Assembly: GCA_017521405.1 (NCBI GenBank)
Contig: JAFXCP010000027.1
Coordinates: 41,264 to 105,263 of the forward strand
DNA length: 64,000 nt
Direction: 5' to 3'
Source of the DNA: Akkermansia sp.
GTDB taxonomy: Bacteria > Verrucomicrobiota > Verrucomicrobiia > Verrucomicrobiales > Akkermansiaceae
Below are positions 1 to 64,000 of this stretch, piece by piece. Below the pieces are notes generated by a model. That model had not been told where the DNA came from and did not search any database. It saw only the letters and a program-made list of their open reading frames with translations. The position numbers and the translations under genes are program-made. Each line of letters starts with the position of its first letter. Positions within the stretch are counted from its first letter, which is position 1.

Positions 1-1
1 G

Positions 2-3000
2 TTGGATGATTTGAACGTCGGCAGCAATATTGCACTTGCCGATGGCGTTGTTATTGAGGTAACAGGGGCATACACCCATCTGGGCGGTACGATTACCCAG
101 GGGAATGGCTCAGGCATTTACACCAGTGTGGCGGCTAATACGGAATACACAAGCGGCAATGTCACCATTCAAAGCACGCAGGACTTCAAGCGCAACTGTA
201 TCGACACGCAGAGCAAGAATGTGATGTTGGCGGAGAATGCCGATGTGCGCGTCTCATTTGCCGGCTCGGACATCGTGAGCTTCAGCAAAAGTCCTTCGGC
301 TGCGGGAAGTCTTAACGTGAACATGGTCGACCTCTCTCTGGCCGACAACAGCACGATGGAGCTTCGCGCCGGAGAAGGAGTCTCCGTGGTAGGTAACTAT
401 GCCGCCACCGATACCCCGAACCTTTACCTCAATAGCGGCAAAACCCTCGTTGTAGGGAATGGCGTTAGCCTCACCTATGCTTCCACTCTTACGCCGGAAG
501 AAATCGGCGGCTCGGGAGCTCAATCAGATATCTCTCGCTTCGGCATTGGCATGAGCAATGCGGTACTTGTGGTGGATGGCGGTACCGTCACATCCGACAG
601 CATCGGGGCAGGCAATGAAGGTTGGCCCAGTACGCTAGAGGTGAAAAACGGTGGTTTATTGAACATTACCGGCGAAGTGGATGCCGGCCACAAGAATGGT
701 TCGGTTCGTTTGGCTCACTGGGGCGTTACCACTACCTTCAATATGGATCATGGTGGGGAGTTCCGAGTACTGAATGCCATTGCTAATATTGGCGATGATG
801 GTCGAACCCATCTTACGGCAAATAATGCCTCCGTCATTAACCTGAAGGGACTTCGGATGGCGAACGATTGCCGGGTAAACCTCAACTCCGGTTCCATGCT
901 GAATTTGGGCGTGAGCGGGATTACCAATCCCACGAACAACGCCAATACAGGCATTACGGTTACCGGCGGTGTACTGGGTGCTCTTTCCTCTGAAGGTTGG
1001 AGTGCTGCTCAGGATATCACCCTGAATACCGACTCCACCATCCAGCTGGCTGTGTACGATGTGGATACCAAGACGTACTCCGGAGCGGCAAATATTACCC
1101 TTTCCGGAGTTTTGAAGGGAGACGGCGGCAGTCTCACTCTGGCCGGAGATGGTGTTCTCACCGTTTCCTCCCCCCTCAAGAACGCCGTACATGTAGCGGA
1201 AGGAGCCTCTGCCTCCCTCGTTCTGGCAGAAAGTGTGGATCTGAATAACCTTTACGAGCTGGTCGGCTATGCGGGCTATGGCAGTAGCACCACAGATGGC
1301 TATGCCACCTCCGGCGGTTACCGTGTGGCCGGCATCGGCTCCACCATTTCTCAGGCAACGGTGGGCGGTGTTCTTCGCGATGTGGTGGATGGTGTAGTAG
1401 CCGGTGAAATCAGCGAGGCGGATAAAGCCATCTTCCGCGTGAATACCACCGTGAATCTGACTGATGACTACAAGGATATGGCGGGCGTGACGGCGCTTGT
1501 GGCACCGAATGCCACCCTGACACTCAGCGGTACGCAAGCACACACCTTGGGCACCATCGATGGCAACGGCAGCACCACAGTATCCGTGGATACCACGTTG
1601 GAACACCTCAAAACTGCAGCCGGAACTGCTCTGGTGGTGAATAATGGTGCAGAACTGACTGTGACGGAACGCGATAACTGCTCCATCAAGGGTAATGTTA
1701 CCATCACCGGTGCCGGTAGTAAGCTCACCATTGCCACCCAGGGGCAGAGTGATCACATCATATATGGCCATGATGCGAATAACGCACAAACCATTACCGT
1801 GAGCGATGGCGGTACGCTGGATATTGGGGCGAATCGTTGGACTGTCTCTGCTAACACGACCTTCACCCTGAACAATGGTACCATTACCGGTACCGGGCAG
1901 AATGCCACCAACCACCCCTGCGTATTGGATTACATCGGGAGTGCCACCATCAATTCCGCCGGCACGAGCCGCATTGAAGGTGGCTTGCGTATTAATGGCG
2001 GGCACACGCTTACCCTGAATGTGACGAATGGCTCCCTCACTATTGAGGATGCCGCCTATACAAGCGATAAGAATGGCTCCATCATCAATAAGTCCGGCAA
2101 TGGTGCTTTGGTACTCAATCAGGGCTTCATCCTGAAGGGTGGCTTGAACGTGACTGGTGGTGCCGTGCAGGTGGGTGCCGCGCTGAATCTGGGCGGTACC
2201 TCCACTTTGGGCAGTGCTTTTAGCCTTGCTACAGGCGGCAGCCTTACCACGCAGGATAACGCCGTGCTGAACATCACTACCACTATTGACGGTGCTGCCG
2301 GTACAAGTGTGAACCTTGGTGCTGCAAACACCATCAACCTCACCTCCTTGGATGGACTTAAAGCCGCGCCTCTTGGCGGGAAAAATGGTTTTGCACAGGC
2401 AAATTATTACCTCATCAGTGGAGCCACGGTTACCCTTAACAACACCACGGTAAAGATAGGCGAGGAAGTACAAACGGTAAACACTGAGGCTGGCGGTCTT
2501 TACATCACCGTGGATGATACCGCTACCTATTGGGTAACGGAAGCCGGGAACGCCGTCACCTGGAATGCTCAGAATGCGGATATGTCCTCCGCAGAGCTTT
2601 TCTACGTAACAGAAACAGGCGTCTTTAATGTGGCCTCCGGGAGCAACCTCACCAAGAATGTAACGAACTACGGCGTTGTCAATCTGGAGGGCGATGCTTC
2701 CTATCTGGAAAAGGTGACCAATGCGGATGATGGTGTGGTAAACATTACCAGCGGAGGTAACACCGTGCTGAGCCTCAGCGGAGATTTTGCCGGTGGTACC
2801 ATGCCCATCAGCATCATCACGGAAGATGGTAAAACCATCGTTACAGGTTCCGATAATAGCAGCACATTCCTGGGAGACATCACCATTAAGAGTGGGTATA
2901 CCCTGCGGGGAGGAAGCGATGCCGGTTGCTTTGGTAAAGACCATTACGAGGCCGCATCCGCAAATCGTTACCTGATTGTAGAGGGCGGTGCTACGCTCGA

Positions 3001-5950
3001 TGCGGGTGGCAAACCCTTATACTACCAAGTGAAGTTGCAGGACGGTGCCTTGTTGACGAATACGGCGAATGATTCCGGTAGCGATCAACATCGCCAGCTG
3101 CCCAAAATTGTGCTGGAGGGCAACGCTACCGTGCATACCATAGGCGGCATAGAGGGGGATGAAAACGGCTACGAAATCCGCATGGTAGGCAGTGGCTATG
3201 GTGCCACGGAATTGCTGCTGAATGGTCACACCCTAACGAAGACCGGAACGGGCTATTTCTACATGAGCAACACCACAGCTAATGCCGGTACCTTGGATAT
3301 TCAGGAAGGGTCCGTGGAGCTTACCTCCGGCAGATGCGCTATGAGTGAGGTGGATGTGACTTTGGCAGAGAACACCCAGTTGATAATTAACACCAATCAA
3401 AACAACGTCAGCACGGTGAAATCCCTCAGCGGTTCAGGTACCTTGTTCCTGCGTTCGGCTGGATATCTTACAGTAGCGGGCGGAGATGCTCCCTCAACAG
3501 TTGATTTGGGTGGCATTCGCGTTGGGGCTAATGCCGGGCATTCCGCACGCTTGAATCTGGGGGCAAATGTAACGCTGAATGCCACTACCGTTACAAATGG
3601 CACCTTGTGGCTGGGCGGCTCAGGTACGTACGATATCGGCAGTGCCACCACCCTTACTAAAACCACCCTTTCCGAGGACTGGACCGGTACAGTGAAGGTT
3701 TCCAACGCCGTCATCAGTGCGGAAACCAGCCTTGCCAATCTTGTACGCACCGATGCAAGCAGCCTGACGCTCAGCGGCCTTACGGTGAATGATGGCGCTG
3801 CCCTTACTCTGGCGGGTGATGTCACCCTTGGTGGTACTGTCACCTTGGCCGAGAGCATTGCCAACGGCGGTGCCCTCACCTTTGGCAGTGATTTGGTGCT
3901 GGATTTGACGGGGATGGACTCCGTAGCCGGCACCGGAGAGGATGAAAAGATTATTACCTTGTTGACGGGTGCCGGCACCCATAACCTGACCAGCTTGACG
4001 GAGAGCATGCTCTCCGCCGCTACCAAGGCTCTGGGTACGGATTGGAAATTCAATGCAGACGGCACCATCAGCTTCACGGATCTTCACGCCTCCCCCGATT
4101 TGACGTGGAATGGCGGCGACGGCAGCCTGAGCGATAATAACTACCAAGGAGGAAACTACGAGGATGGCAGCGATATCACCTTCGGAGCTAATAGAGATGG
4201 TAATGCCGATGCCATTGCCGTGGAGGCGGGGGATCACCTCAAATCTGCCACCATAACCGGCGGAGAGTATAACTTTACCGGCGAGCAGCTCGCAGTCTCC
4301 GGCAATATCTCCATTGCCGAGAGTGCCACGGTGAGCGTGGAAGGCGGCATTGCCGTGGGCGGCACACTCAGCTCCACCGGTACCCTCAGCACCGGCACCA
4401 TTAGCGGTGCAGGCAGTGTGGACATCTCAGGCGGCTCTCTGGAGCTTTCCGGTGCTAATGCCATTGCCACCACCGGTGCCACCAAGTCCATTTCCGGTAC
4501 TGTGTTGAAGGGTACTTGGGGTGCCACGGGTGTCACCGTAGGCAGCGGCACTGCTGCTGATGGCACAGGTGCAACTACGGTGGATACCGGTGCTTCCATT
4601 ACGCTGACGGATACCACTCTGGCCGGCACGATTGCTAACAATGGTACCCTCACTCTTTCCGGCACGGTAACGCTCAAGACTGCCGGCTTTAACAAGCAGA
4701 CCACAGGCGTGGGTTATTCCGATGGCGGTAACGGCTTCAAATTTGCCACGGCACTCTACACCGTGGCCGAAGGCGGCACGCTGAATACCGATGGGGTCAC
4801 CTCTTGGAGCGCGGATACTGCCACCCGCGCCACAGGTGCCATTAGCTATGCCAATGGCATAGTTACCATTCAAGGTGAGCAGCAGGGTACAGGCTACTGG
4901 GTGAACACCGGAACCGTTACCTACGATGCCGGTACCGCATTCTCCGGTGCCACCTCTTTGGAGCTCAACGGCGGTAAGCTCGTGCTGACCTCCGCCTTGG
5001 ATGAAGCTCTTACCGGTGGCCTTGTGTTGAATAATAACAGTGCTTTGGAAATTTCCTCCGGCATTAGTCTTGCTCGCAGTGCCATCTCTATGGCGGAAAA
5101 CGTTACGGGCAAGACCCTCACCCTCTCCGGTGCAGGTATATATGATCTTGCTGATGCGAGGGATTTGGGCTCCGGCGTGACTCTGGATTCCTCCTGGACC
5201 GGTAAGGTGAAACTGACGGGCAGCACGTTGAATGGACAGAGCTTGGATATCTTTGCCAATGCCCAATCCACCGTGGAACTTTGCGGGGTGAGCGGCTATC
5301 TCGCCCAGGCAAACAATACGGCACGCACGTACGCCGGTAATATCATCCTTACCAATAACGGCAATACCGTTGCTTGGAATATCAACAATGGTTGGAATAA
5401 CGATACTCGTACCTTTGAGGGTAGCATCTCCGGCACAGGTACATTGAAGCGTAGTTCCAATCTGGGTACGGTACAGAATATCATCTTTGCCGGTGATACT
5501 TCCGGATGGACCGGTGCTTTGGTACACGAGCCCAACTATGCCGCAAACAGTGGTGCTACGGTTAAAACAAACGTCACTTTCAGTGGCTCGCAGCTCATTA
5601 ATGTGGCTATGTCCACCAATGGCAAGGGCGAATTCAACATCACTCTGGACGATGCACATCTGGTCACACCTGCCACAGTCAAGACCATGGCATCCATTAG
5701 TGCCACCACTCTCAGTGTGACGGAAGGTACACAGGTAGAATTGGGTGCATCCACTACGCTTAATTCCATTGCCGGTGCAGCGGGTAGCAGCATTGCTGCC
5801 ACAGGTGCACTCACCCTGTTGAACGGAGCGAGTTCCGTGGCAGATTTTGCTACATCCGGTGGTCTTACTCTGGGGAAAGCCGGCACCACGCCGACTCATG
5901 CCACGCTGGATGTGGATGGTATGCTTACTCTTGGTGGTATAATCGGGTGA
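2..5950 (+). CDS. Giant autotransporter passenger, 5' partial, frameshifted from its barrel
   Basis: This is the passenger of a very large surface autotransporter; its true start lies left of the window. The roughly 1980 visible residues are a low-complexity series of short Gly/Thr/Ser/Asn-rich beta-strand units (recurring patterns such as LTLSGxGT and GxxTLxxN), typical of right-handed beta-helix, autotransporter-associated repeats. Cysteine and aromatic content is low, as expected for a secreted passenger. The frame ends at a TGA at 5948-5950, inside a context where the next frame (from 5947) continues the same kind of repeat and ends in a membrane barrel. Restoring one A at about 5939 turns GGT-ATA-ATC into GGT-AAT-AAT-CGG-GTG and fuses the two. 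It is therefore probably one gene with a real or sequencing frameshift. The ligand or role is unknown; adhesion is only a guess. Confidence 0.85.
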   Translation: MDDLNVGSNIALADGVVIEVTGAYTHLGGTITQGNGSGIYTSVAANTEYTSGNVTIQSTQDFKRNCIDTQSKNVMLAENADVRVSFAGSDIVSFSKSPSAAGSLNVNMVDLSLADNSTMELRAGEGVSVVGNYAATDTPNLYLNSGKTLVVGNGVSLTYASTLTPEEIGGSGAQSDISRFGIGMSNAVLVVDGGTVTSDSIGAGNEGWPSTLEVKNGGLLNITGEVDAGHKNGSVRLAHWGVTTTFNMDHGGEFRVLNAIANIGDDGRTHLTANNASVINLKGLRMANDCRVNLNSGSMLNLGVSGITNPTNNANTGITVTGGVLGALSSEGWSAAQDITLNTDSTIQLAVYDVDTKTYSGAANITLSGVLKGDGGSLTLAGDGVLTVSSPLKNAVHVAEGASASLVLAESVDLNNLYELVGYAGYGSSTTDGYATSGGYRVAGIGSTISQATVGGVLRDVVDGVVAGEISEADKAIFRVNTTVNLTDDYKDMAGVTALVAPNATLTLSGTQAHTLGTIDGNGSTTVSVDTTLEHLKTAAGTALVVNNGAELTVTERDNCSIKGNVTITGAGSKLTIATQGQSDHIIYGHDANNAQTITVSDGGTLDIGANRWTVSANTTFTLNNGTITGTGQNATNHPCVLDYIGSATINSAGTSRIEGGLRINGGHTLTLNVTNGSLTIEDAAYTSDKNGSIINKSGNGALVLNQGFILKGGLNVTGGAVQVGAALNLGGTSTLGSAFSLATGGSLTTQDNAVLNITTTIDGAAGTSVNLGAANTINLTSLDGLKAAPLGGKNGFAQANYYLISGATVTLNNTTVKIGEEVQTVNTEAGGLYITVDDTATYWVTEAGNAVTWNAQNADMSSAELFYVTETGVFNVASGSNLTKNVTNYGVVNLEGDASYLEKVTNADDGVVNITSGGNTVLSLSGDFAGGTMPISIITEDGKTIVTGSDNSSTFLGDITIKSGYTLRGGSDAGCFGKDHYEAASANRYLIVEGGATLDAGGKPLYYQVKLQDGALLTNTANDSGSDQHRQLPKIVLEGNATVHTIGGIEGDENGYEIRMVGSGYGATELLLNGHTLTKTGTGYFYMSNTTANAGTLDIQEGSVELTSGRCAMSEVDVTLAENTQLIINTNQNNVSTVKSLSGSGTLFLRSAGYLTVAGGDAPSTVDLGGIRVGANAGHSARLNLGANVTLNATTVTNGTLWLGGSGTYDIGSATTLTKTTLSEDWTGTVKVSNAVISAETSLANLVRTDASSLTLSGLTVNDGAALTLAGDVTLGGTVTLAESIANGGALTFGSDLVLDLTGMDSVAGTGEDEKIITLLTGAGTHNLTSLTESMLSAATKALGTDWKFNADGTISFTDLHASPDLTWNGGDGSLSDNNYQGGNYEDGSDITFGANRDGNADAIAVEAGDHLKSATITGGEYNFTGEQLAVSGNISIAESATVSVEGGIAVGGTLSSTGTLSTGTISGAGSVDISGGSLELSGANAIATTGATKSISGTVLKGTWGATGVTVGSGTAADGTGATTVDTGASITLTDTTLAGTIANNGTLTLSGTVTLKTAGFNKQTTGVGYSDGGNGFKFATALYTVAEGGTLNTDGVTSWSADTATRATGAISYANGIVTIQGEQQGTGYWVNTGTVTYDAGTAFSGATSLELNGGKLVLTSALDEALTGGLVLNNNSALEISSGISLARSAISMAENVTGKTLTLSGAGIYDLADARDLGSGVTLDSSWTGKVKLTGSTLNGQSLDIFANAQSTVELCGVSGYLAQANNTARTYAGNIILTNNGNTVAWNINNGWNNDTRTFEGSISGTGTLKRSSNLGTVQNIIFAGDTSGWTGALVHEPNYAANSGATVKTNVTFSGSQLINVAMSTNGKGEFNITLDDAHLVTPATVKTMASISATTLSVTEGTQVELGASTTLNSIAGAAGSSIAATGALTLLNGASSVADFATSGGLTLGKAGTTPTHATLDVDGMLTLGGIIG

Positions 5951-8900
5951 CCCTCAACACCATGGAGAGTGGCATTACTGCCGGTAGCCTGACCATGGCC
6001 GATGCTACGGTGGATGTAACCGCCATCCTGAGCTCCCTTGCCACAGAAAACGGAGCCGCCTGCACGCTGATTACGCTGGATACAGCCTTTGGCAGCACGA
6101 CTCTTCCCACCCTCACGGGAGTGGATGCCGATACGGCTAAGCTGTACGATGTGAGCCTTGGCTGGAATACCGCCGGTACGGAACTTTCCGTGACGGCTAC
6201 CAAGAAGGGGTACACGTGGGATACAGAGACCGCTTGGTCCGAGCTGGGCGCGAGTGCCGGGGATAATGTATGGCTCTCCGGGGCAGGCAGCAGCACGGTA
6301 ACGATAGATGCCGCCGGTTCCGCTTCCTCCCTTGTGGTGAATCCGGATGCCTCTGCTGCCACGCAGGCTTACACCCTCACGGGCGATGCTCTCACCGTCA
6401 ATGAATTGCAGGTGAACAGCGGAGCCCTCACGGTGGATAACATGACCACCGTGAACACGGATGCCACAGTGGATGGTGCCCTCTCCATTACGCAGAACGG
6501 AGAGCTGCACATTCTGGGCAGCATGGATGCCGAGGGCGTGAGCATTACCAACGATGGTAAACTCCTGCTGCACAAGGGCTCTCTGGGTGGCCTCGTCGGC
6601 ACCGATGGTGCCGCTGCAGGCAGCTTGGAGATTGTGGATGCTGTTGTCGCTTCCGGCGTGGAGGATGGCAACGTCTCCATCGATGGCGATGTGGTGCTGA
6701 ACACCCTTGCCAATGCCGGACAACTTACCGTGGATGGTTCTTTCACCCTGAACAATGCCACTACGCAGGGCGGCACCCTCACCGCAGAGGAAGTCACCCT
6801 CAATGCCGCCGGCAACACCTTCACCTCCATCACCACGGATACACTCCACATCGGTGCGTTGGATGCCACTAAGACCGTGCTGAAGGCAGATACCCTTGCC
6901 GCCGCCACCGAGGGCGGGGACATTACGCTGGTGCTGGATGCGCTCGTGCCTGCCACGCCCGCCAAGGGCGCCGCAGAGTATGGCATCATCGAGGCTACGA
7001 ACGGTCTGGATGCTGTCAACACCGTAGTGAATACCAACGAGGAATGGCAGAAATACCTCTACGAGAACCGCAGCCAGAAACTCACGGCCACCGCTCAGAA
7101 TGGCAAGCTGAACCTTACCGTAGAATCCGACATTCCCGATACTTGGAATACCTCCAAGCAGTGGTCCGAGAATGGTCTCCTCATCGAAGCCACAGGTTCA
7201 ACCACCCCGGTGAAGGATTACTACAGCATTCTGGATGGCATGGCCGGGGTGCATGTGGATGCGGATAAGACCATCGACCTTACCGCCCTTACCGCCGATG
7301 CTGATGGCCTCGTTATCAAGAATCTTACCGGGGATTCCGGTAAGACCCTCACCCTCGTGGGTGATGCTGCGGACAGTGCTACACTGACGAATAGTAAGGA
7401 AAGTGCAGGTGCTGCCCTGACGGCAGATGGTCTCAAACTGAGTGTGGATACCGATGCTCCGCAGGGACTTACCACCCTTACGGCACAGAATGGAGCTGCC
7501 GTAGTGGTAAATGGTCTCATGAATGCCGCCACCATTAACCTGGCAGATACTGCTTCCTCCCTCGCAGTGAGTGGTACCGCCAGCACATCCTCCTTAAAGG
7601 GAACAGGCAGCATCTCCGGCAAGCTCCTTATCTCCGGTAATGCAGATGTACCTGCCGGTCATTTCTCCGGTACATACAATGCTGCGGAGATAGCGATGGT
7701 GGGCGGACAGCAAACCCTGGCGGCCAAGGACGGCCTTACCGTGAGCGGCACCAACGGCACCGCCACCTTGGAATACGACAGCTCCACCCGCATGGATGCC
7801 ATTAAGACCACCGGCGCCACCGTAGTGCTGGACCGCACGGCCGATGCCACCCTCACGCTGGATGAAGCCTCCTCCATGAAGGGCGGCGAACTCAAGTTCA
7901 ACCTCATTGGCTACGAGTTGGCCATGGGTAGCGTGGATGTCATCGATGGTACACTCGACCTGACCAATGGCACGAAGGTAACCATCGGCACCGAAGGCGA
8001 CGATGCCACCCTCGATATTGACCGCATCGGCGATACCCTCGCCATCCTCGGCAATGGCAACACTGCCGGCGCAGAAGTCACCCTCGTGGGCGATGCCCTC
8101 AACAAGTACTTCGCCAATGCCACCGTGCAGAATGGCGTGGTGAAGGTAGACCGCAACACCTCCTATGCCAGCAGCCGCATCGAAACCGAAACGGCTAACG
8201 GTACAGCCGGTGCCTCCTTGCTGGATGATATCCTCGTCTCCCTCAACCCGCAGGCCGATCCCACCGGCGCGTACGCCGACCTGAGCCGCCTGATGGATGC
8301 CGTGGATGCCGATACCGTGACGGATGAAGCCGCTGCTGCCGTGGCGGGTGCTTCCACCGCCATCATGAGCGTGGCCCTCTCCGGCGATGTGGAGCGCCAA
8401 ATGCGCGCCATCCGCAACCGCACCACCACCATGGGTGTGGACCAGAGCGTGGTGAACGAGGATATGCCCTACCTCAACGCCTGGATTAATGCCGAAGGCG
8501 ATTACTCCGAGATGGATTCCGATGGCACTGCCGCCGGCTACACCCTCAACTCCTATGGTGGCACCGTCGGCTTCGATGTGGACTGCACGCCGGAATTCAC
8601 CTTCGGTATGGCCCTTACCGCCATGTATGGCGATTTGGAAGCCGATGGCCCGGACAAGGCAGAGGGTAACCTGGATACCTACTACGTCTCCGCCTTTGCC
8701 CGCTACGCTGCCAGCGCCTGGACCCACACCTTCGTAGCCACCATGGGCCTGGCGGATATGAGCCTCGATCGCACCGTGAGCTACAACGGCGGCTCCTACA
8801 AGACCCAGGGTAACACGGATGGTACGGCCTTTGGCCTTATGTACGAGGTAGGTCGTGTCTTCGCCCTCAACGAGGACGCCTCCACCTGTCTGCAGCCCAT

Positions 8901-9315
8901 CCTGAACCTTAGCTTCCGCCACAGCTCCGTGGGTGCTTACAGCGAAACCGGCAGCGATGCCGGCCTCAAGGTGGACGACCAAACCTACACCACCTTCACC
9001 GCCGGCCTGGGTGCTCGCATCCAGACCATCATCGGTGAAAGCATCTACAACCGCACCTCCATCCTCGAAGCCCGACTCATGGCCAAGCTGGATGCCGGTG
9101 ATACCGAGGGCGAAAGCACAGTGCAGTTCCTTAATGGCGCTCGCTCCGCCAAGGTGAACAGCGCAGAGCTGGGTGCCTTCGGCGCAGAAGCCGGTGTGGG
9201 TCTCACCATCCCCGTCGGTCAGGAAGGCGGCTCCATCTTCCTCGATGCCTCCGCCGAAATCCGCGATGCTTACATCAACCTCAACGGCACGGTGGGTTAC
9301 CGCATCAACTTCTGA
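5947..9315 (+). CDS. Autotransporter distal passenger and C-terminal beta-barrel
   Basis: This is the downstream half of the giant autotransporter. Residues 1 to about 830 continue the beta-strand repeats. Residues from about 838 to 1122 form an autotransporter beta-domain: alternating amphipathic strands, a central stretch with many Gly and aromatic residues, and a terminal strand ending GYRINF with the C-terminal Phe recognised by the BAM complex. The GTG at 5947 overlaps the stop of the upstream frame and has no ribosome binding site, so independent translation looks unlikely; the natural reading is continuation of the upstream frame after a one-base deletion. If the frameshift is real, the passenger cannot reach the surface. 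A strong intrinsic terminator follows at 9348. Family assignment of the barrel is confident; substrate unknown. Confidence 0.85.
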   Translation: MTLNTMESGITAGSLTMADATVDVTAILSSLATENGAACTLITLDTAFGSTTLPTLTGVDADTAKLYDVSLGWNTAGTELSVTATKKGYTWDTETAWSELGASAGDNVWLSGAGSSTVTIDAAGSASSLVVNPDASAATQAYTLTGDALTVNELQVNSGALTVDNMTTVNTDATVDGALSITQNGELHILGSMDAEGVSITNDGKLLLHKGSLGGLVGTDGAAAGSLEIVDAVVASGVEDGNVSIDGDVVLNTLANAGQLTVDGSFTLNNATTQGGTLTAEEVTLNAAGNTFTSITTDTLHIGALDATKTVLKADTLAAATEGGDITLVLDALVPATPAKGAAEYGIIEATNGLDAVNTVVNTNEEWQKYLYENRSQKLTATAQNGKLNLTVESDIPDTWNTSKQWSENGLLIEATGSTTPVKDYYSILDGMAGVHVDADKTIDLTALTADADGLVIKNLTGDSGKTLTLVGDAADSATLTNSKESAGAALTADGLKLSVDTDAPQGLTTLTAQNGAAVVVNGLMNAATINLADTASSLAVSGTASTSSLKGTGSISGKLLISGNADVPAGHFSGTYNAAEIAMVGGQQTLAAKDGLTVSGTNGTATLEYDSSTRMDAIKTTGATVVLDRTADATLTLDEASSMKGGELKFNLIGYELAMGSVDVIDGTLDLTNGTKVTIGTEGDDATLDIDRIGDTLAILGNGNTAGAEVTLVGDALNKYFANATVQNGVVKVDRNTSYASSRIETETANGTAGASLLDDILVSLNPQADPTGAYADLSRLMDAVDADTVTDEAAAAVAGASTAIMSVALSGDVERQMRAIRNRTTTMGVDQSVVNEDMPYLNAWINAEGDYSEMDSDGTAAGYTLNSYGGTVGFDVDCTPEFTFGMALTAMYGDLEADGPDKAEGNLDTYYVSAFARYAASAWTHTFVATMGLADMSLDRTVSYNGGSYKTQGNTDGTAFGLMYEVGRVFALNEDASTCLQPILNLSFRHSSVGAYSETGSDAGLKVDDQTYTTFTAGLGARIQTIIGESIYNRTSILEARLMAKLDAGDTEGESTVQFLNGARSAKVNSAELGAFGAEAGVGLTIPVGQEGGSIFLDASAEIRDAYINLNGTVGYRINF

Positions 9316-9347
9316 TGCGGCTCACCCCCGTTCCTCCTTCCTTCCGA

Positions 9348-9378
9348 CCCGCCCCTTACCAAGGGGCGGGTTTTTTTT
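9348..9378 (+). terminator. Intrinsic terminator of the autotransporter gene
   Basis: A perfect 10-bp stem (9348-9357 with 9361-9370) has a 3-nt loop and is followed by eight T (9371-9378), 33 bp after the stop codon. The remaining gap up to 9579 has no gene I can support. Confidence 0.95.
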
Positions 9379-9409
9379 AGCTCCCGCCCTTCCTTCCCCC
9401 TCCTCACCT

Positions 9410-9442
9410 CCGTTCTGTCGCGCGACAGAGCGGGGGATTTTT
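9410..9442 (+). terminator. Second hairpin, possible backup terminator
   Basis: An 11-bp stem (9410-9420 with 9423-9433, one G-T pair) built around the palindrome CTGTCGCGCGACAG is followed by a G run and six T at 9438-9443. It could be a second terminator or a dyad bound by a protein; it lies about 140 bp before the beta-galactosidase promoter. Confidence 0.5.
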
Positions 9443-9579
9443 TGAGTTCTCCTCCCGACAAGGGCGCGCGCCATGGCGTCAACACAGCATGGGGGGCACT
9501 TTCTCTGTACTAAATGCTCATTCTTTTTGCTAATGGGCAAGAAACAACCCCATGGGATGTGTGAGAAATTTCTTTTTCC

Positions 9580-14021
<4,442 letters not shown>

Positions 14022-14049
14022 TTGATTATTCTGATTGGAGAATAATTTA

Positions 14050-14080
14050 GCCGCGCTGCCTATTCCGGCAGCGCGGCTTT
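14050..14080. terminator. Bidirectional terminator between lacZ and the capsid-like gene
   Basis: An 11-bp perfect stem (14050-14060 with 14067-14077), loop TATTCC, is followed by TTTATT on the + strand and preceded by AATAATTTA (TAAATTATT on the - strand). It can end both convergent genes. Confidence 0.85.
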
Positions 14081-14114
14081 ATTCTCACTTCATCACTCCC
14101 ATATTACTCTCCGC

Positions 14115-15023
14115 TTACTCAGCGCAGAGAATCTTGACGAAGCCCTCCTCCTGCAGACGGGTGGCGCCGCAGGCAAATTTGGCGCGAATCTGGAGTGCTT
14201 CGTCCAAATCATCGCGCACGGAGAGTTTCACCTTGAAATCATCCCAAATGCCGAACTGGGCGCGGCTCTTCACCCATGCCAGGCAGGAGCGCACGCCGGA
14301 GCTATCCACGGGGAGCTGCTCCGTGCGGATGATGCGGAAGCCCATAAAGGAATCCAGCTTGCCTTCGGCCAAGGCGCGCACGTTGTTGTAATCGAAGCTG
14401 GAAACTTCCGGTTGCTGGAGCAGGGCGTTAATCTGGCTGCTGGTGCAGGCCAGTACCAGCTCATCGCCGTAAGCGCGGCGCTCCTCGCTCCAAGCCTCGC
14501 AGCTTTGGAGCATATGCAGGGCATAGCGCAGCTTGCCCAACGTCAGATTGCATTCTACGGCACTGCCGCTTTCTGCGAAATCGCTTTCGATGGTCTGGCT
14601 ACTCGGGAAGTTGACGGCTACGGTGCCGTTTTCCCCGGTATAGTTGGTACCCAGGAAGGCATCCAGCATGACCTTATCCATGCAGCGGCCGGCGGCAGCA
14701 CGCATAGCCTCGATGGTTTTGCTTACGGGCACATCAATGTTAGCGAGTTTTTTGGCATCAAACTCATCAAAGCCGATGGCTTTGGTAAAGATGTGCGGGT
14801 GGATAACGCGGCGGGTGGTGGGGGCTTCATCCAGCGTGGTGGAGCCCATGCGGCTCGTTTTTTCCGTGAAGGAGAGGAGACCGTACTGATCGAATGCTAC
14901 CATTTTGCCGGAGAGTCCGGTTTCCACGGTAACGTACTTATCCAAGCGGGAGGCTTCCTGCTGCAAGTAAGAGCCCCACTTCTCGGAATACTTAATCTGG
15001 TAATTCTGTTCGATGTCTGCCAT
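14115..15023 (-). CDS. Solitary phage-type major capsid protein
   Basis: The 302-aa product resembles the major capsid family of tailed phages in which an N-terminal helical region (YSEKWGSYLQQEASRL) is followed by VETGLSGKMVAFDQYG, an RRVI block, a GRCMDKVMLDAFLG segment and a C-terminal segment resembling capsid axial domains. The ATG at 15021-15023 begins MADIEQNY, the natural family start; the open frame runs further upstream without a good start. The gene is intact, has the GC content of its neighbours and is closed by terminators on both sides (14050, 15255). No portal, terminase, protease, scaffold or tail gene lies within 15 kb, so it is not part of a recognisable prophage. It could be a phage remnant, a domesticated shell protein (encapsulin-like), or part of a dispersed gene-transfer-agent-like set. 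Family call is good; role is unknown. Confidence 0.75.
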   Translation of the reverse strand: MADIEQNYQIKYSEKWGSYLQQEASRLDKYVTVETGLSGKMVAFDQYGLLSFTEKTSRMGSTTLDEAPTTRRVIHPHIFTKAIGFDEFDAKKLANIDVPVSKTIEAMRAAAGRCMDKVMLDAFLGTNYTGENGTVAVNFPSSQTIESDFAESGSAVECNLTLGKLRYALHMLQSCEAWSEERRAYGDELVLACTSSQINALLQQPEVSSFDYNNVRALAEGKLDSFMGFRIIRTEQLPVDSSGVRSCLAWVKSRAQFGIWDDFKVKLSVRDDLDEALQIRAKFACGATRLQEEGFVKILCAE

Positions 15024-15247
15024 AGTGGTAATTGTTTCTTGAATGTGTTGAATGGCAAATCGGCATAGGCGGGGATTGTCCGCAGGCGGGGTCTCCTGGA
15101 ACCGCATGGCCGCTTGGCAGCCGTTTCACCCCGTGGGGGGGCGGAATTGGGCCACCGCAGGCTCTTGCCAAGGATATTAGAGCATAGAGTGCGCCGTTTG
15201 TCACCTGCCGGATAGCCTTGCGCTTTATTGCCCATCCCTTCGGGGAT

Positions 15248-15280
15248 AAAAAGTCCCCCGGAGCAGCACTGCTTCGGGGG
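15248..15280 (-). terminator. Intrinsic terminator of the LMW phosphatase gene
   Basis: A 12-bp stem with one G-T pair (15255-15266 with 15269-15280) has a 2-nt loop. On the - strand it is followed by ACTTTTTA (A run at 15248-15252 on +). It sits 36 bp after the stop of the phosphatase gene and isolates the capsid gene from it. Nothing else is recognisable between 15024 and 15315. Confidence 0.9.
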
Positions 15281-15315
15281 AGGGATGGGAGAAAAGTTGC
15301 ACCCATGGGGCTGCT

Positions 15316-15846
15316 TTATTCCGCTAATTCGCGGAGTAGGCGGCGGGTGGAAACGGCCAGCAGCTCCACCACAAAATCGAAGCCGCTTTCCCCTCCGTAA
15401 TATGGATCCGGCACCTCCTGCAAATCGCTTGTGGGGGGGAACCATCGGCACATGGGCTGCACGCGGGCAGCCTCCTCCGGCGTGCGGGCAAGGGAAAGAA
15501 TATCCTGTTGGTTTGATTTGTCCTGTGGGATAATGAGGTCAAAATTCGCAAAATCTGCCCGGCAGAATTGGCGGGCACGGTGGCCGCCATAGGCATATCC
15601 CGCGCGTTTGAGGGCGGCCAGCATACGAGAATCCGGGCGGCTACCGATGTGGTAGGAGGCAGTGCCGCAGGAATCTGCCCGGAAACTATGCTCCAAGCCT
15701 GCTTTTTGCACGGCATGTTGGAAGAGGATTTCTGCGGCGGGAGAGCGGCAAATGTTCCCCAAGCATACAAAGAGTACCCGGAAGGGAGGCTTTTGTGGCT
15801 CAGTTTCCGGTTGACCTGAGGCCTCTGTTCTGGTATGACCACTCAT
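15316..15846 (-). CDS. Low-molecular-weight protein-tyrosine phosphatase family protein
   Basis: A 176-aa cytosolic phosphatase of the LMW-PTP/arsenate reductase fold. The P-loop CLGNICRSP (C-x5-R-S pattern) lies near residue 28, followed by the SCGT element; the general-acid Asp sits in the late VPDPYYGG motif, as in the family. Such enzymes dephosphorylate tyrosine kinases of polysaccharide export or other Tyr-P proteins; the partner here is unknown. The ATG at 15846 gives a short N-terminal tail; an ATG at 15861 is also possible. The gene is divergent from queE, with only 23 bp between the starts, so the two promoters overlap. Confidence 0.9.
   Translation of the reverse strand: MSGHTRTEASGQPETEPQKPPFRVLFVCLGNICRSPAAEILFQHAVQKAGLEHSFRADSCGTASYHIGSRPDSRMLAALKRAGYAYGGHRARQFCRADFANFDLIIPQDKSNQQDILSLARTPEEAARVQPMCRWFPPTSDLQEVPDPYYGGESGFDFVVELLAVSTRRLLRELAE
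15811..15839 (+). promoter_or_regulatory. Probable queE promoter
   Basis: TTGACC at 15811-15816, a 17-nt spacer and TATGAC at 15834-15839, lying in and before the 5' end of the divergent phosphatase gene. The leader to the queE start would be about 24 nt. Confidence 0.5.
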
Positions 15847-15869
15847 GACGCTACGCAGCATACCATACC

Positions 15870-16535
15870 ATGATGAAGATTGCACGCTTGAATTCTGAGC
15901 CGGAGATATTTTATTCCTTACAAGGGGAGGGGGTACGCGCCGGTGTGCCTGCGGTGTTTTTGCGGCTGGCCGGTTGCAATTTGAGTTGCCGTTGGTGCGA
16001 TACAAAGTACTCCTGGCGTGATGGTGTAGAACTGGCGGTGCCTGCCGTGGCGGAGCGTCTGCATGCCTATGCCTGCCGTAGCTTGGTGATTACCGGCGGG
16101 GAGCCTTTGCTGCAACAGCCTGCGCTGGAGGCTTTGCTCTCCCTGCTGCCGCAGGATTTCTATGTGGAGGTGGAGACGAATGGTACCCTGCGCCCCTCCT
16201 CGGTATTGGCTGCGCGGGTAAATCAGTGGAATGTTTCTCCCAAGCTGCCGCATGCGGGCAATGGGCATGCTTCCCCCCTGCTGCCGGAAGTATTGGCTTT
16301 TTTTGCAAGCTTGCCGGGTGCATGGTTTAAATTCGTGGTGCGGGGGGAGGAGGATTGGCCTGCCATTGCCGCGCTGGGCTTGCCGCTGGAACGGCTGGTT
16401 CTGATGCCTTGCGCGGCCTCCCTCCCGGAGTTGCAATCTGCCCGCCCTGCTGTGGCAGAGCTTTGCCTGCGGCATCATTGCCGCTTTGGAGACCGCCTGC
16501 ATGTGGCGATTTGGAACGACCGCAAGGGCGTGTAA
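15870..16535 (+). CDS. queE: 7-carboxy-7-deazaguanine synthase (radical SAM)
   Basis: QueE converts 6-carboxy-tetrahydropterin to 7-carboxy-7-deazaguanine in preQ0/queuosine biosynthesis, using SAM and a 4Fe-4S cluster. The 221-aa sequence has the family start (FYSLQGEGVRAG), the radical SAM cysteine motif CNLSCRWCD (C-x3-C-x2-C, near residues 35-42), the ITGGEP SAM-binding motif near residue 75, and the ETNGT segment. The length is usual for QueE. The start is ATGATG; the second Met is equally plausible. No other queuosine gene is nearby, so the pathway partners must lie elsewhere. It converges on lpxI with 17 bp between the stops. Confidence 0.93.
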   Translation: MMKIARLNSEPEIFYSLQGEGVRAGVPAVFLRLAGCNLSCRWCDTKYSWRDGVELAVPAVAERLHAYACRSLVITGGEPLLQQPALEALLSLLPQDFYVEVETNGTLRPSSVLAARVNQWNVSPKLPHAGNGHASPLLPEVLAFFASLPGAWFKFVVRGEEDWPAIAALGLPLERLVLMPCAASLPELQSARPAVAELCLRHHCRFGDRLHVAIWNDRKGV

Positions 16536-16552
16536 GAGCAGTTATAGGGGGC

Positions 16553-17725
16553 TTATGCTTGCAGGATGATGCCTGCTTTGCGTGCCGCACGGCGGATTTC
16601 CGGCGTGGGGTGGAAGGCGGCGGTGCCGCACATGACCATGGGCACGGGGGGCTTGCTGCTGCGCCCCAGCAGAATGCGGCAAAGCCAGTTTGCCAGCCGT
16701 GCAAAACGCAGCCGGTTCATATACGCCCCGGCACGCCGAATGCACTTGAGGGGACCATCCGCATCGTCCACGTTAATCACAACACCATCGCACACTACGG
16801 CGCAGTGGCCAATACCCAGTTTCTCCAGCTCCGCAGCCATGGCGGCAGCGTGTTCCGCATCGGTGGGGATGTGGCCGGGGTCCTCCCCTTCCTGCGGGGG
16901 TAGGGGTACTTGCATGGCATGCAGGGTAATGCCGTGCTGCTCGCAGAGTTGCAGCACTTCCTCCCGCTGGAAGAGAATGGTGCGCCCGGCTTCGAATACG
17001 ATGTGGCGCACGTTCGCCTTGATGGCATTCCGAATGGTGCCGAGACCGATGCAGGGAACATCGAAGCGCATATCGTGCCCGGGTTTGGTCACCTTGCAAA
17101 GGGTGACGCTGTATGGGCGGTGACCGCCGGCATGCAAGCACTCGTTTGTGCCTTTGAATCCCTCCACACACACCACTGTTTGCCCATGTACGATGATGCT
17201 TTGACCAATATCGAGCCGGGCGATTTCTCGGGCTTGGGAGAGTCCGAAACGGGCTTCTTCCATTTGTTGCGGTGTGGGAAGAGGACCCGCCAGATGCCCC
17301 TCCCCGGGCAGGCATTCCTCCATAAAGGTGGTGGAGGGCAGCACGGTGAATCCCCGGGAGTGGATAAAATCGCAAATGGTACCAAAGATGGTGTGTGCAT
17401 TGCGGCGATCCAGCGTGGCCAGCAGACGCCGCGCTGTGGCATCCGGCCACATGGTGTATAAACTGGCCGGTTTTATTTGCCCGGTAAGCATCACGTGCGT
17501 TACACCCTCTTGCTCAAAAAAATCTGCCGGTCCCTCCAGCGAGCCTACCCGGAAGCAGGCATAGGCCGCGCAGAGCCCGGGAATGTCCTTTTCCACTGCG
17601 CCGCGCATGCCGGCCGCCACCACGCGCACACCTGCCCGCCGGGCACCCTCTATGACGCGGCGAGAGAATTCTCCCGCTCCGGCAATGACACCGAGGGTGC
17701 GGATATGGCTGTAATCGGGGTCCAT
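16553..17725 (-). CDS. lpxI: UDP-2,3-diacylglucosamine pyrophosphatase LpxI with C-terminal extension
   Basis: LpxI (DUF1009) hydrolyses UDP-2,3-diacylglucosamine to lipid X in lipid A synthesis and replaces LpxH in many bacteria. The N-terminal GVIAGAGEFSRRV segment, the VMLTGQIKP block, and the C-terminal catalytic part with IGLGTIRNAIKANVRHIVFEAGRTI and FQREEVLQLCEQHGI are characteristic. Family members are about 270-290 aa; this one is 390, the extra C-terminal part (about residues 295-390) carrying an NVDDADGPLKCIRR segment and a tail of basic and hydrophobic residues that I do not recognise. It begins 21 bp after the E2 gene and is probably co-transcribed with the pdh genes, an odd functional pairing. 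Confidence 0.85.
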   Translation of the reverse strand: MDPDYSHIRTLGVIAGAGEFSRRVIEGARRAGVRVVAAGMRGAVEKDIPGLCAAYACFRVGSLEGPADFFEQEGVTHVMLTGQIKPASLYTMWPDATARRLLATLDRRNAHTIFGTICDFIHSRGFTVLPSTTFMEECLPGEGHLAGPLPTPQQMEEARFGLSQAREIARLDIGQSIIVHGQTVVCVEGFKGTNECLHAGGHRPYSVTLCKVTKPGHDMRFDVPCIGLGTIRNAIKANVRHIVFEAGRTILFQREEVLQLCEQHGITLHAMQVPLPPQEGEDPGHIPTDAEHAAAMAAELEKLGIGHCAVVCDGVVINVDDADGPLKCIRRAGAYMNRLRFARLANWLCRILLGRSSKPPVPMVMCGTAAFHPTPEIRRAARKAGIILQA

Positions 17726-17746
17726 GGTCGGGCAGTGCAGGGGGGG

Positions 17747-18997
17747 TTAGAGCAATTCGGGGTGTTCCAGATAGTGAGCCAAGCGCTGCATGAGGCGGCC
17801 GATATCGCCGCCATCCACCACGCGGTGGTCGAAGGAGGCCACAATCTGCGCTTGCTCCACGGGGATAAAACACTGCACCTCCTCACTCCACACGGGTACT
17901 TTCTGCACCGCACCCACGCCGAGGATGAGACTCTCGCTCGGCAGGGGCATGGGGGTGGCGTGTGTGAGCCCGAAGCCTCCGAAATTCGATACGGTGGCAA
18001 TGCCGCCGCCTTGGTAGCCGGGGTCCAGGCGGCGCTCCCGCGCCTGCTGCACCACTTTGTTGAACTCATCCACCAGCTCATCCAGCGTACTTTCGTTCAC
18101 TCCGCGCATCACGGGCACCATTACGCCATCCGCCACTTGCACTGCCACGCCCAAATCAATCCGGCGCGGGGTGAGGATGCGACCGCCCACCATATACCCG
18201 GCACACTCGGGGGATTCCGCCAGTGCTAAGGCCAAGGCGCGCACGAAGTAGAGCGTGATGCCCGGCCGCCGGGGGTGGTTCTTGCGGTGCAGGATGATAG
18301 GTGCCATATAAATGGGGCGCCCGGCGCTGGCAATGGGGCGGCGCCATGTGCGCTGCATGCTGCTGGCTACGCTGCGGCGCATGGGGGAGGCTTTGCGGGA
18401 GGGCCAGCCATCCACGTAATTCAGGAAATCCTCAAAATCATCTATCGTGATGCGGCCACCGGGTCCGCTGCCAATAATGTACGCCAAATCCGCCTCCGTG
18501 ATGCCCAGCTCATCCATGCGAGCCCGGATGCGCGGGGAAAGGAAATGGGCACCGCGCATGCCAATGGGTACGGGAAGACCGCGACCGGAGCTTTGCTTCT
18601 CCCCACTGCCGGGGCTGGCTTCCCGGTATTCCCCCACGGTGCGGAAATGGGCGCCATCCTGTGCAGCTGGACTGCTGCCGGGAGCCGTCTCCGCCGGGGT
18701 GGCGGGTTGTGTGCCCTCTTCCAGAATACTGGCACCGGAGCGTTCAATCTCCTCCTCCGTGGCTTCGATGATGCCCATGATGGCTCCCACGGGTACTACC
18801 TCGCCCTCGCTTACGGAGAGGGATAGCACCTTACCCCCGCAGGAGGTTGTTACCCCCATGACGGCTTTATTCGTTTCTACCTCGAATACTTCTTGGTCTG
18901 CCACGACGGTATCGCCGGGCTGCACCAAGGCGTGCATGATGGTGGCTTCTGCAATGGATTCGCCCAGCTGGGGCATGAGTATGGGAACTTGCGGCAT
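17747..18997 (-). CDS. Dihydrolipoamide acyltransferase, E2 of a 2-oxoacid dehydrogenase complex
   Basis: E2 core of a pyruvate/branched-chain 2-oxoacid dehydrogenase, transferring the acyl group from lipoyl-lysine to CoA. The order is one lipoyl domain (lipoylated Lys in EVETNKAVMGV, about residue 42), an acidic/Pro linker, a peripheral-subunit-binding domain (LSPRIRARMDELGI, around residue 165) and the catalytic domain with the active-site motif SFDHRVVDGGD near the end. The start is placed at 18997 (MPQVPILMPQLGES) because the lipoyl domain begins there; the upstream open frame overlaps E1 beta. The length (416 aa) is normal. No E3 (lipoamide dehydrogenase) gene is in the operon. Confidence 0.93.
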   Translation of the reverse strand: MPQVPILMPQLGESIAEATIMHALVQPGDTVVADQEVFEVETNKAVMGVTTSCGGKVLSLSVSEGEVVPVGAIMGIIEATEEEIERSGASILEEGTQPATPAETAPGSSPAAQDGAHFRTVGEYREASPGSGEKQSSGRGLPVPIGMRGAHFLSPRIRARMDELGITEADLAYIIGSGPGGRITIDDFEDFLNYVDGWPSRKASPMRRSVASSMQRTWRRPIASAGRPIYMAPIILHRKNHPRRPGITLYFVRALALALAESPECAGYMVGGRILTPRRIDLGVAVQVADGVMVPVMRGVNESTLDELVDEFNKVVQQARERRLDPGYQGGGIATVSNFGGFGLTHATPMPLPSESLILGVGAVQKVPVWSEEVQCFIPVEQAQIVASFDHRVVDGGDIGRLMQRLAHYLEHPELL

Positions 18998-19016
18998 GGC
19001 AGGATGAAAAATGTAT

Positions 19017-19991
19017 TTAGAGGGAGATGAGGTAGCGGGCAGCGGCAGCAATACCGGCGGCACTCGGGCGGTGGGCTTTCCATAGCTCCGGATGTGCAGG
19101 AATGGGTGTTTCCCGAGAGGTAAGCCGCAGGGGCGGAGCATCCAGTAGGTGGAAGCCCGCATCCGCCACGCGCGCTACCACCTCTGCTGCGACACCGCCC
19201 CATGGGAAATCCTCACTCACCACCAGCAGGCGTGCCGTGCGTGCCACGGAGGCCAGAATCGTATCCGTATCCAGCGGTTTAATGCTGCGGAGATCCACTA
19301 CTTCCAGTTCGTACCCGGTGGTGGCGGAAAGTTCCTCTGCGGCTTTGAGTGCCTCCGGCACCATAGCGGAAAAGGCCACCACAGTGGCATGCTTGCCCAT
19401 GCGGGCAATGCGTGCCTTGCCCACCGGAAGAGGCTGCGGGTCCACCCATGTATCCGCCTTGAGCCAGCGGTACAGGAACTTATGCTCCATGAATACAACC
19501 GGATCCGGAATCCGCACGGCTTCTTTGAGCATGTAGTATGCATCCGCTACCGTGGCGGGGGTGAATACATGCAAGCCCGGATAATGGGCAAACAGGGCCT
19601 CCAAACTTTGGCTGTGGAAGGGACCGCCTCCGGGAGTGCCGCCGCTGGGCATGCGCACGGTAAGATTAACCGGTATGCCGGTGCGGTAATAATGCGCGGC
19701 GGCGTTGTTGGCAATTTGGTTTTGTGCCAGTGTGCCGAAATCGGCAAACTGCATTTCGATAATGGGCTTCATGCCGCCTAAGGCTGCCCCCATGCCCACA
19801 CCTGCAATGGCATCCTCCGCAATGGGGGCATTAAGCACCCGCCCGGGGAAACGCTCTGCCAGTCCCTTGGTGGCTTTGAATGCCCCGCCAAAGCTGCCGG
19901 CTATATCCTCCCCCAGCAAGAATACCTTTGGGTCCTCCTCCAGTAATTCGGCCAAGGCTTGGTGGATGGCATCGATGTAGGTTACGCTCAT
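19017..19991 (-). CDS. pdhB: 2-oxoacid dehydrogenase E1 component, beta subunit
   Basis: This subunit pairs with E1 alpha to form the thiamine-diphosphate decarboxylase of a pyruvate (or branched-chain 2-oxoacid) dehydrogenase. The 324-aa sequence shows the family hallmarks: FLLGEDIAGSFGGAF near the start, NAPIAEDAIAGVGMGAA, the EMQFADF segment, RMPSGGTPGGGPFHSQ and the C-terminal transketolase domain with DLRSIKPLDTDTI and EDFPWGGVAAEV. The gene lies 45 bp after E1 alpha and 19 bp before the E2 gene. Pyruvate is the most likely substrate from similarity pattern, but branched-chain oxoacids cannot be excluded. Confidence 0.93.
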   Translation of the reverse strand: MSVTYIDAIHQALAELLEEDPKVFLLGEDIAGSFGGAFKATKGLAERFPGRVLNAPIAEDAIAGVGMGAALGGMKPIIEMQFADFGTLAQNQIANNAAAHYYRTGIPVNLTVRMPSGGTPGGGPFHSQSLEALFAHYPGLHVFTPATVADAYYMLKEAVRIPDPVVFMEHKFLYRWLKADTWVDPQPLPVGKARIARMGKHATVVAFSAMVPEALKAAEELSATTGYELEVVDLRSIKPLDTDTILASVARTARLLVVSEDFPWGGVAAEVVARVADAGFHLLDAPPLRLTSRETPIPAHPELWKAHRPSAAGIAAAARYLISL

Positions 19992-20036
19992 GGGTCTTTG
20001 GTGTACGGGAAAATAGTGTCTGTAAAAACGGGGAGC

Positions 20037-21023
20037 TTAGCGCATGGGATGCCAGCTGGTTGCATCCCAATCTTCTTCCTCGGAGCGGGGAGCTGCTTCC
20101 TTCTGGGCTTGGGCTACCAGCCGCTGCACCTCATCGCGGCACTCCTCTTCCCAGGCATTGGCTTCTTCCTCGCTCAGCCAGCCTTTCTCCAGCATTTGGC
20201 GGCGCGCTACGGCCAGCGGGTCGCGGTCTGCGTAGGCTGCTTTGAGCTCGGCGGGAATGTATGAGGCATCATCATGCTCCCCATGGCCGCACATACGCAG
20301 CGTTTCTGCCACGACCCACTGCGGTCCCTCCCCGGCACGGGCAGCAGCAATGGCTCGCTGCATGGTTTCCAGCGTTTGGAGAAAATCCGTACCATCGCAC
20401 TCGTGGCAAGCCATGCCGTATCCCTTGCCGCGCTCCATCAGGCTCTTGCAGGCAAATTCCTGACTGTTGGGCGTGGAGTATGCGTATTGGTTATTGGTAA
20501 CAACGATGACGACGGGGAGTTTTTCCACGGCCACAAGGTTGGCGGCTTCGTGCGTGGCACCCACGGAGGTGGTGCCATCCCCAATGCAGGCAAGCCCCAC
20601 ACAGCCGCTTTGCCCTTGCAGGCGCCGCGCCAGCATGAGACCGGCTATCACGGAGATGCCGGTACCAAGGTGCGATATAGGAGCGGGGTTGCCATCCCCG
20701 GGTATGCCCCAATGCACGTTGCTATCGCGCCCGCGCATGCAGCCCTGGGCACTGCCTAAGTAAGAGCGCGCACTCTCCAATACGCTATACCCCCATGCGC
20801 AGCGCCCCGCTTGCTCGCGGATGAATGGGGCATAGGCATCCCGCCCTTTTTCCAGAAATACACCCTCGCAGGCAGCTATGGCCTCGTGCCCGCGACCAAG
20901 GAATACACCACCAAAAATCTTGCCCGCCTTGTACAGAGCGGAAATCTTGGTGTCGAACGCCCGGGCCATGAGCATGGCCTTGTAGGCACGTTTTGCCGGC
21001 TCCTTCATATCGCTGCCATTCAC
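20037..21023 (-). CDS. pdhA: 2-oxoacid dehydrogenase E1 component, alpha subunit
   Basis: This subunit binds thiamine diphosphate through the motif beginning IGDGTTSVGATHEAANLV (GDG...N type, around residue 165), followed by VIVVTNNQYAYST. The GRGHEAI segment, the phosphorylation-loop region near YIPAELKAAY and the overall length (328 aa) fit E1 alpha of the two-subunit type. I place the start at the GTG at 21021-21023 (MNGSDMKEP) because a TTGATT-17-TAGAAT promoter ends 7 nt before it; the upstream ATG at 21032 overlaps the -10 box, and the ATG at 21008 is an alternative. First gene of the operon pdhA-pdhB-E2-lpxI. Confidence 0.92.
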   Translation of the reverse strand: MNGSDMKEPAKRAYKAMLMARAFDTKISALYKAGKIFGGVFLGRGHEAIAACEGVFLEKGRDAYAPFIREQAGRCAWGYSVLESARSYLGSAQGCMRGRDSNVHWGIPGDGNPAPISHLGTGISVIAGLMLARRLQGQSGCVGLACIGDGTTSVGATHEAANLVAVEKLPVVIVVTNNQYAYSTPNSQEFACKSLMERGKGYGMACHECDGTDFLQTLETMQRAIAAARAGEGPQWVVAETLRMCGHGEHDDASYIPAELKAAYADRDPLAVARRQMLEKGWLSEEEANAWEEECRDEVQRLVAQAQKEAAPRSEEEDWDATSWHPMR

Positions 21024-21030
21024 GCTCTGC

Positions 21031-21059
21031 ATTCTACTCCTACGTGCATGTTAAATCAA
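21031..21059 (-). promoter_or_regulatory. Promoter of the pdhA operon
   Basis: On the - strand: TTGATT (21054-21059), 17-nt spacer, TAGAAT (21031-21036). The -10 box is 7 nt from an in-frame GTG, suggesting a leaderless mRNA. Confidence 0.65.
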
Positions 21060-21107
21060 GCGGAAATGATACGGCGTGCGATGTTTATATGCACGGAGTC
21101 TGTTCAA

Positions 21108-22364
21108 TTATTTGAGTTTGGCAATATAGCGGCCCACTGTCATGGCGCAGGCCTCTGCAGCGGGAAGCTCCTTGCGGGCATGGCGTTCTCCCCAGGAATC
21201 GGAGTAGATGATGGTTTGCTTGCGGGCGTTGTAGCCGATGATGAGGCGGGCATGGCCGCCCCTGATTTGGGGAAGGCTCAGGGGCTCCGGGTAAATACCC
21301 ACCATCACCATCCAGATAACGGGTGTGCCGGAATCAATGCTCTTGCGGATGGGTTTGAGCCATTTGGCTACATTTGTTTTCTTCCCGGCGCGTGCTTGGA
21401 GAAGCAGCTGCGGGTTAGCCATCTCGAACGCCATGCCGGAGTACGGCATGGCCGGGCGGTCCTCCCGGCGGGCCAGTTTGTTGTATTCCCCTATGGTACC
21501 CTCCAAACACTGCTGATAATTCTCCAACACGGTGAACTTAACCCGGAATTTCCTGCAAATGGTGCGCATGGCAGCCTCCATATCCAGCGAGGAAGTACCC
21601 CCCTCCCCGGAGGCGGATTCGCACAGTGCTGCCAGCGCATGCTGGTCCACCCCTTCCATGCCGTAAAAGGCAAAGACACGAGCCAGAGTGGCCGGCACGC
21701 AATACCCCTTCTGCCCTTGGTCCACCATCGGAATATTCCGGAGCCACACGGTGCCATCCTCTTCCCGCACGATGTTAGCCCTCAGCTCGTTTTTTCGCAC
21801 GGCACTCTCTGCCCCGCCTCGCTCAATGGCCTTGGCATCCGCCCCCAGCGTGAGCCGCACAAACTCTGCCACAAATTGCCCGCCGCGCTTGCCGCCGGAG
21901 CTTTCCATGCGGATAATACCATTTTCCCACTGCCATTCCATGCTTTGCACCTTCACGGCTGTTTTGCGCTTGCTCATCCGGTGCACACGAGGGCGCACCC
22001 CTGTAAGCTCAGAGATTTTTTTCTGCGTATCGGCCACCACGGCATCGAAATCCTTTTCTTCCAGCTCCCCATCGTCCCCCCGGTTGTATACCATTACCCG
22101 CAGGGAGGTACTCTGCCCTTCCTCCATCTCCAGCAGGCATTCCCCCGTATTCAGCCCTCCCAGTTGCAACTCCCCCGCCGGAAAACGCAGTGTACCCTCC
22201 TCCACCCGCTCGCAGCGGGTACCCTTCAGGGCAATTTTAGCCATCTCCACGAGAGGCTGCTTCCACAGGCTGCCGCTGCGTACACTCTCCCCTATATCCG
22301 CACCGGGCGCACTGAAGCTGCACAGCATGACCAAAAGCAAGCAAAGTAAGCATGGATTCCCCAT
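21108..22364 (-). CDS. Exported C39-like cysteine peptidase domain protein
   Basis: A 418-aa protein with an N-terminal signal peptide (hydrophobic residues 4-16, then SFSAPGA; a cleavage site near residue 22). The N-terminal half, to about residue 205, has no family I recognise. The C-terminal part is a papain-like C39-type domain: the Cys nucleophile in DQGQKGYCVPATLARV (about residue 223), the His in RGGHARLIIGYN (about 379), and an Asp instead of the usual Asn/Asp partner in YSDSWG. Such domains cleave leader peptides or act as envelope peptidases; no substrate or transporter gene is adjacent. The start fits a leaderless promoter (TTGCAG-17-TAAGAT, 6 nt before ATG). It is divergent from bamA. 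Confidence 0.75.
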   Translation of the reverse strand: MGNPCLLCLLLVMLCSFSAPGADIGESVRSGSLWKQPLVEMAKIALKGTRCERVEEGTLRFPAGELQLGGLNTGECLLEMEEGQSTSLRVMVYNRGDDGELEEKDFDAVVADTQKKISELTGVRPRVHRMSKRKTAVKVQSMEWQWENGIIRMESSGGKRGGQFVAEFVRLTLGADAKAIERGGAESAVRKNELRANIVREEDGTVWLRNIPMVDQGQKGYCVPATLARVFAFYGMEGVDQHALAALCESASGEGGTSSLDMEAAMRTICRKFRVKFTVLENYQQCLEGTIGEYNKLARREDRPAMPYSGMAFEMANPQLLLQARAGKKTNVAKWLKPIRKSIDSGTPVIWMVMVGIYPEPLSLPQIRGGHARLIIGYNARKQTIIYSDSWGERHARKELPAAEACAMTVGRYIAKLK

Positions 22365-22370
22365 GAATGT

Positions 22371-22399
22371 ATCTTAGCTATTTCGTATGGGTTCTGCAA
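22371..22399 (-). promoter_or_regulatory. Promoter of the C39-like peptidase gene
   Basis: On the - strand: TTGCAG (22394-22399), 17-nt spacer, TAAGAT (22371-22376), then 6 nt to the ATG at 22364. This predicts transcription starting at the A of ATG. Confidence 0.7.
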
Positions 22400-22446
22400 G
22401 GCTTTTCCACCGGAATGATTGTTATGGCAGATGCCCGAATTAAACC

Positions 22447-22476
22447 TTGACGCCGCAGGGTATCAGGTGGTACGAT
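22447..22476 (+). promoter_or_regulatory. Promoter of bamA
   Basis: TTGACG (22447-22452), 18-nt spacer, TACGAT (22471-22476), 7 nt before the bamA ATG. The predicted transcript is leaderless. This promoter and that of the divergent peptidase gene lie 48 bp apart. Confidence 0.7.
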
Positions 22477-22483
22477 TCCTCCC

Positions 22484-25111
22484 ATGAACATGCCCTCTCT
22501 GCATTGGCGTATGGCGCTTACAGCGCTTGCATGCTCTCTGGCTTCTCCCGCCGTGGCTCAGGAATCCACGGGAGACCCCTTCCTCGATGCCATGATGAAG
22601 GACCAGCAGGAGCAATCCGCATCCACTCCGAAACCGGCTGCACAGCAACCTGCCCCCGCAGAGGAGGACCCCTTTGCCCGCATGGCGGCAGAACGCAAGG
22701 CTCGCCAGCAGAAAGAGGCCGAACAAGCTGCTGCCCCCATCCAAACCCGCCTTGTCTCCACCACGGATGAAACCCGCCTGCTGGATGATGCTGAGGTATC
22801 CCGCGAGCTGGGACCCGCCACCGGCCTCTTTAACAACGATGCCGCCTTCGATGGTCGCAAAGTAACGGAGGTGCAATTCCGCTACACGGGCGAGCGCACC
22901 GTGCCGGATGAACGCCTCCGCGATGTGGTCCAAACCCGCGAGGGCAGCACCTACTCCGCCTCCCGCCTCAACGCCGATTTGGAACGCCTTATCGAACGCG
23001 GCATTGTGGATGCGGATACGAGCGTTTCCGTGCTGCCCCAAGGCAGCAAAGGTGTGCGCGTTATTTTTGATGTGCGGGCCTCCTCCGTACTGGCCGGGGT
23101 GGGCTTCAAAGGTGTTACCGAATTCGAGGAAAATGACCTCCGCGAAGCTTCCAAACTTCAGCACGGCAACGTGCTGAATGACCGTGCCCTTGCCACCGCC
23201 CGCGCAGAAATCATCAAATACTACCAAGAAGCCGGTTACCCCGATACCAAAGTGAGCTGGCAGGCCAAGGAAACTGAAAATAAGGCCTATAAAGACGTTG
23301 TGTTCGATGTGCAGGAAGGCGATAAAGTGAGCATGAACATCATCCGCTTCGAAGGTAACCACGCCTTCGACGATGAGCAGCTCCGCCAACTCATGAAAAC
23401 CAAGGAGCGCGGCTTTTTCACCTGGATTACCAAATCCGGTCGCATCGACCGCGAACAGGTGGAGGACGACCTCGATGCCATCGTGCGCCACTATCGTAAC
23501 TATGGTTACCTCCGTGCCCGCATTGCCTCCGTGGAATACTCCGAAGGTCCCACCGCCGCCGGTGGCCGCAAACGCCTCCACATGAAGGTGAAGCTCGAGG
23601 AAGGCCCTCGTTATAAGGTGCGTAAAGTCTCCTTCGGCCCCCTCAAGGCGTACACCCCGGAAGAGCTGGAACCCGGCCTCAGCATGCTGGATGGCGATAT
23701 CTACTCCCTCCAGAAAGTTTCCGACGATGTGACGATGATTCGCAAATACTACGGCGCTAAAGGCTATGCCGATGCCGGAGTACGCCCGGACATTAACGAA
23801 GCCGGAGTAGAAGAAGACGGTACCCACCTGATTGATATCCGCTACGATGTACAGGAAGGAGAACGCTTCTCCGTAGGTCGCATCAACGTGCGCGGTAACA
23901 CCAAAACCCGCCAGCACGTCATCCTCCGCGAGCTTCCCCTCAAACCAGGCGAGAAACTCAACTCCGTAGACCTGGAAACCGCTCGCAAACGCCTCGAAAA
24001 CCTCAATTACTTCGATTCCGTGGAAGTTTCCCAAGGTCTCTCCACCACGGAAGGCTACCGCGATATCAACGTGAACGTACACGAGAAGATGACCGGTAGC
24101 CTCACCCTCGGCGTGGCCTTCTCCACCGTGGAAAACGTTTACGTATACACCACCATCACCCAATCCAACTTCGATATCCGCGGCTTTACCAACGGAACCT
24201 TCGTGGGCGGTGGCCAGCGCCTCACCCTCTCCGGCAAACTTGGTACGGAGTACAAGAGCGCTTCCGTTTACCTGTTGGAACCCTGGTTCCTGGACCGCAA
24301 ACTCGCCCTCAGCAACGAACTCTTCTACTCGGACTCCTCCTACATGAGCGATTACTACACGCAGGAAAACTATGGCTATGCCATTGGCCTGCGCCGCGCC
24401 ATCGGAGACGTCCAATCCCTTAAATTCGAGTACCGCATCGAAAACTTCTCCCTCAAGCCGGAGTACGATGCCCCCCTCTTCTTCCGCGAAAACAGCGGCG
24501 ATTTCACCCGCAGCCACTTCCGCCTTACCTACGACATCGACACCCGCGATGCTATGATAACACCCCGCAAAGGTGGCCACTTCTCCGCCTTTGCCGGTTA
24601 CAGCGGACCCGGCAGCACCGTGGAAACTTACACCGCCGGCATTAGCGGCTCTTACTACTACAACTCCGTATGGGATTCCATCCTCAGCGTCAACTTCGGC
24701 ATGGAAACCATCGATACCGTCGATAACGATGATGTAGTGCCCATCTTCGAACGCTGCTACCTTGGTGGCCCGAACAACCTGCGCGGCTTCCGTTACCGCG
24801 ATGTCGGCATGGTGGACGAACGCCTCGCCGGGGATGAAACCATGGGCGGCAACACCTCCGCCTTCGTCCAATTCGAACTCACCGTCCCCGTCATCGAATC
24901 CGTACGCTTCGCCGTCTTTGTGGACCTTGGCTTTGTGCACGAGGACAGCTTCGATTTCAAACCGCAGGACATTGCGGCCGATTACGGCTTCGGTCTCCGC
25001 ATCAACCTCCCCATGGGTCCTCTGGCTGTGGACTACGCCATCCCCTTCCGCGATGGCAACGCCGCGGATGATGACCCCCAATTCCAGTTCTATGTGGATT
25101 ACAAGTACTAA
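22484..25111 (+). CDS. bamA: Outer-membrane protein assembly factor BamA
   Basis: BamA inserts beta-barrel proteins into the outer membrane; the autotransporter and the barrel protein at 35535 in this window would be clients. The 875-aa protein has a signal peptide (residues 1-24, ending SPAVAQ) and a Pro/Gln/Glu-rich linker to about residue 120. POTRA domains run from about 125 to 530 (repeated patterns such as FEGNHAFDDEQLRQLMKT and INVRGNTKTRQHVILREL), followed by the Omp85 barrel from about 537 to 875 with the lid-loop motif LRGFRYRD. It ends in FYVDYKY, an aromatic terminal strand. The N-terminal charged linker is longer than in E. coli BamA. The ATG at 22484 fits the leaderless promoter. 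A terminator follows at 25141. Confidence 0.95.
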   Translation: MNMPSLHWRMALTALACSLASPAVAQESTGDPFLDAMMKDQQEQSASTPKPAAQQPAPAEEDPFARMAAERKARQQKEAEQAAAPIQTRLVSTTDETRLLDDAEVSRELGPATGLFNNDAAFDGRKVTEVQFRYTGERTVPDERLRDVVQTREGSTYSASRLNADLERLIERGIVDADTSVSVLPQGSKGVRVIFDVRASSVLAGVGFKGVTEFEENDLREASKLQHGNVLNDRALATARAEIIKYYQEAGYPDTKVSWQAKETENKAYKDVVFDVQEGDKVSMNIIRFEGNHAFDDEQLRQLMKTKERGFFTWITKSGRIDREQVEDDLDAIVRHYRNYGYLRARIASVEYSEGPTAAGGRKRLHMKVKLEEGPRYKVRKVSFGPLKAYTPEELEPGLSMLDGDIYSLQKVSDDVTMIRKYYGAKGYADAGVRPDINEAGVEEDGTHLIDIRYDVQEGERFSVGRINVRGNTKTRQHVILRELPLKPGEKLNSVDLETARKRLENLNYFDSVEVSQGLSTTEGYRDINVNVHEKMTGSLTLGVAFSTVENVYVYTTITQSNFDIRGFTNGTFVGGGQRLTLSGKLGTEYKSASVYLLEPWFLDRKLALSNELFYSDSSYMSDYYTQENYGYAIGLRRAIGDVQSLKFEYRIENFSLKPEYDAPLFFRENSGDFTRSHFRLTYDIDTRDAMITPRKGGHFSAFAGYSGPGSTVETYTAGISGSYYYNSVWDSILSVNFGMETIDTVDNDDVVPIFERCYLGGPNNLRGFRYRDVGMVDERLAGDETMGGNTSAFVQFELTVPVIESVRFAVFVDLGFVHEDSFDFKPQDIAADYGFGLRINLPMGPLAVDYAIPFRDGNAADDDPQFQFYVDYKY

Positions 25112-25140
25112 GCCCTCCCCATCGAACTGCTAAAACCTTT

Positions 25141-25181
25141 ACGCGCTGCCTCTCCCTCCTGCGGAAGGCAGCGCGTGTTTT
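25141..25181. terminator. Bidirectional terminator between bamA and the defence operon
   Basis: A 10-bp perfect stem (25141-25150 with 25167-25176), loop of 16 nt, is followed by GTTTTAT on + and by AAAGGTTTTAG on the - strand. It closes both bamA and the convergent TIR-SLOG gene. Confidence 0.8.
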
Positions 25182-25186
25182 ATCCC

Positions 25187-26953
25187 TTACAGCAAAACCC
25201 GGAGAATGCTCCGGAAAACGGACTCGTAATCCTTGCTCGCGGCACCATCCGGGCAATAGGACTCCGGCCAGGGATGCGTCCTGCTCAGTATTGCGGCCGC
25301 TCCATCCGTCGAGGCTAAGCAGAACGTGGGCTTCCCTTTGTGCTTTTCCCGGAAAAGCCTAAACTCATCTTCCACGCCATCCATCCCGCCGATGAAAAAA
25401 GCCGCATCGTACACCCCGCTCAGCATCTGCTCCCGCATTTCTTTCAACGCATTGGCTAAGGAAGTCTCTGCATCATAGGGAGTCCATGTCACACGTCCGC
25501 GCTCACTCAGCTCCCTAATCTTCGGGTGAATCTTATCCTCAAAATAGCAGGATTGGTAAATATCTATATGCTCTATGGCTCTGCACCCCTCTGCTACCTG
25601 CAATACAAATGGATTAACGGCCGGATGCCCCCCGAACACAATGCGACTATGCGGCACAAATACCCTGACGAGAGAACAAATGGCCCGCCGAATGCAGAGC
25701 GGATTGGGAGGATATTGCTTTGCCCGCTCCCCATACGGGCAGCTGGCCGAAAGAAAAATACGAAGCCTTGGATTCGTCTCCGTGGCCTCCGGCAAAACGT
25801 GTATTTTTGCCGCACGGCATAACCATTGAAAATAATTTCTACTCTCCTCCGTATACCCATCCAAATAGCAAAGGGCTTCAAGCTTTGATTTTGCCATACG
25901 ATTGTTCTTGGCAGAGTGGGCGTATCGAAAAACGGTTTTACTATTCGGCATGGAGGGGCACAACATGACCTTCTTATGGGATGATTCCATGCTCAATACC
26001 TGAGTATCATCCATGGGGTGGATATGTTTCACCACCTCCTTGCCTTGATTCAGCATCTCTTTCCACTGTGTGGTTAGTTTCCGGCGCCGAGCCGCTAATC
26101 CACGTACCCTCAGCGTTTCCAGATTATCGCAAACAGTTTCGTAATCAGGTATAAGCAGCTCTCGCTCCGCCGGAAGATGCCCGGCAGCCACCTCCGTCAG
26201 CTTCTCCACCCGGATAAAATCTGTTATGTGGTGTTTAATATGATTCTCTGCCACATTCGGCCAGAGAAGATGCACAAAAGTTACGCCACGTACCTCCGCC
26301 CCTATGATTTCCTTTTCAATCCATTCGGATTGGTCTATGTTTTCAGAATGCAAAAAAAGAACAATGTCGGCATCATTCAATTGTTCCATCAGTTTCTGCT
26401 GAAAATCATGGCCGCTAGGCATATTCACCACATCCAAAAACACCTCATATCCGCGTAAAACGAGAGCTTTCCGAAGTTTGTTGGCTATATTCTGGGAATC
26501 CTTCCTCCTGTAGCTGATAAAAACTTTGCGGCTGGAATGCTCCAGATGCAATCCCTGCATAATAGCTGTGAACAATTCCGGTGGTAAACTTCCATCGTCC
26601 CGGCAGGTACAGGCGTGGTATTTGCACAGTAGCTCGTCCCCCAATTCTTCATCCGCATTTTTACCCTGCACAACGGGAAAAACCAAGCACCCCAACTCAT
26701 ACAAAACCCTGATGGATTCCCCCTCTCCCTCGGAAAGAGAAGTGCCATTACCATCGGAAAAATAAACTCCGGCTACCTCGTTTTCCGCGTCGTTGTATTG
26801 CTGAATCTCCTCACTCCCCAAACCTTCCCGCAAGCAGAATAAATCAAAGGGAATTCCCCTATCGAGGCAGACCTGCTCCAGCATATGCCGAAAAGCCTCC
26901 ACATACTTTTCGGCACCGTACAAACCAAGTATGTACCTGTATGTTTTATTCAT
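25187..26953 (-). CDS. TIR-SLOG immune protein (last gene of TIR-caspase operon)
   Basis: A 588-aa three-part protein. Residues 1-137 are an unassigned N-terminal domain with a Rossmann/TIR-like pattern (GVYFSDGNGTSLSEGEGES, LGCLVFPVV). Residues 142-240 are a TIR domain (KVFISYRRKDSQ, VFLDVVNMPSG, QSEWIEKEI); E215, four residues after W211, aligns with the NADase Glu of catalytic TIRs. Residues 397-556 look like a SLOG domain: IVFGGHPAVNPFV (438-450), FFIGGMDGVEDEF (519-531) and a late STDGAAAIL loop. SLOG domains bind nucleotide-derived ligands and are the cyclic-ADP-ribose sensor of ThsA in type I Thoeris. It may act as a signal-gated NADase effector or amplifier (inference). The operon is AT-richer than its surroundings, suggesting acquisition by transfer. 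The gene begins 46 bp after the TIR gene. Confidence 0.8.
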   Translation of the reverse strand: MNKTYRYILGLYGAEKYVEAFRHMLEQVCLDRGIPFDLFCLREGLGSEEIQQYNDAENEVAGVYFSDGNGTSLSEGEGESIRVLYELGCLVFPVVQGKNADEELGDELLCKYHACTCRDDGSLPPELFTAIMQGLHLEHSSRKVFISYRRKDSQNIANKLRKALVLRGYEVFLDVVNMPSGHDFQQKLMEQLNDADIVLFLHSENIDQSEWIEKEIIGAEVRGVTFVHLLWPNVAENHIKHHITDFIRVEKLTEVAAGHLPAERELLIPDYETVCDNLETLRVRGLAARRRKLTTQWKEMLNQGKEVVKHIHPMDDTQVLSMESSHKKVMLCPSMPNSKTVFRYAHSAKNNRMAKSKLEALCYLDGYTEESRNYFQWLCRAAKIHVLPEATETNPRLRIFLSASCPYGERAKQYPPNPLCIRRAICSLVRVFVPHSRIVFGGHPAVNPFVLQVAEGCRAIEHIDIYQSCYFEDKIHPKIRELSERGRVTWTPYDAETSLANALKEMREQMLSGVYDAAFFIGGMDGVEDEFRLFREKHKGKPTFCLASTDGAAAILSRTHPWPESYCPDGAASKDYESVFRSILRVLL

Positions 26954-26999
26954 AATTTTTTACTCCCGCATACACCGCAGCATACGATTCTACTTCGTC

Positions 27000-27677
27000 T
27001 TAACCAATATCTCCTTTGCTGAGTTGTTGCAGAAGATCATAACTTATAGGAAGGAAATTTTTTGTAAGGCGGGAGATATCATAATCCATTCTTGGATAAG
27101 AAGTCTGCCGGGAGAAGTTTTCTATCAAAGAGATGTCTTGGCAGGAATTGAACAATTGCACCGCCTGCAATTCAAAATAAATCCATGGAGAATGAATGAT
27201 GTCAATGTTTGTGGAATCCTTCGCAGAAAGATAAAGAAAAATATCACTCCTCCGGATTTCCTTCAAGATGGCTCGCGAAAGCATCAGGTACATGTGAGCC
27301 GCCCATGAATTGCATTCAGAAAGGTACAATTTATCCTTCTTCTTTTGGATTTGCCGCAGAATCACATCCACTTGCCCCCATACATCTTCGTCTACAAAAC
27401 ATTTGTATGCCGGACAAAGTAATTCCTTTATGGCACGAGCTTCCTGAGCATATTCATGCGGGTGAGAAATAAAAATACGCCTCTTTCCTGTGCTTTTAGC
27501 CTGCGGAAAAAGAATGGCAGATAACTCCTCTTCCTGAATATACCCAAGCCGGAAGGATTCCTCAACGAACTCTTGAGCCTTTAGGGATAGCTTTGTTTGA
27601 GCGGAGGGGGAAGTGCAAAGATTTCTCCCCCTCAAGTCCTCATTGGCCTCAAGAATCCAGCATATTTTTTTCACCAT
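27000..27677 (-). CDS. TIR-domain protein of the TIR-caspase operon
   Basis: A 225-aa protein whose residues 66-175 read as a TIR fold: RRIFISHPHEYAQEA opens the first strand and loop, KCFVDEDVWGQ is the BB-loop region, SDIFLYLSAKD is strand D, and SPWIYFELQAV carries E169 four residues after W165, in the position of the catalytic Glu of NAD-processing TIRs. The first 60 residues (NLCTSPSAQTKLSLKA, EEELSAILFP) have no family I recognise and may sense infection. It lies 4 bp after the Nudix-like/TIR gene, so translation is probably coupled. In type IV Thoeris a TIR protein makes the nucleotide that activates the caspase-like protease; this is a candidate for that role. Confidence 0.75.
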   Translation of the reverse strand: MVKKICWILEANEDLRGRNLCTSPSAQTKLSLKAQEFVEESFRLGYIQEEELSAILFPQAKSTGKRRIFISHPHEYAQEARAIKELLCPAYKCFVDEDVWGQVDVILRQIQKKKDKLYLSECNSWAAHMYLMLSRAILKEIRRSDIFLYLSAKDSTNIDIIHSPWIYFELQAVQLFNSCQDISLIENFSRQTSYPRMDYDISRLTKNFLPISYDLLQQLSKGDIG

Positions 27678-27681
27678 AATA

Positions 27682-28881
27682 TTAGTTGACGTGGTTATTT
27701 CTCAAAATAATCCCCATTTGTTCTTCGAACTTGGTTCCTTCAAGATTCCTCACATCCAGAAATGTATATGTTCTCTGCAGTTTCTTATAATCCGGTAATT
27801 CGAGTATCTCCTCAGCCAAATTATCGTAAATAAGAATGATAACAGGTCGCATCCGATGCTTTCTTCTCACCTCCTCAATCCACTGCAGCTCCTCTATGAC
27901 ATGGGGTTTCGTAAGAGTCTTTTTGCCAAGGGTGATAATGTAACCCTGTGCATAGCGAATGGCATCTCGGGCATTTCCCACCCATGTATCAGAACTATTT
28001 GCTTCGGTATCATCAATCCAATATCTTATCTCCTTTTCGTGAAGAAGATGAGTTAACTTTTGAGTAAAAGGATGGTCTTCCTCTGCGTGGACAATGTAAT
28101 GCCCGGGGTCTGCACCAAAAATGGTCTTGTGCTGCCCGGTATCGGCAGAAAAATACTGGAAAGGCTGTGGCTTACCCATACGCTGCATCAACATGCTGAG
28201 TGCCCCTAATTCGGCCTGATTTTCTTTAGGATCAAAAGCATGCCATGCCTCTTCCAACGGGAAAAATCCTGCAATGGGATCATTTGGGTTTACATAGGGC
28301 TTCCTAAAAATTTCTCCGTCGTAGTCGTATTGTACAGTGAATACATAGAACAAATAAGTAATAGGTCCCATCGTTGCCCCTTTGTACATGGGCGTAGAAT
28401 TAACTACTTTAACGTATTTGGTATTTTTCACTACACCTAAAAATGAGATATTCCGATACTTAGCGGCTTCATCATGTTCAAACACTCTTCCTTGATAATA
28501 AGGAATAAGCCCACCGTAATTTCTAGGTACTTCACTGCGAATTCCGTTGGAAATAAGAGCAGAGTAATTATTCCCCTCATTAGTGCTTACCTGATGTCCG
28601 TGTGTGCCGACTTTGCCCATTGTTCTGGAGTAGAGCATGATTTCATTCTTTTTATTGAGTACGAGGAAGGAGTATTGGATAATCGCTTTGTTGATGCGCT
28701 CTCCTTCCCATAATTTTTTCTCTCGTATAATGTTAGCAATATTCGGGAGTGGAAGAAACTCTTTTTGAGAGAACATCTGCTCTACTTTGGGAATTTCATC
28801 TTTGTCAACGACAGTCTTTTCCTCACAAAAAGTGTTTTTGACTTCTTTGTAATTAGGCGAAAAATGTAATGGTTCTTTCAT
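27682..28881 (-). CDS. Nudix-like/TIR two-domain protein of the TIR-caspase operon
   Basis: A 399-aa protein. Residues of about 65-235 look like a Nudix-type fold: a strand IIQYSFLVLNKKNEIMLYSR, then GTHGHQVSTNEG in place of the usual Nudix GG-x5-E region, FLGVVKNTKYVKVV, and an FFPLEEAW element. The canonical REUXEE Nudix helix is not evident, so it may bind rather than hydrolyse a nucleotide. Residues of about 260-399 look like a TIR domain (YIVHAEEDHPFTQKLTHLL, IRYWIDDTEANSS, GYIITLGKKTLTKPHVIEEL), with E330 or E331 as the candidate NADase Glu. The start is put at 28881 (MKEPLHFSP), 23 bp after the caspase gene; the frame is open upstream into that gene. Domain calls are by pattern only. 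Confidence 0.65.
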   Translation of the reverse strand: MKEPLHFSPNYKEVKNTFCEEKTVVDKDEIPKVEQMFSQKEFLPLPNIANIIREKKLWEGERINKAIIQYSFLVLNKKNEIMLYSRTMGKVGTHGHQVSTNEGNNYSALISNGIRSEVPRNYGGLIPYYQGRVFEHDEAAKYRNISFLGVVKNTKYVKVVNSTPMYKGATMGPITYLFYVFTVQYDYDGEIFRKPYVNPNDPIAGFFPLEEAWHAFDPKENQAELGALSMLMQRMGKPQPFQYFSADTGQHKTIFGADPGHYIVHAEEDHPFTQKLTHLLHEKEIRYWIDDTEANSSDTWVGNARDAIRYAQGYIITLGKKTLTKPHVIEELQWIEEVRRKHRMRPVIILIYDNLAEEILELPDYKKLQRTYTFLDVRNLEGTKFEEQMGIILRNNHVN

Positions 28882-28904
28882 GTTGATATTCGGATTGTTA
28901 AGTG

Positions 28905-29885
28905 TTAAAAAGAACCTTTTTTTGCAAATCGCCAGTATTGCTTGCCTAATTCCGTGAGTCGGCATAATTGCCCCTGCATCGCAGCATCATACATACAGCT
29001 TGCCCCCACAGGTACGACCAGCCCATTGTAAGAAAGTTTTTGCAGCTTCTTAAACAGTTCCACCTTCTTCGGATCAGCATAGGGTTGCTTACGCACATGT
29101 TTTACTTTCGGATCGTTCGTCCATTCGAACGAGGGATCTAACTCGATGAGATCATCCTCACTCTTAAAATAATAAGCCATTTCGCGCAAAATCTCTATTT
29201 CTACCGCCTCATGCACCTGCCGAATCACATTGAATCGAGAAACATTGGCTTTGTACATCGGTCGTTGCTCCCATGCCCCCAATGCCTTGTCGATATAGGC
29301 ATAAATGCCCGCAGTCGTAATTCGTCCCAAAACATCCGCAGCACTCCCCCGCAGCCCCTCCAGCAGCAAGCGCGTGAACACGCTGCCGTTATTGGAGCAA
29401 GCCGCAGTCTCGTAACTCCTACAGGCGGTCATTAACGTCACTCCGTTAGCTATCTGAATCGCCCCGCTTGTTCCTGAAATCGCCGAAATATTTCCCGCGG
29501 CCCCGGCAAAACAACAGTCCAAAATGACAATTTTATCTCGGAATTTCGATGCATTCACCATTTTAAGCAAGTCATCAAAGCTAAAATAACTCGCTGTTGT
29601 GTATGTTGTCTTAGCCGGTACAAGATACGACCCCCATTTATCCTGTGCCCCATGGCCGGAATAATAAAATAAAGCAGTATCCCCCTCTCCCAGAAAAAGT
29701 TCACTAGCCATTTCCTTTAATTCCCTTGCTGTGCCAACATTGCATTCCACCCGACAATCAAAATTTCGTTTGTTATCATCATTCCGCTCTAAAAGAGCCG
29801 CCATTTCCTTAGCATCCTTCACGCAGCAGGGAAGAGAATTGCTTGGATATTCGTCTATACCGATGAGTAATGCTTTTTTGGACAT
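28905..29885 (-). CDS. Caspase-like protease (peptidase C14), first gene of TIR-caspase operon
   Basis: A 326-aa protein with a caspase/metacaspase domain over residues 3-230: KALLIGIDEYP (first strand), FYYSGHGAQD with catalytic H78, and IVILDCCFAG with catalytic C125, then MTACRSYETA. There is no signal peptide, so it acts in the cytoplasm. The C-terminal 95 residues (KKLQKLSYNGLVVPVGASCMYDAA to the end) form a separate segment seen in bacterial caspase-family proteins, possibly the ligand-sensing part. In type IV Thoeris a caspase-like protease is activated by a TIR-made nucleotide and degrades cell proteins to stop phage. Here it heads an operon with three TIR proteins, driven by a TTGTAA-16-TATAAT promoter. 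Confidence 0.9.
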   Translation of the reverse strand: MSKKALLIGIDEYPSNSLPCCVKDAKEMAALLERNDDNKRNFDCRVECNVGTARELKEMASELFLGEGDTALFYYSGHGAQDKWGSYLVPAKTTYTTASYFSFDDLLKMVNASKFRDKIVILDCCFAGAAGNISAISGTSGAIQIANGVTLMTACRSYETAACSNNGSVFTRLLLEGLRGSAADVLGRITTAGIYAYIDKALGAWEQRPMYKANVSRFNVIRQVHEAVEIEILREMAYYFKSEDDLIELDPSFEWTNDPKVKHVRKQPYADPKKVELFKKLQKLSYNGLVVPVGASCMYDAAMQGQLCRLTELGKQYWRFAKKGSF

Positions 29886-29953
29886 ATTGCTAATTAATTT
29901 CTGGTTAAAGATTTGCGTTATACTTTTTTATCAGAATGGATATCCTTATCTGT

Positions 29954-29981
29954 ATTATAGAATAAAAACAGTGTATTACAA
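29954..29981 (-). promoter_or_regulatory. Promoter of the TIR-caspase operon
   Basis: On the - strand: TTGTAA (29976-29981), 16-nt spacer, consensus TATAAT (29954-29959). The leader to the caspase ATG would be about 60 nt, unlike the leaderless host genes. The 344-bp gap 29886-30229 also holds the divergent promoter at 30184; I see no gene in it. Confidence 0.7.
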
Positions 29982-30183
29982 GATAAAAAGTGTATTCAAA
30001 AAATACCGTCGATGCGGACTGGCTTTGCCCCCGGTTGGGAAACAGCGGGGAGCTTTGTTCACATACCTCATTCAGGGAATCCCCCCCCACACGTACCCCA
30101 TATTTTCCTTGCCTTCCTTACGACTCCTTGCCTCAGAGCATGATGGCGTGTTAAAAGACTTTGTAATACGTATGACTTTTTTC

Positions 30184-30212
30184 TTGACGTGGTTGCTGTT
30201 ATAGTGTAATTC
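30184..30212 (+). promoter_or_regulatory. Promoter of the AbiC-like membrane protein gene
   Basis: TTGACG (30184-30189), 17-nt spacer, TAATTC (30207-30212); TGTAAT at 30205 with 15-nt spacing is an alternative -10. The leader is about 12 nt. Confidence 0.5.
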
Positions 30213-30229
30213 TGTATCAAAGAATATTT

Positions 30230-31264
30230 ATGGATGAAGAAGAACAAGCTGAAGATACGGATACCTTATCGGAATTGCATTGGTGGGAAAAGGTGAAGGT
30301 ATGGACTATTGCCATTGTAATCACCTTTATAGTGTATATGGGTTTTCTGTGCTATTTGGGCTTCTTGATGACAAAGGGGCAATCAAATAGCGAACATATT
30401 TCATTGTTGGGGGTAATAATTACCTCTCTAACATGTTTTGTAACAGGTTTCGGAGTATTAAGTTCCATGCATCAGCAAAACAGAAACTATATAGCCCATT
30501 GTAATGAACAGCGTGAGGCGCGAAAAGAAGCTCAACGTCTCATCAGGCAGTATAAAGAACAAAAGGATGAACTGAACAACCAGGTCAATTTATACCGCTG
30601 GCAAACAAAATTGTACGAAAGCCAAAGTCGCTATGACGATATACATAGACGTCTTAGCCTTATCTATGAACTTGAATCGAATGTCGAATATGAGAAGAAA
30701 AATTGGCTTCCGGAATCGTGCAACTATTCTTTGCCCGTTAATTATAAAGGAAGAAAAGCAATCGAAAGCATAAGCATTTCCGCTTTATATTATGTTGATC
30801 TGATTAGTACAAAGAAAGAACTCTCCGACAACGAGCAAAAAAGCTATGAGGTGAGAGTAGAAAACATATCTGCTTCACTTATAACCGTGCAACCTGTTCT
30901 AAACTGCCTTGCGGAGCTTTTAGCGGATATCAATACTTATTTTTCTAACGATGAGGAGAATAAAAGCCGTTTCCTGCGTATCGTCCTGAATGTTTTTCCG
31001 GCTTATACCTGGGTCTTACTTTGTTTGTATCGCGAATATACTCCCAATAAAGAAGTAGTGGAAAGCCTAATGAACAAAATGGGGCTAGGAAAAAGCGTAG
31101 AAACACTTAGCAGAATCGATGCAGTAGAAGAATTTACCAAAAGAACATTAGATTGTAAAGGTGGCAAATTCCAAATACCGAATTCCGGCACTCCCATTCG
31201 GGAAGATGGAAAATCTCACCATAGATACGTCTCCGTCTCTGCCAAAAAGAAGAAGCATAAATAA
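30230..31264 (+). CDS. Two-TM coiled-coil membrane protein, possible AbiC-like abortive-infection protein
   Basis: A 344-aa inner-membrane protein: an acidic start, TM1 at about residues 22-50, TM2 at about 59-83, then a charged coiled coil (HQQNRNYIAHCNEQREARKE onward, about 85-140) and a cytoplasmic helical domain ending in a Lys-rich tail. This layout, two TM helices then a Gln/Arg-rich coil and a soluble domain, resembles the putative phage abortive-infection family (putAbiC) and SLATT-type effectors; I cannot separate them by eye. It is AT-rich and starts 345 bp from the divergent caspase gene, so it belongs to the same defence island. It could be a membrane effector of the TIR operon or an independent system. 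Confidence 0.55.
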   Translation: MDEEEQAEDTDTLSELHWWEKVKVWTIAIVITFIVYMGFLCYLGFLMTKGQSNSEHISLLGVIITSLTCFVTGFGVLSSMHQQNRNYIAHCNEQREARKEAQRLIRQYKEQKDELNNQVNLYRWQTKLYESQSRYDDIHRRLSLIYELESNVEYEKKNWLPESCNYSLPVNYKGRKAIESISISALYYVDLISTKKELSDNEQKSYEVRVENISASLITVQPVLNCLAELLADINTYFSNDEENKSRFLRIVLNVFPAYTWVLLCLYREYTPNKEVVESLMNKMGLGKSVETLSRIDAVEEFTKRTLDCKGGKFQIPNSGTPIREDGKSHHRYVSVSAKKKKHK

Positions 31265-31289
31265 GGCGATAACAAAATGAAAGCTAGAA

Positions 31290-31505
31290 CAGGCTTTCCC
31301 CGTCCACCTACCATCTGAGGGGTTATAATGACGGTAGTTGTAGTAGACCATACCTAATTTAGCATCGTAGACTTCACTTGACCACTGAATAGGTTGTTCT
31401 ACATCGCCGTTGGCGGTGACTTTGCCGTAGGGGGGTAGGTGTAGGCGGTGCGGATGAGGTCGCAGGCGGCGATTTGGAGGTAGCCGCGGTAGATGTAGCG
31501 CCGGT
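31290..31505 (-). pseudogene. Rhs-repeat core remnant
   Basis: Pieces typical of the conserved Rhs core end are present: RRYIYRGYLQIAACDL in the frame of the glycosyltransferase remnant, then, after a frame change at a C6 run (31431-31436 on the + strand as G6), YGKVTANGDV, QPIQWSSEVYDAKLG, VYYNYRHYNPSDGRW. The stretch between AACDL and the AYTY segment is much shorter than in complete Rhs proteins, so there is an internal deletion as well. It stops near 31295 without a toxin tip. It looks like the scar of recombination with an Rhs locus. Confidence 0.75.
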
Positions 31506-32348
31506 GCAGGGTTTCCATGTGGCGGGCTGCGCGGGGGAAGGAGAGGTAGTTTTGCCAGCAGGAGATGACGATGGTGTCTGTGCGGGTGCCGGTAAGTCCG
31601 ATGTCGAGATTGTCCATTTTGTTGATGCGTATAACGATATCGCAGGAGTCGATAAATGGGGAGTAATCGCGGGTGAAGAAGGGGCGGTTGCTGATGATGC
31701 AGATGCGCCGAGGGCGGGCGGGGAGAAAGCGCCGGAAGTGGGGCTGGGTGCAGAGGTGTTCCAGAAGGAGAAAATCTTCTTCGGTATCGATTTGCAGGGA
31801 GCAGGTGTGTGTGTGTTGGGGAAGGGGCGGGCGGCATTTGAGAAGAGGCGCCCGCTTTGTTCGAAGTAGGAACGGGTGCAGGTGACGATGCCGCCATCGA
31901 AGTGGTGAAAGCGCTGCGGAGTATCTTGGTCTCTTCCCGCATGGAGAAAATGCCCATGCAGATGCCCAATGGGTTTGAGTGGGCAGGCGGTGTATGCGGA
32001 GGGGGCTTCTCCCCGGGTGCAGGTGTGCATCATGCGGCGGAGGAGACCGGGTGGTCGGAGGGGGGAAGTGGGTTGCTGCAGGGCAAAGGCGGAGCCGATA
32101 TGGTGGTTAAGTACTTGGCGGATGCAGTGGGCGATGTCGGAATCGTTCACTTGCTCTCGGAGAAAAGGGATACCATGTTGCCGACAAAGTGAGATGGTGG
32201 TTTCGGAATCTGTGCTGACGATGGGGAGGAAGCCCTCGTTTTGGGCATACTGTACGGAGTGCCAAAAGAGGGGGTGACCGGCAAGGAGCCGGAGGTTTTT
32301 TCCGGGGCAACGCTGAGATTGGCTTTTAGCTGGGATAATGGCAATCAT
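31399..32348 (-). pseudogene. CMP-sialic-acid synthetase fused to GT29-like domain, out of frame at an (AC)6 repeat
   Basis: The N-terminal part is an acylneuraminate cytidylyltransferase (NeuA family), which makes CMP-sialic acid: IIPAKSQSQRCPGKN at the start, IVSTDSE, LQQPTSPLRPP. The frame is lost in an AC-dinucleotide run (31805-31816). Two bases fewer, that is (AC)5, would give NTHTCSLQIDTEEDF, exactly the normal end of NeuA, and continue into about 60 residues resembling a GT29 sialyltransferase motif: ICIISNRPFF, IDSCDIVIRIN, GLTGTRTDTIVIS. The gene then merges with an Rhs remnant and stops at 31399. Thus a CMP-sugar synthetase and a transferase seem joined in one chain, currently OFF, and possibly truncated. 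The start at 32348 fits the family; the ATG at 32378 is an alternative. Confidence 0.7.
31805..31816 (-). repeat. (AC)6 simple repeat at the frameshift point
   Basis: Six AC units on the coding (-) strand ((GT)6 on +) sit exactly where the CMP-sialic-acid synthetase frame is lost. Loss of one unit restores the reading frame. Dinucleotide runs like this are typical slipped-strand contingency sites. Confidence 0.8.
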
Positions 32349-32446
32349 GGGGGTATGTGGGGGAATGATAAGGCTCATGGTGTTTTTTTTCCAGCTTGGG
32401 AGAGGGTTGCGCCTTATTGCCCGGCGGGGCGGTGCGGGGAATCGGG

Positions 32447-32475
32447 TTGACTTGGCGGGGGAAATCTGCTGTAAT
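32447..32475 (+). promoter_or_regulatory. Promoter of holA
   Basis: TTGACT (32447-32452), 17-nt spacer, TGTAAT (32470-32475). The -10 box overlaps the ATG at 32474, so translation must start further in; the in-frame GTG at 32483 is 7 nt after the -10, predicting a leaderless mRNA. Confidence 0.65.
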
Positions 32476-32482
32476 GTGGGGC

Positions 32483-33577
32483 GTGCCAAGGGAATCTGCG
32501 AGTTATGTCTTTTTCGGGAGCGATGAGGGGGCTGCTGCTTCTGCGGCGGCGGAGGCTTATGCGCGGTTGACGGAGGGGACGGATGATTGGGGGAATGAGG
32601 TGGTGGATGGTGCCGCCGCTACGGTGGATGAGGCGGTGGAGCTGCTGGGGCGCACGATTTCCGGCCTGCAAACGATGAATATGTTTGGCGGGCGGAAGGT
32701 GATTTGGCTGAAGGGGGCCACGTTTATGGGGGATACGCCTCAGGGGACACGCAGTGAGGCGGTGCAGCAGGGGCTGGAGGAGCTGGTGGCGGTGTTGCAA
32801 CATCTGCCGGAGGATACTTTCTTTGTGCTGAGTGCCGGGGAGATGGATAAGCGCCGTACTTTTTTTAAGAAGCTGGGTGCGCTGGGGGAGGTGAAAGAGT
32901 TTTCCCGTATTGATATTACAAAGCCGGGCTGGGAGGCGGAGCTTTCCGCGCTCACGCTGCGCATGGCAAAGCCGCTGGGCTTGCAGTTCGATAATGCGGC
33001 GCTGGATTTGTTTGTACACCGTGTGAATGAGAGTACGCGCCAGATTGCCAATGAGCTGGCTAAGCTGGATGTGTATTTGGGGGAGGGGCGCCGCAAGGTG
33101 CTGGCGGAGGATGTGGAGCTGATGGTGGCGGTGTCTCGCAATGGGGTGGTGTTTGAGATTTCGCGCGCGATTGAGAGCGGGAATTGCCGCCAGGCGGTGC
33201 GCTTGGTGAATGAGCAGCTGGAGCATGGGGAGCAGGCGGTGACGATTATGCGTGCGGCGATTGTGCCGACGGTGCGGAATCGTTTTTGCGCGCGCTTGCT
33301 GCTGGATACATACCACCCGGATGCAGGGAATTACCGGGCGTTTGAGTCTGCCCTGAATCGCTTGCCTGCGGAGGGGCGCAAGTTGCTGCCGCTGAAGAAG
33401 GATGGCACGCCTTCCTGCTATGGGTTATTCAATGCGGCACGGAGTGTGGGTAAGCTCTCGCTCAAGAAGGCACGGCGGGATTTGCAGCTGTGTGCGGCGG
33501 CGGATAAGGCACTGGTATCCAGCGGGCTGGATCCGCGGGATATTCTGCATAAGCTCATTGTGAGTCTCACTGCTTAA
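32483..33577 (+). CDS. holA: DNA polymerase III subunit delta
   Basis: HolA is the clamp-loader subunit that opens the beta sliding clamp. The 364-aa sequence fits the family: [15 protein letters not shown] at the start, [36 protein letters not shown], the helical [19 protein letters not shown] segment with [18 protein letters not shown], and the C-terminal collar domain. The GTG at 32483 is chosen because the promoter -10 covers the upstream ATG at 32474; the protein would begin [12 protein letters not shown]. It precedes mnmG by 17 bp, so the two are co-transcribed. Confidence 0.9.
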
Positions 33578-33594
33578 ACGGAGGATGCTTGTGT

Positions 33595-35460
33595 ATGGCG
33601 TATCTGATTCCTACTAAGTTTGATGTGCTGGTAATAGGTGCCGGGCATGCCGGGATTGAGGCGGCACTGGCGGCAGTGCGTATGGGGGGGCGTGTGGCGC
33701 TGCTTACGCATAATCTGGATACCATCGGGCAGATGAGTTGCAATCCTGCCATCGGCGGGCTGGCCAAGGGCCATATGGTGCGCGAGATTGATGCCCTCGG
33801 TGGTGCTATGGGGGTGAATACGGATGCCACGGCGGTGCAGTTCCGTATGCTGAATGCTTCTAAGGGCCCCAGTGTGCGCGCTCCCCGCGCCCAGTGCGAT
33901 AAGGCGGCATACCGGGAGCGCATGAAGTGGGTGCTGGAGACAACTCCCGGATTGCAGCTTTTCCAAGGGGATGTGGAGGAGATTGTGGTGGAAAAGGGGC
34001 GAGTACAGGGGGTGACGACTACTTGGGGGCAGCGTTTTGCCGCCGGGGCAGTGGTGCTGTGCAGCGGTACGTTTATGCGTGGCTTGCTGCACGTGGGGAT
34101 GGAGCATTTGCCGGGGGGGCGGCTGGGCTGTGCGCCGAGTGGGATTTCTGCGTGTTTGGCTCGCTTGGGGTTCCCTTTGGCGCGGTTCAAGACGGGTACA
34201 AGCCCGCGTATTAAGGGGAGTACGATTGATTTTTCCGCGCTGGAGATGCAGCCGGGGGATGAGCCGCCCTGTTTGTTCAGCAATGTATCCCGCACGGTGC
34301 TGCGCCGGGAAACGGAGCCGCATTGCACGCTGAATCACTGGGCAGAGCCGGATTTCTGCTTGCAGCAAATGCCTTGTGCCATTACCTATACGCACGAGGG
34401 GACGCACGATATTATCCGGGCTAATTTGGAGCATAGCCCGCTTTTCGGTGGGGTGATAGAGGGGGCAGGTCCGCGCTATTGCCCCAGTATTGAGGATAAG
34501 GTGGTGCGTTTTGCGGATAAGGAGCGCCACCAGATATTTATTGAGCCGGAGGGGCGCAGTACGGAGGAGTTTTACCTGAATGGGCTTTCCTCCAGTTTGC
34601 CGTATTTTGTGCAGCTGGATATTGTGCATAGTATCCCCGGTTTGGAGCGGGCGGAGCTTATTCGCCCGGGCTATGCCGTGGAGTACGATTTCGTGCCGCC
34701 CACGGAGCTGCACGCTACGCTGGAGACAAAGCGGGTGCAGGGGCTTTATTTCGCCGGGCAAATTAATGGTACCTCCGGGTACGAGGAGGCCGCCGGTCAA
34801 GGTCTGCTGGCCGGGGCAAATGCCATGCTGGCTCTGCGTGGGGAGGAGCCGCTTATTCTCCGCCGGGACCAAGCGTATTTGGGGGTAATGGTGGATGATT
34901 TGGTAACCCGCGGCACGGATGAGCCCTACCGCATGTTCACCAGCCGGGCGGAGATGCGCTTGCTGTTGCGGCAGGACAATGCGGATTTGCGGCTCACGCC
35001 CTTAGCGGCGGGCTTGGGGCTGGTGGGGGCGGAGCAGGCTGCGGCGGCGGAGGCGCGCTTGCAGGGGATTCGCCGGGGGGTGGAGCAGGCACCCACGGTG
35101 CGGGTGCAGGGGATTTCTCTGGATTTGTGGCTGCGCCGCCCGGAGAATGATTGGCGGCAGCTTCCCGCGGAGGTGCTGGCCATGCACCCCCGGGAGCTGT
35201 GGGAACCCATCGCCATCGAGATTGCCTATGCCGGCCATATTGAGCGCATGCGCACCGGTGCTGCACGCCTCCAGCGCCAGGAAAATAAAAAAATACCCGC
35301 TACGCTGGATTACGATGCTATTCCTGCCATGAAGACGGAGGCCCGCCAGCGTTTGGCGCGGATACGCCCTGCCACCATTGGGCAGGCAGCGCGTATTCCC
35401 GGTATTACCCCGGCGGATGTGGCTCTCCTGCTGGTGTGGCTCCAAAAGCAGCAGGGTTAA
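33595..35460 (+). CDS. mnmG: tRNA uridine 5-carboxymethylaminomethyl modification enzyme MnmG
   Basis: MnmG (GidA), with MnmE, makes 5-carboxymethylaminomethyluridine at the wobble position of tRNAs, using FAD and NADH. The FAD Rossmann motif [12 protein letters not shown] is at residues 12-23, followed by [14 protein letters not shown], the CSGTFMRG and [12 protein letters not shown] segments, [18 protein letters not shown] and the C-terminal MnmE-binding helices. At 621 aa it is full length. The ATG at 33595 has a good Shine-Dalgarno (GGAGG at 33580-33584, 10 nt away), which makes the TTG at 33589 unlikely. A GGAGG-led gene inside an operon contrasts with the leaderless first genes nearby. 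Confidence 0.97.
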
Positions 35461-35495
35461 GGCGGCATTGCATTTCTTTTTGCCTAAAAAAGAGC

Positions 35496-35524
35496 TTGTA
35501 AAATGCCTTGTGTTCTTGTATAAC
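35496..35524 (+). promoter_or_regulatory. Promoter of the outer-membrane barrel gene
   Basis: TTGTAA (35496-35501), 17-nt spacer, TATAAC (35519-35524); the ATG is 10 nt later, with AAAGG between, so the leader is only 3-4 nt and the AAAGG may not act as a Shine-Dalgarno. Confidence 0.7.
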
Positions 35525-35534
35525 GAAAGGTGCT

Positions 35535-36140
35535 ATGAGAACTGTTTTATCTGTGGCAACAATGCTGGGTATGTTGGGCAGTGCGGCTTATGCCGTGCCG
35601 TATGTGCTTCCTCCGAACCAGCCGGGGACTTCGGACCCCTATAGTCTGAACTCTGCTTACTCCGTGGAGGCTACGTACTCCATTGCAGAGGACAGCGAGG
35701 ATCCCGATGCTTGGGGTGCCCGCGTGCGCTTTAATTTGTACAGCGACCAGGTGGATACGATTCGCCACCAGTTCAGCGTGAATTTGGGGGGCATGTGGGG
35801 CGAAAAGTCCGATAGTATTGAGGGGCTGGATTATAAGATTGAGTCCTTTATGCTGCCCGTAACAGCCGGGTACGATTTCAATGTGCCCCTGTGCGATTCT
35901 TTGCAGTGGTATGCCGGGGCCAAGCTGGGCTATGCTTGGACGAATGTGCGTGCTCTGGGCATGGCTGATGAGTCCCATGGTTACACCTATTCAGTGGGTA
36001 CCGGCCTGCGCTTCGATATTGCCGAAAATATCTACATGAATGTGGGATATGAGTACGGCAAGGTGTTCTTTAAGCTGATGGATAATGAGGTAAACTATGG
36101 TCACCATACGATTGTGGTGGGCATGGGGTACCAGTTCTGA
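35535..36140 (+). CDS. Outer-membrane beta-barrel protein
   Basis: A 201-aa exported protein. The signal peptide covers residues 1-20 (cleavage after GSAAYA). The mature part alternates hydrophobic and polar residues in about eight strands (ARVRFNLYSD, HQFSVNLGG, LPVTAGYDFNV, LQWYAGAKLGYAW, YTYSVGTGLRFDI, IYMNVGYEYGKV) and ends HTIVVGMGYQF with the C-terminal Phe used by BamA. It resembles small OmpA/OmpW-like barrels of unknown function. It has its own promoter and terminator, so it is monocistronic, between mnmG and the convergent prepilin peptidase gene. Confidence 0.85.
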   Translation: MRTVLSVATMLGMLGSAAYAVPYVLPPNQPGTSDPYSLNSAYSVEATYSIAEDSEDPDAWGARVRFNLYSDQVDTIRHQFSVNLGGMWGEKSDSIEGLDYKIESFMLPVTAGYDFNVPLCDSLQWYAGAKLGYAWTNVRALGMADESHGYTYSVGTGLRFDIAENIYMNVGYEYGKVFFKLMDNEVNYGHHTIVVGMGYQF

Positions 36141-36178
36141 GGCCGACTGCCGCCGTTGCTCGAAACGCTTTTTCCTCT

Positions 36179-36215
36179 CCCTGCATGGCATATGGCTGTG
36201 CAGGGGGTGTTTTTT
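36179..36215 (+). terminator. Terminator of the outer-membrane barrel gene
   Basis: A 7-bp stem (36179-36185 with 36199-36205) is followed by GGTG and six T (36210-36215). The T run overlaps the stop codon of the convergent prepilin peptidase gene. Confidence 0.8.
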
Positions 36216-37350
36216 AGCCCAAAGCCCAGTCCAAATAGAGGTTCCAGAGGCGGCTTCCCCAGAAGAGCCAGATAAAGGCGGCGGTAATGAGGGCGGGGCC
36301 GAATGGCATGGGGGTGCCGCGCCTAATGCGTGCCGCCGCTGCTGCCGCCAGCCCGATAAAGCTGCCGCCTACTAAGGCAAAGATGACTCCTTGCCAGCCG
36401 CAGGCCGCGCCTATGGCCATGGCAATCCAAGCATCCCCACTGCCCATGGCCTCCCGGCGGGTGGTGTAACCATGGCAGTGCCCTTCCAGAAAATCCGCTT
36501 CTTCCAAGGGGATGCGTGTGCCATCCGGCAGGTGCATGGCATCCGGGGTAAAGCTAATATCCCCTGCGGGGGTGGTGGGGGCATGGGTATTTTCTACCGC
36601 CTGTTGCAGGGTAAGGCGGTGGCTTTCTTCCAAGAAAAGCTCGCTCCAGCGCAGAGGTGGCTCTTGCCCCAGCGTGAGGTGCAAATCCTCCCCATCGGGG
36701 GCTTGCTCCAGCCGCCACGGGGTGGCGCAGGTGTACGTGCAGGAGCGCCGCCCGAACATGAGCTTGCCCAGCATACCCACAAGTCGGAAGATGAGGAAGC
36801 CACCCAGTGCTCCGGCCAAGCTGCTTACCAGTCCCTCCTGCGGCTCCAATCCTTCGCAAAGCAGCCAGGGACTCAGCAGCCCCACGGCCAGTCCTGCCAT
36901 GGTGGCGGGGAGGGTAAGCCGCGGCAGCACCACCATTTGCTCCCAGTCGATGCAGAGGCTGGCAAGCATAAGTGCCCCCCAAAGGCAGAGTAGTAACTGC
37001 GTGAATATGTCCTCTGCACAAAAATGCCAGGCTATGCCTGCAAAGAGCAAGGTGCATGCCAGTTCCACCAGCCAGTAGCGCAGGGAAATATGCGTGCGGC
37101 AGCAGGCACTGCGCCCCCGCAGCAGCAGGTAGCTTAGCAGGGGGATATTGTGGTACCAGGCAATGGCTGCCTTACAGCCGGGGCAGAAGGAGCGCCGCGG
37201 GCTGTTGATGCTCATGCCGCGCGGCATGCGGTATATCACCACGTTCAGAAAGGAACCGATGCAGGCTCCCAGCAGGGCAAAGAAGAGGGGAAGCAGCCAA
37301 GGGCTGTTCAGGGTGATTTCCTGGGTGAAGGTGTAGAGCGATTCCGGCAT
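36214..37350 (-). CDS. pilD: Type 4 prepilin peptidase (A24), with a long central insertion
   Basis: This is an inner-membrane aspartic protease/N-methyltransferase for prepilins and pseudopilins. The N-terminal domain has GSFLNVVIYRMPRGMS and a Cys pair CPGC (about residue 58), with the second pair replaced by ACC in GRSACCRTH. The A24 catalytic Asp residues are in LASLCIDWEQM and the late GSGDAWIAMAIG motif. There are about eight TM helices. Between them is an unusual soluble insertion of about 100 residues (roughly 195-300). The length is 378 aa from the ATG at 37350, chosen because a TTGCGG-17-TTAAAA promoter lies just upstream; the ATG at 37371 falls within it. No pilin gene is in the window. 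Confidence 0.88.
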   Translation of the reverse strand: MPESLYTFTQEITLNSPWLLPLFFALLGACIGSFLNVVIYRMPRGMSINSPRRSFCPGCKAAIAWYHNIPLLSYLLLRGRSACCRTHISLRYWLVELACTLLFAGIAWHFCAEDIFTQLLLCLWGALMLASLCIDWEQMVVLPRLTLPATMAGLAVGLLSPWLLCEGLEPQEGLVSSLAGALGGFLIFRLVGMLGKLMFGRRSCTYTCATPWRLEQAPDGEDLHLTLGQEPPLRWSELFLEESHRLTLQQAVENTHAPTTPAGDISFTPDAMHLPDGTRIPLEEADFLEGHCHGYTTRREAMGSGDAWIAMAIGAACGWQGVIFALVGGSFIGLAAAAAARIRRGTPMPFGPALITAAFIWLFWGSRLWNLYLDWALG

Positions 37351-37362
37351 GGGTATGCGGCA

Positions 37363-37391
37363 TTTTAACATGTGCCGGCACTCTTCCGCAA
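37363..37391 (-). promoter_or_regulatory. Promoter of the prepilin peptidase gene
   Basis: On the - strand: TTGCGG (37386-37391), 17-nt spacer, TTAAAA (37363-37368), 12 nt before the ATG at 37350. Confidence 0.5.
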
Positions 37392-37395
37392 GTGC

Positions 37396-37432
37396 AAAAA
37401 CGCCCACAGGAAGGGCTCCTGTGGGCGTTTTT
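37396..37432. terminator. Strong bidirectional terminator after tRNA-Gln
   Basis: An 11-bp perfect GC-rich stem (37401-37411 with 37417-37427), 5-nt loop, is flanked by five A and five T. It ends the tRNA-Gln transcript on the - strand. Confidence 0.93.
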
Positions 37433-37441
37433 CGGGGGATG

Positions 37442-37513
37442 TAGTCTCGCCTGGATTCGAACCAAGACAAAGAGAATCAAAATCTCTTGTGCTACCTTTA
37501 CACCACGAGACCA
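37442..37513 (-). tRNA. tRNA-Gln (anticodon TTG)
   Basis: A 72-nt cloverleaf: the acceptor stem TGGTCTC pairs with GAGACTA (one G-T), the anticodon stem AGAGA/TCTCT encloses TTTTGAT with anticodon TTG, and the T arm has TTCGAAT. U1 is typical of bacterial tRNA-Gln. The 3' CCA is not encoded. The discriminator appears to be C rather than the usual G. Confidence 0.9.
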
Positions 37514-37551
37514 CGCTGTGTTTGCGGGCGTATGAAACGCTTGCGGAGGGA

Positions 37552-37580
37552 TTATTACCACAAAGTGTCTGTTCTGGCAA
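37552..37580 (-). promoter_or_regulatory. Promoter of tRNA-Gln
   Basis: On the - strand: TTGCCA (37575-37580), 17-nt spacer, TAATAA (37552-37557), about 38 nt before the tRNA 5' end. Confidence 0.6.
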
Positions 37581-37635
37581 GCCCAAAATGCGTTGTAAAG
37601 TATTAAAAGCTGCTGCAAACAGGCATAGATTGCAC

Positions 37636-37664
37636 TTGCACCGGGGGGTGGTGTGGGCTAAAAT
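37636..37664 (+). promoter_or_regulatory. Promoter of the prfA-prmC operon
   Basis: TTGCAC (37636-37641), 17-nt spacer, TAAAAT (37659-37664), 12 nt before the prfA ATG. Confidence 0.65.
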
Positions 37665-37676
37665 GCTGCGGAAGCT

Positions 37677-38750
37677 ATGGATTACGCCCCACTGATAGAG
37701 AAACGCCGCCGGCGTTTGGAGGAACTGGAGCAGCAGATTGCAGACCCGGAGCTGTTCCAAGACCGCGCCCGGGCGGAGGAGTTGATGCGGGAGCATCGCC
37801 GCACGCAGGAGTTGATGCGGGATTGGGCTCGTTTGCTGGAGGTGCAGCGCCAGCTGGAGGAGAACCAAGAGCTGGCTACCGGGGAGGATGAGGAGATGGC
37901 TGCCATGGCTCGTGCCGAGCTGGAGGAGCTGCAGCCCCAGGAACTTCAGTTGCTGGAGCTGGTGCAGTATAGTTTGCTGCCCCGGGATACCACGGAAGAT
38001 CGCGATGCGATTGTGGAAATCCGCGCCGGTACCGGCGGGGACGAGGCGGCGCTCTTTGCCGCAGATTTGTTGGGTATGTACCAGCGCTATGCCGAAAGCC
38101 GCGGCTGGCGTTTGGAAATTCTGGATGCCAGCCCGAACGATATCGGCGGTTTTAAGGAGGTTACAGCCCGTATTTCCGGGGAGGAGGTATTCCGCTTTCT
38201 GAAGTACGAAAGCGGTGTACACCGCGTGCAGCGTGTGCCTGCCACGGAAACCCAAGGGCGCATCCATACCTCCACGGCCACTGTGGCCGTGCTGCCGGAG
38301 GCGGAGGAGGTGGATATCGAAATCCGCCCGGAGGATTTGCGTATCGAAACCTGCCGCGCCGGTGGTGCCGGTGGCCAGCATGTGAACCGCACGGAATCCG
38401 CTGTGCAGATTTTTCACCTGCCCACGGGAATTATGGTGCGCTGTGAAAACGAGCGTTCCCAGCTCAAAAATAAGGAAACGGGTATGCGTATTCTCCGCGC
38501 CCGCCTCTTCGAAATGAAACAGCGCGAGGCGCAGGAATCGTATTCTGCCCAGCGCAGGGCACTCATCGGCTCCGGTGGCCGAGAGGAAAAAATCCGCACC
38601 TATAATTACCCGCAGAATCGCCTCACGGACCATCGCATCGGATATACCGCTTATAATTTGGATATCGTGGTGACCTCCGGTGCGCTGGAGGACCTCATCT
38701 CCCACATGCAGCACGAGGAGATGCAGGAGCGCATGGGCGAACTGCAATAA
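37677..38750 (+). CDS. prfA: Peptide chain release factor 1
   Basis: RF1 ends translation at UAA/UAG. The 357-aa sequence has the RF1-specific stop-codon motif P-A-T in RVPATETQGR (about residue 185) and the catalytic GGQ in AGGAGGQHVNRTES (about 230), the site methylated by PrmC, encoded by the next gene. The helical N-terminal domain and the NYPQNRLTDHRIGYT block are also typical. Full length. The gap to prmC is 20 bp; co-transcription is expected and makes biological sense. Confidence 0.97.
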   Translation: MDYAPLIEKRRRRLEELEQQIADPELFQDRARAEELMREHRRTQELMRDWARLLEVQRQLEENQELATGEDEEMAAMARAELEELQPQELQLLELVQYSLLPRDTTEDRDAIVEIRAGTGGDEAALFAADLLGMYQRYAESRGWRLEILDASPNDIGGFKEVTARISGEEVFRFLKYESGVHRVQRVPATETQGRIHTSTATVAVLPEAEEVDIEIRPEDLRIETCRAGGAGGQHVNRTESAVQIFHLPTGIMVRCENERSQLKNKETGMRILRARLFEMKQREAQESYSAQRRALIGSGGREEKIRTYNYPQNRLTDHRIGYTAYNLDIVVTSGALEDLISHMQHEEMQERMGELQ

Positions 38751-38770
38751 AAAGCAATTTTCTTGTGGCC

Positions 38771-39688
38771 ATGAAAACGATTCAGGAGGTGCTGGGCAGC
38801 GGCACGGCGTATCTGGAGGCGCATGGTGTGGAGGGTGCCCGGCATTCGATGCAAAGCCTGCTGGTGCATGTGTTGGGGTGTAATAAAACATGGCTTTATC
38901 TGCATTACGAGGACCCGCTGCCGGAGGCTAAGCTGGCGGCATTGCGGGAGTTGCTGCGACAGCGTTGCAAGGGGGTGCCCTTGCAGCATTTGCTGGGCAG
39001 TACGGAGTTTTTTCGCCGCGAGTTCCGCACGGATAGCCGCGCGCTGATTCCGCGCCCGGAGACGGAGGAACTGGTGGAGCTTGCTCTCCAAATGGCACCG
39101 CGCCGCCAAGGTATGCGGGTGCTGGATATGGGCTGTGGCTCCGGGGTTATCGGCATTAGCTTGGCTTTGGAGCTTGCCCGGCAGAAACCGGAGGTGGTGC
39201 TGGCGGATGTATCGGAAGCCGCACTCTCCCTCGCACTGGAGAATGCCACGAGCCTGGGTGCACGGGTACGCACCTACCGCAGCGATTTGTTTTCCGCTTG
39301 GGATGCCCCGGAGGAGGGTGCCATTGCCCCGCCGGATGGGTTCGACCTCGTGCTGGCTAATCTTCCCTATGTGCCGGAGGGGGAGGAGCTTGCTCCGGAG
39401 GTGCAGCACGATCCGGCCACGGCTCTCTTCGGCGGTGCGGATGGGCTGGATGTGGTGCGCCGTTTTGTGCAGAACTGCTTGCCCCATTTATCCCCCGGGG
39501 CTCTGGTAATGCTGGAGGTGGGGCACGACCAGGGGGCACGCACGTGCGGCCTGATGCAGGAAGCCGGATTTACCCGCTGTCGTGTGCTGCCGGATATGTG
39601 CGGCAAATATCGCTTCCCGCTGGGCTTTGCCCCGGCTCAACCCATGCCTCCAAAGGAGGAACTTCCCCATGCTGAGCAGGCTGAATGA
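38771..39688 (+). CDS. prmC: Release-factor glutamine methyltransferase
   Basis: PrmC (HemK) methylates the Gln of the GGQ motif in release factors. The 305-aa protein has an N-terminal helical domain (LVHVLGCNKTWLYLHYEDPL, QHLLGSTEFFRREF), RPETEELVE, and a SAM-binding VLDMGCGSGVIGISLA. The catalytic motif, usually NPPY, here reads NLPY in LVLANLPYVPEG. The ATG at 38771 is used; a GTG two codons earlier is possible. Its 3' end overlaps the next gene by 20 nt, so the operon prfA-prmC-membrane protein is tightly coupled. Confidence 0.93.
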   Translation: MKTIQEVLGSGTAYLEAHGVEGARHSMQSLLVHVLGCNKTWLYLHYEDPLPEAKLAALRELLRQRCKGVPLQHLLGSTEFFRREFRTDSRALIPRPETEELVELALQMAPRRQGMRVLDMGCGSGVIGISLALELARQKPEVVLADVSEAALSLALENATSLGARVRTYRSDLFSAWDAPEEGAIAPPDGFDLVLANLPYVPEGEELAPEVQHDPATALFGGADGLDVVRRFVQNCLPHLSPGALVMLEVGHDQGARTCGLMQEAGFTRCRVLPDMCGKYRFPLGFAPAQPMPPKEELPHAEQAE

Positions 39689-40325
39689 TACCATGCACCT
39701 GTGGCCGGCTGTCAAAACAGGCGTGGCCCGGTGTGCGCGTGCCACTGCATGGCTGCTGGTGGCAGCGGCGGTGCTGGGGGTACTGGAACTGGCATTGGCA
39801 CCGCTGCATTTTGTGCTGGCTGCTATTGTATGCGGCATGGGCTCCGCCCTGCTGCTGGTATTAGCACTGGCGTTTTTGCTGCCGGTGGCAGCATGGGCGC
39901 ATACGGTGCTGCTGGCCGGGCAGGGTATGTTTTTGCCCCGGTGGCTGTGCCGTATGGGGGCTTTGCTCTCCCCTGTTTTGGTTGTAGGTACCTTGTATGC
40001 CTTTTGCACGGGGCAACCGCTTATGTACCGGCAGGAGGAGCTGCCTTTGCTCATGGTTGTGGTGCTGGTGGCAGCCACTACCCTGAATTGGAATTACATG
40101 GCGGCAGCACCTGTGCGTATGCAGTTGCGTTTGCACGCATTTCCGCTCCTGCTGTTGGGGTGCTTCGTTACGGATTGGCCGGGATTGCTGCCGTATTGCG
40201 TGCTTTTCAAACTTTTAGCTGCATGGACCGGGGCTGGGCCTTTGCTGTATTTGGCACGCATGGCACCATTAGTGGTCTCCCTGCCGGAGCGAGAGTCTAT
40301 CATCCCGCCGGCAGAGCCAAAATAA
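39669..40325 (+). CDS. Hypothetical multi-pass membrane protein
   Basis: A 218-aa protein with about six hydrophobic segments and few charges, so an inner-membrane protein. The ATG at 39669 is supported by a strong Shine-Dalgarno (AAAGGAGG, about 9 nt upstream) inside the end of prmC; the 20-nt overlap implies translational coupling. I do not recognise a family, and no catalytic motif is visible. The C-terminal tail (LPERESIIPPAEPK) is polar. Confidence 0.75.
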   Translation: MLSRLNDTMHLWPAVKTGVARCARATAWLLVAAAVLGVLELALAPLHFVLAAIVCGMGSALLLVLALAFLLPVAAWAHTVLLAGQGMFLPRWLCRMGALLSPVLVVGTLYAFCTGQPLMYRQEELPLLMVVVLVAATTLNWNYMAAAPVRMQLRLHAFPLLLLGCFVTDWPGLLPYCVLFKLLAAWTGAGPLLYLARMAPLVVSLPERESIIPPAEPK

Positions 40326-40356
40326 AAGCTGTGCAGTGCTGCGCCTTTATGGTACT

Positions 40357-41094
40357 ATGAGCGTGATGAAGATGTGGATTCAGAAAGTGGCGTTCCTGTT
40401 GGCCTTGGGTGTGGCTCCTCTGTGTTTCTCGCAGGAGGAAGCCCCCCATGCGGATGAGCTCTTGGCGGCCATGCGCGAGATGACGGTGAGCCAAGGAAAT
40501 AAGGATGTTTCCGGCACGATTCGCAAGGGCAGGCTGAAGGTGCCCTTTAACCTGAGCGCCCGGGGGGAAACCCTGGTGTACCAGTATAAGGATGCCGCCG
40601 GGGCTTGGCAGCGTTTCGATGTTCGCATCGGCAGCCGCAGTGCGGAGCTTATGCTGGTGCAGAAGGGGAAAGCGCAGGTGATGAATGCGGCGCAGTATAC
40701 CCGCACCATTGCCGGGACGGATGTGTGCTACGAGGACCTCTCCCTGCGCTTTTTATATTGGAAGGGTGGCACGGTGCAGGCCAATGCTGCGGATTCCCGC
40801 ATCAAAGGCCGGGATTGTTATGTGGTGCAGGTGCCGAATCCCAAACCCGGGCAGGGGCAATTTGCATGGGTACGCATGTGGGTGGATAAGGAGAATGGCA
40901 CCACTTGGCAGATAGATGGCTACGGCGCGGATGGCAAACTCCGCAAGCGCTTCTCCATTACTTCCGTGCAGCGGCTTTCCGATGGAACCTGGTTCTTCAA
41001 ACAAATGAAGCTGGAAGTGCGTAATCCGCAAAATCCGGAGCGTACCCAAGCGCTGAATTACCTCGAAATAGCCGATTTGCCCGGTAAGAAATAA
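40357..41094 (+). CDS. Exported LolA-like (outer-membrane lipoprotein-sorting fold) protein
   Basis: A 245-aa protein with a signal peptide (MKMWIQKVAFLLALGVAPLCF, cleavage near FSQ). The mature part has antiparallel strands, with KVPFNLSARGETLVYQYKD, CYEDLSLRFLYWKGG, GRDCYVVQVPNP, FAWVRMWVDKENGTTWQIDGY and a late GTWFFKQMKLEVRN, the pattern of LolA-like proteins that bind lipid or lipoprotein (the family with DLS..FLYW and WVDK motifs). Its cargo is unknown. Starts at 40357 or 40366 are equally likely. Confidence 0.7.
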   Translation: MSVMKMWIQKVAFLLALGVAPLCFSQEEAPHADELLAAMREMTVSQGNKDVSGTIRKGRLKVPFNLSARGETLVYQYKDAAGAWQRFDVRIGSRSAELMLVQKGKAQVMNAAQYTRTIAGTDVCYEDLSLRFLYWKGGTVQANAADSRIKGRDCYVVQVPNPKPGQGQFAWVRMWVDKENGTTWQIDGYGADGKLRKRFSITSVQRLSDGTWFFKQMKLEVRNPQNPERTQALNYLEIADLPGKK

Positions 41095-41126
41095 TCCGCA
41101 TTTCCCCTTCCTATCCTCCGGCATTT

Positions 41127-41741
41127 ATGCTGAGCCGCCTGTTGCAGATAATTGTGGTGCTCATTCCGCTGGGAATGTTTATGGCGGTGCTGCCGCTGGT
41201 GCAAAAGGAGTTTTACGGTGGCGGAGAGGTGTGGCGCGGCATTGCGTATTTGCTGGTGGCGCTCACAGTGCTGGCCGTGGCGGAAGGGCTGCTCTTCCGC
41301 TACTGGATACTGCCGAGCTGGGGGCGTGCTCTCAGCGAGCGCTTGTATGCCGGCTCCTACCTGCCGGAGAACGATGCTCTGGCTCAGTTCGTGCAGCGTG
41401 TGGAAACCACGCGCGATGCCGCTCTGCTGCCGGAGTTGGAAAACCTTGTGCAGCAGCAGCCTCGCCGTGCTCGAGGCTGGCTGGAACTGGCCCGCTTGCA
41501 GCAGGAATTGGCAAAGGCTCCTGCCCGTGCTTGCGAATCCCTCCAAACCGGCGCGGCTGCTATGCGCGACCGTGAGGATGCCGCCCTCCTTTTGTACAGG
41601 GCGGCCTCCGTGGCTCGCAAGGCGATGCAGGATACCGCTCTGGCCGATTTACTCCTGCACCGTTTGGCGGCGGAGTACTCTGCCACTGTTTATGGGCGGA
41701 AAGCCGCTGCTTTGCTGCCGGAGCAGGAATCAAGGGACTGA
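41127..41741 (+). CDS. Hypothetical membrane-anchored protein with TPR-like helices
   Basis: A 204-aa protein with two N-terminal TM helices (about residues 5-24 and 40-59) followed by a helical, Ala/Leu/Arg-rich domain (LENLVQQQPRRARGWLELARLQQELAKAP and further pairs) that resembles degenerate TPR repeats. No family recognised. It follows the LolA-like gene by 32 bp and converges on ppx. Confidence 0.65.
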   Translation: MLSRLLQIIVVLIPLGMFMAVLPLVQKEFYGGGEVWRGIAYLLVALTVLAVAEGLLFRYWILPSWGRALSERLYAGSYLPENDALAQFVQRVETTRDAALLPELENLVQQQPRRARGWLELARLQQELAKAPARACESLQTGAAAMRDREDAALLLYRAASVARKAMQDTALADLLLHRLAAEYSATVYGRKAAALLPEQESRD

Positions 41742-41758
41742 GACTCCCCCTCTTCCGG

Positions 41759-43330
41759 TTAGCAGGGAAGCAGCACGATATCGAATCCGAAAATATCCGT
41801 AAAGAGAGCCCCCTTGCTACGCAAGGCCATGTTCTCGATGGTGAGGTCGTGTACATCCGGTACCAGGAATTCCAAACGCCGATTGTTGGTGCGCACGGTA
41901 AAGCTGCTTATGCGGTGGGAGTGGGCGCGTTCCATGGCTTCCGCCACGCGGAGCAGGGCAGCCAGCTTTTGTACTCGCAGGCGGTCCTGCTGGTTTAATT
42001 CCGCATAGGAGCGGTTCTCCGCCGTGGGGGCACCATGGCGGTGGTAGCGAGCCAGCAGCCCCACAATTTCCACATCCCGCCGGGAAAGCCCGAAAATCTC
42101 GGAGTTAAGGATAATGTACTGGCTGTGGTGGTGGTGGTTTCTCGGGCTGATGTAGGTGCCCACCTCGTGCAGAATAGCTGCCACTTTGAGCAGGAGGCGG
42201 TCGTGCCGTGTAAGGCCGTGCAGCTCTTGCAATTGGTCGAAAAGCCTCATGCTCAGCTTGCGGATTTGCTGGCTGTGCCCCCGGTCCACACGGTAATGAG
42301 CCGCCAGCAGCGCGGTGAAGTGAACTACCTCGGATTCCAGCGCCAAGTTATCGTCCTGCCCGGGAAGCAAGTCCCGCAGAAAGGCGTGCGAAAATTCCTC
42401 CGCCGGGAAAAAGGTGAGCTTCGGCCCCAATTCGCGCATGATGGTGAGCGCAATAATCACATTCGGCAGCAGGGCGCACACACTGGCGGAATCCTCATCG
42501 TAGCGCTCGGCGCGGCGTGCCGGCGGTGTGGCGGTAATTTCGTGTGCCAGGCGGTTCAGTTTCTCTGTGGTTACCCGCGAGCCTTGCACCAGCGGGGAGT
42601 TGACCCGGTGGAAATCCGGCCCATACACTACCAGCGCATCCGGGGCCTTGGGTAGCGCATCCTCCAAATCATAGAAAATCTGCTCCATAATGCCGCGAAT
42701 ATGCTCGCGAATCATGGCGCCTTCGCTCTCCGTGCCGCCTAAATCCGTTTCGCTCGTGGCAATGCCGGTGCGGTGTGCGCCCATGCGGTAACTGGCGTAA
42801 TAGGAGATGCGCCCTTTATCGAAGAGAAGAATACGTGTATTCCCCGGCCCCACGTGCAGCACCAATACCCGCTTATGCTCCAGTTCTTCGTGGCCGGCAA
42901 ACGTGGCCTTTGTGTTCAGGTACAGCAGCCGGGTCATCTCGCCGTCGTCCATTACCTCCAGCTGCAAGCCACAGTTAATTTGGAGGCGGTTCACCAGCGT
43001 ATCCAGATTACGCACATCCAGCAGGATATTGGTGGCCAGCAAGCGCACCTGTACCGTACCCGCTAAGCGGTATTCTCCCAGCAAATCGTTATATCCGCGC
43101 ACAATATGCACGCAGCGCTCCATCGTATCCCGGCCTATGGTGCCGCCGTTAAATACATCCTGCGCCAAGGCTATGGGCTGGGAAAGCACATCCAGCACCC
43201 GCAGGGAGGCACCGTCTGCCTCCGCCACCATCATGGAAAGTGCATCCGCCCCCAGAAAAATCACTGCGCGAATACGCGCCGTGTTCAAACCGGGCGGGGC
43301 TGTGGGGATTCTGCGGGTGCGGGGAGCCAT
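41759..43330 (-). CDS. ppx: Exopolyphosphatase/GppA-family phosphatase with HD domain
   Basis: Ppx/GppA proteins hydrolyse polyphosphate or pppGpp. The 523-aa protein has an ASKHA-fold N-terminal half (FLGADALSMMVAEAD, LVLHVGPGNTRILLFDKGRISYY) and a C-terminal HD-type helical domain (VAAILHEVGTYISPRNHHHHSQYII). The phosphate-binding residues differ from E. coli Ppx: the usual DLGGGSTE reads HVGPGNTR, a member of the subfamily with an altered P-loop, so activity is not certain. The ATG at 43330 is chosen over an upstream Met because the family N-terminus follows; it lies after a GC-rich hairpin downstream of ssb. Confidence 0.8.
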   Translation of the reverse strand: MAPRTRRIPTAPPGLNTARIRAVIFLGADALSMMVAEADGASLRVLDVLSQPIALAQDVFNGGTIGRDTMERCVHIVRGYNDLLGEYRLAGTVQVRLLATNILLDVRNLDTLVNRLQINCGLQLEVMDDGEMTRLLYLNTKATFAGHEELEHKRVLVLHVGPGNTRILLFDKGRISYYASYRMGAHRTGIATSETDLGGTESEGAMIREHIRGIMEQIFYDLEDALPKAPDALVVYGPDFHRVNSPLVQGSRVTTEKLNRLAHEITATPPARRAERYDEDSASVCALLPNVIIALTIMRELGPKLTFFPAEEFSHAFLRDLLPGQDDNLALESEVVHFTALLAAHYRVDRGHSQQIRKLSMRLFDQLQELHGLTRHDRLLLKVAAILHEVGTYISPRNHHHHSQYIILNSEIFGLSRRDVEIVGLLARYHRHGAPTAENRSYAELNQQDRLRVQKLAALLRVAEAMERAHSHRISSFTVRTNNRRLEFLVPDVHDLTIENMALRSKGALFTDIFGFDIVLLPC

Positions 43331-43349
43331 GCGGAGGGGGAAAGCATGG

Positions 43350-43382
43350 CCCCGGGGTGCGATATGGGCTCGCACCCCGGGG
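43350..43382 (-). terminator. GC-rich hairpin after ssb
   Basis: A perfect 13-bp stem (43350-43362 with 43370-43382), 7-nt loop, lies between ssb and ppx on the - strand. There is no T run after it, so it may be an RNA-stabilising or partial terminator structure. Confidence 0.55.
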
Positions 43383-43397
43383 CAGGTTAATCATTTT

Positions 43398-43913
43398 TTA
43401 GAAGGGGATATCATCGTCCTCCTCAGCAGGCATGGGGGGAGGCGTTTGCTGGGGGCGCTGTTGGTACTGCTGCTGGGGGCGTTGCTGGTAGCCGCCGCCA
43501 TTGCTGTAACCGCCATTATTGTAACCGCCGGAGGGGCGCTGCTGGTAGCTGCCGCCGCCTTGCTGCGGGGCACCATCGCGGCCTCCCAGTAGTTGCATAT
43601 TTTCTGCGATAATGCGGATACGGCTGCGGCGTTGGCCTGTTTGCTTATCCTCCCATGTATCCTGCTGCAAGCGCCCTTCGATAAACACCGGCCGCCCTTT
43701 GGCGAGATACTGGGCGGCGATTTCCGCCGTGCGGCCCCAGCAGGTCACATCCAAGAATGTTGTTTCCTCCCGGCGCTCCCCTTCGTTGGGACCGGAAGAA
43801 ACGCGGTTCACTGCCAGGCGCAGCTCCGTCAGGGAGGTGCCGCGGGGAGTTTGGCGTACTTCGGGGTCGGCCGTCAAATTGCCGATAATCATGACTTTGT
43901 TCAGATTAGCCAT
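43398..43913 (-). CDS. ssb: Single-stranded DNA-binding protein
   Basis: A 171-aa SSB. The OB fold occupies residues 1-110 (NKVMIIGNLTADPEVRQTPRG, FLDVTCWGRTAEIAAQYLAKG, VFIEGRLQQDTWEDKQTGQ), followed by a Gly/Gln/Arg/Tyr-rich disordered linker with QQRP and NGGY repeats and the acidic tip DDDIPF that docks replication and repair partners. It starts about 40 nt after a terminator-like hairpin on the same strand. Confidence 0.96.
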   Translation of the reverse strand: MANLNKVMIIGNLTADPEVRQTPRGTSLTELRLAVNRVSSGPNEGERREETTFLDVTCWGRTAEIAAQYLAKGRPVFIEGRLQQDTWEDKQTGQRRSRIRIIAENMQLLGGRDGAPQQGGGSYQQRPSGGYNNGGYSNGGGYQQRPQQQYQQRPQQTPPPMPAEEDDDIPF

Positions 43914-43950
43914 AAGCGAGTAATGTTTCAGTATTCAGAATGCAAGAAAT

Positions 43951-43972
43951 AAAACCTGCCGGAGGCGGCAGG
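43951..43972 (-). terminator. Terminator-like hairpin upstream of ssb
   Basis: On the - strand a 7-bp stem (43966-43972 with 43955-43961), 4-nt loop, is followed by TTTTATTT. No - strand gene precedes it within this gap, so it either stops antisense transcription from the ispE side or is an attenuator in an ssb leader. Confidence 0.55.
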
Positions 43973-44078
43973 GTACTGTATGGTGTTATCCTAGCGTCCC
44001 TCCGCAGGCTTGACAAGTAAAAAACATGCCCGACACGCTCTTTCCGCGAGATTTTGTGCCCGCAGGCATGGGGGGCGG

Positions 44079-44107
44079 TTGACGCCTGCCTCCTTTTCGT
44101 GTACACT
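44079..44107 (+). promoter_or_regulatory. Promoter of ispE
   Basis: TTGACG (44079-44084), 17-nt spacer, TACACT (44102-44107), only 6 nt before the ATG at 44114: a leaderless arrangement. Confidence 0.7.
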
Positions 44108-44113
44108 TAGGGC

Positions 44114-44956
44114 ATGAGCAGCTACACGGCTCCGGCCAAGATTAATCTCTCCCTGCGGGTGCAGAACAAAGTGCGCGAGGATGGTTTTCACAATGTGGAT
44201 ATCCTGATGGCTCCGCTGGATTTGGCGGATACGCTGGATTTTCATAACTCGCGCACCACAACCCTGCTGTGCGATGCCCCCGGTGTCCCCGTGGACGAAT
44301 CCAACCTCGTGGTGCGTGCCATTCGTGAGTTTGAAAAGCTGTATGGCCGCAAAGCCAAGCAGCGAATCACCCTTACCAAGCGCATTCCCCATGGTGCCGG
44401 ATTGGGCGGCGGCTCCAGCGATGCCGCAGTAACCCTCCGTGCGGTGAACGAAATTCTGGGCACCAATTATGATTCGGAAGAACTTACCGCCATGGCTGCC
44501 ACCTTGGGAAGCGATGTCCCCTTCTTCCTGAATCCCGTTATCAGCCGCTGCACCGGACGCGGAGAAATCGTGACCCCCATCCCGGAGCTGGCCACATGGA
44601 GCAGCCCGCTGGTACTCCTCAAACCTTCCTTCGGCGTTTCCACCCCCACGGCTTACAAACGCCTTCAGAATTCCCGCCGCCTCAAGGGAATCCCCTATGG
44701 CCCCCAGCAGGTGGACGGCATTACCCTTGTTAATGATTTGGAACGTCCCGTGTTTGCCAAATTCCCCATCCTCGGCATCATGAAACGCTGGCTGTTGGAG
44801 CAGGAAGGCGTGCGTGCTGCGTTGATGTGCGGCTCCGGGTCCACCCTCTTCGCCCTCACCGAAACCCCGGAGCAGGCCGCTCTCATTGCCGCCGCTGCCC
44901 GGCAAGAGCTGGAGCCCCATCTCTTTACCTACTGCGGCACCGTTAACCCGCAATGA
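44114..44956 (+). CDS. ispE: 4-diphosphocytidyl-2-C-methyl-D-erythritol kinase
   Basis: IspE is the GHMP kinase of the MEP isoprenoid pathway. The 280-aa sequence shows APAKINLSLRV at the N-terminus, the ATP loop PHGAGLGGGSSDAA (about residue 93), GSDVPFFL and the late MCGSGSTLFAL. Full length. The stop overlaps the start of the next gene by 4 nt (ATGA), so the two are translationally coupled. The expected neighbours of other MEP genes are absent. Confidence 0.95.
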   Translation: MSSYTAPAKINLSLRVQNKVREDGFHNVDILMAPLDLADTLDFHNSRTTTLLCDAPGVPVDESNLVVRAIREFEKLYGRKAKQRITLTKRIPHGAGLGGGSSDAAVTLRAVNEILGTNYDSEELTAMAATLGSDVPFFLNPVISRCTGRGEIVTPIPELATWSSPLVLLKPSFGVSTPTAYKRLQNSRRLKGIPYGPQQVDGITLVNDLERPVFAKFPILGIMKRWLLEQEGVRAALMCGSGSTLFALTETPEQAALIAAAARQELEPHLFTYCGTVNPQ

Positions 44957-46056
44957 TTCCCACCACCTGCGACGATGCTGTAAACCGCGCCATCCTCTGC
45001 ATTGCGGAGGACTGCATTACCGGCTTCCACCGCTACCCCTTCCGGGAAATTGCCCGCCGCTGTGCCCTCCCGGAGGAAACCGTGTTGGAGCGTCTGCGTG
45101 CCATGCTGGCAGCAGGTACCGTGCGCCGCATCCGCCAAACCCTCCTCTCCACCAGCTTGGCAGAGGGCGCCTTGCTGGCTTGGCGCGTGCCGGAGGCGCA
45201 GCTTCAGCATGCGTACGATTGGCTCTTGCAGCACGACCCCTTCACCGGGCACATCGTCCTCCGCCATTGTGATAATCCCCATGCTCCCGGAGCGGATTTC
45301 CGCCTGTGGACCACCCTCAAAGTGCCCACCGGCTATGGCAGCGTGCAGGAACACTGCGAGCTGCTGCGCCCGCACCTGCATGCAGAAGAATGGGTGGCCT
45401 TACCCGTGGTGGGCATGTTTGCCCTTGGTGTGGGCCACACACGCCGCGCCGGCTTGCAACCCGGCGACCGCTTGCCCCAGCCCCCGCCCATGCAGGTGCC
45501 GGAGCATCCCTGCCTTAGCCCGGAGGAATGGCAGGTACTGCTGAGCCTTAAAGAAAGCCTTAGCCCGGAGGAACTGCTGCCCTGCCCGTGGGAAGGACGA
45601 GCGGCTGCGCTGGGTCTCAGCACCGAGGCTTATTGCGCCACCGCTGCAGCCCTGGACGCCCGGTGCGTGATTGGCCGTTTTGCCACATTTTTGAACCACA
45701 GCACCCCTCGTAACCGCCACTCCGGCACCGGTGCCGCCGGCCTTTTCCACTGGGCTGTTCCCCAAGGAATGGAAGAACGCGCCGGGGCGGAATGTGGCCG
45801 CCATACCTGCATGACCCACTGCTACTGGCGCAGTGGCGGTGCTCCCTTTGGCGGCGCCCAGATTATGGGCGTGGTGCATGCCCCCACCCGGCAGGAAGTA
45901 TTGGCGCACAAGCAAGCCATCGATGCCCATTTGGCCGCCTGCGCCATTCCCGTACTTCATACCGCCGTTTTCTGGAGCGAGCGCGCCGAAATCCGCCCCA
46001 GCGAAATCTCCCCCTCCGCATATTCCGCATGGAAAGCCGCTTTCCCTATGTGCTAA
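44953..46056 (+). CDS. Lrp/AsnC-like siroheme decarboxylase-type protein (AhbA-AhbB / NirDLGH fusion)
   Basis: A 367-aa protein built from two AsnC-like halves. Each has a winged-helix part (FREIARRCALPEETVLERLRAML with VRRIRQTLL; then LSTEAYCATAAAL with VIGRFATFLNH) followed by an alpha/beta effector fold (ALLAWRVPE; LFHWAVPQGMEERAG). IRR-type and FLNH motifs are those of siroheme decarboxylases (AhbA/AhbB, NirD/L/G/H), which convert siroheme to didecarboxysiroheme for heme b or heme d1. Fusion of both halves in one chain is known in some bacteria. A Cys-rich segment (ECGRHTCMTHCYW) could bind metal. It may instead be a transcription regulator. Coupled to ispE by a 4-nt overlap. Confidence 0.7.
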   Translation: MIPTTCDDAVNRAILCIAEDCITGFHRYPFREIARRCALPEETVLERLRAMLAAGTVRRIRQTLLSTSLAEGALLAWRVPEAQLQHAYDWLLQHDPFTGHIVLRHCDNPHAPGADFRLWTTLKVPTGYGSVQEHCELLRPHLHAEEWVALPVVGMFALGVGHTRRAGLQPGDRLPQPPPMQVPEHPCLSPEEWQVLLSLKESLSPEELLPCPWEGRAAALGLSTEAYCATAAALDARCVIGRFATFLNHSTPRNRHSGTGAAGLFHWAVPQGMEERAGAECGRHTCMTHCYWRSGGAPFGGAQIMGVVHAPTRQEVLAHKQAIDAHLAACAIPVLHTAVFWSERAEIRPSEISPSAYSAWKAAFPMC

Positions 46057-46077
46057 TCATCTGCTAAATTAGCACAT
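46048..46077 (+). terminator. Hairpin overlapping the stop of the siroheme-decarboxylase-like gene
   Basis: A perfect 9-bp stem (46048-46056 with 46069-46077) begins inside the last codons and includes the TAA stop. There is no T run; it may protect the 3' end or act with Rho. Confidence 0.5.
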
Positions 46078-46109
46078 AAACCTTGCATTGCCCTCCTTTG
46101 CCCCTCCCC

Positions 46110-46142
46110 AAAAAAGCCCGGCATACCAAGCGGTATGCCGGG
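46110..46142 (-). terminator. Terminator of the PEP-CTERM gene
   Basis: On the - strand an 11-bp perfect stem (46132-46142 with 46117-46127), 4-nt loop, is followed by C and TTTTTT (A run 46110-46115). Confidence 0.93.
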
Positions 46143-46166
46143 GAAAACATTTGGTGCAGGGGGGGA

Positions 46167-49100
46167 TTAGGCTCTGCGGCGGCGGGCAGTCATGGTTGCC
46201 AGAGCCAGCAGGCTAAGCGCCGCTGTGGCGGGCTCCGGCACCGTGTTCAGGGTGAAACTGTGGGTATTACCCGAGCTGCTGCTCAGGCTGGCACCATTCA
46301 TGTACACCGCCAAGCCGGAGTAATCCTCCGTGGGGGCGGAGCCGAAATCGATATCCACCCCGGTGTAACCCGCACTGAGCAGGGCTTGCGTATCCAAGGA
46401 GAAGGTAAGCTCACCCTCCACTTTGCATTGGAACAGCCCACTGAGATTCACTGTAAATACACTGCCCTCTCCCAGCTCCGGCAGGGAGAGTTGCACCACA
46501 GCACCGGAAAGGATGATGGTGCCCGCCTCTCCTACGGAGAAGCTGCTTTGCCCATCGAAGCTCACATTCGTAAGCAGCAGGGTTACGGCCTCCATCTCGG
46601 TGGAGAAGTGTACATTCTGCATCTCCATGCCGGAGATTTCATACACCTCCTCCAAACCTTCTATCCAGAGGTCCTTGGCTTGTGCCGTACTACCGAGCCC
46701 CACCATGCCGCCCGCCGTGGTCTGCACCCCGGAGAGGGTGGCGGGGGTATCCCCTTGGCCGTGCAGCGTAGAGCCGTCCAGCGTGGTTGTATTCTTCAGC
46801 AGAGCTGTGGTGCCTTCCGTTACCGTGAGCCCCGTAGCGGAGATGCTGCTGTTCACCGTTACCGTGGAACCGGCATCAAGGTTTTCATCATCCAGCGTCA
46901 CATGGAACACGCCTTTGCCATTGGTGTCCATAGTCACGTTAATTTCCTTACTGCCGCTGAAGGTGACGTATGTTTCCGCTGCAGTACCACCCCACCCCGC
47001 ATTGCCGGGGCTGTGGGAAAGCAAGCCCGTCCATGCGGAAGTATCCCCGGCAAAGATGAAGTACTGATCCGTGCCGCGTTCGTTGCTACGTATCAGTGTG
47101 CCTTCGCCGGAGATACTGCCGGTAAAGGTGCGAGTATCGCCGTACCACCCATCGTTGATACTCCAGGCGGCGGCATCTCCATTGTTCGTGAGGATGAGGT
47201 TAGGTGCGTATGTTTGCGCCTTAGTCCCGTCTTGTCCGTTGGCCTGATTTAGATAGCCGGTTACCCCGCAGAACTCCACGGAGGAACCCGCATGGCCCAA
47301 GGTATTGAGGTTGAGCCCGGCGAAGGAAGCCGCGGTAAGTTTTATGGTGCCCTTCCAATCCTCTTCCAAGGTGATGGAGTTCCCTAAGCTGCTGTTGGCG
47401 CCTATATGGAACATGCCGGAGCCGGCAAGCCTGAGCGAAGCATCGGGGGTGACTCTGCTAATGGAGGATATTTGGAGTTCTTGCTGCTCGCTGAGGCTCA
47501 GGATAGCACCGGCACCTTCCACTAGAATGGTACACTCCTCGCCCATGCTCAGCAGCTTGTTGAGCTGGAGGCGGGCGCCGGCACCCAGCCGGATGCGGCC
47601 ATTGTCCATCAATTCGGCTTCGTGGTTTAACAGCAGGGTGGAAGCTGCACCCACGCTGAGGGAGGCCACCTTTGCATCGGATTGCAGGTCCAGCACCGCG
47701 CCGTCTTGCACGCAGAGGTCACCGCGCGTGTTCAGGCTTGCATTGTTTGTGCCAATCAGCGCATATTGTCCTTGGGCAAAGGTGGCGGAGTTTACCTCGG
47801 CATCCTGAGTCAAAAGTACCGTTTGCGGTGCATCCCCGGCACCGGAGAATACGGCGGCCACGTTGCTGCCGATTTCTGAGAGGGAAATGAGGTTGCTGCT
47901 GTCCCCATCCGTTGCGGACCAAGAGGCAGAATCCCATGCGGCGCCATTACTGCCTTCCCAGTACAGCTTGGCTGCACCTGTTTGGAGGGTAACGCTGCCA
48001 TCTGCGGCAAAATAGAGCAGGGCTTCTGTAAATGCCTCATCCTCGAAGGTGAAGTAGTTGGCGGCGGTGCTGTAATGCGCTGTGGTGTTGGAGGTATTGC
48101 TAAAAAGCGTCCAGAAATTGCCCTCTGCACCGGAAAGGTCGAGTTTGACCGTACCGGGATTAGTGAGGGCATGCCCTGCCAAATTCAGGCTGCTGCCCGC
48201 CGTCCAATCCTTCAGGGAAAGCGTGCCGCCATTGAGTGCCAAATCCGCTTCCAGTGTGGCTCCGGCGGTAATGTTGAGCATCTTGCCGCTATCGAGGCTC
48301 AGCCCATGCGTAATGCCAAGCGTGGTGCCTGTGGCAAGGGTGTAAAGGCTGCCGTGGCCGCTTCCGGCCAAATAGAGCGCACCGCCTTCCACGCTGATGC
48401 TGCCGTTAAAGCTCTCCATGCTGCCGGTGATGCTCTGCTTCTTATTCCCTTGCTTGATGATGCTGATACCACTGCCGATGGCGGCTTTGGTGGCGGCGTC
48501 GATGCCGACGTTGAGGATGAGGGTGGCGGAGCTTGCCCCGGAGTCATTGGTGATTTCTGCGGAATCGGTATCGCCCAGTGAGCTGTCATCTTTAATGCCT
48601 GCCAGAGTCACCTGCGTATTACCCAGCGCCAGTTGGAAATGGGAAGATTTGTTGTAATCCTCCTCCTTGAAGGTGAGTACCGCATTTGCAAGCATATCGG
48701 TATCATTGAGCTTCAGGCGGACGTTGCGCTCATTCTGTGTATTACCGTACGAAGCGCTCACCAGATGCAGATTGCCGGAGAATGCAGTGGCGGAATCCTG
48801 CGTGGCATTGCCCACATTGAAGGTGGACCAATGGGAAGTGCGGGCTGCGGAACTGAGCTTGAGGGTGTCCCCTGCCGCGGAGGTGGAGGCCAGCTCCGCG
48901 ATGTTGTAGCTGCCGGCATAGCCATTATCCTCGTAATCTCCCAGCGTGGAGCTACCTTTCACCGTCAGCTTGCCGATACTCAGACTCTTCCCTGTGTCGG
49001 TAAACTTGGTCAGATAGCTACTGTTATTGCTGAGCGCCAGACCCTCCAGAGAGATGGAAGAACTGCTTTGCTGTATGCGTATTTCGGAGTTATCCAGCGC

Positions 49101-50519
49101 GAGGCTTCCCTGGGTGGCATCGCCGTGGAGTACCTTCAGCGTACTGTTGTTAATATGGGCATTGGCACCTTCCGCCACAGTCAGCGTCAGGCTGTAATCC
49201 GTGGTCGTCGTGAGGCCGTTCTGCACTACATCGCTACCGCTGATTTTGAGTATGCCGGTGCCGGAGATGCTATTGGTTTTCAACCCGGAATCCATCAATT
49301 CCAGAGTGCCGTCCACATTCACATCGGAGGCTCTCAGCGTATAGCCGTTGCCGGTTAGTCTCATGGTGGAGGAAAGCACAGCCAGCGTGCCTACGCTGAC
49401 GTCCTCCCCTAGGGTGACTCGGTTCAGATTGGAAGCAAAATAGAGGTTGTTACCGTTTTGGAAAATGTGGCCATCGCGGAAGCCGGTGCTGCTGTTTTTG
49501 AGGGTAAGGTCGAAACCGGAATTCCAGAGGCACAGGTTATCGTGAGTAACAAGGTTGATATAGCCCGTTCGGGAAAAATCCACAGAGAAGAGGCGTGTAT
49601 CGTATCCCGTGACATTGCCGGAAGTCAGCTTATCCCAGCCATTAACAGTGCCGCTATCGGCAAAGGAGTACATGGCGGAGCCGCCGGAAAGCGGCGTGTA
49701 GCGGGATAAATCAAAGACAACGCTTTGCTCCACGTTGAGAGTGCCTGAGTTGATAATCCCGCCCAGAAATTTGATGTTTCCTTGCAGGGTAAGGGTGCCG
49801 GAATTCTTGATAGTACTGTTTTTTTCATCCAAGTTACGGATGCTCAGATTGCCCTCGTTGATTAGGTCGGCACTATTCAGAGTTACGTTGTTAATGGTGG
49901 TGGCCGTGGTGCTGCCCAGTGTGAGAGAAGATGTCATTCCCAGAGTTAATTGGCCGATGTTAATGTCGGCTGCCTGCTCTGCGCTGCCACCGTTCAGAAC
50001 GGTTTTGCCTTCGATGTTAAACGTATGGACATTGATGCTGGAGGCAGAACATGTGGTAACTTTGGAGAGGTAGGTGTTCAACCCCATGGATAAAGTGGAA
50101 CCGGCATTGACGTTGATGGTGCCGGTAAAATCATCCATATCGCCCGTGAACTTCAGGATGTTGGCGCCGCCGCCTGTTTTGCTGATGGTGCCGGAGCCGG
50201 AAACGGAGCCACTGAAGGTGTAAGTGTACGTGGAATAGCCGTTATTGAGGATGAGGCCTGCCGGAGTATCCGGAACGCTGCTGCCATCGATGATGACTTG
50301 GCCTCCGTACGTTTGATTACTCTTGGCAAAGTAGTTTTCCCCGCTGCCTGCCACCATGTTGAATCTTACATTTGTGGCATCCGCTGTTGTCAGGTCAATG
50401 TTCGTGTTGCCGCTGCCGGAGTAAGTTCCGTTTTCGTATGCGGCATACACCGCTGAGTTTAAGGTGAGCATGCCGGCAAGTAAAAGCCGGCAAAGGCGGT
50501 GGGGAAGGTGTGGTTTCAT
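46167..50519 (-). CDS. Giant beta-strand-repeat protein with PEP-CTERM sorting signal
   Basis: A 1450-aa exported surface protein. The start at 50519 gives a signal peptide with basic and hydrophobic parts (RLLLAGMLTLNSAVYA). The body is made of autotransporter-type beta-strand repeats (GSGTISKTGGG, TLQGNIKFLGG). It ends in a PEP-CTERM tail: VPEPATAALSLLALATMTARRRR, that is VPEP, a hydrophobic helix and Arg-rich end, the signal for an exosortase (not in the window). Instead of a beta-barrel it is thus anchored or released via exosortase. Residues around 1090-1290 share a long module with the autotransporter at about 5180-5760 (for example GVTGYL, TNNGDAAAW, DTRTFTGSISGEGTL, DTNGKG). Sorting call is strong; ligand unknown. 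Confidence 0.9.
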   Translation of the reverse strand: MKPHLPHRLCRLLLAGMLTLNSAVYAAYENGTYSGSGNTNIDLTTADATNVRFNMVAGSGENYFAKSNQTYGGQVIIDGSSVPDTPAGLILNNGYSTYTYTFSGSVSGSGTISKTGGGANILKFTGDMDDFTGTINVNAGSTLSMGLNTYLSKVTTCSASSINVHTFNIEGKTVLNGGSAEQAADINIGQLTLGMTSSLTLGSTTATTINNVTLNSADLINEGNLSIRNLDEKNSTIKNSGTLTLQGNIKFLGGIINSGTLNVEQSVVFDLSRYTPLSGGSAMYSFADSGTVNGWDKLTSGNVTGYDTRLFSVDFSRTGYINLVTHDNLCLWNSGFDLTLKNSSTGFRDGHIFQNGNNLYFASNLNRVTLGEDVSVGTLAVLSSTMRLTGNGYTLRASDVNVDGTLELMDSGLKTNSISGTGILKISGSDVVQNGLTTTTDYSLTLTVAEGANAHINNSTLKVLHGDATQGSLALDNSEIRIQQSSSSISLEGLALSNNSSYLTKFTDTGKSLSIGKLTVKGSSTLGDYEDNGYAGSYNIAELASTSAAGDTLKLSSAARTSHWSTFNVGNATQDSATAFSGNLHLVSASYGNTQNERNVRLKLNDTDMLANAVLTFKEEDYNKSSHFQLALGNTQVTLAGIKDDSSLGDTDSAEITNDSGASSATLILNVGIDAATKAAIGSGISIIKQGNKKQSITGSMESFNGSISVEGGALYLAGSGHGSLYTLATGTTLGITHGLSLDSGKMLNITAGATLEADLALNGGTLSLKDWTAGSSLNLAGHALTNPGTVKLDLSGAEGNFWTLFSNTSNTTAHYSTAANYFTFEDEAFTEALLYFAADGSVTLQTGAAKLYWEGSNGAAWDSASWSATDGDSSNLISLSEIGSNVAAVFSGAGDAPQTVLLTQDAEVNSATFAQGQYALIGTNNASLNTRGDLCVQDGAVLDLQSDAKVASLSVGAASTLLLNHEAELMDNGRIRLGAGARLQLNKLLSMGEECTILVEGAGAILSLSEQQELQISSISRVTPDASLRLAGSGMFHIGANSSLGNSITLEEDWKGTIKLTAASFAGLNLNTLGHAGSSVEFCGVTGYLNQANGQDGTKAQTYAPNLILTNNGDAAAWSINDGWYGDTRTFTGSISGEGTLIRSNERGTDQYFIFAGDTSAWTGLLSHSPGNAGWGGTAAETYVTFSGSKEINVTMDTNGKGVFHVTLDDENLDAGSTVTVNSSISATGLTVTEGTTALLKNTTTLDGSTLHGQGDTPATLSGVQTTAGGMVGLGSTAQAKDLWIEGLEEVYEISGMEMQNVHFSTEMEAVTLLLTNVSFDGQSSFSVGEAGTIILSGAVVQLSLPELGEGSVFTVNLSGLFQCKVEGELTFSLDTQALLSAGYTGVDIDFGSAPTEDYSGLAVYMNGASLSSSSGNTHSFTLNTVPEPATAALSLLALATMTARRRRA

Positions 50520-50531
50520 AATATGGAGAAA

Positions 50532-50559
50532 AGGATAGCACTTTCCTCCTCGAATGCAA
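50532..50559 (-). promoter_or_regulatory. Promoter of the PEP-CTERM gene
   Basis: On the - strand: TTGCAT (50554-50559), 16-nt spacer, TATCCT (50532-50537), 12 nt before the ATG. Confidence 0.5.
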
Positions 50560-50604
50560 GAGGAAAAAGCTCTTAAAGGCTCATCCTCACGCCATATAAG
50601 GATG

Positions 50605-53046
50605 CTATTTAGCATCCGTTACGCCGATGCGGTCCAAAAGATTCAAGCGGCGCATGAGTTCCTGCGCGCTGGTTTTGCCTTGGAGTAGGGCACGGTAGTG
50701 GGCAATTAGCTCGGTGCATTGCTCCGGGGATTCATCCAGAAGCTCCAAGCGGAAGCGGTTCAGCCCGCAGCGGCGCATGCCTTCGGTGTAGCGGGCAGCG
50801 GTTTGTGCCTGCCCGTTGAACATGGTGTTGCGGCAGCCCTCATCACTGCGGAGGTAGTGCATGGCGTGGGTGCGGTCCATAATACGAACTCGGTGGTGTT
50901 CGCAAGGCTGGCCGCAGTCCTTAAAGCTGTGCCCTTGGCTTAGGAAGGTGCAGAATACGCAATGCTCCGTATGGAACATGGGAATGTGCTGGTGCAGGGT
51001 TAGCTCCAGCTCCGCCCCGCAGCCGCTGCGTAGTAAATCCGCCAGTTGGGAGGCATTTAAATCGTAGGAAACCGTACTGTGCCGCATGCCGAATTCTTTC
51101 CACAGTGCCACGCTTTCCGGATTGGCCGTGTTGAGGGAGAAATCCCCGGCCATGGGGATGCCTTTGTCTCGGAAATAATGGGCGGCACCCGGGTTGCGAA
51201 TCAGTACTCCATCCGGTTGCGCGGCCAGAATGTATTTGAAGTATCCCGCCTCCCGTGGTTTCATAATACGCATGGTGGCAATCCAAATGCGGGTGCCGGG
51301 GTATTCGGCGCGTATGCGCTCGGCGGTGGGTTGGTAATCCTGCAAGTGTTTAAAATCCAGATATAAACGCTTTACGCCTGCGGCAGCCGCTGCAAGGGCT
51401 TGCTCCGGCTCGCGGCAAAGGACGGAGAGTTTGTAGCCCTTAGCCGGAGCCATGGGAGGGAAGGGGTGGCTCCAGCCCTGCCATGGGCGGGTGGCTGCGG
51501 GCGGTGCATCCGCTGCCGGCAGCTGCTCCACCAGTTCGCGACGCATGCGGTTGAGGACGGAGAGCGGCAGCATGAGCCCCTCCTCCAGCTCGTATCGGCA
51601 CTTGCCCAAGCTGTATCCCGTGCCGCCCAAACGCCCGAATTGCGCTTCCAGCACCTCCGGGGTGAGGGGGCGTTTTTCCGCAGCTTCCAGAGCTTGCCCA
51701 CTGCCTATGGTAATGCCCCGGCAGCTGGCGGTAAGCTGGGCACCTATGCGCCCACAGAAGTAAATATCGAGCTGCTGCCCGGGGGTTTGCCGGGCATCCC
51801 GGCCAAAATCGCACCAAGTGGCATGCAGGGCTTTATCCAAGGCGGGGTCGGCCGTTTTCCAGAGGAGCTGGCCCGGGCGCACCAAGTGCCATGCAATGCG
51901 GCTTCCCTTGCCGTGGAAGAAGAGGCGGCAGCCTTGCACACGCCAGATGCGCCCTCCTTGTTCCTCGTTGCGGTCTTGCCCGGCATCAATCACAAAGCCA
52001 TCCCCGGGGGAGAGGGGAATGGGAGGCAGCGCATCTAGCTCCACCCAGCCCTCACCGCAGCGTGCAATGCGCCCGGCTAAAGCACCGCGCTTCTTGCCGA
52101 AGCGGCCGTGAGTGAGCAGGGGGTGATTTGTGCCATCCAGCCAGCCGGTGGAAAAACCGCGCGAAAAAGCCATTTGCATGGCGTATAAATCCTCCGCCCG
52201 CTGTGCCGGAGGAATGGGGTGAGCGGCCATGGCGGAATCAATGGCGCGGCGGTAGGCGCGGGTGGTGGCGGCCACGTATTCCGGGCTTTTAAGTCGCCCT
52301 TCTATTTTGAAACTGTGTACACCGGCGGCCAGCATTTGCGGCACGCGGTCCAGCGCGCAAAGGTCTTGCGGGGAGAAGATGTAGCGGCGCTCTCCGAGGT
52401 CGCGCAGTCGGCCATCCACCTCCAGTTTATACGGCATGCGGCAGGCTTGGGCGCATTCGCCTCTGTTGGCACTGCGCTGTCCCAAACTTTCGCTGGTGAG
52501 GCATTGCCCGGAGTAAGCCACACAGAGGGCTCCGTGGCAGAATACCTCAATCGGTTTGGCGGTGGCCTTGGCGCAGGCTTCTATTTCCCGCAGGGAAAGT
52601 TCCCGGGAAAGCACAATTTGCTGGGGGTCCAGCAGCTCATCCACCAAGCGCACGGCCTCCGGGCTGCTGAGGGTCATTTGCGTGGAGATGTGCAGCTCCA
52701 ACTTCCAATGCCCGCTGCGCCGCTGCCGGGAGATGAGAGCGGCTAAGCCCATGTCCTGCACGATGACTCCATCCACCCCGGCGGCATCCAGCGCATTCAG
52801 ATAATCCACGGCCTCCGGGAATTCTGCCGGGAAAATCAGCACATTCATCGTAACGTACGCCCGTACGCCATGCCGGTGCAAAAAAGGGATGAGTGCGCTT
52901 AAATCCTCCCGCGTAAAATTATCCGCCCTCATGCGGGCGTTGAACTGGTCGAGCCCGAAATACACGGCATCCGCCCCATTGGCTACGGCAGCACGCACGC
53001 AGTCCCAATTCCCCGCAGGGGCCAGTACTTCCGGTGTTCGTTCCAT
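50605..53046 (-). CDS. rlhA: U32-family protein, RlhA-like (23S rRNA hydroxylation)
   Basis: An 813-aa protein of peptidase family U32, whose RlhA branch makes 5-hydroxycytidine at 23S rRNA C2501; the peptidase label is historical. The signature ANRGECAQACRMPY with SGQCLTSESLGQR (about residues 185-220) carries the cluster Cys residues. A DUF3656-like middle region follows, and a second U32-like C-terminal part has Cys motifs HCVFCTFLS and DCGQPCEHH. The start at 53046 (MERTPEVLAPAGNWD) is the family start; an upstream Met at 53088 would overlap the IF-1-like gene, which ends 16 bp before 53046. E. coli RlhA is 653 aa; the extra is the C-terminal Cys domain. Substrate by inference. Confidence 0.8.
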   Translation of the reverse strand: MERTPEVLAPAGNWDCVRAAVANGADAVYFGLDQFNARMRADNFTREDLSALIPFLHRHGVRAYVTMNVLIFPAEFPEAVDYLNALDAAGVDGVIVQDMGLAALISRQRRSGHWKLELHISTQMTLSSPEAVRLVDELLDPQQIVLSRELSLREIEACAKATAKPIEVFCHGALCVAYSGQCLTSESLGQRSANRGECAQACRMPYKLEVDGRLRDLGERRYIFSPQDLCALDRVPQMLAAGVHSFKIEGRLKSPEYVAATTRAYRRAIDSAMAAHPIPPAQRAEDLYAMQMAFSRGFSTGWLDGTNHPLLTHGRFGKKRGALAGRIARCGEGWVELDALPPIPLSPGDGFVIDAGQDRNEEQGGRIWRVQGCRLFFHGKGSRIAWHLVRPGQLLWKTADPALDKALHATWCDFGRDARQTPGQQLDIYFCGRIGAQLTASCRGITIGSGQALEAAEKRPLTPEVLEAQFGRLGGTGYSLGKCRYELEEGLMLPLSVLNRMRRELVEQLPAADAPPAATRPWQGWSHPFPPMAPAKGYKLSVLCREPEQALAAAAAGVKRLYLDFKHLQDYQPTAERIRAEYPGTRIWIATMRIMKPREAGYFKYILAAQPDGVLIRNPGAAHYFRDKGIPMAGDFSLNTANPESVALWKEFGMRHSTVSYDLNASQLADLLRSGCGAELELTLHQHIPMFHTEHCVFCTFLSQGHSFKDCGQPCEHHRVRIMDRTHAMHYLRSDEGCRNTMFNGQAQTAARYTEGMRRCGLNRFRLELLDESPEQCTELIAHYRALLQGKTSAQELMRRLNLLDRIGVTDAK

Positions 53047-53062
53047 GCGGCAGAGGGCGGGA

Positions 53063-53296
53063 TTATACGAGGCTGCGGATGCGGGCACGGTCGAAATCCG
53101 CCGGGCAAATGGTCACATTCACCCTGTCCCCGGGGCGAATGAGTTCCAGCAGTGCCTCTTCCTTCTTCTGGATGAAGGCCACGGTTTTTTTGCCATTCGG
53201 CAGGGTGGCGTGGTAGGCCGTGGGCGCAAAGCGCTCGATGATGGTGCAGACGGCATCTACATATTGCGAGGGATAGGAGGATGTTTGCTGGCTCAT
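53063..53296 (-). CDS. IF-1-like S1/OB-fold protein
   Basis: A 77-aa protein with the translation initiation factor IF-1 layout: an N-terminal lead, HATLPNGKKTVAFIQKKEE (compare LPN...V.L.NG...AHISGK), then LIRPGDRVNVTICPADFDRARI, matching the IF-1 IRILPGDRVTVE and the Asp..Arg.RI end. The central HISGKMR loop is not conserved, so it is probably a paralogue, not the essential infA. It precedes the RlhA-like gene by 16 bp and follows the AsmA-like gene by 27 bp, suggesting an RNA-related unit. Confidence 0.75.
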   Translation of the reverse strand: MSQQTSSYPSQYVDAVCTIIERFAPTAYHATLPNGKKTVAFIQKKEEALLELIRPGDRVNVTICPADFDRARIRSLV

Positions 53297-53323
53297 GGAA
53301 AGGGGGTATGAAAAAGATGTGTA

Positions 53324-54961
53324 TCAGAAAAGGGAACGCAGAAGCCCACCGGCGGCCTCCGTGGCACTGCGGATGGGCTGGGGAGTTATTTTAACCGGGG
53401 TGGGGATGGTGCCATTCGTTTCCGCCTCCGGCGTATCCTCCTCTTCGCTTTCAGTCTCGGGAAGCGTAGTGGGGATGCTTTGCAGCAATTTGCCAAACAT
53501 GTTCAGGGCATTGCCGGCAGCATCCGGTAAGGCTTGTTTCAGCAGCGTGGAGATGCGGATGCTAAGGTCCTCTTGCGGAGTATCCAAACTGCCGCTCAGG
53601 TTAATGTTTACCCACAGGAAACCGGGCTCCCCCTGTGCGGTAAAGAGCTTTTGCTCCAGTAGGTTACGCTGTAATGGCAGCAGGGCAAAACTGTTTTCCG
53701 GCAGTCCCAGAGTGAGTGTGCCTCCAAGGGCTCCATCCTCCCCGATGATGATGTGCCCCCGCACCAACAAAAGGTCCCCCTTAGCCCGAAGATTGATTTG
53801 GTCCAGCAGCCATGCTCGGCGAATGTTTCGCCCGGCATCGTTATAGGGGAAGCTGATGCGGCATTCCGCCTGTTCCAGTTCCAAACTGCGGTAGGGGTAA
53901 CTGCGGTCTCCCATGGGCAGGGAGGAGAGAAAGGGTAAGCCCTCCAAAAGCCCTTGTTGCAGGGAAAGCTGCCCGGTGGCATTTTGGAGACGGTGCCCAC
54001 TGCCTTTAAAGGCAATACGCCCGAAAAGCTCACCCATGAGGCGTTTTTTCCAATCCTCGCTCAGCAGGCGCCCCACATCGGCCTTATTCACCTGCACATC
54101 CGCCCTCCATGGCCCGCGCTCTAAATCCGCCCCGGCCTTCAGGCTCAGCTCCCCGGGGCTAAGCATCAGGCGGCAATCCGATATATCCAGCCGCTTTCCG
54201 GTGTATACGCCGGAAATGCTGCGCACCCCGGCATCCCGCAGTATCTCATGCGGGGTGTGCAGCCGGGCATTATCCACGGTAAAAGTCCATGCGTCCTTGC
54301 TGAGGCGCGGTGCCGGAGCGGCTGTTACCATACCGCCCAGCAGTTTGTATTCCTGCTTTTTCTGGCGGAAAATGAGGTCCGTATCCCGGCATTCCACTTG
54401 GTCGAGGCTCACCTCCCTAAGGGTGAACCATGATTCCTTCTCTTCCTTTGCGGGTGTCGCACTCCCGCCGGCCGGGCGAGGCGTGGCGGCGGATGGGCGC
54501 TTCGTGGCTTTTGCCGGCTTTTTCTTTGCTGCGGGTAGACCGGGAGCGCGGTTAAGGGTGAACCCGGCTTCCTCCATCAGTAGTTTGCGAATGTGGAGGC
54601 GGCGTCCCAGCAGGGCTCGGCGGTCCAATTCTACGCTAATTTGGCGAGCCTCCGCTTTTTCCAGCAGCCCGGCGCGGCGCAGTTGCACTCCCTTTTCGTA
54701 AATGCGGTTGCCCTCTATGGCCAGGTTCTCTTGGAGCGTGCATTGTTGTGCCCCTGTGCTGCGGCGCATGCCTTGGGCTATTTCCTCCCGGAAATTATCC
54801 CCCTGTATGTAGGATACAAGCTGGTAATAAGCCGCCCCAAGCAGAAAAAGCAGCAGTGCCGCCACAGCCGCACCACCAAGAAGAATGCGCCCCAGCAGGG
54901 CATTCCCCGCTGCCTTGTTCCGTGTGCCGAATAGTGTTTTCCCCTTGCTGCGCCTTCCCAT
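53324..54961 (-). CDS. AsmA-like membrane-anchored envelope protein
   Basis: A 545-aa protein with one N-terminal TM helix (GRILLGGAAVAALLLFLLG, about residues 22-40) and a large periplasmic beta-rich domain of the AsmA/TamB type (LAIEGNRIYEKGV, LHIRKLLMEEAGFTL, WRADVQVNKADVG, QLSLQQGLLEGLPF, GALGGTLTLGLPEN). A Lys/Pro-Ala linker around residue 150 is likely disordered. AsmA-like proteins bridge lipid transport to the outer membrane; the role here is inferred from fold only. The start at 54961 (MGRRSKGK) is preferred to an upstream Met at 55033 because it places the TM near the terminus. Confidence 0.7.
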   Translation of the reverse strand: MGRRSKGKTLFGTRNKAAGNALLGRILLGGAAVAALLLFLLGAAYYQLVSYIQGDNFREEIAQGMRRSTGAQQCTLQENLAIEGNRIYEKGVQLRRAGLLEKAEARQISVELDRRALLGRRLHIRKLLMEEAGFTLNRAPGLPAAKKKPAKATKRPSAATPRPAGGSATPAKEEKESWFTLREVSLDQVECRDTDLIFRQKKQEYKLLGGMVTAAPAPRLSKDAWTFTVDNARLHTPHEILRDAGVRSISGVYTGKRLDISDCRLMLSPGELSLKAGADLERGPWRADVQVNKADVGRLLSEDWKKRLMGELFGRIAFKGSGHRLQNATGQLSLQQGLLEGLPFLSSLPMGDRSYPYRSLELEQAECRISFPYNDAGRNIRRAWLLDQINLRAKGDLLLVRGHIIIGEDGALGGTLTLGLPENSFALLPLQRNLLEQKLFTAQGEPGFLWVNINLSGSLDTPQEDLSIRISTLLKQALPDAAGNALNMFGKLLQSIPTTLPETESEEEDTPEAETNGTIPTPVKITPQPIRSATEAAGGLLRSLF

Positions 54962-55031
54962 GGTTTCTGCCGTGTTTATAACAGATACCCTCCGCTCTTT
55001 CAAGTCTATTCCTCCCGGCGGAGAATGATTC

Positions 55032-55070
55032 AAAAAAAGACCGCCGGGTGCGGAGTTCGCACCGGCGGTC
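55032..55070 (-). terminator. Terminator of the small lipoprotein gene
   Basis: On the - strand a near-perfect stem (13-14 bp, one bulged base, 55039-55070) is followed by TTTTTTT (A run 55032-55038). It lies between the lipoprotein gene and the AsmA-like gene. Confidence 0.9.
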
Positions 55071-55095
55071 CCGATAAGAATGAAGACGAAAAATT

Positions 55096-55281
55096 TTACT
55101 TACCCTTGGTGGCATCCAGTACCTTCACCGGAGCGGTGGGCTGGGTGGCCGTGCAGGGCTGCTCCACGGGCATGATGTCCTTGGGCATGGGGCGGAGCTT
55201 CGGCATGGGCTGAGTCTGGCAGCAGCAGGAGCTGAATGCCACGGAGCATGCAACAGCAAGAATGAGAGTCGTGAATTTCAT
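55096..55281 (-). CDS. Small Cys/Pro-rich lipoprotein
   Basis: A 61-aa protein with a signal peptide KFTTLILAVACSVAFSS followed by CCC; FSSC is a lipobox-like site, so the mature chain is probably a lipoprotein of about 43 residues. The mature part is Met/Pro-rich (MPKLRPMPKDIMPVEQP, TATQPTAPV). No family recognised. The start at 55281 gives the natural signal peptide; the frame is open upstream into the terminator region. It is flanked by strong terminators and so is monocistronic. Confidence 0.7.
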   Translation of the reverse strand: MKFTTLILAVACSVAFSSCCCQTQPMPKLRPMPKDIMPVEQPCTATQPTAPVKVLDATKGK

Positions 55282-55374
55282 AGATAAACTTTTGGTTGGC
55301 TGATTCCGCTGTGTATTGAAACAGATTCTTCCGCCTGAGTCAATCAAAATTTCCGACGGAATCCGCTTAATTTG

Positions 55375-55407
55375 AAAAAAAGCCACCCGCAGGTTTCTGC
55401 GGGTGGC
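55375..55407 (-). terminator. Terminator of nifJ
   Basis: On the - strand a perfect 11-bp stem (55397-55407 with 55382-55392), 4-nt loop, is followed by TTTTTTT (A run 55375-55381). Confidence 0.95.
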
Positions 55408-55434
55408 TGTAAATGGGAGAGAATGGCTCCGAAA

Positions 55435-59013
<3,579 letters not shown>

Positions 59014-59127
59014 GTGTGTACAATGAATGTGTGAAAATGGAATACATGCAGGAATGCGACACTCCCGCCGGGTGAAAAACAGACTTCACCTGCACTATAC
59101 TACACCCGGCGGAAGCCTAAATCAACC

Positions 59128-59156
59128 AAAAAAGGAAATCCTGCACGGGATTTTCC
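59128..59156 (-). terminator. Terminator of the coiled-coil/TPR gene
   Basis: On the - strand an 8-9 bp stem with one bulge (59148-59156 with 59134-59141) is followed by TTTTTT. The rest of 59014-59179 shows no gene. Confidence 0.7.
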
Positions 59157-59179
59157 TGCCGATGCATGGCAGAGGGCGC

Positions 59180-61594
59180 TTATTTTTGCTTGTGCAATTT
59201 AATTTCTCCGCCGCGTTGGCGGAGGCGCTGGGGCTCCGGGCGTTTGAGGCGCAGATGTACACGATGGCGATACCCCCCGGACCATGTGGTGACACGCGTG
59301 GTGCCGAAGCGGGCTTTATCCGTCTCGTGCCCGGCACCGGCCGGCGAAGCCGTGGGAGCCGCAGGAACATCCCGTTGCACCTTTTGGAGCAGCCGTACAA
59401 AGTCCGAATCAGCGGCAGCTTCCTCTTGGAGTTTGCTGCTTGCCGGTGCGGGAGTTGGGCTGGTTACCGGCTCCGGCAGGGCATTATCCGCATCCCGGGC
59501 TTGGATAATGGCTTCCATGTCGGGGTCTTTCTTCAGCAGCTCGGCAGCTTCCTGCTCCGGCTGCACTCTATCCAGCAAATCCTCCCCGGGCTTTTTCTTG
59601 GCATCCGGATGGTTGCGGAGAAAGTTTTCAAACTCCGGGTCCGGCTCCGCGCCGTTTTGGATAGCGCGGTCGTACGAGCGCGCAGCCTCCGGCATTTTAC
59701 CCACCTCCGCGTAAAGCCGCGCCATGTTATAATGGGCATCCCCCAAGCCGGGTTTGAGTTTTAAGGCTGCGGCAAAATGTTTCAGGGCAAGCTCGTATTC
59801 GCCACTTACACCCTCAATGTTAGCTAAATAGAAGAAAGCTTCCGCATTGCCGGGGTCCAGCTCCACTGTGCGGGCAAACATGCGGGCAGCCTCCGGCAGC
59901 ATATCCCGGCGGTAAAAACTCACGCCGGAAAGGAAATAGGAAATAGCCAAATCCGGAGCCAGACGAGAGGCCCGGTTAAAATACTCCAGCGCCTCCTCCC
60001 CCTTGTTTCGGTAGAGAAGGATAGTACCTAAATTCACCAGCCCTGCCACATGATCCGGCTGGGCATCGTACAGCGTGCGATACAGTTGCTCCGCTGCCGT
60101 GTACCGCCCTCGTGAAAAAGCCTTGGCCGCCAAATCCGCCAGCGTCTTTACCTGCAAACCATCCCGTACAGCCTGAGCACTATCCGCAGAACTTTTCGTC
60201 TCATGCGCCACACTTTCCATCAGGCGGCGCTCTGCATCCGTCAAATCCAGACTACTCTCCTCCTCCAGCTTTTGCAGCGCACTCAGCGTGGCCGGGTCCT
60301 GATTTTTGAGCTGCTTGTACGTCTCGATAAGCAGCTTGCGCCCCTCCTCCTGCATTTGCAGAGAACGCCGTTGCTTTGCAATTACCTGCCGCAAAAGCTC
60401 ATTCTCCTCCGCCAGAGCAGGATCCACCGCAGCTTTCCCCTGCTGCTGCTGCAAATCGGCCTCCAGATTATTCAGCCGCTCCGTCAGCTCCGATACACGG
60501 CGCCGGTAGCCCATATTCTCATCGTAAATCCCCGTCATCTCCTCGCGCAAGCGGTCGGCCTCCGTGCGAGCCGCCTCCAACTGCTGGTTGAGTACGGCAT
60601 TTTGGTCTGCGCTGCCGGCCTGCTGCCCCTCCAGCTCAGCAATGCGAGCCAAAGCATCCTTCAACTTCTGGTCCAAACTCAGATTTTGGTCCAGCAGAGC
60701 CTTCGTCTTTTCCGGACTATTCAGTTCCACAATAGCACGCAACTGCTCATTCTCCGCCTTAAGTGCATCGCGCTCCCGGGTAACACGCGCCAACTCCTCC
60801 TGAGTTTTGGCAAGAGTCGTCTCCAATTCCGCCACACGACTTTCCGCCTGCTGGCGAGCCTGCTCACTGGCGCGGTACTTAGCCTCCATCTCCGCAAGCT
60901 GCTGAGCAAGAGCATCAACCACCTTATTACCCGCAGAACGCTCCGAGGCAATTTGCTCCTGCAACTGCTCGTAACGCTCCCGGTACATCTTTTGCTCCAA
61001 CTGCACCTCCAGCAGCTGCTCCCTCTGGCTCTCAAAACGCGTATTCAGCTCCCGGTAAGCCTTGGCCATACGCCGGCACTCCTCCTGGGCAGCCGCAAGG
61101 GCATTGTACAGCTTCTTATCCGTATTGTGGTAATCCGGCAGCTCAATTGGGCGGTACTCCGTGGAAAGCGGCGCACTGCTCCCCGCCATCTCCAAACTCA
61201 GAGGTCGTCCCGGCTGCCGCCCGGTGGGAATGGGTGCCTCCGCCGCCTTCTTGCGGTATGCGGCCATATTCTCGGCTAGTATACGCCGCCGTGTAGAAAC
61301 CAAATTACTCTTCCAATTCGGGTAATCCTTAGCAATGCCTGCCAGCACTCGCTCCGCCTGCCGCCCCTTTTGCAGGGCTGCATTGTAATTCTGCTGCGTA
61401 GCCAGCTGCTCGGACTCCCGGCACAGGCGGTATGCTGTAAGGTACACCTCCGCCGGATCCTTGGGCACCTGCTGCTGCACCGGCACCCCGGCTTGCGCTC
61501 CTGCAGGAGCCTGCTGCGCCTGTAATACCGCCGTGCCACCAAGGGCAACACAGCACAGTACCTTAAACCACGACTTTGCAGACAGCATCGGCAT
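59180..61594 (-). CDS. Exported coiled-coil and TPR protein
   Basis: An 804-aa protein with an N-terminal signal peptide (FKVLCCVALGGTAVLQAQ), a Pro/Gln-rich linker, a long coiled coil (about residues 165-420; QLAEMEAKYRASEQARQQAE, many heptads) and TPR repeats (about 470-640; YTAAEQLYRTLYDAQPDHVAGL, GEEALEYFNRASRLAPD, LKHFAAALKLKPGLGDAHYNMARLY), then a Pro/Ala-rich acidic tail ending in a basic patch. It is probably a periplasmic or envelope scaffold; no enzymatic motif is seen. The ATG at 61594 is used; an ATG two codons later (61588) has a better AAGAG spacing. Confidence 0.8.
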   Translation of the reverse strand: MPMLSAKSWFKVLCCVALGGTAVLQAQQAPAGAQAGVPVQQQVPKDPAEVYLTAYRLCRESEQLATQQNYNAALQKGRQAERVLAGIAKDYPNWKSNLVSTRRRILAENMAAYRKKAAEAPIPTGRQPGRPLSLEMAGSSAPLSTEYRPIELPDYHNTDKKLYNALAAAQEECRRMAKAYRELNTRFESQREQLLEVQLEQKMYRERYEQLQEQIASERSAGNKVVDALAQQLAEMEAKYRASEQARQQAESRVAELETTLAKTQEELARVTRERDALKAENEQLRAIVELNSPEKTKALLDQNLSLDQKLKDALARIAELEGQQAGSADQNAVLNQQLEAARTEADRLREEMTGIYDENMGYRRRVSELTERLNNLEADLQQQQGKAAVDPALAEENELLRQVIAKQRRSLQMQEEGRKLLIETYKQLKNQDPATLSALQKLEEESSLDLTDAERRLMESVAHETKSSADSAQAVRDGLQVKTLADLAAKAFSRGRYTAAEQLYRTLYDAQPDHVAGLVNLGTILLYRNKGEEALEYFNRASRLAPDLAISYFLSGVSFYRRDMLPEAARMFARTVELDPGNAEAFFYLANIEGVSGEYELALKHFAAALKLKPGLGDAHYNMARLYAEVGKMPEAARSYDRAIQNGAEPDPEFENFLRNHPDAKKKPGEDLLDRVQPEQEAAELLKKDPDMEAIIQARDADNALPEPVTSPTPAPASSKLQEEAAADSDFVRLLQKVQRDVPAAPTASPAGAGHETDKARFGTTRVTTWSGGYRHRVHLRLKRPEPQRLRQRGGEIKLHKQK

Positions 61595-61614
61595 CTCTTT
61601 GCAATAACTGCTCC

Positions 61615-61642
61615 ATCATACTCAAAAACACTGCCAAATCAA
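61615..61642 (-). promoter_or_regulatory. Promoter of the coiled-coil/TPR gene
   Basis: On the - strand: TTGATT (61637-61642), 16-nt spacer, TATGAT (61615-61620). The leader is about 14 nt. Confidence 0.6.
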
Positions 61643-61715
61643 GTCGTAAACACGTATGCACCTCGATATGACACCCCTTCTCCCAAAAAAAATTATGAAA
61701 AAAATGATTTTTCTC

Positions 61716-61744
61716 TTGCCAAACGCCTTACCCTCCTGTATACT
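61716..61744 (+). promoter_or_regulatory. Promoter of tRNA-Met
   Basis: TTGCCA (61716-61721), 17-nt spacer, TATACT (61739-61744), about 29 nt before the mature tRNA. Confidence 0.7.
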
Positions 61745-61779
61745 CCGCTCCGCAAGCGGTGCCCCCGCTTCTTTCCAAT

Positions 61780-61847
<68 letters not shown>

Positions 61848-61851
<4 letters not shown>

Positions 61852-62023
61852 TTATGGGAGCGGTCGTAACCAAGACAACATGGTAACGGCCGCTCCTTTT
61901 TTGTGCCCGGATTTCAGCGACTTATAAAATCGCAACTCATAACGAAAAACGGACTTTCGGGGCTGATTTTGCATCCATTTCGCCCCCGTTTTGCAGCCAA
62001 AACGACTCGCTTAGACTCGTGCG
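61848..62023 (+). repeat. 176-bp direct repeat, copy 1 (tRNA-proximal)
   Basis: It starts at the last 4 bases of tRNA-Met and matches 63445-63620 with no gaps and about 15 mismatches by hand alignment (about 91 percent). It contains the tRNA terminator hairpin and about 120 bp of further conserved non-coding sequence (including GGACTTTCGGGGCTGATTTT). No ORF runs through it. Confidence 0.9.
61857..61902 (+). terminator. Terminator of tRNA-Met (in repeat copy 1)
   Basis: A 15-nt imperfect stem (61857-61871 with 61882-61896) is followed by TTTTTT. The same structure recurs in repeat copy 2 at 63454-63498, where several stem positions differ but pairing is kept. Confidence 0.85.
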
Positions 62024-62024
62024 T

Positions 62025-62038
62025 TCACAGTCACAAAA
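62025..62038 (+). repeat. 14-bp direct repeat, left boundary of cassette
   Basis: TCACAGTCACAAAA lies just after repeat copy 1 and is identical to 63429-63442, just before repeat copy 2. The two bracket 1390 bp with the toxin-like locus and the EEP gene; a target duplication or att core is possible. Confidence 0.75.
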
Positions 62039-62053
62039 GAAAAACAATCAGAC

Positions 62054-62082
62054 TTGAGCGGGTGACCGCTATATGATAAAAT
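62054..62082 (+). promoter_or_regulatory. Promoter of the small hydrophobic peptide mRNA
   Basis: TTGAGC (62054-62059), 17-nt spacer, TAAAAT (62077-62082). The leader of about 130 nt is rich in structure: CCACCA/TGGTGG at about 62099-62116 and TCAGCGG/CCGCTGA at 62136-62142 with 62157-62163. Confidence 0.6.
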
Positions 62083-62221
62083 TTTCCTGCTCTTCCGCCA
62101 CCACTCGTCTGGTGGGTGGCCATGTCACCTCTCAGCGGGGAGTATGCCAGCCCTGTCCGCTGAAGTGATGTGTCCGCATGGGTACGGAACAACAGAGAAC
62201 TAGGTTGGAGGAGAATCGACT

Positions 62222-62299
62222 ATGAACTACCGTATCATGGTTGAGCTGATTATGCTCATCTTACAGGCGATATTGTTTGTCATGAACTTTATACGCTGA
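62222..62299 (+). CDS. 25-residue hydrophobic peptide, candidate type I toxin
   Basis: The encoded peptide MNYRIMVELIMLILQAILFV plus MNFIR is a single predicted TM helix with a basic last residue, like type I toxins of the Fst/Ldr/Ibs kind and holin-like small peptides. The Shine-Dalgarno GGAGGAGA (62207-62214, 7 nt from the ATG) is far stronger than those of surrounding genes, which are mostly leaderless. The 130-nt structured leader, the strong SD and the downstream RNA with complementarity to its SD and start (62418-62492) make a toxin-antitoxin pair the best explanation. It is too short to be caught by gene finders. No homologue can be named; toxicity is inferred. Confidence 0.65.
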   Translation: MNYRIMVELIMLILQAILFVMNFIR

Positions 62300-62383
62300 G
62301 CCTAATCGGCACCGTCCGGTGGGGGTGACTCCTCCTCCGGACACCTCTATGTATAACTCAACAGGATTTTTCAAAACAAAACA

Positions 62384-62411
62384 TTGACTTTTTAATGAAA
62401 AGTTCTATAAT
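62384..62411 (+). promoter_or_regulatory. Consensus promoter of the antitoxin-like small RNA
   Basis: TTGACT (62384-62389), 16-nt spacer, perfect TATAAT (62406-62411), among the strongest promoters in the window. Transcription would begin at about 62418 and no ORF follows before the terminator. Confidence 0.8.
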
Positions 62412-62417
62412 GAGGTC

Positions 62418-62492
62418 GTCAGGAAACGGTAGTTCTGATAAACAATTCTCCTGAAACGCTCCCGCCTAGTCACCGGGGGCGTTTCTATTTTA
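62418..62492 (+). ncRNA. About 75-nt small RNA, candidate RNA antitoxin
   Basis: A short transcript is defined by the promoter at 62384-62411 and an intrinsic terminator (12-bp stem 62453-62464 with 62474-62485, then TATTTTA). Its 5' half carries ACGGTAGTTC (62426-62435), the exact complement of GAACTACCGT at 62224-62233 in the peptide gene, and ATTCTCCT (62445-62452), the exact complement of AGGAGAAT at 62209-62216 over the Shine-Dalgarno. The blocks are in the correct antiparallel order, with 9 and 7 unpaired nt between them. It would mask both SD and start codon, as in type I antitoxins, although it is encoded on the same strand as the target. Confidence 0.7.
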
Positions 62493-62524
62493 CCCCCTTG
62501 TGAACTTGTTCATGAATCCCCAGC

Positions 62525-62553
62525 TTGACTTACCGCTCCTTTTTCATTATACT
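62525..62553 (+). promoter_or_regulatory. Promoter of the EEP-family gene
   Basis: TTGACT (62525-62530), 17-nt spacer, TATACT (62548-62553), 12 nt before the ATG at 62566. This rules out the earlier GTG/ATG starts at 62500 and 62512 for this transcript. Confidence 0.75.
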
Positions 62554-62565
62554 CCCGGCATTTGC

Positions 62566-63246
62566 ATGAGGATTATCAGCTGGAATGCACAAGGGAAGTT
62601 TCGCGAGAAGTTTCCGGAAATCCGGAAGCTTTCGGGCGATATCTATATCATCCAGGAATGTGAGAATCCCTTGCATTGTCGTAACAGAGAGTACCGAGAA
62701 TTCGCTGCAGGCGGGTTATGGTGGGGAGATAACAAGAATAAGGGCTTGGGCATTTTTGTAGCACCTCATGTCAGCATTACAGATAACGCGTGGGAACCTC
62801 TTTGTCTTAGACAATTTGCATGCGTTCGTGTGAATGATAGCTTTGACCTGTTAGCTGTATGGGCAAAGTTTCGCTACATTGAGGAGTATTATATATACCA
62901 CCATCTGCACGCGTCCAAATATCACTCCCAAATGGTAGTAATGGGAGATTTTAACAGCAACAAGTGCTTGGACAAAAAAACGGGCAGAGGACAACGTAAC
63001 CATAGTTCAGTCGTTCAAATGCTGGCTGCCGCCGGATTATGTTCCGCATATCATCATATACAAAATGAGGCTCAGGGAGAAGAAAGTATACCCACTTTTT
63101 TTCTGCATAGACATGCCAATAGACCTTACCATATCGATTACGCTTTTGCAGCGCCCGAGCGCATACGCGACTGCTACATCGAAACGTTCACCAATTGGCT
63201 CGCAATATCAGATCATCGTCCTCTCATATTAGAAATTGAAGATTAA
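62566..63246 (+). CDS. Endonuclease/exonuclease/phosphatase (EEP) family protein
   Basis: A 226-aa cytosolic protein of the EEP/DNase I-like fold. It begins MRIISWNAQGKF (metal-binding Asn), then DIYIIQECENP (Glu ligand), MVVMGDFNSN (catalytic Asp and Asn) and ISDHRPLILEI (catalytic Asp-His), the complete active-site set. Substrates could be DNA, RNA, phosphoinositide-like or other phosphodiesters; none can be chosen. The sequence is AT-richer than the chromosome, indicating transfer. It lies inside the repeat-bounded cassette beside the toxin-like locus and may be a defence nuclease (inference). Confidence 0.85.
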   Translation: MRIISWNAQGKFREKFPEIRKLSGDIYIIQECENPLHCRNREYREFAAGGLWWGDNKNKGLGIFVAPHVSITDNAWEPLCLRQFACVRVNDSFDLLAVWAKFRYIEEYYIYHHLHASKYHSQMVVMGDFNSNKCLDKKTGRGQRNHSSVVQMLAAAGLCSAYHHIQNEAQGEESIPTFFLHRHANRPYHIDYAFAAPERIRDCYIETFTNWLAISDHRPLILEIED

Positions 63247-63247
63247 C

Positions 63248-63358
63248 CTCCATCAGCTCGGTAAAGAGCACGTGGACTTGCCCGGCTCTAACCTGCTGCA
63301 GACTCTCGTGAAGCCCAACAATATGACCCTCACGCAAAATGAGTCAAGCCGATTTTAG
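63248..63358 (+). other. Possible 3' fragment of a lost gene
   Basis: An open stretch ends at TAG 63356-63358 and reads HQLGKEHVDLPGSNLLQTLV then KPNNMTLTQNESSRF. It starts without a start codon right after the EEP gene and looks like real coding sequence with no body. Family unknown. The remaining bases to 63428 are AT-rich and hold nothing I recognise. Confidence 0.35.
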
Positions 63359-63428
63359 GGGCAATTTTCAGAAAATGGCATCATTTTTCACAAACAGTTT
63401 ATGCACAATGCGTTAGAGTTACTAAAAA

Positions 63429-63442
63429 TCACAGTCACAAAA
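63429..63442 (+). repeat. 14-bp direct repeat, right boundary of cassette
   Basis: TCACAGTCACAAAA, identical to 62025-62038, two bases before repeat copy 2. Confidence 0.75.
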
Positions 63443-63444
63443 AG

Positions 63445-63620
63445 GCTATTATGGGAGCGGTCGTAACCAGGACAAAATGATAACGACCGCTCCTTTTTCA
63501 TGCCTGGATTTCAGCGACTTATAAAATAGCAACTCATAACGCAAACCGGACTTTCGGGGCTGATTTTGCACCCATGTTGCTCCCGTTTTGCAGCCAAAAG
63601 GACTCGCTTAGACTCGTGCG
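63445..63620 (+). repeat. 176-bp direct repeat, copy 2
   Basis: The same length as copy 1 with about 15 substitutions and no gaps. It retains the terminator hairpin (stem 63454-63468 with 63479-63493, then five T) but lacks the tRNA body upstream; only the terminal GCTA of the tRNA is included. Confidence 0.9.
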
Positions 63621-63802
63621 GTTGGCGCGAGCTCAATTAGGGGCTGTTTCAGATTTGCTGATGCCCAAGTGATGCCTTAATGACAAAAAAAGTAGCAGTC
63701 CAGCCTTGCTTGTCTTTGTAACACTCGTTACAAAGGGTTGATGATAAAACAAATATACAAACAAAGGGGTTGGATTGCCACCAGCGCTATTGTCCGCCAT
63801 AA

Positions 63803-64000
63803 TTGCATGATGTGCAAGGTATTTTGATTGATGAAAAGCACCTTGGGCCAAGTCGGGGCTTTGTGACGCTCTGCCTTAATGCGACAACCGGAGAGCCGCT
63901 GGAGATGGTCAGGGGTAGGGACAGCCGTTGTCCGGATGACTTCTTTAACAGATTTGAGCCCGAGCAGAAAGAGAAAATCAAGTTCCTTGGCATAGACCGT
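63803..64000 (+). mobile_element. ISL3-like transposase fragment, cut by the window edge
   Basis: The frame from about 63803 reads GILIDEKHLGPSRGFVTLCL, then NATTGEPLEMVRGR and EKIKFLGIDR, the DDE-domain start of ISL3-family transposases (IDE-x-x-GP-x-GFVT and the second Asp in GIDR). A TAA at 63800-63802 closes the frame upstream, and the usual N-terminal zinc-finger/HTH domain is not found before it, so the gene is 5'-truncated or frameshifted. Its 3' part lies outside the window. The element's left end should fall between 63621 and 63800, where I see no coding sequence. Confidence 0.65.

Follow-up and report, generated by a model that had tools for sequence, protein, structure and literature searches.

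A probably mobile same-strand peptide and small RNA module of Akkermansia that resembles a type I toxin-antitoxin system

Two putative transcription units, both on the forward strand, lie next to each other in the window, the whole 64,000-nucleotide stretch of Akkermansia sp. DNA that was analysed. The first opens with a putative toxin-mRNA promoter (TTGAGC-17-TAAAAT, 62054..62082, 9/12 consensus), followed by a structured 5'UTR element (62089..62195) delineated by an alignment of 17 copies, a covariation count and the model R1, which was built from those copies. A closing stem of this element joins the 5' end of the predicted mRNA to the stretch just upstream of the Shine-Dalgarno (SD) region and is accompanied by internal hairpins. 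The SD itself (GGAGGAGA, 62207..62214) precedes an open reading frame (62222..62299) for a toxin-like peptide of 25 residues with a single hydrophobic segment, MNYRIMVELIMLILQAILFVMNFIR. A hairpin predicted 3' of this ORF (62314..62342) is a possible weak terminator; it has no clear T tract, and GC-rich inverted repeats are seen by eye at the same place in relatives.

The second unit is driven by a TTGACT-16-TATAAT promoter (62384..62411, 11/12 consensus), from which the start of a predicted small RNA (sRNA) antitoxin of about 75 nt (62418..62492) was deduced. Its region, 62418-62497, folds at -26.1 kcal/mol (z -3.16) into a 5' hairpin (62418-62439), a linker and a terminator hairpin with a 12-bp stem (62453..62485). 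A terminator scan was silent on the latter because its loop of 9 nt falls outside the 3-8 nt allowed; its T tract is also interrupted. The 5' hairpin contains antisense block 1 (ACGGTAGTTC, 62426..62435), an exact complement of 10 nt in codons 1-4 of the peptide ORF (GAACTACCGT, 62224..62233), and the linker carries antisense block 2 (ATTCTCCT, 62445..62452), an exact complement of 8 nt at the SD (AGGAGAAT, 62209..62216). An earlier note on this DNA had described the hydrophobic 25-codon ORF with its SD, the promoter and terminator stem of the small RNA, and both complementary blocks, and each of these elements is present as described. Searches for a catalogued RNA or protein family gave no model match: at the gathering threshold Rfam reported two tRNAs only in the window, and none of five peptides matched Pfam or NCBIfam.

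The earlier note had also argued that two collinear matches at a translation start are unlikely by chance. This agrees with the window locus itself, where 20000 rounds of dinucleotide shuffling of the sRNA never produced both collinear blocks, and where the predicted duplex, at -31.3 kcal/mol, lies about 5 sd below the shuffled mean of -14.0 (sd 3.2), with 0/2000 shuffles as low. A complementary run of at least 10 nt alone occurs in 0.095% of 20000 such shuffles, a frequency that is not negligible genome-wide, so an unrelated ORF lying by accident beside an unrelated sRNA had to be weighed as an explanation. What decides against it is found in the relatives of the locus.

The window locus belongs to a multi-copy family. 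The same genome holds another copy, L002, as well as an extra sRNA, L003, and blastn of 59 genomes, 37 of them from the genus, matched 10, including the window's own, all of them of the genus. With R1, 58 elements were found in 25 of 77 genus genomes, and under its stricter filters the other 52 gave none. Across the order, R1 matched 20 of 387 sampled genomes, all in one genus of 50; this search covered a sample, and its filters lose weak matches. A DNA pattern run over named genomes retrieved 35 stretches, 32 of them labelled Akkermansia or Akkermansiaceae MAGs, many from the guts of goat, sheep, cattle, buffalo, deer and horse, and two (L126, L136) without a locus. These sources assign the window to a gut Akkermansia, broadly understood. 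One contig labelled Saccharibacteria (L116, JAUNRI010000039.1) carries a complete Akkermansia-type copy beside a phage ORF of 144 aa; the label is probably a binning error.

The order of parts recurs throughout: a weaker promoter, a structured 5'UTR of about 105-110 nt, an SD, a peptide of 23-25 aa, a hairpin, a stronger promoter and the sRNA. The sRNAs were searched with a second model, R2. An RNAalifold consensus of 29 sRNAs contained no pairs because several terminator types are mixed among them, and R2 was therefore made sequence-only; it gave 73 matches in 24 of the 77 genus genomes, the weakest of which, such as G079:C46 with its terminator part alone, are perhaps not sRNAs. Counting same-strand matches only, a linked sRNA lies behind 49 of the 58 5'UTR elements, its match starting 173-203 nt past the element in 48 loci and 107 nt past it in one. 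The same-strand, partly complementary and non-overlapping layout pointed out in the earlier note recurs at these 49 loci.

Same-strand placement at a conserved spacing, together with the missing T tract in the hairpin 3' of the window ORF, would also suit a cis-acting switch, in which the downstream element serves mainly as the 3' region of a read-through transcript and folds back onto the SD and start codon of that same mRNA, as happens in hok-type mRNAs. We regard this as improbable, since the element has its own near-consensus promoter and a terminator stem and is also found in tandem and in places where no toxin accompanies it. The anatomy of promoter and terminator recurs among the loci, as would befit an RNA antitoxin transcribed on its own. 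The sRNA promoters agree with consensus at a mean of 10.6/12 positions versus 8.5/12 for the toxin promoters, and the former mean is an underestimate because a first-TTGAC rule misplaced the sRNA promoter of five loci (L004, L013, L014, L034, L067). The toxin promoter was taken as the best of a small search range, and the best-scoring hexamer pair ends 6 nt upstream of the 5'UTR element in 31 of 39 loci.

Evidence that the two units belong together comes from the coevolution of their pairing sites. Codons 2-5, which make up most of block 1, are hypervariable among loci, and the linked sRNA changes alongside: where the window pairs GAACTACCGT with ACGGTAGTTC, other loci pair TGTCTGTAGT with ACTACAGACA, GCATGCTATC with GATAGCATGC, GCGCACAAT with ATTGTGCGC, or GAATCTTCG with CGAAGATTC, and in L011 the sRNA matches its toxin over 15 nt. 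Using one representative for each codon-2-5 sequence (26 groups, some one base apart) and 20000 permutations, the Watson-Crick run averaged 8.77 nt in cognate pairs versus 4.77 in permuted ones (sd 0.25, max 6.15; z 15.7), and block-1 duplex energy -17.2 versus -8.9 (sd 0.57). The SD block is likewise better paired in cognate combinations (-16.65 versus -12.75, sd 0.48, z -8.1). These z values are not exact probabilities, as related loci share history; shared history is no explanation of the pairing itself, because common descent alone creates no complementarity. The joint duplex reaches -35.4 kcal/mol over 35 distinct locus pairs versus -21.7 (sd 0.8; lowest permuted -25.5), the 35 remaining from 43 entries once duplicates were removed, with L008, L069 and L070 (the same pair as L009) and L046 (at a contig end) left out. 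Judged by run length, a group's own sRNA comes first in 20 of the 26 groups, and judged by block-1 energy in 22; in L042, L071 and L075 block 1 comprises just 6 bp, yet 9-10 bp form at the SD.

In most of the 26 groups the pairing covers the SD and codons 1-5. The earlier note had named lack of conservation of either pairing block among homologues as a refutation; pairing is in fact kept across 26 codon-2-5 sequences despite changed letters, and this covariation rules out a chance match, leaving that explanation with a practically negligible probability. That the sRNA base-pairs with the toxin mRNA is accordingly well grounded as a prediction, and the proposal of a type I-like toxin-antitoxin locus with a same-strand RNA gains support from both the covariation and the recurring layout. 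Specificity is at times shared: the sRNA of L007 is a perfect match to the window toxin and needs one G-U pair to match its own, and similar cross-recognition through G-U is seen for L014/L004 and MNIRIM/MSIRHM in a list that also includes spurious G-U-rich runs. New specificities may pass through such G-U pairs.

The peptide is conserved where it is not paired. Twenty-seven aligned peptides of 23-25 aa, well within the limit of 60 aa used for small hydrophobic type I toxins, share the consensus MxxxxMIELIxLILQxILFVMxxx, and that of the window has a GRAVY of 1.47, with 15-residue windows up to 2.6. Codons 7-21 show pN 0.17 / pS 0.61 over all pairs of 36 ORFs and pN 0.030 / pS 0.29 over 115 close pairs, versus pN 0.35 / pS 0.48 for codons 2-5 in the same close pairs. 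Such purifying selection argues that the hydrophobic core is a translated product, whereas the paired codons are free to change.

The 5'UTR appears to be structured as well. Scored on a hand-drawn five-helix structure, itself derived from the same sequences, the 17-copy alignment has a covariation score of 0.178 versus 0.116 (sd 0.011) in 500 shuffles and at most 0.076 in slid controls. The numbers of paired cells and of cells with double changes exceed all 500 shuffles; two of the five measures do not rise above them, namely pairs with a double change (8 versus 6.0, with 79/500 shuffles as high) and further pair types (20 versus 20.2), and in helix 3 just 66% of cells are paired. Folds show the SD partly open only. 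Mean predicted unpairedness is 0.40 at the SD and 0.57 at the start codons, neither below the mRNA mean of 0.33, and no clear built-in lock on initiation is therefore seen.

Copies that depart from the standard layout bear on what the peptide does. Among the nine elements without a linked sRNA, five stop 12-65 bases short of a contig end, and L077, likewise close to the end of its contig, has an internal deletion. L046 (G077:C20) and L054 (G031:C134) encode a full peptide, and their contigs continue for 219 and 231 bases, respectively, far enough to include the usual promoter position; no sRNA promoter can be recognised there. In these two copies the sRNA may be lacking or displaced, which would make them antitoxin-less or rearranged. 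L064, the sole copy that lacks an sRNA although long sequence follows it, has lost its start codon. The reverse case is common: 24 of the 73 R2 matches are extra sRNAs, not the nearest behind a 5'UTR element, nine of them in tandem behind another pair and 15 elsewhere. This asymmetry, a broken toxin where the sRNA is gone and many sRNAs present as extra copies, speaks for the type I reading. Its competitor is a non-toxic small membrane protein of phage or host, for instance a superinfection-exclusion or signalling peptide, under paired sRNA control and with no addiction. The accessory-gene location on phages described below would suit it, as would L046 and L054 if they are truly without sRNA, and the toxicity of the peptide is putative. 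Yet common sRNA-only copies and a broken sRNA-less copy form the pattern expected of a harmful product, and we consider a harmless peptide unlikely.

Many of the extra sRNAs match a known toxin start. Compared with 27 distinct toxin starts, 16 of the 24 show unbroken Watson-Crick complementarity over at least 9 nt versus 7.5% of dinucleotide shuffles, and 18 of 24 over at least 8 nt versus 22%; a further match outside the 73 (L024, G011:C7) was excluded from this test. Allowing G-U adds weaker cases such as G080:C49, whose loop is identical to that of L017. Within the same genome, a match of at least 9 nt was found for G068:C10 only (with one G-U), and G068:C39 has 8 nt; this scarcity is provisional because the genomes are drafts and the hand-made toxin list for each genome leaves out some toxins at contig ends. 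The extra sRNA of the window's own genome, G000:C10, with a promoter that appears decayed, matches the MHAIDM toxin of G010, G011 and G076. No target was assigned to the extra sRNAs of G023 and G010:C139, that of G007:C77 belongs to the second family described below, and that of G079:C46 is a partial match. The tandem sRNA of L007 (G023:C3:37359-37449) has a loop that matches none of the toxin starts found here at 8 nt or more and may hint at an as yet unseen type of toxin. The extra sRNA of L022 (G009:C44:18260-18369) fits the MNYRIM codons over 11 nt and has its lowest duplex energy, -54.5, with MHAIDM; it is possibly a hybrid with two targets. Upstream of three extra sRNAs lie toxin remnants: a truncated toxin (L078), one with neither start codon nor 5'UTR (L016) and one whose ORF is complete but whose 5'UTR element is missing (L108). 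It looks as if the toxin were the first to decay.

Some copies lie on phage contigs. Four IMG/VR contigs were found, two with the locus (L115, L152) and two with its 3' part (L151, L153); viral scans with the window-type terminator and with a second 5'UTR spelling found nothing, and 62040-62500 had no blastn match among 50,697 phage records or among 72,556 plasmid records. In L115, where PHROGs named tape measure, major head, maturation protease and portal genes, the locus sits between ORFs of 139 and 144 aa, adjoins the tape-measure gene and runs in the opposite direction to the structural genes; PHROGs gave the two flanking ORFs no name, and the label of a tail module therefore rests on position. 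L152 has one pair and a second sRNA whose loop fits the L115 toxin type. Of the 58 element loci, 7 have the 144-aa or the 139-aa ORF, complete or nearly so, beside the module, and 8 more have no more than an end fragment of one of them; most loci were checked over about 1.5 kb, so the remaining loci could still have such ORFs. The window copy bears a scar of the same kind directly after the sRNA: 62493..62525, on the reverse strand, is the end of the 144-aa phage ORF that flanks many copies. In blastn of 62480-62620 it matched L036 (97% over 32 nt) and L070 (91% over 45 nt), both beside a near full-length 144-aa ORF and with matches that begin within the terminator, and phage L115 (86% over 28 nt, E 0.003). 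Judged from these contigs and flanks, the module appears to ride on phages, with chromosomal copies retaining pieces of phage genes.

The surroundings of the window copy offer some further observations. A tRNA neighbourhood is seen here and, by eye, at L008. A 176-nt direct repeat (91%; 61848-62023 and 63445-63620), whose left copy begins at the 3' end of a tRNA-Met, brackets the module and its downstream gene, and a stretch resembling it lies, by eye, near L008 and L027. That gene (62566-63246) has a sub-threshold match to Exo_endo_phos (Pfam E 6e-4, below the curated cut-off), and its start also follows two other pairs in G068 (L065 and L074; 92% over 133 nt), as if the module had been swapped as a cassette in front of it.

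The architecture is not confined to one family. Through a single R2 match, a second family came to light at L111:580-925 (G007:C77), with a different leader and a different peptide, MRPITPTEAVMLEMLMELILLLSR (MRPITPTEA...), in the same layout and with an 11-nt match of the sRNA to codons 5-8. In L155 (G023:C40) one base of the block differs from L111 and the sRNA has changed correspondingly (ACACCAACGGA against ACCCCAACGGA); this locus also has a 10-nt SD block. A relative, L156, appears decayed. A DNA search for this family matched 7 of 77 genomes, with the locus in G007, G023 and G035 only, the other four matches being short, terminator-like and without a locus. A possible third arrangement is L161 (G007:C80), where a gene for a small peptide, MNTKNTEKLPVVSPWFTEYLIQLLIILMEVLR, precedes a promoter on the same strand and an RNA that contains the hairpin ACGCAAGCGGGGAAGCCCGCAAGCGT, and where no start-site pairing was found by eye; a similar RNA lies ahead of the L111 locus (L111:420-560).

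We think it very probable that the family is a mobile same-strand module acting like a type I toxin-antitoxin system. The weaker promoter would yield an mRNA with a folded 5'UTR that encodes the 25-aa membrane peptide, and the stronger same-strand promoter just downstream would yield the sRNA of about 75 nt. Acting in trans, the loop of its 5' hairpin would contact codons 1-5, and the linker would zip over the SD. Pairing of SD and start would most likely block initiation, and perhaps expose the duplex to RNase III; loss of the sRNA would presumably allow the peptide to damage the membrane, and the module may have an addiction or anti-addiction role. As codons 2-5 and the sRNA loop diverge together, many partly orthogonal pairs would come to travel on Akkermansia phages, and the orphan and tandem sRNAs would be retained antitoxins of lost or foreign toxins. 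The copy number, the structured 5'UTR, the phage location and these orphan and tandem sRNAs all go beyond what the earlier note had proposed.

Known systems resemble the module in part. Like it, tisB/istR-1, shoB/ohsC, zor/orz, dinQ/agrB and timP/TimR combine a small hydrophobic peptide, a long 5'UTR and an adjacent sRNA of limited complementarity. As far as the accounts of tisB/istR-1 and its like go (PMC4147584, PMC7667032), their sRNA is transcribed divergently and binds within the 5'UTR, at a distance from the start site, and timP/TimR is described likewise (PMC7667032); in the present module the sRNA is instead downstream on the same strand, pairs with the SD and codons 1-5, and has many coevolved codon sequences. 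Orphan loci with orz only, as outlined in PMC11264685, are a precedent for the extra sRNAs. The hok/sok, ldr/rdl, ibs/sib and fst/RNAII systems also join a hydrophobic peptide to an RNA antitoxin, often on mobile elements. Their complementarity arises from gene overlap, whereas here it must coevolve at two separate sites. Among type I loci on prophages, accounts name bsrG/SR4 and yonT/SR6 of SPbeta and loci of C. difficile phages; they are prophage-borne as here, occur in other phyla and rely on antisense overlap. Type III systems (ToxIN-like) have a same-strand RNA antitoxin that is located upstream and binds the toxin protein, a ribonuclease, whereas the RNA described here is complementary to an mRNA.

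By strand, the module is not a textbook type I member. The description of TADB 3.0 (PMC10767807) requires an opposite-strand antitoxin for type I, and a 2025 account (PMC12390103) likewise defines it so, whereas the antitoxin is on the same strand at all 49 linked loci, same-strand matches being those that were counted. A finder built on the opposite-strand rule would exclude the present layout. Where it surveys type I systems, PMC12390103 names Proteobacteria, Firmicutes and Tenericutes, to which it adds its own case in Cyanobacteria, and titles and abstracts of the open-access literature named none such in Akkermansia or Verrucomicrobia; if the type I-like reading is true, Verrucomicrobiota would be added to these phyla. 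The two sites that pair are encoded apart from each other in the DNA, which makes the 26 codon sequences a record of coevolution and the joint change of toxin and antidote directly testable. We tentatively entertain, at somewhat less than even chances, a broader view of a phage-spread, self-diversifying class of same-strand RNA antitoxins, in which specificity resides in about four free codons read by the sRNA loop, new pairs arise via G-U intermediates, and tandem and orphan sRNAs provide heritable RNA immunity (anti-addiction) against the toxins of rival phages; the second family would suggest a general architecture, missed because toxin-antitoxin finders require opposite strands. The phage location and the extra antidotes would also connect the module with conflicts in a gut genus, both among phages and between phages and their hosts.
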